DNA of 39,246 nt from contig JADYYD010000273.1 in NCBI GenBank assembly GCA_020853845.1, positions 1-39,246 on the forward strand. Reading direction: 5' to 3'. This DNA comes from Candidatus Melainabacteria bacterium (lineage in GTDB: Bacteria > Cyanobacteriota > Vampirovibrionia > Obscuribacterales > Obscuribacteraceae). This document shows, piece after piece, positions 1 to 39,246 of this stretch (positions within the stretch are counted from its first letter, which is position 1; each line of letters opens with the position of its first letter). Under the pieces are notes generated by a model. That model made no database searches and was not told where the DNA came from. It was given only the letters and a program-made list of their open reading frames with translations. The translations under genes and the position numbers were made by a program.

Positions 1-864
1 GAGAAATGCGATCTTTCCGATATGGTCTCCACTCTTATAGACCTTGCTGCGCGAGGCTACATCACTATCCGTGAGTTCAAAACCGATTCGCTATTTTTCT
101 TCAGAAACAAAGATTACGAATTTACTCGCCTGCCTGAAAGTGAGAAACAGGCGAAGACGCCGTTGAATGTTTACGAGCGACGTTTTCTGGATGCGATGTT
201 CCACTGGGCACGTCACGACGGCAAGAAGGTCAAACTATCCGACCTGAAATACCGGTTCTATATAGAGCTGCGATCGATCGAACGCGACATCTACAAGTCT
301 TTGATCGAAAAGGGAATGTTTTTGCAAAGTCCAGATGATGTGCGAATGAGCTGGTGTTGCATCGGCGCCGTGCTTATTATCTGCTGTTTCATTGCCGGAC
401 CTATTCAATCATCATTTGGTCTGGGACTCCTTCTTTCGGCTATTGTCGTGTTGTGTTTTGCGCGCACCATGCCGGCGCGCACACGCAAAGGGTGCGAAGC
501 GCTCAATCAATGTCTGAGTTTTCAGCGTTTTGTAAAACTGGCTGAAAAAGAGCGTATCAGAAAGTTGGTCACCGACGATCCGACAATTTTCGGGCGTCTG
601 CTGCCTTATGCGATGGTTCTGGGTGCAGCAGATCAATGGGCCGATGCGTTCAAAGATTTGATTACTTCTCCTCCTGAATGGTATCTCTCTGACGGCCCGG
701 GGTTTCACACTCATTCATTCGTTCGAGACCTGGGTGACGGCACGCGCACGATGGGACAAACATTCACATCGACTCCCTCGAGTTCGGCAGGCTCGGGTGG
801 GAGCGGATTTTCGGGCGGTTCTTCAGGCGGCGGTTTTGGCGGCGGCGGCGGTAGCAGTTGGTAG
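1..864 (+). CDS. DUF2207 membrane protein, C-terminal part (5' truncated by window edge)
   Basis: The reading frame is open from base 1, so the true start lies outside the window; 287 residues are visible. The protein is a clear paralogue of the C-terminal part of the gene at 35158-36960. Both share the STLIDLAARGY segment, a KDYEFT segment, a hydrophobic pair of helices (about residues 118-150 here) followed by MPART, the block DPTIFGRLLPYAMVLG, and a glycine-rich tail ending in Trp. These are hallmarks of the DUF2207 (YciQ-like) family of predicted membrane proteins, which often occur with LemA; biochemical function is not established. The Gly/Ser-rich tail probably forms a flexible end. 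Conservation with the complete copy makes the family call firm, but whether the missing N-terminus carries the usual signal peptide and exported domain cannot be seen. Confidence 0.9.
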   Translation, partial: EKCDLSDMVSTLIDLAARGYITIREFKTDSLFFFRNKDYEFTRLPESEKQAKTPLNVYERRFLDAMFHWARHDGKKVKLSDLKYRFYIELRSIERDIYKSLIEKGMFLQSPDDVRMSWCCIGAVLIICCFIAGPIQSSFGLGLLLSAIVVLCFARTMPARTRKGCEALNQCLSFQRFVKLAEKERIRKLVTDDPTIFGRLLPYAMVLGAADQWADAFKDLITSPPEWYLSDGPGFHTHSFVRDLGDGTRTMGQTFTSTPSSSAGSGGSGFSGGSSGGGFGGGGGSSW

Positions 865-1154
865 AAAACCAGCGGAAGACCGGCAGAAAACCGGCAGCCA
901 ATTCAGTTGCAAACCCAATAAATTCGCAAGATTTATCGGCAGCTCGCAGCGGCATTTTTTAATACCACCCGTGAAGAGTATTATCCCTGGTGGGTTTTCA
1001 GCAGTGGAGCGGCGGGTAAACTGAAGATGTCAGTGTGTCTGAGCATTGTTTAGAAACTCCCAGTAAGATGGAAAAATGGCATTAGGCCATCTGGGATACT
1101 GGCACATCCCTGAAACCTGACATGGACGTTCGCGGATTAGGAGCACTTGGAAAG

Positions 1155-2177
1155 ATGGTGAATGATAGAAAGCTACCCGGGATGAAGAACCGGTTCAAGC
1201 TAGGTGTGGCTCTTCTCGCTTTTGGAGCGGCATTGGCACCGGCTGCGTTGGCGCAAGACGAAGGACCGTCCGTCACGCTCATGAAGTATGTCGGCAAGGC
1301 GCAAGACGCCATGAAAGTAGGGCGCTATCAGGAAGCTCGCGACGAATATCGCAAAGCCATCGGTCTGGCTCCCAAAACGCCCGAGTATTACATCGGCTTG
1401 TCTGATGCGTGCTATCAGATGAAAGAATTCGACCAGGTCGCCTTCGCCTTGCAGAAGGTTATCGAACTCAATCCAGCGATGAAGGATGAGTGCGCGGGCG
1501 AATATGGCGAAGCGCTCTTTCACCTTGGACGCTACGATGAAGCGATTCCATATTTGAAATCCGGATTGAGATATATCGACTCGCCCGCGGCGAAAGCTAG
1601 AAGAACCGCTATTGCCGCCGCTCCGCCTGTCCACGTAGCGCCGTCCGCTCCGCCGGAATCGGTGATTCGTGCAACAGCGGCGCCGCCCGAAAAGAAAGAA
1701 GCTATTCCTCTGTCATCGATTGATCCCGCATCTTCTGCCGGTTGGCATTCTATTGCTCACAAGCACCAGGAAATCGATATTAACAAAGCCAATCAAACTC
1801 TTGCCGGTGCGATACGTTCGGAAGGCATTGTAATCGCCGAGTATCAAGGATATGAAAAAGGCGATATCAACTTCTTCCACCCACCCAAAGCAAAATTCAG
1901 AATCACCAAGATCTTGAAGGGACCGCCGCTCAACAAAGATCTGCCTGTGCGCTACGAATTCAAAGAGCGATCTTCCAAAGAAGGTGCTCCTGCCGGATGG
2001 AAATTCTCGGACGACAAGATGCCAGCCAAAGGCAGCTCGTGGATTATCTTTCTGGAATGGTGCGCGCCTCGTGACGGCATGTTCGACACGTATGAGGGCT
2101 CTTTCGGCAGATTGCCGGCTGATGATGAGAACTTGAACAAGGTATACGCGGAGCTTGAAAAGCACAGCAACCGCTGA
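1155..2177 (+). CDS. Secreted TPR-repeat protein with unassigned C-terminal domain
   Basis: A protein of 340 residues when started at the ATG at 1155, which has AGGAG at 1139-1143, 11 bases upstream. An ATG at 1182 would also work and begins the signal peptide directly (MKNRF, then a hydrophobic core ending ALAQ), so the protein is probably exported. The mature N-terminus holds about three TPR units (roughly residues 40-130; GRYQEARDEYRKAI and GRYDEAIPYLKSGL are typical). A Pro/Ala-rich linker follows, then a C-terminal domain of about 130 residues that I do not recognise. TPRs usually mediate protein contacts. The gene lies 47 bases upstream of a second exported TPR protein and probably shares its transcript, which ends at the terminator at 2746-2774. 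Partners cannot be inferred from sequence. Confidence 0.85.
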   Translation: MVNDRKLPGMKNRFKLGVALLAFGAALAPAALAQDEGPSVTLMKYVGKAQDAMKVGRYQEARDEYRKAIGLAPKTPEYYIGLSDACYQMKEFDQVAFALQKVIELNPAMKDECAGEYGEALFHLGRYDEAIPYLKSGLRYIDSPAAKARRTAIAAAPPVHVAPSAPPESVIRATAAPPEKKEAIPLSSIDPASSAGWHSIAHKHQEIDINKANQTLAGAIRSEGIVIAEYQGYEKGDINFFHPPKAKFRITKILKGPPLNKDLPVRYEFKERSSKEGAPAGWKFSDDKMPAKGSSWIIFLEWCAPRDGMFDTYEGSFGRLPADDENLNKVYAELEKHSNR

Positions 2178-2224
2178 GGTGCTTGCTGATTCCCATACCT
2201 GTTTCTTCAATTGGAGGTTTCAAA

Positions 2225-2722
2225 ATGAATTTTCCAGCCCGTCCCCTGACCATAGGGCTAGCGCTGGCGCTCTGCGTCTCATCTCTTTCCTTCGGCACCG
2301 CCGCGTTTGCACAAAGCAGCAAGAAGGTCGAGTGGCATCGTTGTTTGATTACGATTTACAAGTCAAAGAACATGGTGCCGCAAGCATGCGAAGAGTATGC
2401 TGCGCTTGTCGCAATCGATCCCAAAGATGCGCAGATTCGCTTCGAATATGGTGCCTATCTGCATAAAATGGGTCGTGTGAAAGAAGCGATTGTGCAGTAC
2501 AAAAAAGCTGCCGACACCAATCCCAGCAATCCCGACTATCAGGGCGCCGTGGGAGATGCGCTTGTATCCTTGAAAGACTACTCGGGAGCGCTGGCGTATT
2601 ATCAAAAAGCCGGTCCGAAGTTTGCAGGCAAGCTCTCGACTACATCTGCTTATGTCAATCAGCTCAGGCAAATCAATCAATACAATGCCGACTTGAAGAA
2701 GCGACAAGCTGAAGACGAGTAA
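2225..2722 (+). CDS. Small secreted TPR protein
   Basis: A 165-residue protein started at the ATG at 2225, chosen because GGAGG lies at 2213-2217, 7 bases upstream, and because this start begins directly with a signal peptide (MNFPARP, hydrophobic stretch, cleavage likely after AAFAQ). The frame is open further upstream but that extension lacks a comparable ribosome site. The mature protein contains two to three TPR-like helix pairs; GRVKEAIVQYKKAADTNPSN is a textbook unit. It ends in a charged tail (KKRQAEDE). It follows the TPR gene at 1155-2177 in the same orientation and precedes a strong terminator, so the two probably form one operon. Likely a periplasmic or envelope scaffold; no enzymatic residues are apparent. 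Confidence 0.85.
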   Translation: MNFPARPLTIGLALALCVSSLSFGTAAFAQSSKKVEWHRCLITIYKSKNMVPQACEEYAALVAIDPKDAQIRFEYGAYLHKMGRVKEAIVQYKKAADTNPSNPDYQGAVGDALVSLKDYSGALAYYQKAGPKFAGKLSTTSAYVNQLRQINQYNADLKKRQAEDE

Positions 2723-2745
2723 TTGAACCGATCAAAAATAGCGAG

Positions 2746-2774
2746 CGCCGCACTTGAAAAAGTGCGGCGTTTTT
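2746..2774 (+). terminator. Intrinsic terminator after the TPR gene pair
   Basis: A perfect 10-bp inverted repeat, CGCCGCACTT at 2746-2755 and AAGTGCGGCG at 2760-2769, closes a GAAA tetraloop and is followed at once by TTTTT (2770-2774). This is a textbook Rho-independent terminator for the plus-strand TPR operon. The convergent minus-strand cyclase gene ends 9 bases away at 2783. The same hairpin read from the minus strand lacks an immediate T run, so it may act on that transcript only weakly. Confidence 0.9.
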
Positions 2775-2782
2775 CTTCGGTC

Positions 2783-4855
2783 CTACTGCGTCGAAGCAGT
2801 AACGCTCTTTTCTTTGTCGTGACTCAAGATGATGCGATTGCGTCCCTGTTTCTTTGCTTCGTAAAGACGTGCGTCCGCTGTTTGAATGAGTTCGTAAACC
2901 GATTCGCCGTCTTCAGGGAAGCTTGCCATGCCGCCTGAGAAGCTGACTTTGAATTCGCGCCCATCGTCGCCAGTGAAAATCATCTCTCTGAATTCGGCGA
3001 GCACGCGATTGATGGCTGCGTGCATTGTCTCTTTTGATTCACGCCTGAACCCGAGAATAAACTCTTCACCGCCCCAGCGTCCGCGCAAGTCTTCCACGCG
3101 AAAACGACGCGCCAGAAGCTGTCCGAGACCGGCAAGAACCTTGTCGCCGGCTAAGTGCCCATAGGTGTCATTGACGTTCTTAAATTTGTCCACATCGATA
3201 AGACAGATAGTGAAAACTGTTTTGTTTCTCTGCCCTTCCGCCAGCAATTGGGCAAGCTGCTCTGAAAACGCTCTGCGCAAGAGCAATCCCGTAATTGTGT
3301 CTTTATCTGATCTGTCTTTGAGCATGCGCGCCCGATCGAGGCGAACTTTAACGCGCGTCAGCAACTCTTCATTGACGACAGGCTTGGGAAGGTAGTCATC
3401 ACCGCCCGACCGAAAAGCTTCCAGGCGATTTTCGACGCCGGTTTGTCCGGTCAAGAAAACGATCGGCAAGTCTTGCCAGCGCGGAATCTGGCGCAGCATG
3501 CGGCAAACTTCGAATCCAGTGATGCCGGGCATCATTACGTCGAGCAGCAGCAATTCGGGCGGGAAGTCCTGCATTACTTCCAGGATTTTGTTGGGGTCTG
3601 TGAGAATGCGCACAATGACGCCTTCATTGCGAAGAATGAGCGCTATGGTGTTGGCGAAAAACTCATCGTCATCGACGAGCAAAATGCGCGGTCTGCCGCC
3701 GGTGCGAATGGACACCAGGTGCTCGACTGCTTTCTCGAGCGAGTCGGACTCCAGCGGTTTATCCAGATACAGTGAAGCGCCTGCGTGAGCCGCTTCCACC
3801 CTGTCTTTTACAAGCGCGTTGCCGGAGATAAATGCCAGAGGAAGAGTTTCATAACCGGGCAAGTTGCGCAATTCGCGTGCCAGTTTAAACGACTCGTCCG
3901 GAGCCTCTGCGTGCACGTTTACCAGAGCGGCATCCAGAGGAAGAATGCAGGCTCTGTCCAGCGCTTCTCTGAATGTCTTTGCGCGGACTATTTCGACCAG
4001 TCTTTGTTTGCCCAAGGCTTCGACGATATCAAGAAAACCGTCATCGGAATCAACCACCAAAATGCGTGCCATCGAAGCTGGTGCTTCCTGCCCTGCGGTT
4101 TCCTCTTCCTTGGAATTCACTACAGAAGCAACATCGGCAGCTTCTTTCTCACCAAGAATTTTGGCATCAGCCAACTTTCTTTCTACATCAGCCCAGAGTG
4201 CTGTTTGCTCTTTTGCCGGTTTTTCATGCATGGTTGCTGCTGCATTTTCTATGAAGAACATGCAATCAGAAACTTGCCTGAACCCGAGAGAACCGCCCGT
4301 GCCCTTGATTTTGTGCGCTTGCGAGCGCACTTCGGCAACCAGAGAGGCATCGTCAGGATCTTCTTTCGACTTGCTGATAGCGACAGCCAGGTCATCCAGT
4401 TTGGACGGGAGCATGCGTGCGTATTTGGAAACCAGTGCCAAAAACATGGTTTCGAAATCTTTCAACTTGCCTGATTGAGGGTCTTCCGGCGAAAGTTTGC
4501 CTTCCAATTGGGCGCCGAATACGAAGGGGATAACCGGCTTGTTGACTGCCAGAACAACGCCCAGCTCGCGCTCCAGGCGTTCTTTATTGGCGTGCAATTC
4601 AGGTTGGCTGGAGGCGATGTAGGTGACGGGTATTTTATTGCCGGTAGCGCGCAATGCCGTGAGCCAGTCCAGGCAATTGCTGTCCGGCAAAGGCGACCCG
4701 AGAATCACCATGTCCAGATTCTCTTTCTGGATAAAACCCTGCCCTTCTTTGCCGGTTTCCGCCTGAAAAACCTTATGCCCACGCCCCTCTAACACAGGCA
4801 CAATCAGCTTCAAGAAGGTTTTATCCTGCTCAACTAAGAGGATGTTTTTCCCCAT
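2783..4855 (-). CDS. Multi-receiver response regulator with Hpt and active-looking GGDEF (diguanylate cyclase)
   Basis: A 690-residue protein from the ATG at 4855 (AAGGA lies 9 bases upstream; a TTG directly before it is an alternative). Order: receiver-like domain (about 4-114), Hpt (about 145-235, H181 in HKIKGTGGSLG), second receiver (263-384), third receiver (390-504), GGDEF (519-680). The GGDEF keeps GGEEF at 595-599 and the inhibitory-site motif RVED at 586-589 with the usual five-residue gap, so it should make c-di-GMP with product feedback. Only the third receiver looks phosphorylatable (D439 in LLLDVMMPG). The first has Gly at the acceptor position (G53) and the second Asn (N313), although its acidic pocket and Lys (K366) remain. 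The architecture recalls PleD, expanded by an Hpt. No cognate histidine kinase is adjacent. It converges on the TPR operon. Confidence 0.93.
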   Translation of the reverse strand: MGKNILLVEQDKTFLKLIVPVLEGRGHKVFQAETGKEGQGFIQKENLDMVILGSPLPDSNCLDWLTALRATGNKIPVTYIASSQPELHANKERLERELGVVLAVNKPVIPFVFGAQLEGKLSPEDPQSGKLKDFETMFLALVSKYARMLPSKLDDLAVAISKSKEDPDDASLVAEVRSQAHKIKGTGGSLGFRQVSDCMFFIENAAATMHEKPAKEQTALWADVERKLADAKILGEKEAADVASVVNSKEEETAGQEAPASMARILVVDSDDGFLDIVEALGKQRLVEIVRAKTFREALDRACILPLDAALVNVHAEAPDESFKLARELRNLPGYETLPLAFISGNALVKDRVEAAHAGASLYLDKPLESDSLEKAVEHLVSIRTGGRPRILLVDDDEFFANTIALILRNEGVIVRILTDPNKILEVMQDFPPELLLLDVMMPGITGFEVCRMLRQIPRWQDLPIVFLTGQTGVENRLEAFRSGGDDYLPKPVVNEELLTRVKVRLDRARMLKDRSDKDTITGLLLRRAFSEQLAQLLAEGQRNKTVFTICLIDVDKFKNVNDTYGHLAGDKVLAGLGQLLARRFRVEDLRGRWGGEEFILGFRRESKETMHAAINRVLAEFREMIFTGDDGREFKVSFSGGMASFPEDGESVYELIQTADARLYEAKKQGRNRIILSHDKEKSVTASTQ

Positions 4856-4986
4856 CAATACCGGTCCTTACGCCCTTTCCTGAGTCAAACTATACCCAGC
4901 CTGCGCTCATCCTCCGCGAAACGTCGGATAAGCCGCGTAAAAAAGGGTACAGTTCCACTGCCGAAAGACAAGATTACCGATATAAA

Positions 4987-5928
4987 TCAGCCCACCTGGC
5001 TAATGCTTATAGTCAACTGATTTCGCGCCGGCATGCCGCGCACTTTCACTTTCACCGGCTGATAAAATCCCCAGGGCTCGCCGCCGTATCCTACCGGTGC
5101 CACGACTGTAATAGATGTCGGCGACACGCTGACTATTTCGCACTGCAGAGGTCCGACAAAGACGCTGATGTCCGAGGCATTCGGCGAGAAGCCCTGACCA
5201 TAGATGGTGAATTGGCTGCCAGGTGGCACCCAATTAGCGCTCAGGCTGCTCAAATACGGATAGGACGCCACGGTGGCCGCCAGTGTCCCGGCTGCCAAAC
5301 CGCCTACTGTGACAGACACGGTGGCATTGGAGCTGTCTGCATAGTCGGGCACCTGAACGATCAATTTGTCGCTGGAAGCGGACAAGCAGCGCGCTCTGTG
5401 AGTGCCGAACATAACGACATTAGCGTCGGGGTCCGAGGAGAAGCCGCTGCCCAAGATAGTGGCTGAGTTGCCGGGACTGACCTTGCTCGGCTCGATGCTG
5501 GAAACGCTTGGTTGATTGGTGGTGAGTCTCCAACTGAATGTCGCTCCCCTTACACCTTCGGCTGTAATGAGCAATTGATTGCCGCCCCAGGTCAACTCTC
5601 CGGAAACATCAACGCTAAAACTGCGCTTGCCTGCAAACTCGCGCTCGGAAACGAAGTGCATGGTCGGCGATGCGATGCGCAGCCATTTGAATCCGGGCGC
5701 GGTTTCAGTGCCGTTGTAATAAGTAAGTGTCAACTGCAGTTTTTCCTGGCCCTTTTGCAAATTGATTGTTTCACTCAATTTTTGAATCTGATTGTTGGGT
5801 GCAACCAGAGGCTGCGATTGCGCCAGTACAACTTCATCCGCATTGGCGGCGGGACAAGCAAAAAGCATCAGCGCGACTATTTGAGGGATGGCGCTGAGCA
5901 CGGCTTTTTTGAACGATTTTCTTTCCAC
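4987..5928 (-). CDS. Exported protein with two IPT/TIG domains
   Basis: A 313-residue protein if started at the GTG at 5928, whose first base is the last base of the upstream gene's TAG stop (TAGTG overlap). A TTG 18 bases further upstream is an alternative. The GTG start gives a good signal peptide (MERKSFKK, hydrophobic stretch, cleavage near ANADE). A beta-rich N-terminal region of about 100 residues precedes two IPT/TIG immunoglobulin-like units: the first opens VSSIEPSKVSPGNSATILGSGF, the second LSSLSANWVPPGSQFTIYGQGF. The pattern of Pro, Gly, then GxGF is diagnostic. TIG domains in exported bacterial proteins usually mediate binding at the cell surface. The one-base overlap suggests translational coupling to the EF-hand protein before it, and the two may work together outside the membrane. 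Confidence 0.85.
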   Translation of the reverse strand: MERKSFKKAVLSAIPQIVALMLFACPAANADEVVLAQSQPLVAPNNQIQKLSETINLQKGQEKLQLTLTYYNGTETAPGFKWLRIASPTMHFVSEREFAGKRSFSVDVSGELTWGGNQLLITAEGVRGATFSWRLTTNQPSVSSIEPSKVSPGNSATILGSGFSSDPDANVVMFGTHRARCLSASSDKLIVQVPDYADSSNATVSVTVGGLAAGTLAATVASYPYLSSLSANWVPPGSQFTIYGQGFSPNASDISVFVGPLQCEIVSVSPTSITVVAPVGYGGEPWGFYQPVKVKVRGMPARNQLTISISQVG

Positions 5929-6638
5929 TATTTCAATCTTTTCCAATTTGCTTTTGTACTTTTTTGAAATTTGCGCACGTCTGATTTCGATATGCCGCTG
6001 ATTTCTTCTCCGAATTCATCATTGCTCGCTTTTTCGACCGCGAAATAGTGATACAGCAAATAACGAATCATGGATTGTGCTTCCGGTGGAACCGAAATAT
6101 CGAGCTGCGCACGCTTCAATTCCTGCTCGTCGACAAAGCCGTTTTTGTTGACGTCCAGCTTGTCGAAATAGGCAAGAAACAATTCTTCCGCATTGTTGGG
6201 ACCGAGAATATCACCGATGTTTTTCAAGAGTTCCGCCGCTCGCCTTTCGGCTTCCGGATTGTTTCCCGCTCGTCCTTTCGATTGCGCTTCTATCGCCAGT
6301 GCTTGTTCGATTACTTCTTTCGCTTCGGGCAATGCGTTATGACGCGCATAAAATCCCGCCAGTTGCGTGCGTGTCAAAAACGGCAAAGACAAAAGCTCTC
6401 GATAAGCTGCGATCAATTCAGTGAGAGCCTCTTCGGGCAAATGTTTGTTCGATTGGGAAACGCCATTTCGCATGCGATCGAGAGCGGTGTTGAAATCGCG
6501 CATGTACTCGTCATGCGGCAAAGAGTCTGCCGCTTGCACGGCTTTTCTGTATTCTTCTTCGGCTTCCTGCAAGTTTTTCTTCAATTCCAATTTCTTTGCT
6601 TTATTGGAATGAGTATATGGATTAGGAACATCTTCCAC
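5928..6638 (-). CDS. EF-hand protein with helical N-terminal region
   Basis: A 236-residue protein from a GTG at 6638 preceded by GAGGA 9 bases upstream. The N-terminal two thirds are helical and charged, with TPR-like helices (about 10-150). A canonical EF-hand calcium loop lies at residues 162-173 (DVNKNGFVDEQE): D1, N3, N5, G6, V8, D9 and E12 all fit. A second, degenerate helix-loop-helix (about 207-224, EISGISKSDVRKF) may pair with it. No signal peptide or membrane segment is evident, so it is probably cytoplasmic. The stop codon overlaps the start of the exported TIG protein by one base, indicating coupled translation. Calcium binding is a family-based prediction; the target is unknown. 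Confidence 0.85.
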   Translation of the reverse strand: MEDVPNPYTHSNKAKKLELKKNLQEAEEEYRKAVQAADSLPHDEYMRDFNTALDRMRNGVSQSNKHLPEEALTELIAAYRELLSLPFLTRTQLAGFYARHNALPEAKEVIEQALAIEAQSKGRAGNNPEAERRAAELLKNIGDILGPNNAEELFLAYFDKLDVNKNGFVDEQELKRAQLDISVPPEAQSMIRYLLYHYFAVEKASNDEFGEEISGISKSDVRKFQKSTKANWKRLK

Positions 6639-6695
6639 TCTGCCGATTCCTCGAAGTAGCAGCCAACCGGGATTCCGTTTGCTTTAGCGAAGTGC

Positions 6696-8192
6696 TTATC
6701 GCTTTCTCGGATTGGGCCAGTTCATTTCCGTGCAGGCATCGTCAAAGCTGGTGCGCATGCGGCTGCAATACTGCAATGCAATGGAAATCTGCTCGAGCTT
6801 CATGATATTGTCCCGCAAAAGTTGAACGCAAGTTATGGACGCCTCGAATGTCTTCTCGTCGAGCTTGTTGGCGGCGCCCAGAATTTTGGTAATGTCGCCA
6901 CCATGTTTTTTGCGGACTTCATTGGCAGTTTGAATATCATTGTCGGTAAGCACTCCGGCGCGCACTAGAAGATCGAGCGCGTCCTTCACCGAGACCATTT
7001 GTTGTCCTTGCTGCCCGCCCGCTGCGCCGCCGCCACCGCCTGCGCCCGGTCGGGCGCCATCAGCCAATTCTTGCATCGCCTGACTGACGAATTGTTCGAT
7101 GGTTTTGCCTTTGCTGTGATATTTCGCAAGTACGCGAGCAGCGTCTCTGGAGCTTATCTGCTTTTCTTCAACCAGGTCCTGCATTCTTATGGCAGCATCG
7201 AGCGACTGGCTGTTCAGCAGTCCTGATTCGAGCAGTAAATTATTGAGGGTGACGTCTGTGCGTTTTGAAATCAAACCCATGTCTATGGGCATGGGCGCCG
7301 GTCCGCTGGCTGGAGCAGGCGGTGCGGGCGGCGCCGCCTGGGGCTGCGGCCAGCCTGGTTGTTGAGCGCCCGGAAATTGTTGTTGAGGATAACCAGGCGC
7401 CGGTGGCATTCCCGGATAGGCGCCGGGAGCCATGCCTGGTTGCATCTGCGGCGGATAAGCCGGTTGCGGCGGCGGGTATGCCGGCTGAGGCGGATAGCCC
7501 GGTTGCGGAGGCATGCCCGGGTAGCCGCCCGGTGCCATGCCTGGCGGCGGGTAGTTCGGCGGATAAGCCGGTTGAGCCGGGGCCGGCGGTGCCATATGTG
7601 GTGGCATCTGCTGCGGCATCGGCGGCACCGGTGGTGGTGGCGGCGGCGGTGGTGGCGCTGCGTGCTGTTCCGGACGTGGCAGAGGGTCGGGATAGACAGA
7701 CGACTGCGAGGGCATGCCGCTTTGCGTGTTTCTGGACAGACTGTCTGAAACGCGCTGCTTCCAGATGTCGTCCGGTTTTTTAACTTCTTCTTGCTGTGCG
7801 GCCAGCGAATCCGCGGTCGGTCGCAATTCTTCAGGAATAAATCCGGGAGCGCCTGCAGCCGCGCCCGCACCCTGACCGGTCGACATGATGATCATCTCGA
7901 GCACGAAGTCCAGTTCGGAAGGTGAAAATCCCTGGCTGAAGAGCATGGAGTTGTCGCCGCCGGCTTCGTCATATAGAGTCCAGATTGGCAGGTCTGCGCC
8001 TTTCTCCCAGAGCACCATGAGCAGAAAAGAGCGACCGCCTTGAGCATACGGCAGCTCTATGGTGGTGCTGCGCCTGCGCTCGCACTCGTCAAACATCGTG
8101 CGCACCAGTTTCATATTCGGCTGCTGCATCTCTTGCGGCAACCTCATGTTTTTGGGCGGCTCTTCCTGTCTCTGTTGTTTGGGCTTAAACAT
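6696..8192 (-). CDS. Proline-rich modular protein with MshEN-like C-terminal helices (paralogue 1)
   Basis: A 498-residue protein from the ATG at 8192. The frame continues upstream, but this start matches the paralogue at 30141 (MFKPK versus MYKPK). Three parts are visible. An N-terminal domain (about 25-105) shares ELPY and IWTLYDE with the paralogue. A low-complexity Pro/Gly/Tyr/Ala-rich tract (about 178-300) includes a run of nine prolines. A C-terminal helical region (305-498) contains LLLESGLL...LDAAIRMQ (316-338) and a second block LLVRAGVL...KKHGGDITKIL. The helical blocks follow the MshEN/T2SSE_N spacing of Leu, Gly and Gln, but the Gly after the first Leu is Asn and the preceding Arg is missing. 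No signal peptide is seen. Function unknown; it could be an adaptor that recognises a nucleotide or a pilus/secretion component. Confidence 0.85.
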   Translation of the reverse strand: MFKPKQQRQEEPPKNMRLPQEMQQPNMKLVRTMFDECERRRSTTIELPYAQGGRSFLLMVLWEKGADLPIWTLYDEAGGDNSMLFSQGFSPSELDFVLEMIIMSTGQGAGAAAGAPGFIPEELRPTADSLAAQQEEVKKPDDIWKQRVSDSLSRNTQSGMPSQSSVYPDPLPRPEQHAAPPPPPPPPPVPPMPQQMPPHMAPPAPAQPAYPPNYPPPGMAPGGYPGMPPQPGYPPQPAYPPPQPAYPPQMQPGMAPGAYPGMPPAPGYPQQQFPGAQQPGWPQPQAAPPAPPAPASGPAPMPIDMGLISKRTDVTLNNLLLESGLLNSQSLDAAIRMQDLVEEKQISSRDAARVLAKYHSKGKTIEQFVSQAMQELADGARPGAGGGGGAAGGQQGQQMVSVKDALDLLVRAGVLTDNDIQTANEVRKKHGGDITKILGAANKLDEKTFEASITCVQLLRDNIMKLEQISIALQYCSRMRTSFDDACTEMNWPNPRKR

Positions 8193-8349
8193 GGGATATT
8201 TCCAAGTGGCTGTACTTAAATTAGTACCCCTAGATCGAGGCTTAGTCTCAAAATGATCGCACACAGTGAGATTAATTGGATCGGCAGTCGCCCTCCCCCC
8301 TCTGGGTAATAATGCGCCAATCGCCGATTTCACGACGTTTTTGCGGACC

Positions 8350-8369
8350 CGTTTCACAAATATGAAACG
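8350..8369. repeat. 7-bp inverted repeat, operator-like
   Basis: CGTTTCA (8350-8356) and TGAAACG (8363-8369) form a perfect dyad separated by 6 bases. It lies in the 274-base gap between the end of homogentisate dioxygenase and the start of the proline-rich protein gene, about 160 bases upstream of that start. It has no following T run, so an operator is more likely than a terminator. The remainder of this gap shows no ORF or RNA that I recognise. Confidence 0.35.
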
Positions 8370-8466
8370 CCCACAGGTATTTCCTTTGCGACAACACAAT
8401 CGAATATTTTGGGCGATGTAACCATTTAGCTGCAATTGATGGTTATCGGACGGCAGCGCGACGTCG

Positions 8467-9813
8467 TCAAGGGGTTTGGAAGTGGCGCGGCAGCCCGCTC
8501 CAGCAATCGATATAGTCGGCTTGCAAAATGCCGCCGCTCATGGCGAATTCAGTGGGCCGATAAACAAGCGAGCTTTCGAACATGAAAGCCAGCGTGTTGT
8601 CCATGCGCTGCGGTTTCAGCTCTGCATTGGAAGCTTTCTCGAAAGTCGCGGCATCCGGTCCATGAGCCGACATCTGGTTGTGCAAGCTGCCGCCCCCGGC
8701 GACAAATCCTTCTTCCTTCGCATCATATACGCCGTAAATCAAGCCCATGTATTCGCTCATGCAATTGCGATGGTAATAGGGCGGTCTGAAGGTATGTTCT
8801 GCAACCAGCCAGCGTGGCGGGAAGATAACGAAATCGACATTGGCGGTGCCGGCGATTTCAGAGGGCGAGGTCAAAACAGTAAAAATCGATGGGTCGGAAT
8901 GGTCGAAGGTGACAGTGTTTACGGCATTGAATCTGTTCAAGTCATACTTGTACGGATAATAATTGCCGTGCCAGGCGACGACATCTAAAGGCGAATGATC
9001 GAGCGCCGCAGTGAAGAGCTTGCCCTGATACTTAGCGATCAGTTTGAGCGGTCTCTCGATGTCTTCGTAGGCGGCGCAGGGAGCCAGAAAGTCGCGTGGA
9101 TTTGCCAGACCGTTGGCGCCGATCGGTCCCAGCTCAGGCAGTCGCAACGCCGGACCGTAGTTCTCGAGTATGTAACCATCGGCGGTGCCATCCGGCAAGT
9201 CTACTTTGAACTTGATGCCGCGTGGAATAACAGCAATCTCGCCGGGTGAAACCGACATAGTACCGAATTCGGTGCCGAATGATAGATTGCCTCCGCGCGG
9301 AACAATCAGCAATTCGCCATCGGCATTGTAGAAAAAGCTGTCCGTCATCGACTGGTTGGCGGAATAAAGATGCACCGCCGAACCGCGCACGCTGGCTGTA
9401 TCTCCATTGCCTGCAATAGTGATTATGCCTTCGACAAAATTCTTCTTTTCTTTTAGAGCCGGCAGCGGATTCCATCTCAGTTGCTCGGGAGTATTTCCTT
9501 TCTCGCAAACGAAAGGGCGGCTTTCGATTAGACCTTGCGGATGCGGCTCGAATTTCGAATGCAATACCGAAGGACGAATTCTGTACAGCCAACTGCGCAA
9601 ATTCTCGTTGCGCGGAGCCGTGAAAGCGCTGCCGCTAAGCTGCTCGGCATACAGCCCCAGGGGAGCTTTTTGCGGCGAATTTTGCCCAACAGGAAGAGCA
9701 CCCGTTTCTGCCTCAGAGCTGTGGTAATTGCCGAAGCCACTCAAGTATTGCAGCTTGCCGTCAGCCTCTTTGTCGGCGACGTCCCTTACGCGGGCAGCTT
9801 TTCCTGCTGTCAA
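8467..9813 (-). CDS. hmgA: Homogentisate 1,2-dioxygenase
   Basis: A 448-residue protein, the usual size for the family. It opens the ring of homogentisate with O2 to give maleylacetoacetate in tyrosine and phenylalanine breakdown. The N-terminal signature [12 protein letters not shown] (residues 23-34) is typical. The iron ligands correspond to H348, E354 and H384, in [10 protein letters not shown] and MSAHGPD, with the same 6- and 36-residue spacing as human H335, E341 and H371. The catalytic-base His is H305. The start is a TTG at 9813, supported by AGGAG 7 bases upstream; that ribosome site overlaps the stop codon of the preceding small TPR gene, so the two are translationally coupled. The other pathway genes (fumarylacetoacetase, hydroxyphenylpyruvate dioxygenase) are not in the window. 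Confidence 0.97.
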
Positions 9814-9820
9814 AATGCCT

Positions 9821-9825
9821 CTCCT
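9821..9825 (-). promoter_or_regulatory. Ribosome binding site of hmgA overlapping upstream stop codon
   Basis: AGGAG on the minus strand (9825 to 9821) sits 7 bases before the TTG start of hmgA and shares one base with the TAA stop (9827-9825) of the TPR gene. This decides the unusual TTG start and suggests termination-dependent reinitiation. Confidence 0.75.
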
Positions 9826-10184
9826 TATTTTGCGAAAATAGCGCGAGCCTTAGCATCCATTTTGTCTGCCTCCGGTCCGCGACCGGCTGCCCGCAACATT
9901 TTTGCGTAGTTGTCGTAAATCGGAATCAATTCCTGACAGGTCGGTCCTTTGATGCGCGACATTGTTTCGACGGCTTTTTTATACATCGGCTCGGCATCGG
10001 CATATTTGCCTTGCTGCCTGTAGCAGTTTGCCAAAGAGCTCATGCTCTGAGCAATCTTGGGTTCGTTGGGACCCATGCCTTCGGCTTCCTGCAGCGCCAG
10101 TTTGAATTGAGTTTCGGCGTCCAGCGGTTTTCCTGCCGACAGGGCTTGCTGTCCGGCAATGTTGTAGCGTTCCCATGACGACAT
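9825..10184 (-). CDS. Small TPR protein upstream of hmgA
   Basis: A 119-residue protein from the ATG at 10184, chosen because GGAGG lies 7 to 9 bases upstream; the frame extends seven codons further without such a site. It has about two TPR units of the kinesin-light-chain type: [21 protein letters not shown], then an [28 protein letters not shown] unit (first and last residues given), and a final helix pair. No signal peptide is present, so it is probably cytoplasmic. It is coupled to hmgA by a ribosome site that overlaps its stop. A link between a bare TPR protein and homogentisate dioxygenase is unexpected; it may be a chance operon neighbour or a small adaptor. Confidence 0.85.
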
Positions 10185-10471
10185 GAAGTGTCCTCCTGAT
10201 TGCAAGCGGAACTACCCAGCCACTTAATTCTCAGCAATAAGTACTGGTCGTGAGAAAATTACTCCCTTCGAAGTGATAAGGCAAGGGACCAGGCAATATT
10301 TCTTGGCGGACGGACGTTTAATTCATGACATGCCGGAAAAGACCGCCGTTTACCTCTTGATATATAAACGCTTTGAGCTTCCCTCACATTTGTTTGCCGC
10401 CCGGCTCTTTTCGGCGTTTAATAGTTAGACTCTTGTGAGTGACAAGGCGAAAGTTAACAGGAAGAGAAAAA

Positions 10472-11410
10472 GTGGTTTTGAACGCAAAGCAAAGACGGGC
10501 GCTTTTAATTGGCGTTGTTGGCTTCATTGCCATCGGCGGTTTTCCACCGTGGAAAGACACCAGTCCGCCGCCGGCCGGCTCTCCGTTGCCGTTCGCGCCT
10601 ATTTCCATGCCGCCTTCAGTGCCCGGGCATTCGATTGAGATCGATGTTGTTCGACTGGGCATCATGTGGGTGCTCATGGTTGTCGTTACAGGCGCCTCCA
10701 TCTGGATGGGAAAAGATTTGGGCAAAGAGGAGCGCGACCCGGAAAAGGATCTCGCCTCCGGTAAGTTCAAAAACAATATAGAGCCGCTTCCCTCGCTGCC
10801 TCTGGCGGGAAAATCCTCCGGCGCCAAAATACTCGATTCGATCACATCCGAAGCCCGCACATCCAAAGAATCAGCCGACGCGTTGAAACTGAAGTTTCCG
10901 GAGCGAAAAGTGGGCGAGATTTTGAGCGAAAGCGAAGACGATCCGGAATACTGGACCCTCGTCAGCGATGCCAGAGGGCGAGTGCTCTTGCCTGCGGGCA
11001 AACGCTTGCAACTGGAGATTGCCAAAGAAGGAGAAGCAACGCTCGATTTCCTTTCCAGCATGGGCAATAAAGAAGCCCGCTCCGCCATCGTGTCGCTTGA
11101 TTTGAGCCAGACGGATTTAAATGTCGAATCGCTCAGCTACTTGCGCTTCTTGCCGGCTCTGGAAGAGCTCGATCTGTCCGGCACCGAAATCGGCGATGAT
11201 GACCTCGATGAAATCATCAAATTGACTCAGTTGAAAAAACTCTGGCTGGACGACACGAAAACTTCCAAGGTTGCCGCCGATAAGCTTTCCCTTTTGACCA
11301 ATTTGAAAAAGCTCTCGCTCTCGCATCTTGATGCCGACGAATCCGAAATTAATTCACTCAAGTTGCGCATCCCTTCCTGTGAGGTTGTTGTAAGAGAGGG
11401 CAAGAGTTAA
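10472..11410 (+). CDS. Membrane-anchored leucine-rich-repeat protein
   Basis: A 312-residue protein started at the GTG at 10472, which has AGGAAGAG just upstream; a GTG at 10439 in the same frame lacks a ribosome site. Two hydrophobic helices occur near the N-terminus (about 8-24 and 60-80), separated by a Pro-rich loop. A charged region follows, then leucine-rich repeats (about 200-300), seen as VSLDLSQTDLNVESLSYL, LEELDLSGTEIGDDDLDEI, LKKLWLDDTK and LKKLSLSHLDADESE. Both membrane helices lie before the LRRs, so the repeats are probably cytoplasmic. It lies 16 bases upstream of the pseudokinase-TPR gene and very likely shares its transcript. LRRs bind proteins; a role as partner of the pseudokinase protein is inference. 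Confidence 0.85.
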   Translation: MVLNAKQRRALLIGVVGFIAIGGFPPWKDTSPPPAGSPLPFAPISMPPSVPGHSIEIDVVRLGIMWVLMVVVTGASIWMGKDLGKEERDPEKDLASGKFKNNIEPLPSLPLAGKSSGAKILDSITSEARTSKESADALKLKFPERKVGEILSESEDDPEYWTLVSDARGRVLLPAGKRLQLEIAKEGEATLDFLSSMGNKEARSAIVSLDLSQTDLNVESLSYLRFLPALEELDLSGTEIGDDDLDEIIKLTQLKKLWLDDTKTSKVAADKLSLLTNLKKLSLSHLDADESEINSLKLRIPSCEVVVREGKS

Positions 11411-11426
11411 TAAACGGCGTCAAAAA

Positions 11427-13682
11427 TTGAATCCAGATACCGGTGAGCAATTAATCTTGGCTGCTGACAAAAACGAACCGATTGATGTGGACGTTTCCGA
11501 TTTGCCTGATGGCGAAGAGGTGGATGTTCGCCCTTCAACCGATCGAGCGCCCGCATTGAGAGGCAACGCCGACTCGCATCCCACCGCTTCCAATAAGTCG
11601 ATGAAGGACGAGATGGAGGATACGCTGGTCGGCACGACTGTCGTCGGGCGTTATGAAATTCTGCAATGTTTGAGCAAACAACCATCAAGCTCGCTGTACA
11701 AAGCAAGACATTTGCTTATGGATCGTCCGGTTGCAATAAGGCTTTTGACAGCTACCGATATTCAGAGTTTGAAACGCTTTCAGGTGGAAGCGAAAGTGGC
11801 AAGCAGTCTCAATCATCCAAACATCATCACGGTGCTTGATTTCGGCGTCTCGAACGGCAGACCTTATCTCACTACCGACTATCTGGAAGGAAATACACTT
11901 GCGGAATTATTGAAGACGCACGGCAAATTGTCGCCCTCCCGAACTCTGGAAGTTTTCTCGCAAATATGTGAAGCTGTTTCATATGCGCACAAGCAGGATC
12001 TTCTCATTCGTTGCTTGAAGCCGTCGCAAATTTTTGTTTTCGACACACCCGATCGCAAAGACTTCGTGAAAGTCGTTGAATTCGGCATTTCCGAAAGGTT
12101 GATCGAAGACGGCGAGGAAGTGAAAAATCTTGCCAACAAAGCCGTGGTCAACGGAGATCCTCATTATTTAAGCCCCGAGTCATGCCTCTCGGTCAAGCTC
12201 GATGCAAAAAGCGATGTGTTCACGATTGGATGCGTGATGTACGAAACACTTGTCGGCAGGCCGCCCTGCGAAGGAAAGTCAGCACATGAGATCATGCACA
12301 GGCAACTGACCAAGGTACCACAGGCGGTGCGTGAAGCGGCCGGTTCAAGCGATATATCGGAAGCCATTGAGCGCGTGGTCATGCGAGCTATCGAAAAAGA
12401 TCCTGACCAGCGATATCCATCAATGGAAGCAATGCTGGCGGACATCGAAGTCTACAAACACGGCGCCAATCAATTGCGAATGAGCAAGGAGAAGAGGAAT
12501 TCCGGATTCACAAAAGACCCTGCTCTGTCGAAGAAGAGAGCCATGCGCGTGCTCGGTCTCTCGATATCAATGTTTCTCGGTGTTGCGCTGGGCATTGCCA
12601 TCGAGCCTCTCAAAGAGATGTTTGTTCCACACGAGAAGAAAGCGCCTGTTATCATTCCCTGGCAGGAATTGAACCGCCAGGGCGAGGAAGCATTTCATCG
12701 CGGCGATTATGACGAAGCTGAGGCTCTGTTCGGTCAAGCGCTTGCTCGATCGGGCGGTTTCGAGCCTGATGACCCGCGCATTGCTGAGACTTTGAACAAT
12801 CTGGGCAATTTGTATTTCAACCTCGATTTATATAACGAAGCAGAAAATTCAATAAAACGTGCTCTTGCCATTAGAGAGAAAACAGAAGGGCCTGACGCAC
12901 TTGTTGTAGCTGACAGTCTCAATGATCTAGGTATGATCTACTTGACCAAGGGAAAGATTGCCGACGCAAAACCGCTGATAGAAAGAGCGCTTTCGATTCG
13001 TCAGAAGACGCTCAAACCTGATGACGAGGACATTGCTTCGAGCTTGCAGGCGATGGCATCCATCTATCATAAAGAAGGCAAGCTGAAAGAGTCGATGACC
13101 GCGCTTAAAAAGGCCCTGTATATTCGCAAGCGCGCGCTTGGTGCTGAACATCTGGATGTGGCGACTACCTACAACAGTCTCGGCGTGCAGCATCAAATGG
13201 CCGGCGAAAACGGCGAGGCGAAACAGTGCTATGAGCACGCGCGCGGCATTATCGAAAAACTTTATGGGGACAAGCATCCGTCCATGGCGGACAGTCTGGT
13301 CGGCCTGGCTACACTGGAATTTCTCGAAGATAATTTCCGCCAGTCGGAGGAAGATTTCAACAAAGCTCTCGAGATTCGTGAAACCGCCCTTGGTGACGAG
13401 AGCTTTCGAGTTGCCGAAGTTTTATCGTGCCTTGCTATTTTGAAAGAACACACAGGAAAGCTGAAAGAAGCAGAGGAGCTGCTGCGCCGCGCCATTGCCA
13501 TCGATGAGCAAGCGGTCGGTTCGTTCAATCCGGAAACGATAAGGGTAAACAACAACCTCGTGCGCATTTTGAAAAAAGCCGGCAAGCGCGAAGAGGCAAA
13601 ACGCTTAGAGCGCGGGTTGACGCAAGTCAAAAAAGGAGAGCAGGCAGCAGCGAAGAACGCCGCAAAGCGTCCGGCAAAATAG
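11427..13682 (+). CDS. Pseudokinase - transmembrane - TPR receptor-like protein
   Basis: A 751-residue protein from a TTG at 11427 (no strong ribosome site; an ATG at 11601 is possible). A protein-kinase fold spans about 75-345 and is followed by one membrane helix (374-392) and seven or eight 42-residue TPRs of the kinesin-light-chain type (about 410-735). The kinase domain resembles bacterial PknB-like Ser/Thr kinases, but key residues are altered. The Gly-rich loop has no glycines (81-92). The VAIK lysine is R105. The HRD triad reads I194-R195-C196. The metal-binding Asn is Q201. DFG is EFG (218-220). The SPE and SDVFTIGC motifs of the C-lobe remain. Catalysis is therefore improbable, and a scaffold or ligand-sensing role fits better. 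The TPRs would lie outside the membrane if the kinase fold is cytoplasmic. It shares an operon with the LRR gene. Confidence 0.93.
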   Translation: MNPDTGEQLILAADKNEPIDVDVSDLPDGEEVDVRPSTDRAPALRGNADSHPTASNKSMKDEMEDTLVGTTVVGRYEILQCLSKQPSSSLYKARHLLMDRPVAIRLLTATDIQSLKRFQVEAKVASSLNHPNIITVLDFGVSNGRPYLTTDYLEGNTLAELLKTHGKLSPSRTLEVFSQICEAVSYAHKQDLLIRCLKPSQIFVFDTPDRKDFVKVVEFGISERLIEDGEEVKNLANKAVVNGDPHYLSPESCLSVKLDAKSDVFTIGCVMYETLVGRPPCEGKSAHEIMHRQLTKVPQAVREAAGSSDISEAIERVVMRAIEKDPDQRYPSMEAMLADIEVYKHGANQLRMSKEKRNSGFTKDPALSKKRAMRVLGLSISMFLGVALGIAIEPLKEMFVPHEKKAPVIIPWQELNRQGEEAFHRGDYDEAEALFGQALARSGGFEPDDPRIAETLNNLGNLYFNLDLYNEAENSIKRALAIREKTEGPDALVVADSLNDLGMIYLTKGKIADAKPLIERALSIRQKTLKPDDEDIASSLQAMASIYHKEGKLKESMTALKKALYIRKRALGAEHLDVATTYNSLGVQHQMAGENGEAKQCYEHARGIIEKLYGDKHPSMADSLVGLATLEFLEDNFRQSEEDFNKALEIRETALGDESFRVAEVLSCLAILKEHTGKLKEAEELLRRAIAIDEQAVGSFNPETIRVNNNLVRILKKAGKREEAKRLERGLTQVKKGEQAAAKNAAKRPAK

Positions 13683-13700
13683 CTGCAGGCGAAGGCAAAA

Positions 13701-14183
13701 TCAGTTCTCGCGCACTGTCAAGTTTACGACGATGGCTTTGCTTGCCTTGACCAGATTCTCCGGCGTGATGAGAATCTCATTGCCCCATTTTCCGGTTCCG
13801 ACTCCCAGCATCGGTTCGTCCATCAAAGCTTTATCGATGAATGTTTTGACACCCTCAATCTGCCAGTGGAAGGGCGGTATGGAGCCGATTACATAACCAG
13901 TCAATTCAATGACCTTTTCCGGTTTGGCAAGAGAAATATCGCGTGAGCCGAGTGCTTTTTTCAACAAACCGGAAACAGCGTTTTGATCTCCTCCGACCAT
14001 GACAAGAGAGCACTCTCCTTGCGCCGTTTCGAAAATCAAAGTCTTTATCATCTGGCGCTCGCGAAAACCAAGTGCGTGCGCCACATTGGCCGCACCCTTC
14101 TCGGTCGTCTCGGGAAAGCTCGCCGTCTCGTATTCGATTTGATGCTCGTCTAAAAACTGATGCGCCGGTAATTTTGCTGTCAT
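13701..14183 (-). CDS. YbaK/EbsC-type aminoacyl-tRNA deacylase
   Basis: A 160-residue single-domain protein with the YbaK fold. Family features include a conserved Lys in MIKTLIFE (about residue 48), VMVGGDQNAV, the GYVIGSIPPF segment and the glycine-rich GVGTGKWG followed by EILITPENLV. Proteins of this family hydrolyse mischarged aminoacyl-tRNAs in trans (YbaK on Cys-tRNA(Pro), ProX on Ala-tRNA(Pro)). The exact specificity cannot be read from sequence. It starts at an ATG at 14183, 15 bases after the stop of the GGDEF-like/DUF4388 gene, and probably shares its transcript. It converges with the pseudokinase gene 18 bases away. A proline biosynthesis operon lies further upstream on the same strand, which is suggestive for a Pro-tRNA editing enzyme, but a 154-base gap with a large inverted repeat intervenes. 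Confidence 0.9.
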   Translation of the reverse strand: MTAKLPAHQFLDEHQIEYETASFPETTEKGAANVAHALGFRERQMIKTLIFETAQGECSLVMVGGDQNAVSGLLKKALGSRDISLAKPEKVIELTGYVIGSIPPFHWQIEGVKTFIDKALMDEPMLGVGTGKWGNEILITPENLVKASKAIVVNLTVREN

Positions 14184-14198
14184 GATTTTTGTCTTTGT

Positions 14199-16202
14199 CT
14201 AAACCATTTCGTCAGCCATTAGTTGTATCACTTCTGCATCTGAAAGTAGATGGGCTGCACGCCATTTTATGTAGTCCGGCATCTTGACGGCGTCGAAGAG
14301 CTGCTGCAAAGTAGCCGCGTTTTCGAGCGTGGAAACCAGCGTTCGCATGCCGTTTTTTTCCTCTTCGGTGAGGTCGGTTCGGCGTGAAAAAAGCTTTTCC
14401 ATTTGCTCTTCCGGATTGACAGAGATGATGCAGTCGTTCAGTCTGAGCATGCGCTTTGCCACCACCATATGGTCTTCCGCAACTGCAGCGTCCATAAGAC
14501 AGCGTTCCAGCGACAGAGGTGTCTTCTCCTTGATAATCACCTGAGTGCCGCGCGAAAAGCCGCGTTCTACAAAACTGAATTTGCCTTCCTTGTAGGAAAT
14601 TAGGAAATCTACGAGCGCCTCGCGTCCTGTCAATTCACCGAAGGCGACTTCCAGCGGCTTGCCGTCCTGGAAAAGCATTCTCAATGAATCCTGCCCTTCC
14701 TGACTGACTGTAAGTTCGCCTGTCTTATTGCTGACGGCCAGTGATTGCAGAAGACCGAATCCGCCCAGGACGCCAAGCTCTCCTTTGATAGCAGCTTTGG
14801 AATCTGTTTTTTTATAATCGGACGGGACTTCTTTGGCCGTCTTGATGCTTCCCATTCCGAATTCTCTTTCTGCGAACATCAAGGCTGAATACGCACTGGC
14901 TAGCAGCGACGAAAGATTTTCGCCTTCTTGCGGATAGGAAGAAATGCCGACGCACGGTTTCATTTTTACATCCAGTCCTTGAGCAGCCATGTACTGCGGG
15001 AAGGCTGCGACGATGCGGCTTGCCACTTGCTTGGCATTGCCCGGATCAGCCCAGCCCAGCAAAATCGCCATCGTGTTCGAGGTATACCTGACTGTGTAGT
15101 CGGTGTAGCGTGAAAGTTTGTTGATCAAAATTTCGTCGGTTCTCACAGAAGCGCTTATGGCATCTGCCAGGGCTTTGATTTTTCTGTCGCGCAAAACGTG
15201 GTCTTCGCTGTCGCTCACTTTTATGCTGACCAGGACGACCGAGTACGGATCTTCGTTGGCGGAGCCATTTTTCGCGGAGTCGAAGGTGGGCATCAGGTGC
15301 TCACCTACGAACGATACCGATAGTAGTCCGGTCAACGGGTCTAAATACTTGGCGACAGGGTCGACTTCTGTGCCACCACCTGTGATGTCAGACCTGGGCG
15401 ATGTGTGACGCACATCCACTTTCTTCTTCATTAGGGCAGGAATACGATCGCTCGTCGCCTCCTGAATTTGCATGTCGATCACAATCTCTTTGGACAAGCG
15501 CCGATTTTCGACGAGCAATTGTTTGATCGCCGTGCAAAGCTCTTTCAAGTCGCCGATTTCATAGTCGAATCCGGACAACGCATGCTCGAAGTCACCGGTT
15601 TGCTTCACCAACATAGCAGTGCGCAGGCGCTGCGCCATGCGGCCGATTGGAAAAGCCAACCAGATGTAGCTGCCTATCCAGGCTGCCACGAATGCGCTGG
15701 AGATGGCAAGAAAAATAGGCAGTGAAGAAGATCCAGGCGCAATCAGCCTCTGGTCCAAATAGTCATTTCTAAAGCCGGCATGAAAAGTCCCGTACTGTGT
15801 GTTGCTGGTGGCGTCGAAAAAGCGCTCGCCTTTGTATGTGTATATGTGAGGCGTAGGGGTAAACTTTTTTATCGGCGGCGGCGGCATCGGTGCGTTTTTT
15901 TCGATCTTGCCGGCCGGGCTGGCGAAGAACATCCATACACAACCTTTCTTCCTGGCTTCATCGATAAAGTCGAATCGCTCCCAGTCGGCTTTCGGATTCT
16001 TACGTGCTGAAAGTTCTCGCACGAAGCTGAGCGCGTTCTTCGGCAGGACATGGTCTTGATAGTAGCAATCGAATGCCAGCGCCACGGCAAAGACGAAAGC
16101 AACAAGGCTGAACATGCGCAGCGCATAGGAAGTGAGAATCTGCTTGGCATAACCGCTTGCTAAAGCGGCTTCGGTTTTCCGGCTGGTTGCAGTCTTCGCC
16201 AC
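14199..16202 (-). CDS. Membrane sensor with degenerate GGDEF and DUF4388 (PatA-like) domains
   Basis: A 667-residue protein from a GTG at 16202. Two membrane helices (about 26-45 and 161-184) bracket an extracytoplasmic domain of about 115 residues that is Pro-rich in its middle, and a HAMP-like linker follows. Residues 287-455 form a GGDEF-fold domain starting with DPLTGLLS and keeping the late GISSYPQEG segment, but the GGDEF signature is replaced by TSNTM (374-378) and the substrate-binding block is altered, so cyclase activity is unlikely. Residues 470-555 match DUF4388, the N-terminal domain of cyanobacterial PatA, here placed after the GGDEF (GELGVLGGFGLLQSLAV, then LTVSQEGQ). A helical tail ends the protein. 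Likely a signal sensor acting through protein contacts or residual nucleotide binding. Confidence 0.88.
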   Translation of the reverse strand: MAKTATSRKTEAALASGYAKQILTSYALRMFSLVAFVFAVALAFDCYYQDHVLPKNALSFVRELSARKNPKADWERFDFIDEARKKGCVWMFFASPAGKIEKNAPMPPPPIKKFTPTPHIYTYKGERFFDATSNTQYGTFHAGFRNDYLDQRLIAPGSSSLPIFLAISSAFVAAWIGSYIWLAFPIGRMAQRLRTAMLVKQTGDFEHALSGFDYEIGDLKELCTAIKQLLVENRRLSKEIVIDMQIQEATSDRIPALMKKKVDVRHTSPRSDITGGGTEVDPVAKYLDPLTGLLSVSFVGEHLMPTFDSAKNGSANEDPYSVVLVSIKVSDSEDHVLRDRKIKALADAISASVRTDEILINKLSRYTDYTVRYTSNTMAILLGWADPGNAKQVASRIVAAFPQYMAAQGLDVKMKPCVGISSYPQEGENLSSLLASAYSALMFAEREFGMGSIKTAKEVPSDYKKTDSKAAIKGELGVLGGFGLLQSLAVSNKTGELTVSQEGQDSLRMLFQDGKPLEVAFGELTGREALVDFLISYKEGKFSFVERGFSRGTQVIIKEKTPLSLERCLMDAAVAEDHMVVAKRMLRLNDCIISVNPEEQMEKLFSRRTDLTEEEKNGMRTLVSTLENAATLQQLFDAVKMPDYIKWRAAHLLSDAEVIQLMADEMV

Positions 16203-16286
16203 GCTAGCTATTTTCCAGGTTTGCCCAGCAGCACTGTTACAGATCGCTGTAGATATTTCTGCATTTACTTACCCGGCCCTAAATAG

Positions 16287-16348
16287 GAACAAACGCGTCC
16301 AACGGACTGCGGAAATACCGCCCCAGATTAAATCGGACCCGTTTGTTC
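16287..16348. repeat. 62-base nested inverted repeat after proC
   Basis: The outer arms are GAACAAACGCGTCC (16287-16300) and GGACCCGTTTGTTC (16335-16348), complementary at 13 of 14 positions. The 34-base loop holds an inner hairpin, GCGG and CCGC around AAATA (16309-16321). It begins 8 bases after the proC stop on the minus strand and ends about 85 bases before the next gene. It could be the terminator of the proline operon, although only a TTTGTTCCTATTT stretch, not a pure T run, follows. It could also be a palindromic intergenic repeat element. I did not find a second full copy in the window. Confidence 0.7.
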
Positions 16349-16356
16349 TAAGCGGC

Positions 16357-17193
16357 TCAGGATTTTGTTTTCGAGTTCTGCGTGTTGACCAATTCGCGGG
16401 CGCGCTCGGCAGCTTTCACGACGGCTTTAATGAGAGTGACTCGCAACTTACCCTCTTCCAGCTCCATTAATCCGTCTATGGTGCAACCAGCCGGTGTGGT
16501 CACCATGTCTTTCAAAAGAGCCGGGTGCGCTTTCGACTCGAGGATCATTTTGGACGAGCCCAGCATGGTCTGCGCGGCGAGCAAGGTTGAAACGTCTCTG
16601 GGGATTCCCAATTTCACGCCTGCCTCGGCAAGCGATTCGATGACGACATAAAGGTAAGCTGGTCCGCTGGCGGACAGAGCCGTCACCCCGTCCATCAAAG
16701 ATTCATCGACAAAAACAGTTTCACCGACGCACTTGAAAATTGCCTCCGCCATTTTTTTATGCTCGTCGCTTGCACCGCTGCCGGTGCACAAGCCGGCCAT
16801 GCCGACATTCATCACCGAAGGAGTGTTCGGCATGGCGCGCACAACTGGAATACCTTCAGGAAGCCGTTCTTCGACGAATCCTGTGGTGACGGAGGCAGCA
16901 ACGGAAATTATCAATTGATCTTTGGTCACCACCGAAGAAAGTTCTTTCAGCACGCTGTCCATATTTTGCGGTTTTACCGCAAGAAGAATAAGATCCTTGC
17001 CTTTGGCGGCTTTTTGATTGTCGAGCATGACATCGATATTCAGTCGCTCTTTCACTCGGGCGATAGAACTTTCGTGGCAAACCGTTCCGCAAACATCAGA
17101 GGCGCTGACCGCGCCTTTTTTCAACAAACCTGAAATCAGTGCTTCTCCAAGCTTGCCGACGCCGATGACGGCGAGCTTTTTGTTTTTCAGCAT
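16357..17193 (-). CDS. proC: Pyrroline-5-carboxylate reductase
   Basis: A 278-residue protein, normal for the family. It reduces 1-pyrroline-5-carboxylate to proline with NAD(P)H, the last step of proline synthesis. The N-terminal Rossmann motif GVGKLG lies at about residues 11-16, and the NADP-binding fold continues through LLAVKPQN. The C-terminal dimerisation and substrate domain shows ALSASGPAYLYVVIESLAEA and TTPAGCTIDGL, which are family signatures. The start is an ATG at 17193, 21 bases after the stop of proA, and the operon order on the minus strand is proB, proA, proC. Having all three genes in a row gives a complete glutamate-to-proline route. The nested inverted repeat at 16287-16348 follows directly. 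Confidence 0.97.
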   Translation of the reverse strand: MLKNKKLAVIGVGKLGEALISGLLKKGAVSASDVCGTVCHESSIARVKERLNIDVMLDNQKAAKGKDLILLAVKPQNMDSVLKELSSVVTKDQLIISVAASVTTGFVEERLPEGIPVVRAMPNTPSVMNVGMAGLCTGSGASDEHKKMAEAIFKCVGETVFVDESLMDGVTALSASGPAYLYVVIESLAEAGVKLGIPRDVSTLLAAQTMLGSSKMILESKAHPALLKDMVTTPAGCTIDGLMELEEGKLRVTLIKAVVKAAERARELVNTQNSKTKS

Positions 17194-17214
17194 TCGCTTT
17201 TTCTTATCCTCTCT

Positions 17215-18537
17215 TTACTGGCAATCTCGGTGTGTAAAGCAGCGCGCGTTGTCTCCGGAATATTCCGCGACCGTCTGTCCGCTGCCGATCAATTTGTACT
17301 TGTAGGTGACAATTCCCTCCACACCCACCGGTCCGCGCGGGTGAAGTTTTCCTGTGCTGATGCCGACTTCGGCACCGAAGCCATAACGAAAGCCGTCGGC
17401 AAATCGAGTCGATGCATTGCAATACACGCCGGCTGAATTTACTTCGGCAAAAAATCTATCGAACGTTTTCTCGTCGTCGGTGACAATGCAGTCGGTGTGT
17501 CCCGACCCATAAGTGTTGATATGGTCGATTGCTTCATCGAGCGAGTCTACGACCTTCAAAGAAATCGTTAGATCAGAGTATTCGCTTGCCCAATCGGTAT
17601 CGTCTGCGGTGCCGACATCTTTCAGTTTGAAACTTTCAATTGCCGATTTGTCGACACGCACTTCGACATTTTTTTCTTTCAAGGCGGCGATGACTTGGCT
17701 GAGGAAAACGCCTGCGACTTTGCGGTGCACCAGCAAAGTTTCGATAGCGTTGCAGGCGGCAGGATACTGCACTTTGCTGTCTACTGACAGTTTGAGCGCC
17801 ATATCCAAATCGGCTTTCTCATCGACATAAAGATGGCAAATTCCCTCGGCGTGACCGAGCACAGGTATGCGCGTGTTCTCCTGAATATGCCTGACCAGAT
17901 CATTGGAACCGCGCGGAATGACCAGGTCTACATAATTGTCCAGTTTGAGCAGGTCTGCGACTTCCTCGCGTCCTGTAAGGAGATTGAACGCACCTTTGGG
18001 AAATCCGTTTTTGCTGAGTGCTTTTTCCAGGCAATCGAAAATTATGCGATTAGAATTTTCTGCTTCCTTGCCGCCTTTAATGAGACCGGCGTTTCCGCTC
18101 TTGACCAAAAGAGACATTATTTGCGGAAGCGCGTCCGGTCGTGATTCGAAAATTACAAGAATGACGCCGATCGGACAGATGACTCGATAGAGTTTCAGTC
18201 CATCGTCCAATTCTCTTTTCAAAGTTGTTTTGCCCAACTGGTCGTCCATATGGGCAATCTGGCGAATTCCTTCAATTACAGAGCCGAGTTTTGCCTCATC
18301 GAGATGTAAGCGTTTCAAAAATGAAGCCTGCATCTTGCCTTCGCTGACAAGCGCTTCGGCTCGTTGGCAATCTTTTTTGTTCGCTTCTAAAATCTGTGAC
18401 GCGTTTTTCGCCAGCTCGTCAGCCATTGACAGAAGCGCGGCGGTGCGACTTTCTTTCGCTCCGCTGGCCATTTGCGAGGCGGCAAGACGCGCTTGTCTTG
18501 CTGTTTCCTGCACTTGTGTCAATATCGATCCGGTCAT
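17215..18537 (-). CDS. proA: Glutamate-5-semialdehyde dehydrogenase (gamma-glutamyl phosphate reductase)
   Basis: A 440-residue protein of the aldehyde dehydrogenase superfamily, slightly longer than E. coli ProA. It reduces gamma-glutamyl phosphate to glutamate-5-semialdehyde with NADPH in proline synthesis. The catalytic Cys is C262 in YPAACNAIETLLVH. ICPIGVILVIFESRPDA (about 120-136) and IPRGSNDLVRHI (207-218) are family signatures, as is the C-terminal HPRGPVGVEG. The start ATG at 18537 follows proB by 56 bases, and proC follows by 21 bases, so the three genes appear to be one transcription unit. Confidence 0.97.
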   Translation of the reverse strand: MTGSILTQVQETARQARLAASQMASGAKESRTAALLSMADELAKNASQILEANKKDCQRAEALVSEGKMQASFLKRLHLDEAKLGSVIEGIRQIAHMDDQLGKTTLKRELDDGLKLYRVICPIGVILVIFESRPDALPQIMSLLVKSGNAGLIKGGKEAENSNRIIFDCLEKALSKNGFPKGAFNLLTGREEVADLLKLDNYVDLVIPRGSNDLVRHIQENTRIPVLGHAEGICHLYVDEKADLDMALKLSVDSKVQYPAACNAIETLLVHRKVAGVFLSQVIAALKEKNVEVRVDKSAIESFKLKDVGTADDTDWASEYSDLTISLKVVDSLDEAIDHINTYGSGHTDCIVTDDEKTFDRFFAEVNSAGVYCNASTRFADGFRYGFGAEVGISTGKLHPRGPVGVEGIVTYKYKLIGSGQTVAEYSGDNARCFTHRDCQ

Positions 18538-18593
18538 TTCAAGCCTGTTGTCATCGAGGGCCGCGTCTGTCGCGAACCGTCACGGCAGCGATT

Positions 18594-19763
18594 CTACGCT
18601 GTTTCCAGCAGAGCGATATTATCACGTGTGACTATGGCGTCATAATTTCGCACTTCAATTTTGGCGTCGATGGCATCGGAATGCTGTCCGGATATCTGGC
18701 GGGTTTCGTCACTCGAATAGTTGGCGATACCGCGCGCGAATTCGTGACCGCCGCCGTCCACAATGCCCACGACGTCGCCTCTTTCGAATTGCCCGCGCAC
18801 TTCCACTATCCCTGCCGGAAGGAGGCTGGCCTTGCCGTTTTTCAGCGCCGTCTTGGCGCCGTCGTTTACGACAAGCGCGGCTTTGACCGTAGTTGCAAAG
18901 GCTATCCAGCGTTTTTTGCCGGTCAGTCCGGGCTGAGACAAGAAAAGGGTGCCGATTTCTTCATTGCCAAACAATTTGGGAATGACATCAGGCACTTTGC
19001 CACCGGCAATAATCACGGCGCAGCCTGACTGGGTAGCTGTTTTCGCCGCCTCCAGTTTTGTTTTCATGCCGCCCCTGCCCATTTTGCCCGGTGCAGCCGG
19101 ACCGGATGCCAATTTCTCAATGTCGGGTGTAATCGAAGGCACAAGGGGAATCAGCTTTGCGCTCTCGCCTTTCCTTGGATCATCGGTAAAGAGCCCGTCC
19201 ACATCGGTGAGAATGACTAGCAAGTCCGCATCGACCTTGCTGGCCACAAGAGCGGAAAGCTTGTCGTTATCGCCGAAGTTGACTTTGAGAAACTCGTGAT
19301 CTTTGCCGGATTCTATTTCAGCGGTAGACACAGTGTCGTTTTCATTGATGATGGGCAAAACTCTCAATCGCATCAGCTCGCCGATTGTGCTGCGTAAATT
19401 GAGGTAGCGCGTTCTATTGGAAAAATCTTCTTCGGTAAGAAGTATTTGCGCCGTGACAATATCGAGCGCCTGGAAGGCATCCGAATAGAGAGCCATCAGC
19501 CGCCCCTGCCCCACTGCCGCACATGCCTGTTTCATCGGCAAAAGCTTGGGCTTCTTGTCGAGCTGCAGCTTCTGAACGCCCAGCCCGACGGCGCCCGATG
19601 TGACGAGCAGCACCTCTTTGCCGTCCTTCATCAAGGCGGCAATGCCTTCGATGAAGGAGTAGAACCGGCTCAAAGCGATGCCGCCCTGTTCTTTCATGAG
19701 TACTGCCGTGCCAAGCTTTATGACAATTCGCTTTGCTCCGGCTAAAACCTCTTTGCGGTCCAT
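18594..19763 (-). CDS. proB: Glutamate 5-kinase with PUA domain
   Basis: A 389-residue protein that phosphorylates glutamate with ATP, the first and normally feedback-inhibited step of proline synthesis. The amino-acid kinase domain starts with RIVIKLGTAVL (about 12-22) and includes VTSGAVGLG, PIINENDTVS, FGDNDKLSALVA, LLVILTDVDGLFTDDPR and GRGGMKTKLEAA. The C-terminal PUA domain (about 290-375) contains LLPAGIVEVRGQFERGDVV. The start ATG at 19763 has AAAGG 8 bases upstream. The gene opens the proB-proA-proC operon and is divergent from the zinc-ribbon gene, with 173 bases between the two starts. I could not identify a convincing promoter in that gap. Confidence 0.97.
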   Translation of the reverse strand: MDRKEVLAGAKRIVIKLGTAVLMKEQGGIALSRFYSFIEGIAALMKDGKEVLLVTSGAVGLGVQKLQLDKKPKLLPMKQACAAVGQGRLMALYSDAFQALDIVTAQILLTEEDFSNRTRYLNLRSTIGELMRLRVLPIINENDTVSTAEIESGKDHEFLKVNFGDNDKLSALVASKVDADLLVILTDVDGLFTDDPRKGESAKLIPLVPSITPDIEKLASGPAAPGKMGRGGMKTKLEAAKTATQSGCAVIIAGGKVPDVIPKLFGNEEIGTLFLSQPGLTGKKRWIAFATTVKAALVVNDGAKTALKNGKASLLPAGIVEVRGQFERGDVVGIVDGGGHEFARGIANYSSDETRQISGQHSDAIDAKIEVRNYDAIVTRDNIALLETA

Positions 19764-19936
19764 TTTGCTTGCCTTTCGCGGGTTTGCACGCGGAAAAATC
19801 CTGTCCCAAGCACTGGCTTAACAGAATTACCATTGATTTTAAACTCTTATCCGCTTTCAATTGTGGAGATTTCAATAGGCTGGACGGTTGTGACCGTACA
19901 ACTGCGAATCTCAAAAGCCTTACAGGAGTAGACAAA

Positions 19937-20284
19937 GTGGTCGAACGCGACAGGAACGGCAGATATCCGGCATCCATTCAACTGGGCTCACTGGAAAACC
20001 CCACCGGCGAAAAGGTCAAGAGAATCACACGCGAGCAAGTGCGCTCTTTACGAACTCAAGAGATGCAAAAGATCGGTGTCAAATTCGAATTCAAACAAGT
20101 GGCGGTGCGGTGGTGGAAAGAACTGGTCGCCTTCTTTTCATTCAGTCCAAAAAGTAAGCGGCTGCCCCAGAATTGCGCACTCTACGGGCATACAGTCATC
20201 CGTACACCCGGCGGGTTCGAGCCGCGTTGCCGCTTCTGCAACACTGCCATCGTCGATACGGAGCAATTGCGCTCGAAGGTTTAA
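19937..20284 (+). CDS. Small basic protein with C-terminal zinc-ribbon-like motif
   Basis: A 115-residue protein from a GTG at 19937, selected because AGGAG (19924-19928) lies 8 bases upstream; the frame is open further upstream but that part overlaps the proB promoter region and reads poorly. The N-terminal half is charged and helical. An aromatic segment (RWWKELVAFFSF, about 55-66) could touch a membrane. The C-terminus has a putative metal site: Cys in NCALYGH, the His four residues later, then CRFC (C-x4-H-x12-C-x2-C). I do not recognise the family. It is followed by mltG, 146 bases downstream. Confidence 0.7.
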   Translation: MVERDRNGRYPASIQLGSLENPTGEKVKRITREQVRSLRTQEMQKIGVKFEFKQVAVRWWKELVAFFSFSPKSKRLPQNCALYGHTVIRTPGGFEPRCRFCNTAIVDTEQLRSKV

Positions 20285-20430
20285 GTAAGACTGGCTCGAT
20301 GCGGATCGAATGCGGCTGAGCTGCTTGCCGATGTGCGTCGTCTCGGCGTGATGGCTGGTTGATTTCGTGTTTTTTAGCATCTGATTTACCGGTGGGGCGG
20401 TGTGTCCGATTGACTAACCCACTGTAAAGT

Positions 20431-21813
20431 TTGCCAAACGAAACTACAGTCCAAAGTTCACCAGATCAATTCTGGGGTTTTTCCCTGGATGCGATTTCCT
20501 GGATATACTATTTCTCTATGACCTTTTTGCGCGTGGCGCTCGCTATTCTGCTTGTCTGTTTTCTCTCGGCGGGATTTTTCCTGTACGGGAAGTATCAGTC
20601 GTTGACTGAGCCGCATCAGATGCGCCAACCGGTTGTCTCGATCGCCATTCCGCGGGGCGCCACATTCGAAGATACGCTGGCACTGCTTTCTAGCGCCGAT
20701 GTCATAACTGATATATTGCCGCTCCGAGTTTATTTGAAGGTGACAGGCTCTACGCCGATTGTACAAGCCGGAAATTACAAGTTTACTTCTCCGCTGTCGC
20801 CGCTGGGCGCTATTGATGTGCTGCGCGGTGGTGCGCATTCGGACAAAGTCACTATTCTGGAAGGCTGGAATCGCTTTGATATCGCTAAAGCTATGCGCGC
20901 CGTGCCTGCTCTCAAGTTGAGAACGGACACGGAAGCGTTGCCGCTTTTAAGTGACGTATCGCTGATTTCCGACATCGATCCGCTGGCAAAAAACCTTGAA
21001 GGTTATTTATATCCCGACACTTATTTTATCGTCGAGCAAATGACGCCTAAGGAAGTCGTGAAGGGCATGGTGACTCGTTTTCGCAAGGTCTGGAAAGAAC
21101 ATCTCGCCAAGCTCGCATACGATAGAAAAGTATCAATCCACGAGGTTGTAACGGTCGCGTCGATTATAGAGACTGAAGCGAAACTCGAGTCTGAAAGACC
21201 CAAAGTGGCTTCCGTTATTTACAATCGTCTTTCAAAAGGCATGCCGCTTGGTGTCGACTCGACAATTGTGTACGCCGCAAAAATAGAAGGAAAGTGGCGC
21301 AATGACGGCAAAGTCTATCAATCCGATATCGATCGCCGCTCACCATACAACACTCGCATCTTCAAAGGTTTGCCGCCGGGGCCGGTCGGCTCGCCCGGGC
21401 TTTCTTCGCTGAAAGCAGCGCTCAATCCGGAGCATACGACTTATCTGTATTATGTTCGCAACCCGTATCAGAATAATGGTGCGCACAATTTCTATTCGAG
21501 CGCGGCAGAGTTTGAAAATGGTGTGACCATGCTGCGCAATTGGGAGAAAAAACAAGCATCCGCTCCAGCTCCGGTGCCTGCCCCCGTGCCAACTAGTGTT
21601 GCTGTGCCCGTTTCGCCGCTAAAAACAAGCCCGAGTTATACAGCCAATCCTATGAATGTTCCGGTGAAGTCTCAGGTGAATGCTCAGGTGAAGGCCAAAC
21701 CTGCAAAACAGACAATTGCGCAGAAACAGCCGGCATCGAAGAAAACTGCTAAATCTCAGAAGCGCAGCAGCAGTAGAACGAAGCAAGTTACCAAACGCAA
21801 GCGAAGACATTAA
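20431..21813 (+). CDS. mltG: Endolytic murein transglycosylase MltG (YceG-like)
   Basis: A 460-residue inner-membrane enzyme that cleaves nascent peptidoglycan strands and sets glycan length. One membrane helix (about 31-53) anchors it. A LysM-like subdomain follows, including VSIAIPRGATFEDTLALLSS and LEGWNRFDIAKAM. The catalytic domain holds EVVTVASIIETEA, in which E247 matches the E. coli catalytic Glu (E218). Later signatures are SVIYNRLSKGMPLGVDSTIVY, SPYNTRIFKGLPPGPVGSPG and YYVRNP. A tail of about 80 residues rich in Pro, then Lys and Arg, extends beyond the usual end and may bind anionic polymers. The start is a TTG at 20431 with no clear ribosome site; the ATG at 20518 would shorten the cytoplasmic N-terminus. 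Confidence 0.95.
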   Translation: MPNETTVQSSPDQFWGFSLDAISWIYYFSMTFLRVALAILLVCFLSAGFFLYGKYQSLTEPHQMRQPVVSIAIPRGATFEDTLALLSSADVITDILPLRVYLKVTGSTPIVQAGNYKFTSPLSPLGAIDVLRGGAHSDKVTILEGWNRFDIAKAMRAVPALKLRTDTEALPLLSDVSLISDIDPLAKNLEGYLYPDTYFIVEQMTPKEVVKGMVTRFRKVWKEHLAKLAYDRKVSIHEVVTVASIIETEAKLESERPKVASVIYNRLSKGMPLGVDSTIVYAAKIEGKWRNDGKVYQSDIDRRSPYNTRIFKGLPPGPVGSPGLSSLKAALNPEHTTYLYYVRNPYQNNGAHNFYSSAAEFENGVTMLRNWEKKQASAPAPVPAPVPTSVAVPVSPLKTSPSYTANPMNVPVKSQVNAQVKAKPAKQTIAQKQPASKKTAKSQKRSSSRTKQVTKRKRRH

Positions 21814-21833
21814 CTCATCTACGAGTTCAGACA

Positions 21834-22829
21834 ATGGAAAATGCCGTCAGCGTCAATCAACTCGTAAAGAACTTCGTTTTGAAGAAACGCGAGGGAATGC
21901 GCTGGACATCGAGTGAAACGACTGCTGTCGATGGCATAACTTTGTCGATTGAGAAGGGCCAATCGGTTGCGTTCATCGGCCCGAACGGCGCCGGAAAATC
22001 GACGACTATAAAAATGCTCACTGGAATTTTGCATCCGACATCAGGGGATGCAACTGTTCTTGGATGCATTCCGTGGAAGGAGCGTACGCGCCTGGCGCGC
22101 CGCATTGGAGTGGTTTTCGGGCAGCGCTCGCAATTGTGGTATCACTTGCCGCCGCGCGATACCTTCGAGTTGCTTTCCAAGATCTATGAAATCAAAAGAG
22201 AAGTTTTTCAAACTCGCCGCGATATGTTGATTGAACGTTTTCAACTGGGCGAGTTTCTCGACACGCCGGTGCGTAAGCTTTCTCTGGGGCAAAGAATGCG
22301 CGCGGAGGTGGCTTGCAGTTTATTGCATGGACCTGAGGTGATCTTTCTTGATGAACCTACCATCGGGCTCGATGTAATTGCCCGGCAAGAATTGCGCGAT
22401 CTTATAAGCGAATGGAATCGTGAAAACGGGGTCACTGTTTTTCTCACCAGTCATGATGCCGGCGACATTCAACACGTCGCCAAAAGAGTCATCGTCATAA
22501 ATCACGGCAAGGTAGTGCTTGACGATCGCGTCTCGCGCGTGCGCCGTCAGTACCTGCGCGAAAAAGTTCTCAGCGTCAAGTATGCGGATACGCCACAGTC
22601 TATTGAGCTTATTGGTGTGAAAACATTGATTGAATCAGGTCACGCATTTAAATTTGAAGTCGATACTCTGGCTGTTCCTATCGAACGTGTGATGAACGAA
22701 ATTATGCGCGCCGGATCTGTTGTTGATATAACGATTGAAGATCCGCCGCTCGAGGAAGTGATTGCTCACATTTATTCCACGCCGCCTGAAAGTGATGAAG
22801 AGGAAGGCGAGGAGGAAACGGACGTGTAG
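21834..22829 (+). CDS. ABC-2 type transporter ATP-binding protein
   Basis: A 331-residue ABC ATPase. Walker A is GPNGAGKST (49-57), the Q-loop Gln is Q97, the signature is LSLGQ (149-153), Walker B is VIFLDEP with catalytic E174, and the switch His is H207 in TSHD. A C-terminal extension of about 100 residues follows the ATPase core and ends in an acidic run. This form, together with two different six-helix permeases directly downstream, matches the uncharacterised transporter trio known as COG4586, COG4587 and COG3694. Such systems are thought to export small molecules; the substrate is unknown. The ATG start is 20 bases after mltG, so it may be cotranscribed. Confidence 0.95.
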   Translation: MENAVSVNQLVKNFVLKKREGMRWTSSETTAVDGITLSIEKGQSVAFIGPNGAGKSTTIKMLTGILHPTSGDATVLGCIPWKERTRLARRIGVVFGQRSQLWYHLPPRDTFELLSKIYEIKREVFQTRRDMLIERFQLGEFLDTPVRKLSLGQRMRAEVACSLLHGPEVIFLDEPTIGLDVIARQELRDLISEWNRENGVTVFLTSHDAGDIQHVAKRVIVINHGKVVLDDRVSRVRRQYLREKVLSVKYADTPQSIELIGVKTLIESGHAFKFEVDTLAVPIERVMNEIMRAGSVVDITIEDPPLEEVIAHIYSTPPESDEEEGEEETDV

Positions 22830-22846
22830 TCGCGCCGGAAAAAAAG

Positions 22847-23635
22847 ATGAGCAAGTATTTTTACATCGCATTGACCAGCATCCGATCGAAACTTGCCTAT
22901 GTGGGCGAGATCGGCAGCAAGACCATCTTTCTTTTCGTAATTCTCTACATTTTTCTGTGCCTGTGGAAAGTGACCTACACAGAGACAAATCAGAATGCCC
23001 TGGGTGGCTTGACTTTGAATCAAATGCTCTGGTATCTGGTCGTCACAGAATCGATGATTCTCTCTTTGCCGCCGATTGCCACTGTTGTCGATCAAGACGT
23101 GCGAACGGGCTCGCTTGCCACTCAGCTTGTCCGCCCTCTTTCCTACCCGCTCAGTGTTTTCGCCAACACAACCGGGGAGCGCTGTCTTTCTTTCGCCATC
23201 AATTTCTTCGCCGGTTCTCTCATCGCCTGCCTTTTCGTTGGCATGCCGGACTTGCAGTTGCATAACATTCCTATGTTTTTACTCCTGCTTCCGCTCTCTT
23301 TTGCGCTCGACTTTTCTATCTATTTCTTGATCGGACTGTCGGCGTTCTGGCTGGAAGATACCACCGGCATTACTTTGATTTATTCGCGCCTGACCATGAT
23401 CCTGGGCGGTATGCTGATTCCGCTCGAGCTGTTTCCGGATAGTTGGCAGCAAATTCTCAGGGTGCTGCCTTTCTCGGCAATAGTTTATGGACCGGCGCGA
23501 ACATTCGTCACCGGCGACTTCCATCTCTTTTTCTATCTCATTGCTCAGCAGTTAGTCGCGATTTTCATATTTGCCTTCCTGATTCATGTCGTCTATACAA
23601 CTGCGCTCAAGCGCGTTTTTTCGCATGGAGGCTGA
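22847..23635 (+). CDS. ABC-2 type transporter permease (COG4587-like)
   Basis: A 262-residue integral membrane protein with about six hydrophobic helices. Between helices two and three it has the segment VVDQDVRTGSLATQLVRPLSYPL, typical of ABC-2 permeases; QDVRTGSLATQLVRPL is the most conserved part. The ATG start at 22847 is 17 bases after the ATPase gene stop, with GGAAAA upstream. Its stop TGA lies directly before the next permease. It should form a heterodimeric pore with that protein, driven by the ATPase upstream. Confidence 0.92.
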   Translation: MSKYFYIALTSIRSKLAYVGEIGSKTIFLFVILYIFLCLWKVTYTETNQNALGGLTLNQMLWYLVVTESMILSLPPIATVVDQDVRTGSLATQLVRPLSYPLSVFANTTGERCLSFAINFFAGSLIACLFVGMPDLQLHNIPMFLLLLPLSFALDFSIYFLIGLSAFWLEDTTGITLIYSRLTMILGGMLIPLELFPDSWQQILRVLPFSAIVYGPARTFVTGDFHLFFYLIAQQLVAIFIFAFLIHVVYTTALKRVFSHGG

Positions 23636-23638
23636 GTG

Positions 23639-24433
23639 ATGAACATGCTTTCGTCATATTTGAAATTAGCCGCCGCCTATACATCAATCAATTTCAAATC
23701 ATTGCTTGCTTATCGCGGTGCTTTCATCTCGCAAATGGTGGCAATGTTTATCAACGACTCAGTCTGGATAGCGTTCTGGTGTCTTTTCTTCACGCGCTTC
23801 CCGGTCGTCAAAGGCTGGGGCGTCAACGACGTCATTACGCTGTGGGCCATTGCTGCTTCCGGATTCGGATTGGCACATGTGTTTATGGGCAACGCCCTGG
23901 CACTGCCGGGAATTATCATGCGAGGAGAGCTAGATTCGTGGCTGCTCTATCCTCGTGCGGTTCTGCCGCATTTGTTGCTGGGCAAGAGCAGCGCTTCGGC
24001 TTGGGGCGATGCGCTTTTCGGAGTAGTCGTCTATTTGCTGTTCGTAAAACCGGACCTGCCTCACTTCATTTTGTTCTTGCTGCTTATCTGCTCTGTTGCC
24101 GTTCTCTTTATCGGTTTCAGCGTTTTTACAGGAAGTCTGGCGTTCTTTTTCGGCAGCGCTGAGTCTGTGTCCGTGCAATTGCGTTTTGCACTGATAACGT
24201 TCAGCACATATCCTTCGCCGATTTTTCAGGGTTTCGTCAAGGTCCTGCTCTTCACTCTGATACCGGCGATGTTTGTCAGTCACCTGCCGGTAAGCGCTTT
24301 GAGAAACATGTCGTTGGTCGATGCAGCTTATTCGTTCGCCGGTGCAATAGGAGTGCTAGCCATGGGCGTCGCCACATTTTATTTTGGACTGCGCCGTTAT
24401 GAGTCCGGCAATCTCATGGAAATGCGCGGCTAA
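23639..24433 (+). CDS. ABC-2 type transporter permease (COG3694-like)
   Basis: A 264-residue integral membrane protein with about six helices. The ATG at 23639 is preferred over the GTG three bases before it, because GGAG at 23627-23630 is then 8 bases upstream. An N-terminal amphipathic part (LKLAAAYTSINFKSLLAYRG) precedes the first helix, and the cytoplasmic loop MRGELDSWLLYPRAVLPHLLL marks the family. It ends YESGNLMEMRG, close to the ending common in this family. It is the third member of the ABC trio, and transcription probably ends before the FHA gene. Confidence 0.92.
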   Translation: MNMLSSYLKLAAAYTSINFKSLLAYRGAFISQMVAMFINDSVWIAFWCLFFTRFPVVKGWGVNDVITLWAIAASGFGLAHVFMGNALALPGIIMRGELDSWLLYPRAVLPHLLLGKSSASAWGDALFGVVVYLLFVKPDLPHFILFLLLICSVAVLFIGFSVFTGSLAFFFGSAESVSVQLRFALITFSTYPSPIFQGFVKVLLFTLIPAMFVSHLPVSALRNMSLVDAAYSFAGAIGVLAMGVATFYFGLRRYESGNLMEMRG

Positions 24434-24477
24434 ATGTTTCACTGACTTCTTTGTTGTAATATAGACGCCCGTCAAGC

Positions 24478-25875
24478 ATGAGGGTGTTTCTTGGCATGAC
24501 CGCTGAGATTCCAACTTTAAACGATCAAAATTCCGAGGTGCGATTCGACTTGAAGAAAGGCGAATCTGTTTTGCTTGGAAGATCTCCGATCAGAAAAGCG
24601 GATAATCAGGTTGTCATTCAAGACATCACAGTGTCGAATCAGCACGTGGAAATTTTTGCGCATCCTGAAGGAATTAGCGCCAAAGATCTGAAGAGCACCA
24701 ACGGTACAGCGATTGATGGAGAATGGCTGCGGGCAGGCATCTCCTGTCCTGTTCGCAATGGCAGTTTGCTGCTTCTGGGTAAAAAAGGAACTGCGTTTTT
24801 GCAGATCTTCTTTGAGTCGAATGGTGATGGCGCGCAATCGGTCACTGTGCTCAGAACATCGCCGAAAATTGATGAAGAAACCGAGAGCATTGGCGACGAC
24901 TCTGATGTAGCTCAGTGGTTGGAAAAGTGCCGCGACAACGACAAAGCTATTTGTCCGATTTGCAAAAAAACATACGATGAGAAGAAGGTGCTGATCTGCC
25001 CCATCGATGGTGGTTATCTTGGACGCCGGGAAGAGCCGACGGATGGACCTGTCGCAGCCAAACATTACAAGCTGTGCAACTGGGTCGGCACCGGCTCTTT
25101 GACTGAAGTTTATAAGGTCGAACATGTGCGTCTGGGCAGACCATACGCGCTCAAAGTTTTTCACTCCGGCGTGCACCGTGAGACCGAAACAGCTCACATC
25201 ATTCAGTCGTGCAAACAGTGGGCTCACCTGCAACACGCATCAATCGCATCGATTGTGGAATGGGGATGGTTGACCAAAAGCGAACTGTTTTTGGTGACCG
25301 AATTTTTTCAAACGCCATCTCTCGAGCAGATGGTGAAGACCGATGGGCCGCTCTCAGTCAAGGAACTCGTGAAGGTGTTCGTGCCTGTTTGCAATGCCTT
25401 AAAGTATGCGCACTCTCGCGGTGTTTTTCACAGCAATTTGAAACTTAGCAAAATCTACGTATCGAATTTGAAGGCGCACCCGGTCGTGAAGATTACCGAC
25501 TTTGGATTGACCGACAAATTAGTGCGCAATCTTGGTTGGATAAAAGCCACGCTGCGCACGCGGGACAAAACGGGCAACCCGCTCACAACCAGCCCCGAAT
25601 ACTGGCAAGGTGAAGAGCGCACGGCAGTATCAGACATCTATGTTGTCGGTTGCGCGATGTATCATGCGCTTACTGGTGTGCCTGTTTTCGAATCGAAACG
25701 CACGATGGAAACGATTGCCGCTCATATTTATAAAGCACCACCACCGATACCGGAAAAGCTTGCCATACCGCAAGAAGTAAAAGAAATCGTCGAGCGATGT
25801 TTGAAGAAACAGCCGGAAGATCGCTATCAATCGATTGATGAGCTTAAAGCCGCTCTTGAAGCCGCTGCTGGGTAG
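24478..25875 (+). CDS. FHA - zinc ribbon - pseudokinase protein
   Basis: A 465-residue soluble protein (start ATG 24478; ATG 24496 is possible). The FHA domain (about 20-115) keeps G34-R35, S53, H56 and the STNGT block (73-77), so it should bind phosphothreonine. A short CPxC...CPxDG ribbon follows (C159, C162, C174). The protein-kinase fold spans about 195-460. It keeps part of the Gly loop (VGTGSLTEVY), the VAIK-type K226 and DFG (341-343), but the HRD triad is H318-S319-N320 and the metal-binding Asn is K325. The catalytic Asp is therefore Asn, and phosphotransfer is doubtful. SPE and a SDIYVVGC motif persist. Domain order resembles FHA-linked Hanks kinases. It is the second kinase-like protein here lacking the catalytic Asp. 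Confidence 0.93.
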   Translation: MRVFLGMTAEIPTLNDQNSEVRFDLKKGESVLLGRSPIRKADNQVVIQDITVSNQHVEIFAHPEGISAKDLKSTNGTAIDGEWLRAGISCPVRNGSLLLLGKKGTAFLQIFFESNGDGAQSVTVLRTSPKIDEETESIGDDSDVAQWLEKCRDNDKAICPICKKTYDEKKVLICPIDGGYLGRREEPTDGPVAAKHYKLCNWVGTGSLTEVYKVEHVRLGRPYALKVFHSGVHRETETAHIIQSCKQWAHLQHASIASIVEWGWLTKSELFLVTEFFQTPSLEQMVKTDGPLSVKELVKVFVPVCNALKYAHSRGVFHSNLKLSKIYVSNLKAHPVVKITDFGLTDKLVRNLGWIKATLRTRDKTGNPLTTSPEYWQGEERTAVSDIYVVGCAMYHALTGVPVFESKRTMETIAAHIYKAPPPIPEKLAIPQEVKEIVERCLKKQPEDRYQSIDELKAALEAAAG

Positions 25876-26121
25876 TTAAGAGTTGGTATCAACCATGTTG
25901 TAAGAGTAGGTCATTGGCTTTAGATCTCGATTATCGAATGTCACGAACAACGTGTATTTCCCTGTTTTTTTTTGCAGCGACACTGGAAGCCAAACGCTTT
26001 TTCCAGTATGCCTTTCCAGTCTTACAGGGCTGTAACTTGCGTCTTATTTTCCAGAAAAGACTTGTTGACCTGCAGAGTCAAGCGCGCTGGTGATCACCGA
26101 TTGCCAGAACCCAGCGGTGTT
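25876..26121 (-). pseudogene. Decayed ORF remnant with one in-frame stop
   Basis: On the minus strand one frame runs from about 26121 to a TAA at 25876-25878, broken only by a TAA at 26044-26046. The downstream 55 codons read like a real beta-rich protein end (GKYTLFVTFDNRDLKPMTYSY). The upstream 25 codons (including SALDSAGQQVF) also look protein-like. No start with a ribosome site remains. This accounts for most of the 307-base gap between the FHA gene and the toxin-antitoxin pair. I cannot name the family. A frameshifted or truncated gene end is the simplest reading; chance is possible because the frame is short. Confidence 0.35.
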
Positions 26122-26182
26122 TTAATGGGCATGGTGTAGAATAGAAGCGTGCCAGCTAGTGAGTCCGCCTCCAGGAATGCAT

Positions 26183-26440
26183 ATGAAACAGGAAGAACCT
26201 TCAAATCAATCGAAATGGCAGGACAGAATTGCCTTTGACAGCACCGTTCTGGCAGGAAAGCCGGTGATTAAAGGCACTCGAATTGCAGTTGAATTTATAA
26301 TTGACCTTTTGTCCCAAGGTTGGAGCAATGCTGATATAGCAAAAAACTATCCGAACGTTAGTGACGACGATGTTCGCGCTTGCCTGGCTTACGCAAGGGA
26401 TACCCTTTCGGCTGAGAGAGTTTACCCAATTGGGGCATAG
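26183..26440 (+). CDS. DUF433 antitoxin
   Basis: An 85-residue protein from the ATG at 26183, with AGGA 6 bases upstream (an in-frame GTG at 26159 and ATG at 26177 are less likely). It shows the DUF433 pattern: IAFDSTVLAGKPVIKGTRI, then VEFIIDLLSQGWSNADIAKNYPNVSDDDV (first and last residues of a helix-turn-helix-like stretch) and CLAYARDTL. Such proteins are the antitoxin partners of PIN-like toxins and usually repress their own operon. The stop TAG is immediately followed by the toxin start. Confidence 0.9.
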   Translation: MKQEEPSNQSKWQDRIAFDSTVLAGKPVIKGTRIAVEFIIDLLSQGWSNADIAKNYPNVSDDDVRACLAYARDTLSAERVYPIGA

Positions 26441-26812
26441 GTGTTGCGTTTCCTAGCTGATGAGAATTTTCCCGGACTCGCAGTGTCAGAGTTGCGCAGG
26501 CGAGGACATGACGTTGTCTGGATTCTCACCGAAACTCCTGGCATTTCAGATGAGGAAGTGCTCGCTCGTGCGAAGAATGAAGATCGTGTCCTTCTGACCT
26601 TTGATAAGGATTTTGGTGAATTAGTCTTTCGGGCTGGTAAGTCTGCGTCAAGTGGCTTGATTCTCTTTCGGATTTCTGCAAAGTCTCCAGACTATGTTGC
26701 AGAAACTGCGGCACGAGTGCTGGAACATCGAGACGATTGGCTTGGACACTTTGCTGTCGTAGAAGACAATAGAGTTCGATTGAAAAGGATACCGGAGAAG
26801 AAACGAACTTAG
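26441..26812 (+). CDS. DUF5615 PIN-like toxin
   Basis: A 123-residue protein starting with a GTG at 26441 directly after the antitoxin stop. The family features are FLADENF near the N-terminus (D7 and E8), RRRGHDVVWI, ISDEEVLARAKNEDRVLLTFDKDFGEL (D55 and D57; quoted by its ends) and a central GLILFRI strand. DUF5615 proteins have a PIN-like fold with acidic residues placed for metal-dependent RNA cleavage. With the adjacent DUF433 protein it makes a standard type II toxin-antitoxin module. All expected acidic residues are present, so the toxin looks intact. Confidence 0.9.
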   Translation: MLRFLADENFPGLAVSELRRRGHDVVWILTETPGISDEEVLARAKNEDRVLLTFDKDFGELVFRAGKSASSGLILFRISAKSPDYVAETAARVLEHRDDWLGHFAVVEDNRVRLKRIPEKKRT

Positions 26813-27003
26813 ATCGCCGAACACTCTATAGCTGTGTTTATCTCTTGCTACCCTTTCAGTCCCTTGAATTGTGCAGCAGGCGACTGCACGATTCGGATTC
26901 TGTGCTATACAATCAGCTTATGTATTGAACGCCAGCAGAACGAAAAGTTGATGACTACTCATGATGAATACATGACGCTGGTTCCGCTTAAGTGCAAATA
27001 TCA

Positions 27004-27369
27004 CTAATCGTTGACGCCGATTTCTGTGAACATGTAAGTGTTCTTGATTTTTTGGAACATAAAAATTTCTTCTCCGCAAAATGCACTGTAGTAGGTTGTG
27101 TCCTGCACCGGTTTTTGTTTTACCAGGCAATCACGCGTTTTCTTGTCGAAAAGCTGGTTGTACTTTGCGATGAATTCTTGTTTGTTCAGCTTTTTGTCAT
27201 TCCATAAATAAGGCAACTTTGTCATTGAAGCGATCGCTTCTTTGTCGTTCCTCTTGAGCGCATCGCAGAACTTTACCCAGAACGCATCAAAGCCGGGGTC
27301 TTTGCCTGTAGCTGTGGGAGCAAGCAAAAACAAACAGGCAATAAGAGTGATAAAGCGGGTTTTGCTCAT
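27004..27369 (-). CDS. Small secreted protein, function unknown
   Basis: A 121-residue protein from the ATG at 27369, with GGAG 6 bases upstream. A clear signal peptide (MSKTRFITLIACLFLLAPTA, cleavage near TATGKD) is followed by about 98 mature residues. The order of two N-terminal helices (FDAFWVKFCDALKRNDKEAI), a strand pair and a C-terminal sheet resembles NTF2-like/cystatin-like small exported domains. Two cysteines in the mature part (in FCDA and DCLV) plus one in AFCGEE could form a disulphide. It lies 83 bases downstream of the histidine kinase gene on the same strand and may be cotranscribed with it. No specific family is recognised. Confidence 0.8.
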   Translation of the reverse strand: MSKTRFITLIACLFLLAPTATGKDPGFDAFWVKFCDALKRNDKEAIASMTKLPYLWNDKKLNKQEFIAKYNQLFDKKTRDCLVKQKPVQDTTYYSAFCGEEIFMFQKIKNTYMFTEIGVND

Positions 27370-27452
27370 AATTTCTCCGTTTTGGTTGACATGGCTCTTC
27401 TGGAGTTCAATTCATTCTTGCGCATATGTTATCTCAAACTGCCGAATGGAAA

Positions 27453-29945
27453 CTAGCTTTCCTGGCGCGGAAGGCTGAATCTGAAAATACTGCCCTTTCC
27501 GTCGCTGCTTTCCACCCAGATCTTACCTTCATGCAATTCAACGATTGCTTTGCAGATGGCAAGTCCCAAACCAGAGCCGCCCGCCTTCGAATGATCCGCC
27601 GCACTCACCTGCTGAAACCGATCAAAGATCGAGGGAAGCATTTCAGCCGGTATGCCGCGGCCCTGATCTTCGATGCTAAACAGAACCTCGTTTTTGTTCG
27701 ATGAGATTTTGCATTTTATAGACGAGTTTGTAGGAGAAAACTTAATGGCATTCGAGATGAGATTGGTAATGACACGACTTATCTTGTCCTCGTCAGCATT
27801 AATACTCACCTCATCAGTTTCGCAAATCAATTCGATTTTTGATTCAGCAGCTAGTGCACTAAGCGACTGCACCGATTGCTCCAGCACGCGGGCGGCGGGA
27901 ATTTCCTGCTTGGTCAGGTCCATCATGCCGGCTTTGATTTTTTCGACATCGAGCAAGTCGTTGATTAAGCTGAGCATCCTTCCTGAATTTCTTTCTGCCA
28001 GCGTCAGCATCTTTTCTGCTTTTTCCGTCAACTCGCCAAGCAAGCCGGTAGACAGCATCTCGTGGAAATTTCTTATCGTCGATAGCGGTGTTCTCAGATC
28101 GTGAGTGATCATCGCCACCACTTCTTGCTTCATCCTCTCTGCTTCTTTGCGCTCGGTTATGTCGTGCACCACGCAGAAGATTGTTTTGTCTTTTTGAGAC
28201 CAGGTGGCGGACCAGAGCGTGTCGATTATCGCGCCGTCCTTTCTGACAAGACGCGCTTCGAATGGCTCAGCGTCGCCACCCTTCTTCAGCTTGTCGATCT
28301 CTTCGACGACCGGCTTGATATCGTCTTTGAAGATAAATTCGGCAAACAATTTACCGAATAGTTCGTTTGGTTGGTAGCCGAGAACAGAAAGGGATGCAGC
28401 ATTGACCGCCGTGAAGTGCCCGGCGTTTCCAATCGAGCAAATTACGTCGCGGGCATTCTCCAGAATAGCCCGCTGCTTTTGATTGACTTCATGCAGAGCA
28501 TCCGCCATCGAATGAAATGTGCGGTCCAGCTCGGAAATTTCGTCATTGCCTTTAACCGGCGGATTGAGAGGCATTTCGCTGGCCAGCCGAATGGCATTGT
28601 CATTCATGATGTTGACGCGCTTAGTCACACTGCGGATGGTAATTGCGATGACACTGAGACAGGTGAAAATAATCAGACACTCTGCCATAAGTACACTTCT
28701 GATTTGCATTCTGAGCCATTCTTGTTGTTTGGGACTGCGCACAGTTTGTTCGGTTTCGAGTGCCAAGAGCGAAAGCAGATCCGCGGACAAAATTCGTTTT
28801 ACGTCAATTTGAATTTGACGCCAAATATTTCGACGCTCCACGCTATGATCTATGTCATCAACACGAGCAGCCTTTATTTGTTTCTCCAGCCGACCGTACA
28901 TTGCTTCCATGATGCTGAAAGTATTGTCTGCCGCCTTCTTCGAGGCGTTGATAATTTCCGATTGAGCGGGTGCTTCTTGCAGAAGTTGATGCAACGTTTC
29001 GTAGTGAAAAGCGATAATGTGCCGCTTGTCCACTAAACGCGCAATGATATCCAGCTCCATATCCGGATAAAGCGGAACATATCTGCTGCCTTGTAAATCC
29101 TTTTCGTGTGAAGTTCTTGGACGCGCCAGCCCGTTTTGTACAATTAGCGTGTTTATATCAGCAAAATATGAATTGACCTCTCTCAGCGCACTCAATGTTT
29201 TGAGCGCCTGCACATTTCTTTGCACTTCTCTTTCGCTCTCTGTCTCGAGACTGTGGAGAAGAGCTGCGAATGCCGCCAATTGAATAACCAGCAATGCTGC
29301 AATCCAATTGAGACGGTCGGTCAATTTTTTAGCGAGAAAACATATTGCCAGAAGGAGCACCAAAGCCTTGAAGCAGAGGCAGACAGCTTTGATGTTGTTG
29401 ATGTCATGCAACTTTTGAACATTGCTTTCCGTGAGCTTTTCGGCATTTGCTTTTTCCTGAGCGCCCAGCTCTTTCAAATCCTCAGACACGACGGCAATCT
29501 CGTGCTTCTGCACTTGCACCCAAAGTGGATTAAGCTGACTGCTGATTTCTTCGGAAGACTGCTGAGATCTTTTCAGTGCTTCGGTTTCATCCAGGTGCTT
29601 AGCTGCGTTGGCCTCTGCAGCATTAACAACAGCAAGCTTCGTGGGGTTGTCGCGCACCAGATTTTTTAGTTCGGAAAAACTGGTATCAAGTTTTGATTTG
29701 TTGAACGGGGTAAATCTCTGCTCTTGAGACTGCATCTGATCTGCACAAGAACTGAACAAATCCTTCGCCTCTTGAAAGACTGTTTCAATCTTTGTTGCTA
29801 TCGTCCTGCTGAGCTTCGCTTGGATGGCATCTTCGTTGGCACCGTTGGAAAGATTGTGAATAGTAATCCAGAAAACAAGTTCAAAAATCAGCGCGCCTGC
29901 AATCAATCCGATAAGTTGTGGCGGAAGTTGAAATCTGAATTGCAT
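27453..29945 (-). CDS. Membrane-bound PAS sensor histidine kinase
   Basis: An 830-residue kinase from the ATG at 29945; the GTG at 29969 is rejected because it overlaps the -10 box of the promoter. Membrane helices lie at about 10-30, 187-205, 213-231 and 417-438, with coiled, charged extracytoplasmic regions between. A HAMP-like linker (about 436-490) leads to a PAS domain (490-595; ILENARDVICSIGNAG) ending in DITERKEAE. The HisKA phosphoacceptor is H615 in MITHDLRTPL. The ATPase domain has the N box (N728, N732), DQGRG (760-764) and GGSGLGLAI (789-797), so activity is expected. No receiver domain is fused and no response regulator is adjacent, so it is an orphan kinase; the receiver-Hpt-GGDEF protein at 2783 is a possible but unproven target. 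Confidence 0.95.
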   Translation of the reverse strand: MQFRFQLPPQLIGLIAGALIFELVFWITIHNLSNGANEDAIQAKLSRTIATKIETVFQEAKDLFSSCADQMQSQEQRFTPFNKSKLDTSFSELKNLVRDNPTKLAVVNAAEANAAKHLDETEALKRSQQSSEEISSQLNPLWVQVQKHEIAVVSEDLKELGAQEKANAEKLTESNVQKLHDINNIKAVCLCFKALVLLLAICFLAKKLTDRLNWIAALLVIQLAAFAALLHSLETESEREVQRNVQALKTLSALREVNSYFADINTLIVQNGLARPRTSHEKDLQGSRYVPLYPDMELDIIARLVDKRHIIAFHYETLHQLLQEAPAQSEIINASKKAADNTFSIMEAMYGRLEKQIKAARVDDIDHSVERRNIWRQIQIDVKRILSADLLSLLALETEQTVRSPKQQEWLRMQIRSVLMAECLIIFTCLSVIAITIRSVTKRVNIMNDNAIRLASEMPLNPPVKGNDEISELDRTFHSMADALHEVNQKQRAILENARDVICSIGNAGHFTAVNAASLSVLGYQPNELFGKLFAEFIFKDDIKPVVEEIDKLKKGGDAEPFEARLVRKDGAIIDTLWSATWSQKDKTIFCVVHDITERKEAERMKQEVVAMITHDLRTPLSTIRNFHEMLSTGLLGELTEKAEKMLTLAERNSGRMLSLINDLLDVEKIKAGMMDLTKQEIPAARVLEQSVQSLSALAAESKIELICETDEVSINADEDKISRVITNLISNAIKFSPTNSSIKCKISSNKNEVLFSIEDQGRGIPAEMLPSIFDRFQQVSAADHSKAGGSGLGLAICKAIVELHEGKIWVESSDGKGSIFRFSLPRQES

Positions 29946-29967
29946 GTGAGAATTTCCGTTTCTGAAC

Positions 29968-29995
29968 ACTATAGATTCTGGCGGCGCTCTATCAA
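29968..29995 (-). promoter_or_regulatory. Sigma70-type promoter of the histidine kinase gene
   Basis: On the minus strand, -35 TTGATA (29995-29990) and -10 TATAGT (29973-29968) are separated by 16 bases. Each hexamer matches the consensus at five of six positions. Transcription would begin near 29961, giving a short leader to the ATG at 29945. Confidence 0.6.
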
Positions 29996-30140
29996 AGCCC
30001 CGGCGATAAGGTTTTAAGCCGTTCGATCAACGTGAAATAGTCCGATAATGCTCGAATTCCTTACTAAATAAGATATATAGGTTGATCACTGCCGGGAGCC
30101 GGGCACAATTACCTTGAAGATTAAACAGTGGGACCTTTGA

Positions 30141-31868
30141 ATGTACAAACCGAAGCGCCAGGTTCGCCTGGACCCGATGAAATATCCGCCCCGCATGAGC
30201 GACCTGAAGAATTTGCTTCAGGAAGCAACAGTCAATAAGGGTTGCACGGTCGAACTTCCTTTTTCGGCGATGAACAGCAAGTGGAGCTTGACCGTTCGCT
30301 CGGAAATCGGCGGCTCGCAGGAGCCGATGTGGACACTTTATGAAGGCGAGGGCTCCAGTTCGAGAGTGGTGTGGAGCACGCCTTTCGACGATGTCGAACT
30401 TTTGCAGGACGTATTGCATCTGTCTTTGCCTCAAGAAATTTCCAAAGTAGCAATGCCGCCCGAAGTTCAGGCCCCGGCGCCCAAGCCGGAAGCTCAGCCG
30501 AACGGGCAGGGGCTTGCCGATGAGCAGCCGCATTCATTTGCTGCATTCGATAAATCCAGCGCGCTTATGCGTGAATCTAACACGCGGATGCCCGCAGCTC
30601 CCCAGCCGCAGGCGCCACCCGCGCCGGCACCGGCGCCCCCTCAGCCACAGCCGCAGCCGCAAATGCCCGCCGGCTACCCGCAGCAGCAGATGCCACCCGG
30701 CTATCCGCAACAAATGCCGCCCGGTTACGGCTACCCGCCCGGCTATCCTCAGCAAATGCCTCCGGGTTACGGTTATCCGCCCGGTTATGGCTATCCACCC
30801 GGCTACCCTCAGCAGATGCCGCCCGGCTATGGTTATCCGCCCGGGTACGGCTATCCGCCCGGCTATGGTTACCCGCCCGGCTATCCGCAGCAACAGATGC
30901 CGCCCGGCTACCCGCAACAACAGATGCCGCCCGGGTATCCCCAACAGCAGCAGGGTTATCCGCAGCAGCAGATGCCGCAGGATCCCAATCAGAACTACCA
31001 GGGGCAACCGGCTCCAGGCGCATCCGGCGCCTATCCGGGTCAAATGAATCCCGGCGTATCAGGAACATACCCTGCAGCGTCTCCTCAACAATCCGGTGCT
31101 TATCCGTCCGTCGAGTTCGCATCAGGCAGCTATCCTACAGTCGGCGGCGACATGCTAGCCAAACGACCGAATTTTCTGCTCGGTCACTTTCTCGTAGAGG
31201 CCGGCTTGATTCCGGAGCCTACTTTGGACGCGGCTTTGCAATTGCAGGGCATGGTCAAGAGTGGAACGCTCAATGCCAAACAAGCCGGAGAAGCGGTTCG
31301 GCGGGCGCACACTCGCGGCGGCAAGGTGGACACTAATACGTTTACGGCAACGCCAGCCAAAAAGATCGATTCCGGCGATGTTGAAGCAACGGCTCCGCCG
31401 CTTGGACAAGTACTTATAGAAGCAGGTTTGATAAGCGTGCCTGTGTTGAAGGCTGCGTTGAATTTGCAGGAAGTTGTTCGCACCGGTGCACTTACGCGCG
31501 AGGAGGCTCTGGAAGCCTTCATCCGTGAGCATTACGGAGTAGATGCGAAGAGTGCGCGCAAGGCTATCGCCAAGAATTCGATGGATTCGAAAGTGATTGG
31601 TTTGCTCGTCAAAGCCGGTTTGCTGACTGAGCAAGATGTGCAGACAGCTCAGACGGTCAAGAAAAAACACGGCGGAGACGTTGTGAAAATTCTTACGGCA
31701 GCAGGAAAGCTCGACAAAGTCCTGCTTGGCGCCGCCAATCAGTGTCACGAATTGATCGAGCAAAAGCGCCTCAAAGTGGAACAAGCAATCATCGCCTTGC
31801 ACTATTGCGAACGCATGAGAGTTTCATTTGATGACGCCGTAGAAGAAATGGGCTGGGAAAAACCATAA
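30141..31868 (+). CDS. Proline-rich modular protein with MshEN-like C-terminal helices (paralogue 2)
   Basis: A 575-residue protein from the ATG at 30141, paralogous to 6696-8192. The N-terminal domain (about 20-100) shares ELPF and MWTLYEG with paralogue 1. A disordered tract rich in Pro, Tyr, Gly and Gln (about 150-330) contains the PPGY repeat array. The C-terminal helical region (340-575) has two segments that fit the MshEN spacing LG-x2-L-x3-G-x-[LI]-x4-L-x3-L-x2-Q exactly: 347-369 (opening [11 protein letters not shown]) and 421-443 ([11 protein letters not shown]). A third, weaker unit follows ([13 protein letters not shown]). The Arg that usually precedes this motif is absent in both. 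MshEN domains bind c-di-GMP in secretion and pilus ATPases, but no ATPase domain is present here. The epimerase-like gene follows after 6 bases. Confidence 0.88.
30669..30980 (+). repeat. Coding [12 protein letters not shown] tandem repeat tract
   Basis: About 104 codons inside the proline-rich gene encode repeated [10 protein letters not shown] and GYPPGY units. The DNA repeats are imperfect, with varied synonymous codons (CCCGGC, CCGGGT, CCCGGT), which suggests selection on the protein rather than recent expansion. Such tracts are usually disordered, can phase-separate or stick to surfaces, and vary in length between strains. Confidence 0.9.
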
Positions 31869-31874
31869 CCGGCA

Positions 31875-32717
31875 ATGGCATCAGAAAAGCGAAAACTTGT
31901 TTTTCTTGGCGTCGGTCAGGTGGCGCGCGCGCTTGCTGATAAAGCGAGAGAAACTAACCATGGCTATGAATTATACGGCACCACCCGCAGTGCCGAGCAT
32001 GCTGATGCGATCCGCAGTGCCGGCATCGAGCCAATTATAGTTCCAACGTTTTCCGGCAATGTGGAACAACTGACTGCTGCGATGAAGGATGCCTTTGTCG
32101 TGGCGACTTTTCCGCCCGAGCCTTCGTCCGATTGCCAGGCGTCAGTACTGGCGGAAGCGTCGGCCGCAAAAATCGTATATGTCTCGTCCACGTCGGTTTA
32201 CGGAAAAATAGAAGGAACAATCGACGAAAACACTTCTGAAGATTTCAAATCGCCACAATCCACGACTCGTTTGCAGGCTGAAGAGAGTTGGTGGTCGGTC
32301 GGGGCTACCATCATTCGCGCGCCTGGAATTTATGGACGTGGAAGTGGGCTCCACCACAGGCTTTTGAGCGGGCAGTATCGCTTGCCTGGCGATGGCGGCA
32401 ATTATGTTTCTCGAATTCACGTTGACGATTTGAGCGCGATGATACTTCGGGCTCTGGAAGTCGAGCCTGAAGAAAGTATCTATCTCGCCGGCGATCGATT
32501 GCCCACTACACACCGTGAGTTGGTCGAGTGGCTTGTAGAACGTCTTTCTCTGCCGTTCCCTGAGAGTGTTCCTTTGGAAAGTTGCCACTACACGCAGCAG
32601 GGAAACAGGAAAATCGATGCGCGAAAAATCGTTTCCGATCTAAAGATCGAACTCAAATATCCGACCTACAAGGAAGGATATGGCGAGGAACTGTCGAGAC
32701 TGCAGCGTACTTCCTGA
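31875..32717 (+). CDS. NAD-dependent epimerase/dehydratase-like protein (YeeZ-like)
   Basis: A 280-residue short-chain dehydrogenase-fold protein from the ATG at 31875. The N-terminal Rossmann motif is FLGVGQVARALA (about 10-21), shorter than the classical GxxGxxG form. Further family segments are YVSSTSVYGK (about 102-111), with the Tyr of SVYG, IIRAPGIYGRGSG and YVSRIHVDDLSAMI. The usual YxxxK catalytic pair is not evident, so dehydrogenase or dehydratase activity is uncertain. E. coli YeeZ has this overall shape, and its function is also unsettled. The gene follows paralogue 2 with a 6-base gap and is very likely translated from the same transcript. It converges on the TPR gene at 32752. 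Confidence 0.88.
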   Translation: MASEKRKLVFLGVGQVARALADKARETNHGYELYGTTRSAEHADAIRSAGIEPIIVPTFSGNVEQLTAAMKDAFVVATFPPEPSSDCQASVLAEASAAKIVYVSSTSVYGKIEGTIDENTSEDFKSPQSTTRLQAEESWWSVGATIIRAPGIYGRGSGLHHRLLSGQYRLPGDGGNYVSRIHVDDLSAMILRALEVEPEESIYLAGDRLPTTHRELVEWLVERLSLPFPESVPLESCHYTQQGNRKIDARKIVSDLKIELKYPTYKEGYGEELSRLQRTS

Positions 32718-32751
32718 ATGTGTAAACGCTGTTCCAGCGCGATTTTGTCTT

Positions 32752-34284
32752 CTATCCTGGAAATCTGCGCTTGGGCGCATGGAATGGGAATGTAAAAATG
32801 ACATTGCCGACCGGCACAGTGATCATCAATTCTTCTTTGCGCGGATTTAGATAAAACAACTGTCCGGTTCTTGATTCGAAAGGCTCGAGCGTAACAGGAA
32901 CAAGTCCGAACGCTCCTTGATTGCGCGAGCGCACCAGGTCCTCTTCGACCACGGCTTGTGCTTGCTCTTCCAGTCCTTCCGGCGAGCGATTGAGCATGAA
33001 CTTTTCCGGCGGCAGAATTCGCTGCGTGCCGCCCCATTTGCCGTAGATTCCAAATATATTCGGACCGCGAAACATGTCGTGTCCTTTTGACGGAACAAAA
33101 CCTCTTACTACGCGAGTCTTTTGAATATTCGCAAGCCACGGTCGATTGTAAGTGTAATCCCACATCGTGCGCTCTCGACGCCGGTAATCAAAAGTGTTTT
33201 CCGGCACCAGCAGAAGCGGCTTGTACGGCTCGGCTGCCTCCGTCAGCGAAGCTTTGCCCAGCCCGAGATCGACGCGTTTATCGCCTATATTCGTGATGCA
33301 AATGAGAACTCCGACAATTTCCCAGCAGTCAACAATGGTGCACGCCACGCGCACTTGATTGGTGGCAATGTATTTGAGTGGAAAGTCCGCATCGGCAAAC
33401 TCCTGCGAACGAGGGCTACCGTCTTCCCACTTGAAGCGAACACTGCCCCCAATCTTGGGCGGCTGCTCGAAGTTGACCGACTTGTCTTTCAGGCTGTAAC
33501 TGCGCTCGAAATACTCACGCGAACGGTTGCGTTTTCCTATGGCGTGATAAAAAAGAGCCGCTTCTCGAAGAGCATCGGCAAGGTCCAGCGAACGTGCGCC
33601 GGGACTGTCTTCCAGTATCTCGAGTCCGTGTTGCATGGCTGTATGCGCTTCTTCCGACCATCCTTTAGCTCCGCAAACGGCACCAAGAATTATGTAGCTT
33701 TCTGCTAGATCGTGATCGCGCTTATCGAGAATGCGCTTTCTGATTTCAATCGCTTCTCGAATCAGAGGCTCCGCTTTCGAGAATTTTCCTGCATGGAAAG
33801 CCGCGGAAGCTGCGCCATGAAGACTGTGTGCATATTCGCGCGACTCGGTTCCGAATAGCTTGCGCGACTGATCCATGCACTGTTGAAACAGGTCATTGGC
33901 CGGAATAAATCGTTCTTTATGCAGATACACATCCGCCAATGCCAGGCGTGCGGCAATCAACTGCTCCGGCTTTGCATACAGTTTCTTGGCTTCCTTTATT
34001 GCTTCCAGGAATTTGCTTTCAGCTTCATCGTCCGCTCGAATTTCAGACGCTTTCAAGCCTGCCTGCATCAGCCGATCGAACATGCTGGCGTTGGAAGGAA
34101 GAGGTTGAGTGAACGCCGCGGAGGCGGAGCGCGTTTTTGCCGGCGGCAGCGGCGCGTCTTCTGCAAAGCACGCTATGGACGAACCAAAGACCAGAGAAAC
34201 AGCCAGAAACGCGGACAGCGGGCTGCGATTGGGTTTTGCTGACTGGAATGAATCGACTGCAAGTGTGGACATCTTTTTAGCCAT
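32752..34284 (-). CDS. Exported TPR protein with unassigned C-terminal domain
   Basis: A 510-residue protein from the ATG at 34284 (ATG 34272 possible). A hydrophobic segment near the N-terminus (about 23-41, LSAFLAVSLVFGSSIACFAE) acts as a signal peptide. Four to five TPRs of the 42-residue type cover about 68-285; KFSKAEPLIREAIEIRKRIL is a clear unit. The C-terminal 225 residues form a beta-rich domain that I cannot assign; it ends VPVGNVIFTFPFHAPKRRFPG. The gene lies 64 bases downstream of lemA on the same strand and may be in the same operon. It could be a surface or periplasmic binding protein working with the LemA/DUF2207 proteins. Confidence 0.87.
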   Translation of the reverse strand: MAKKMSTLAVDSFQSAKPNRSPLSAFLAVSLVFGSSIACFAEDAPLPPAKTRSASAAFTQPLPSNASMFDRLMQAGLKASEIRADDEAESKFLEAIKEAKKLYAKPEQLIAARLALADVYLHKERFIPANDLFQQCMDQSRKLFGTESREYAHSLHGAASAAFHAGKFSKAEPLIREAIEIRKRILDKRDHDLAESYIILGAVCGAKGWSEEAHTAMQHGLEILEDSPGARSLDLADALREAALFYHAIGKRNRSREYFERSYSLKDKSVNFEQPPKIGGSVRFKWEDGSPRSQEFADADFPLKYIATNQVRVACTIVDCWEIVGVLICITNIGDKRVDLGLGKASLTEAAEPYKPLLLVPENTFDYRRRERTMWDYTYNRPWLANIQKTRVVRGFVPSKGHDMFRGPNIFGIYGKWGGTQRILPPEKFMLNRSPEGLEEQAQAVVEEDLVRSRNQGAFGLVPVTLEPFESRTGQLFYLNPRKEELMITVPVGNVIFTFPFHAPKRRFPG

Positions 34285-34348
34285 GTCATCCGGGACGTTG
34301 AATCACCGCCAGTGGTGGCGCGATGATTTTTGCGTTAGAAGCGAAGCT

Positions 34349-34978
34349 CTAGTTTCTCTTTTCTTCGATCGCAGAATTAAGCTTTATCACTCCGCCCGGT
34401 TCTTGCGATTGATTGCCGCTGGAAAAACTGATTTTTACAGGATCGAAAGCATTGGGGTCTTCGATGCCGAAATAAGTTTGCGGCTTGAACCCCATCGGTC
34501 CGGCGATAAGCACTGATGGAAACGTTTCTACGGCGGTGTTCATTTCACGAACGGTGGCGTTGTAAAAGCGACGCGCCTGCGAAATTCTTGTTTCGGTGTC
34601 GTTGAGCGCATTTTGCAGTTGATTGAAATTCTCGTTGGCTTTCAACTGAGGGTAGGCTTCGCTGAGCGCCATGAGTTTCGTCAGCGCGCCGCTCAAGGCG
34701 TTATTAGCCAGCGCTTGCGCTTCCGGCGCCCCGGAAACCGCAGCAGCGCTGTTGCGCGCCTTTATGACGGCTTCTAAAGTGTCTTTTTCGTGCCCGGCAT
34801 AGCCCTTGACGGTCTCGACCAGGTTGGGAATGAGGTCGTAGCGGCGCCGCAATTCGGTTTCAATCGCCGACCAGCTCTCTCTGACGCTCTGCCTGATTAG
34901 AACTAGTTGGTTGTAAGTGCCAACCATCCAGAGAGCGATAACGCCCAGAAAAACCAACATTCCGATTGCGATATACAT
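34349..34978 (-). CDS. lemA: LemA family membrane protein
   Basis: A 209-residue protein from the ATG at 34978, with GGAGG 11 bases upstream; a TTG further upstream is possible. One membrane helix near the N-terminus (about 2-20) is followed by a long helical region with the LemA signatures YNQLVLIRQSVRESWSAIE, RRYDLIPNLVETVKGYAGHE and ISQARRFYNATVREMN, then PSVLIAGPMGFKPQTYFG. LemA proteins are widespread bacterial envelope proteins of uncertain function that frequently pair with DUF2207 (YciQ-like) proteins. Here the partner gene is divergent, 179 bases away across a shared promoter region. Confidence 0.95.
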   Translation of the reverse strand: MYIAIGMLVFLGVIALWMVGTYNQLVLIRQSVRESWSAIETELRRRYDLIPNLVETVKGYAGHEKDTLEAVIKARNSAAAVSGAPEAQALANNALSGALTKLMALSEAYPQLKANENFNQLQNALNDTETRISQARRFYNATVREMNTAVETFPSVLIAGPMGFKPQTYFGIEDPNAFDPVKISFSSGNQSQEPGGVIKLNSAIEEKRN

Positions 34979-35006
34979 GCAAGGATGAACCTCCAAGGCT
35001 GGTTCG

Positions 35007-35034
35007 ATTATACCCCCGGCGAACCATATATAAT
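35007..35034. promoter_or_regulatory. Divergent -10 boxes between lemA and the DUF2207 gene
   Basis: Two perfect TATAAT hexamers point away from each other's gene: one on the minus strand (35012-35007), about 30 bases before the lemA ATG, and one on the plus strand (35029-35034), 124 bases before the DUF2207 ATG. Neither has a convincing -35 box at 16-18 bases, so activator-dependent or weak promoters are possible. The overlap of the two would allow coordinated control. Confidence 0.4.
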
Positions 35035-35157
35035 TGTTTGATTAACGAACACGTTGCCAGGCGGAGAAACGACAAGAATGGGAATAGATTTTTCAGTTCT
35101 TTAGTCGGCACGAAATTGGCAACAGTCTCACCGGTCGTTTTAAAAAAAGGACAGTCG

Positions 35158-36960
35158 ATGAAAACCATCAGCTCAAAGGTCAGCGGACTGACAAGGCTGA
35201 CTCTATTGGCGTGTTTGCTTTTTGTCTCGGCGACACCCGCGCTGGCGGAGCGCATGAAATCCTGGGAGTCGAAAATCAACCTCAGCAAAGATGGAACTGC
35301 TACGGTTGAAGAAACTCTGGTTATGGACTTCGGCACCAATCTGCGTCACGGGATTCGCCGCTTCATTCCAATCGTATATAACCGCAGCGGCGGAACATAC
35401 ACCACTCCATTGGACTTCAAGTCGGTGACTGACGAAAGCGGCAAACCGCTTTTTTATGAATACAATCGCATCAATCGAGAGCTGGTGATGCGCATTGGCG
35501 AAGCCCATGTGACAGTGACCGGGGTGAAAACATACAAGATCAAGTACAGCCTCAGGCGGGTGATCAACTATTTTGATAATGCTCCTGAGTTTTACTGGAA
35601 TGTCACCGGCAACGACAGCAAATTTCCAATCGATTCTGTAGTAGCCAAACTGACGCTGCCTGACGGCGTTTCACTCAAGGACGTAAAAACGACGTCTTAC
35701 CTCGGCTATCTAGGATCGAAGAAACATGCGTCTGTCGCGCGCACTGGAAGTGATATCGTATTCAGTGCAAAAAATCTTCGCCCCGGCGAAGGTATGACGA
35801 TTGTCGCCGGACTTCCCGCCAGTGCAATACCGCAACCGTCGAAGTTGCAGATGGCGAAAGAGTCATTTCTCGATTGGTATCCGCTTGCCGTTCTTCCTCT
35901 CGGCACATCGTTGATGCTTTATCTCTACTGGTTTTTCCAGGGTAAAGACAAAGGCCCGCGCCGCGCAATTGGAGTCGACTTTACGCCGCCTGTCGATCTT
36001 ACTCCGGCGGAAGTCGGCACCTTGATCGATGAAAAAATCGATTTGCCCGACGTCACATCCACGCTTATCGATCTGGCCGCCAGAGGTTATTTGCGAATTC
36101 GGCAAATTCCCTATAACGGCATCCTGATGATGAGCGATAAGGACTACGAGTTTACGAAGCTCTCTGCGCCTGCCGGCGCGATTCCTTTGAAGCAGCACGA
36201 GTTATTCTTCATGAGCGCGCTCTTCGGTTTCGTCAGCGACAAGACTTATCTGTCAACGTTGCAAGGAAAGTTTCAACCTCACATCATCGATGTGAAGAAT
36301 TCAATTTGGAAGCAGTTGCTCAACGGTGGTTATTTCACGCGCCATCCTGACACCGATCGTTCGATGTTTCATGGCATAGCGATTCTTTTATTTGTTGCGG
36401 CCGCATTCGTGATGATTACCAACACCTGGAATGAAGGCGCCGCCGGTGTGATCGGTCTGGTGATTTCCGGTTTCATAACATGGTTTTCGGCAGGCGCCAT
36501 GCCCGCGCGCACAGAGCTTGGCTCGAAAGCGCTTTCGGAATGTTTGTCTTTCAAGCGCTTTGTGGAAAAAGCGGAGAAGCAGCGCATTGCAGTTTTAGCA
36601 AAAGAAGATCCGACGATATTCGGCCGCCTCCTGCCTTATGCAATGGTGCTGGGCTGCGCCGATACCTGGGCTGAGAAGTTCAAAGAATTGCTCGTTGCGC
36701 CTCCCGAGTTCTACCAGCCGTATACCGACGGCACCACATACAGCGCGTTCGACCCCGTCTGGTATTTCGACGATCTTGGCCGAGGCATGTATTCGATTCA
36801 ATCCGGCTTCAATCAAGCACCGGTTATACCGACCGCTTCCTATTCAGGCGGCGGTCGTGGCGATGGCGGCTGGGGCGGTTTTGGAGGCGGCGGCGGATTT
36901 AGCGGCTTCGACGGCGACAGCGGTGGCGGATTTGGTGGCGGCGGTGTCGATTCCTGGTAA
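35158..36960 (+). CDS. DUF2207 membrane protein (YciQ-like), full length
   Basis: A 600-residue protein from the ATG at 35158, preceded by AAAGGA 6 bases upstream; the frame is open far upstream but that part overlaps lemA and lacks a ribosome site. A signal peptide ends near ATPALA (residue 30). The exported domain (about 33-225) begins with SWESKINLSKDGTATVEETL, typical of DUF2207. A membrane helix (241-260) leads to a cytoplasmic region with STLIDLAARGYLRI, then a helix pair (405-446) and the DPTIFGRLLPYAMVLG block. The C-terminus is a long Gly-rich tail ending in Trp. The same C-terminal half is present at 1-864. LemA is divergent from it. Function is unknown. Confidence 0.93.
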   Translation: MKTISSKVSGLTRLTLLACLLFVSATPALAERMKSWESKINLSKDGTATVEETLVMDFGTNLRHGIRRFIPIVYNRSGGTYTTPLDFKSVTDESGKPLFYEYNRINRELVMRIGEAHVTVTGVKTYKIKYSLRRVINYFDNAPEFYWNVTGNDSKFPIDSVVAKLTLPDGVSLKDVKTTSYLGYLGSKKHASVARTGSDIVFSAKNLRPGEGMTIVAGLPASAIPQPSKLQMAKESFLDWYPLAVLPLGTSLMLYLYWFFQGKDKGPRRAIGVDFTPPVDLTPAEVGTLIDEKIDLPDVTSTLIDLAARGYLRIRQIPYNGILMMSDKDYEFTKLSAPAGAIPLKQHELFFMSALFGFVSDKTYLSTLQGKFQPHIIDVKNSIWKQLLNGGYFTRHPDTDRSMFHGIAILLFVAAAFVMITNTWNEGAAGVIGLVISGFITWFSAGAMPARTELGSKALSECLSFKRFVEKAEKQRIAVLAKEDPTIFGRLLPYAMVLGCADTWAEKFKELLVAPPEFYQPYTDGTTYSAFDPVWYFDDLGRGMYSIQSGFNQAPVIPTASYSGGGRGDGGWGGFGGGGGFSGFDGDSGGGFGGGGVDSW

Positions 36961-37326
36961 TCGAAATCCGCTTGAGTGCATCCGAAGATTTGTCTGAAAT
37001 GTGATTGCGCTGCGGTTTGTTCCGAAACTCGCGCCCCGGGAATGATGTTTTCCAGACTACACTATTTCAAAAACGGTTGAAGTTGTGTGTAGACGGCAGC
37101 GGCCATTTTTGGGCGATTAAACTTATTAAAAGAGAGAAGCGCAAGTCTTTGACCGGCGCCGTACTTCACAACCAGGCACTTAGCAAAGCCCGCTAAATAG
37201 TGAGGCCGAATGCGGTTATCAAGGGATAAGTAATCGTTCACTTTACTCGACAACGATCGTTCAACGACTTAACATAGGAGAGTCGAATTCATTTGAGTTT
37301 GATCAGTGATTGTGAGGAATTGGTAG
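36961..37326. other. Intergenic region with ATCGTTCA direct repeats and a palindrome
   Basis: This 366-base gap holds no convincing gene. Near its right end, ATCGTTCA occurs twice (37233-37240 and 37256-37263, 23 bases apart) and a perfect 10-base palindrome AACGATCGTT lies at 37252-37261; together they look like a regulator-binding site. AGGAG at 37276-37280 precedes a TTG at 37293 that would open an 18-codon leader peptide ending at 37349, overlapping the start of the next gene. Short ORFs on both strands near 37005-37253 have no support. Confidence 0.45.
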
Positions 37327-37911
37327 TTGTTGCAAGAGCTGCCCAGTAACATCAGTTACCTGAAAGAGTACATTTGTCCTGTCTCTGAACTAGAAGACAA
37401 CCTGGTAGAAGTCAGAGATATATTCGGTGGATTGCCGCCTGGTATCATACCTGGTGCCTGGCGTAAGGGCCGCGGATATTACGCTCGCAATCTTGCTGGT
37501 CCAAAGCCGACCAAAGAAATTATTCAGTGCGTTGAGCAATATCTTTTCTACGGTGATCCGAGCCGCAATTTGTTCGCGCTAGGTCACGGGTTTGATGCCC
37601 AACGGCAGTGGGTGATCAACAATATTCTTCTGGACGTAGCTCCTGCACGCAGTCAGGCGAGCTACAGAAAGTTGCCCTTCGAAGTGAAAAGACGAGCACG
37701 TCTCTGGGGCGACCGTGTTGCTGATTGCCTCGACCTCGTCGACGAGACCGATAGCATTGAAGTTCTCAAAACTGCAATCGTTTCGCTAAAAGCGCTGCTG
37801 TTCACGGCACCATCGGATTGCGATGCTCAGGGATTGCGCTCTGTGATTCGCCACTTGCGCATGGTTCTTTGCCAACAAACGAGTGAAGAGACCTGGGGCT
37901 TGGTCAGATAG
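37327..37911 (+). CDS. Unrecognised soluble protein
   Basis: A 194-residue protein from a TTG at 37327 (a second TTG follows at once), with GAGGA at 37314-37318, 8 bases upstream. It has no signal peptide or membrane helix. The N-terminal part contains a Pro/Gly-rich stretch (FGGLPPGIIPGAW, about 33-45) and an aromatic, basic patch (RKGRGYYARN). The C-terminal two thirds are helical, with ASYRKLPFEVKRRARLWGDRV and a coiled last helix. I recognise no family. It is isolated between the DUF2207 gene and a convergent membrane-protein gene. The putative operator and leader ORF upstream suggest regulated expression. Confidence 0.75.
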   Translation: MLQELPSNISYLKEYICPVSELEDNLVEVRDIFGGLPPGIIPGAWRKGRGYYARNLAGPKPTKEIIQCVEQYLFYGDPSRNLFALGHGFDAQRQWVINNILLDVAPARSQASYRKLPFEVKRRARLWGDRVADCLDLVDETDSIEVLKTAIVSLKALLFTAPSDCDAQGLRSVIRHLRMVLCQQTSEETWGLVR

Positions 37912-37934
37912 ACTGCTTGCCGCCTGCAACTTGG

Positions 37935-37956
37935 CAATCGGGTAGACTGCCGATTG
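37935..37956. terminator. Hairpin between convergent genes (possible terminator)
   Basis: CAATCGG (37935-37941) and CCGATTG (37950-37956) form a perfect 7-bp stem with an 8-base loop; two more flanking pairs, one of them G-T, can extend it. It lies 24 bases after the stop of the 37327 gene and 41 bases from the end of the convergent gene. There is no T run on either side, so termination strength is doubtful. Confidence 0.35.
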
Positions 37957-37996
37957 TCTGGTCCTGAATTCTACTCAGACGTTCATGTGGTTGTGT

Positions 37997-39232
37997 TTAA
38001 AGAAACATGATGTAGAAAACCACACCCGTGAAGAAACAAATGTAAGCGCAAAGCGCAAGTATGTATAAGTAGGAAAGCCAGACCTCAGTGAGCGAATCCT
38101 TGCCGACGTATTGTGCCCTGTTGAAACGCGGCTCGAATACTTTGTAGCCGATCAAGAAAATCGGAAGGAGAATGAGAACCCAAGTCAGTAAATTCGCTGC
38201 CGTGTTCACCCCTTCTCTTGAAACTTTAGAGATGACGACTCGCGAAGTCGATGAAAACTTAGTCAGGCCGTCTCTCGATCTAACTATTTGAGGCTCACTG
38301 CCGGCGATACTAGTCGCTGACAAACTCGCATCGGTTTCAGCAACCCTCAGCAAGAAACCACGCTCGTCGGTGGCAAGAACAATGAATGAAACCTTGCCTT
38401 GACCTCTTGCATCCGGTATGACTATGCATTTCAGCAAAGAAGGCGAGACAAACATTTTCCCCTTGCCTGCTTTGAGAATACTTTTGTGCACCAGATTTTG
38501 CGGTTCGAATGTTCGAACGCCTCTGAAGTATTCGAAAACCTGCTCAACGCGGGCAAAGCGTTCAAGCTCTCCAAAGATGATGTTGGGTGCTTCCCTTTGA
38601 TGCGTGTACGGATTTTCGTAAGTGAATTTGGCGCAGAACTCCTTTAGCTTTCCGAAGCGAAGTTCGTCCGGTGTCAGCGCGTTTACTTTGTGCAATTCTT
38701 TGCTGAAGCGCTCCATTGCCAAAATCGTTGAAATGCTTGGCGAAATGCCCGGCTGCAGTACGTTGCCGTGGGTGTCGACCAGAGAGTCGCTCTGCTTAAC
38801 TAGCAGCACATCGCGAGGGGGAGACTCGAAAAAGAAATACTGTAATTGTCTCCAGGGATTACTCAGCGTTATGTATTCGAGATTCAAGTCACCATCCGGC
38901 GACGTTATCTGAACTTTATTGCCGGGCAATACTTTGAGCATTTGCTTGGCGTCGGGTGTGCGGAAAACCTCTTGCGCACTGACAAGTGGTGCTTGCACTG
39001 CTTCGCCGCCGGACAGATAGTAAGTAGCCGAAATAATCACCGCCATAAGACCAAGGGTAACCGGCAACGTCAGGAATGCCACCGCCAGTCGAGGGTGGCG
39101 GCGCAAGCTGCGGAGCGCAACTACAAGAGGATGGTTGGATTCCACCTCGTCTTGCTTCCACCAGATTGACGGGTCCTTCTCTTTCTTTATCTGAATCTGT
39201 TTCCATTCCACCTCTGACACTTTGCCTTCCAT
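37997..39232 (-). CDS. Unrecognised membrane protein with large extracytoplasmic domain
   Basis: At least 411 residues from the ATG at 39232; the frame stays open to the window edge, so a start further upstream cannot be excluded. A charged cytoplasmic N-terminus (about 1-47) precedes one membrane helix (48-72). About 270 residues of mixed structure follow, then two helices near the C-terminus (about 348-364 and 385-409) separated by a short basic loop. The central region is probably outside the membrane. Segments such as SNPWRQLQYFFFESPPRDVLLV and PDELRFGKLKEFCAKFTY did not suggest a family. It converges with the 37327 gene. Confidence 0.8.
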   Translation of the reverse strand: MEGKVSEVEWKQIQIKKEKDPSIWWKQDEVESNHPLVVALRSLRRHPRLAVAFLTLPVTLGLMAVIISATYYLSGGEAVQAPLVSAQEVFRTPDAKQMLKVLPGNKVQITSPDGDLNLEYITLSNPWRQLQYFFFESPPRDVLLVKQSDSLVDTHGNVLQPGISPSISTILAMERFSKELHKVNALTPDELRFGKLKEFCAKFTYENPYTHQREAPNIIFGELERFARVEQVFEYFRGVRTFEPQNLVHKSILKAGKGKMFVSPSLLKCIVIPDARGQGKVSFIVLATDERGFLLRVAETDASLSATSIAGSEPQIVRSRDGLTKFSSTSRVVISKVSREGVNTAANLLTWVLILLPIFLIGYKVFEPRFNRAQYVGKDSLTEVWLSYLYILALCAYICFFTGVVFYIMFL

Positions 39233-39246
39233 GGCATCGCTGTTCA

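Follow-up and report, generated by a model that had tools for sequence, protein, structure and literature searches.

MshEN-derived six-helix repeats in Obscuribacterales and a predicted c-di-GMP-circuit adaptor with two second-half motifs

MshEN domains, covered by NCBIfam model NF053729 and exemplified by MshE (5HTL) and by GSPII-A, GSPII-B and GSPII-C of PilF, carry two 24-residue half-motifs, LG...L...L..Q, in a four-helix bundle. PilF is a known case of tandem domains, and fusions to proteins other than ATPases are known too: NfrB-type glycosyltransferases and other fusion proteins use MshEN as a c-di-GMP input outside the pilus ATPase (PMC8669469, PMC5013675), and the largest gene count in the 2016 paper is 22, in Myxococcus xanthus (PMC5013675). 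With many such fusions on record, MshEN outside ATPases, which an earlier note on the DNA studied here had remarked on, is not a novelty in itself. In Thermus PilF, GSPII-B binds c-di-GMP at 6 nM with Lys/Leu in place of Arg, and GSPII-C binds with Pro at the Arg position of motif II (PMC11731258); GSPII-A shows measurable binding only once both Gln and Arg are restored (PMC12002112). Weak binding of cGAMP by MshEN is also documented (PMC5013675).

The locus described here lies in a stretch of 39,246 nucleotides, hereafter the window, from a Candidatus Obscuribacterales MAG (labelled G000, an 83%-complete assembly). The order Obscuribacterales is little studied and consists of environmental bacteria that are related to cyanobacteria but do not photosynthesise. 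A search of a literature library for Obscuribacter or Melainabacteria together with c-di-GMP or MshEN found nothing relevant. The protein of interest, P0001, has the following features.

30141 to 31868, plus strand: P0001, 575 aa, with an N-domain, a PPGY linker and three repeat units (translation; homologues in all 22 genomes sampled from the order)
30141 to 30434, plus strand: N-domain, residues 1-98, predicted alpha-beta4-alpha, order-specific (AlphaFold2, profile search)
30435 to 31154, plus strand: disordered linker, residues 99-338, of Pro/Gln/Gly/Tyr composition and containing PPGY repeats (AlphaFold2 pLDDT < 50 over 109-342)
31176 to 31325, plus strand: u1, residues 346-395, type C, motif-2 hairpin plus helix 5 (unit HMM, 60 bits)
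31179 to 31247, plus strand: u1 motif (pattern match)
31398 to 31535, plus strand: u2, residues 420-465, type C, second motif-2 half unit (unit HMM, 50 bits)
31401 to 31469, plus strand: u2 motif (pattern match)
31593 to 31850, plus strand: u3, residues 485-570, type D, whole but degenerate unit (unit HMM, 95 bits)

Antisense reading frames exist at this position; the plus-strand frame is the one conserved across the order. As the earlier note had it, the pattern LG..L...G.[LI]....L...L..Q fits P0001 exactly at residues 347-369 and 421-443, and the Arg preceding LG is absent. No third exact site occurs, and Leu346 and Pro420 stand in the place of the Arg.

The repeats are best understood through paralogues of about 400 residues, which carry four tandem units at a spacing of about 98 residues, typically as A-B-C-D arrays. 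The repeat unit comprises 83 positions, an MshEN_N region with motif 1 and motif 2 followed by a helical hairpin that accounts for the last 30. In a profile search, unit positions 1-53 align to MshEN proteins in PDB: PilF at 1e-22, MshE at 1.5e-8 and PilB at 3e-7, PilF being matched in four stretches. An AlphaFold2 model of a four-unit paralogue has six helices per unit, in the order short-long-short-long-long-short, with mean pLDDT 84. For P0001 itself, NF053729, which describes the c-di-GMP motif of MshE-related proteins, scores 44.5 bits against a cut-off of 38 (E 9.7e-12, three stretches). A Pfam search of P0001 returned no family above cut-off, MshEN included, and no match to the T2SSE ATPase domain. 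A profile of u1 and u2 alone reached MshEN in PDB only marginally (best 0.006). Kinship with MshEN is supported by profile similarity, from NF053729 and from the unit profile against PDB. Foldseek of the whole P0001 model gave no significant PDB match, MshE (5htl_B) being hit at E 1.9, prob 0.77. Neither outcome that the earlier note had named as refuting the kinship, a predicted fold unlike MshEN or an absence of profile similarity, arose. Homology of the P0001 repeats to MshEN, and the architecture of the family, are well supported. Matches of PF10415 (Fumarase C C-terminus) on paralogues were set aside as false positives from helix-turn-helix similarity; on one protein (L072:3-1508, G000 contig C287) PF10415 scores above cut-off on MshEN arrays, a likely source of misannotation.

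The three P0001 units differ in what they retain. By the unit HMM, u1 (340-397) covers positions 23-80, u2 (416-463) covers positions 25-72, and u3 (488-567) covers positions 4-83; only u3 is therefore a whole unit, while u1 and u2 are half units that retain motif 2 together with helix 5. Comparison of the P0001 units with the repeat unit by hhalign gave 1.1e-14, and 2.3e-19 for u3. The weaker third unit noted earlier at about 485-507 is real, and represents motif 1 of this complete but degenerate unit. The extension from motif 2 through helix 5 (unit positions 24-80) that marks the Obscuribacterales six-helix family is present in P0001. With position-specific profiles of the A-B-C-D array, type C scores highest for u1 (61.9 bits against 38.0 for the next type) and for u2 (49.6 against 34.5), and u3 falls into type D, so that P0001 reads C-half, C-half, D. 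The separation of about 50 residues claimed for the two motifs holds, with starts 74 residues apart and a gap of 51, but the two are not one MshEN pair spread out by an insertion, since both correspond to motif 2 plus the extension, aligning within unit positions 23-80, and both are type C. Two half-motifs in tandem with a 5-residue spacer, forming a 53-residue domain, are not found in u1 or u2; both halves occur together only in the degenerate u3. AlphaFold2 predicts helices at the expected places in P0001, with pLDDT of only about 77-83 in u1 and u2 and disorder over residues 396-414 between them.

Used as a query against the window's genome, the C-terminal region of P0001 returned 32 matches in many genes; NF053729 returned 61. 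Matches of the P0001 type occur in all 22 genomes of the order, the window's own included, at up to about 40 per genome, and in none of the 9 genomes sampled from other families within the class. Counted by hand in the sequences read from the 83%-complete assembly, about 24 genes of the window's genome encode the six-helix unit, and by hand count roughly nine further genes, T2SSE ATPases among them, encode plain MshEN motifs. Among the matches listed in 146 genomes of the phylum, the full-length unit (1-83) was found only in the window's genome; those listed in other phylum genomes cover mainly positions 1-55, mostly in proteins the size of pilus ATPases, with a few extending to 72-79. Among the genomes sampled, the full six-helix unit appears only in Obscuribacterales.

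Several proteins found in these searches have further architectures. A HisKA_3 histidine kinase is fused to three MshEN-derived units (L070:1117-2760, G000 contig C23), a paralogue (L074) joins such units to TPRs, and another protein (L085, G000 contig C102) combines one unit with a DnaJ-like region just under the Pfam cut-off. A very long MshEN protein, with an open frame of 1705 aa, contains two Pfam MshEN stretches (L086:1420-6000, G000 contig C518). A deep-branching member of the phylum encodes tandem MshEN_N-like units spaced by about 69 residues, with no extra hairpin (G031 contig C3:39970-40554).

The earlier note described two fused partners, an N-terminal domain and a PPGY-rich tract. 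The linker is disordered, and the N-domain, with pLDDT of about 77-91 over residues 11-100, has no relative in Pfam or PDB and no significant Foldseek match. Its profile (A5) finds 1-15 copies in each of the 22 genomes of the order and none in two samples from outside it, of 9 and 145 genomes. The N-domain is joined to MshEN-derived units in three proteins of the window's genome. Most other copies there precede a PATAN (DUF4388)-like region and a GGDEF-like domain in which the GGDEF motif itself has disappeared, a loss read by eye and consistent with weak GGDEF profile matches. These proteins form an order-specific N-domain/PATAN/dead-GGDEF set (L115-L124; G000 contigs C172, C353, C446, C371, C19, C257, C230, C254 and C302), with the catalytic GGDEF replaced, for example by HFETFDFA. 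Two relatives (L054 and L055) have a related N-domain, then a Ser/Thr kinase domain, then a C-C-D array as in P0001.

Three further genes of the window are listed alongside P0001.

31875 to 32717, plus strand: NAD(P)-binding Rossmann/epimerase-like gene (Pfam PF01370/PF03807)
6696 to 8192, minus strand: sister gene (paralog2) combining the same N-domain and a Pro-rich linker with one half unit of type C and then a D unit (profiles; start codon near 8192)
2783 to 4858, minus strand: diguanylate cyclase of the response-regulator/Hpt kind that carries GGEEF and RxxD and neighbours the sister gene (Pfam, motif check, synteny)

The Rossmann gene starts 6 nt past the P0001 stop, and most homologous loci preserve this arrangement. 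The sister gene shares its strand with the diguanylate cyclase in the window, and in five other genera it directly adjoins an apparently intact diguanylate cyclase, as judged by synteny and motif check. Profile searches find 33 GGDEF domains and 2 EAL domains in the window's genome. Elsewhere in the window (14199-16202), a membrane-type protein carries DUF4388 behind a weak GGDEF that appears to be degenerate; its relatives recur in the genome.

These domain fusions and neighbours point to a role in the c-di-GMP network, and P0001 is most likely an adaptor of a c-di-GMP circuit, a prediction against which it counts that P0001 itself has no adjoining cyclase. Conservation adds detail at the putative ligand positions. 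Across 21 homologues (orthologues plus the two kinase-fused relatives), the L, G, L, L and Q positions of u1 and u2 are each kept in 19-21 sequences. Among the ligand-facing residues of u1, G348 and Q369 are kept in 21/21 and L347 in 19/21; for u2 the figures are 21/21 for L440 and Q443, and 19/21 for L421 and G422. In the same homologues the ligand positions of u3, an internal control, have drifted. Folding or protein contacts could also account for the conservation of u1 and u2. The missing Arg is not decisive, since its replacements, Leu and Pro, are those found in motif II of GSPII-B and GSPII-C, which bind.

Together u1 and u2 supply 10 of 10 key residues, and a disordered stretch (396-414) lies within the 51-residue connection between them, so that a composite u1:u2 site is sterically conceivable; as a putative c-di-GMP site it is plausible. 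The u1 and u2 hairpins, with the partly disordered linker between them, would pack like the two halves of MshEN_N, or alternatively against the u1/u2 hairpins of a second P0001 copy, and the packed pair would jointly hold one c-di-GMP. In such a protein u3 would be a structural or docking cap, and ligand binding would alter the contacts of the N-domain tethered through the flexible PPGY linker. As a whole, this picture of a soluble c-di-GMP-network adaptor, with composite site, cap and ligand-switched N-domain contacts, is our favoured reading, held tentatively and somewhat short of probable. Taken with the other fusions of the N-domain, it would make the array one of several interchangeable N-domain modules.

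It is also quite possible, if on the doubtful side, that the repeats no longer bind nucleotides and serve purely as a structural alpha-helical scaffold for protein-protein contacts, with LG and Q kept for packing. We scored the L, G, L, L and Q positions of each half in 83 full units from proteins of the window's genome, plain MshEN included. The motif-2 Gln is kept in 57 of the 83 and the motif-1 Gln in only 5; by the standard of GSPII-A, most single units should therefore bind weakly or not at all. This family-wide loss favours a scaffold, as do the decay of u3 and several array units at ligand positions, the non-binding precedents of XpsE (PMC5013675) and PilF GSPII-A (PMC12002112), and a designed helical toroid as the sole Foldseek match of the four-unit array model at E <= 0.001. 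The pattern of loss is nevertheless unlike random decay: the largest group of units (32/83) keeps 9 of the 10 key positions, the motif-1 Gln being the usual loss at the top of the list, and both Gln residues of u1 and u2 are kept across the order while those of u3 are not. For P0001, binding at a composite site and loss of binding appear about equally likely.

A different or asymmetric guanine-containing ligand, such as cGAMP or pGpG, would explain the one-sided Gln replacement, in which the motif-1 position is systematically S/A/G/T and the remainder is intact; the weak cGAMP binding noted above (PMC5013675) lends this some precedent, but the 33 GGDEF domains point to c-di-GMP and P0001 has both Gln residues, making such a ligand improbable. 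Chance matches in an ordinary helical repeat protein, suggested by the low-complexity linker, the Leu/Ala/Gln-rich helices and the lack of a Pfam match above cut-off, are a negligible prospect given that 200,000 shuffles of residues 338-575 produced not a single instance of the pattern (2e-6 expected from composition per P0001 C-terminal region), that NF053729 scores above cut-off, and that MshEN proteins lead the PDB profile matches.

The adaptor reading can be extended to a broader proposal, which we regard as rather unlikely in its entirety: that Obscuribacterales turned the MshEN fold into a six-helix repeat with asymmetric sites, used by at least some two dozen proteins in each genome, and that P0001 would carry a split, composite c-di-GMP site in which two copies of the second half-motif, spaced by 74 residues, restore the full set of contacts, acting as a conformational or dimerisation switch between the N-domain and its partners. 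The size of this lineage-specific set of MshEN-derived arrays, in a genome with 33 GGDEF domains, suggests that the c-di-GMP network has an unusually large complement of receptors. Single ligand positions vary from unit to unit, which makes the family a natural mutational series for the requirements of MshEN binding, and P0001 makes the split-site hypothesis directly testable with one construct.

New here are the repeat of six helices, the expansion of that repeat throughout the order, and its splitting into half units. Compared with MshEN, the Obscuribacterales bundle has a long-short helical hairpin in place of the alpha/beta MshEN_C subdomain, its units stand in tandem, up to four of them at intervals of about 98 residues, with the motif-1 Gln mostly lost, and P0001 is cut down to two motif-2 halves and a decayed unit. 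The tandem MshEN_N-like proteins of deep-branching phylum members, of the type on G031 contig C3, resemble these arrays in their repetition; they match approximately unit positions 1-55, whereas the full 1-83 occurs in none of the sampled genomes outside the order. In contrast to the NfrB-type glycosyltransferases, P0001 has no enzyme domain, and joins its MshEN-derived units instead to an order-specific N-domain and a disordered linker.
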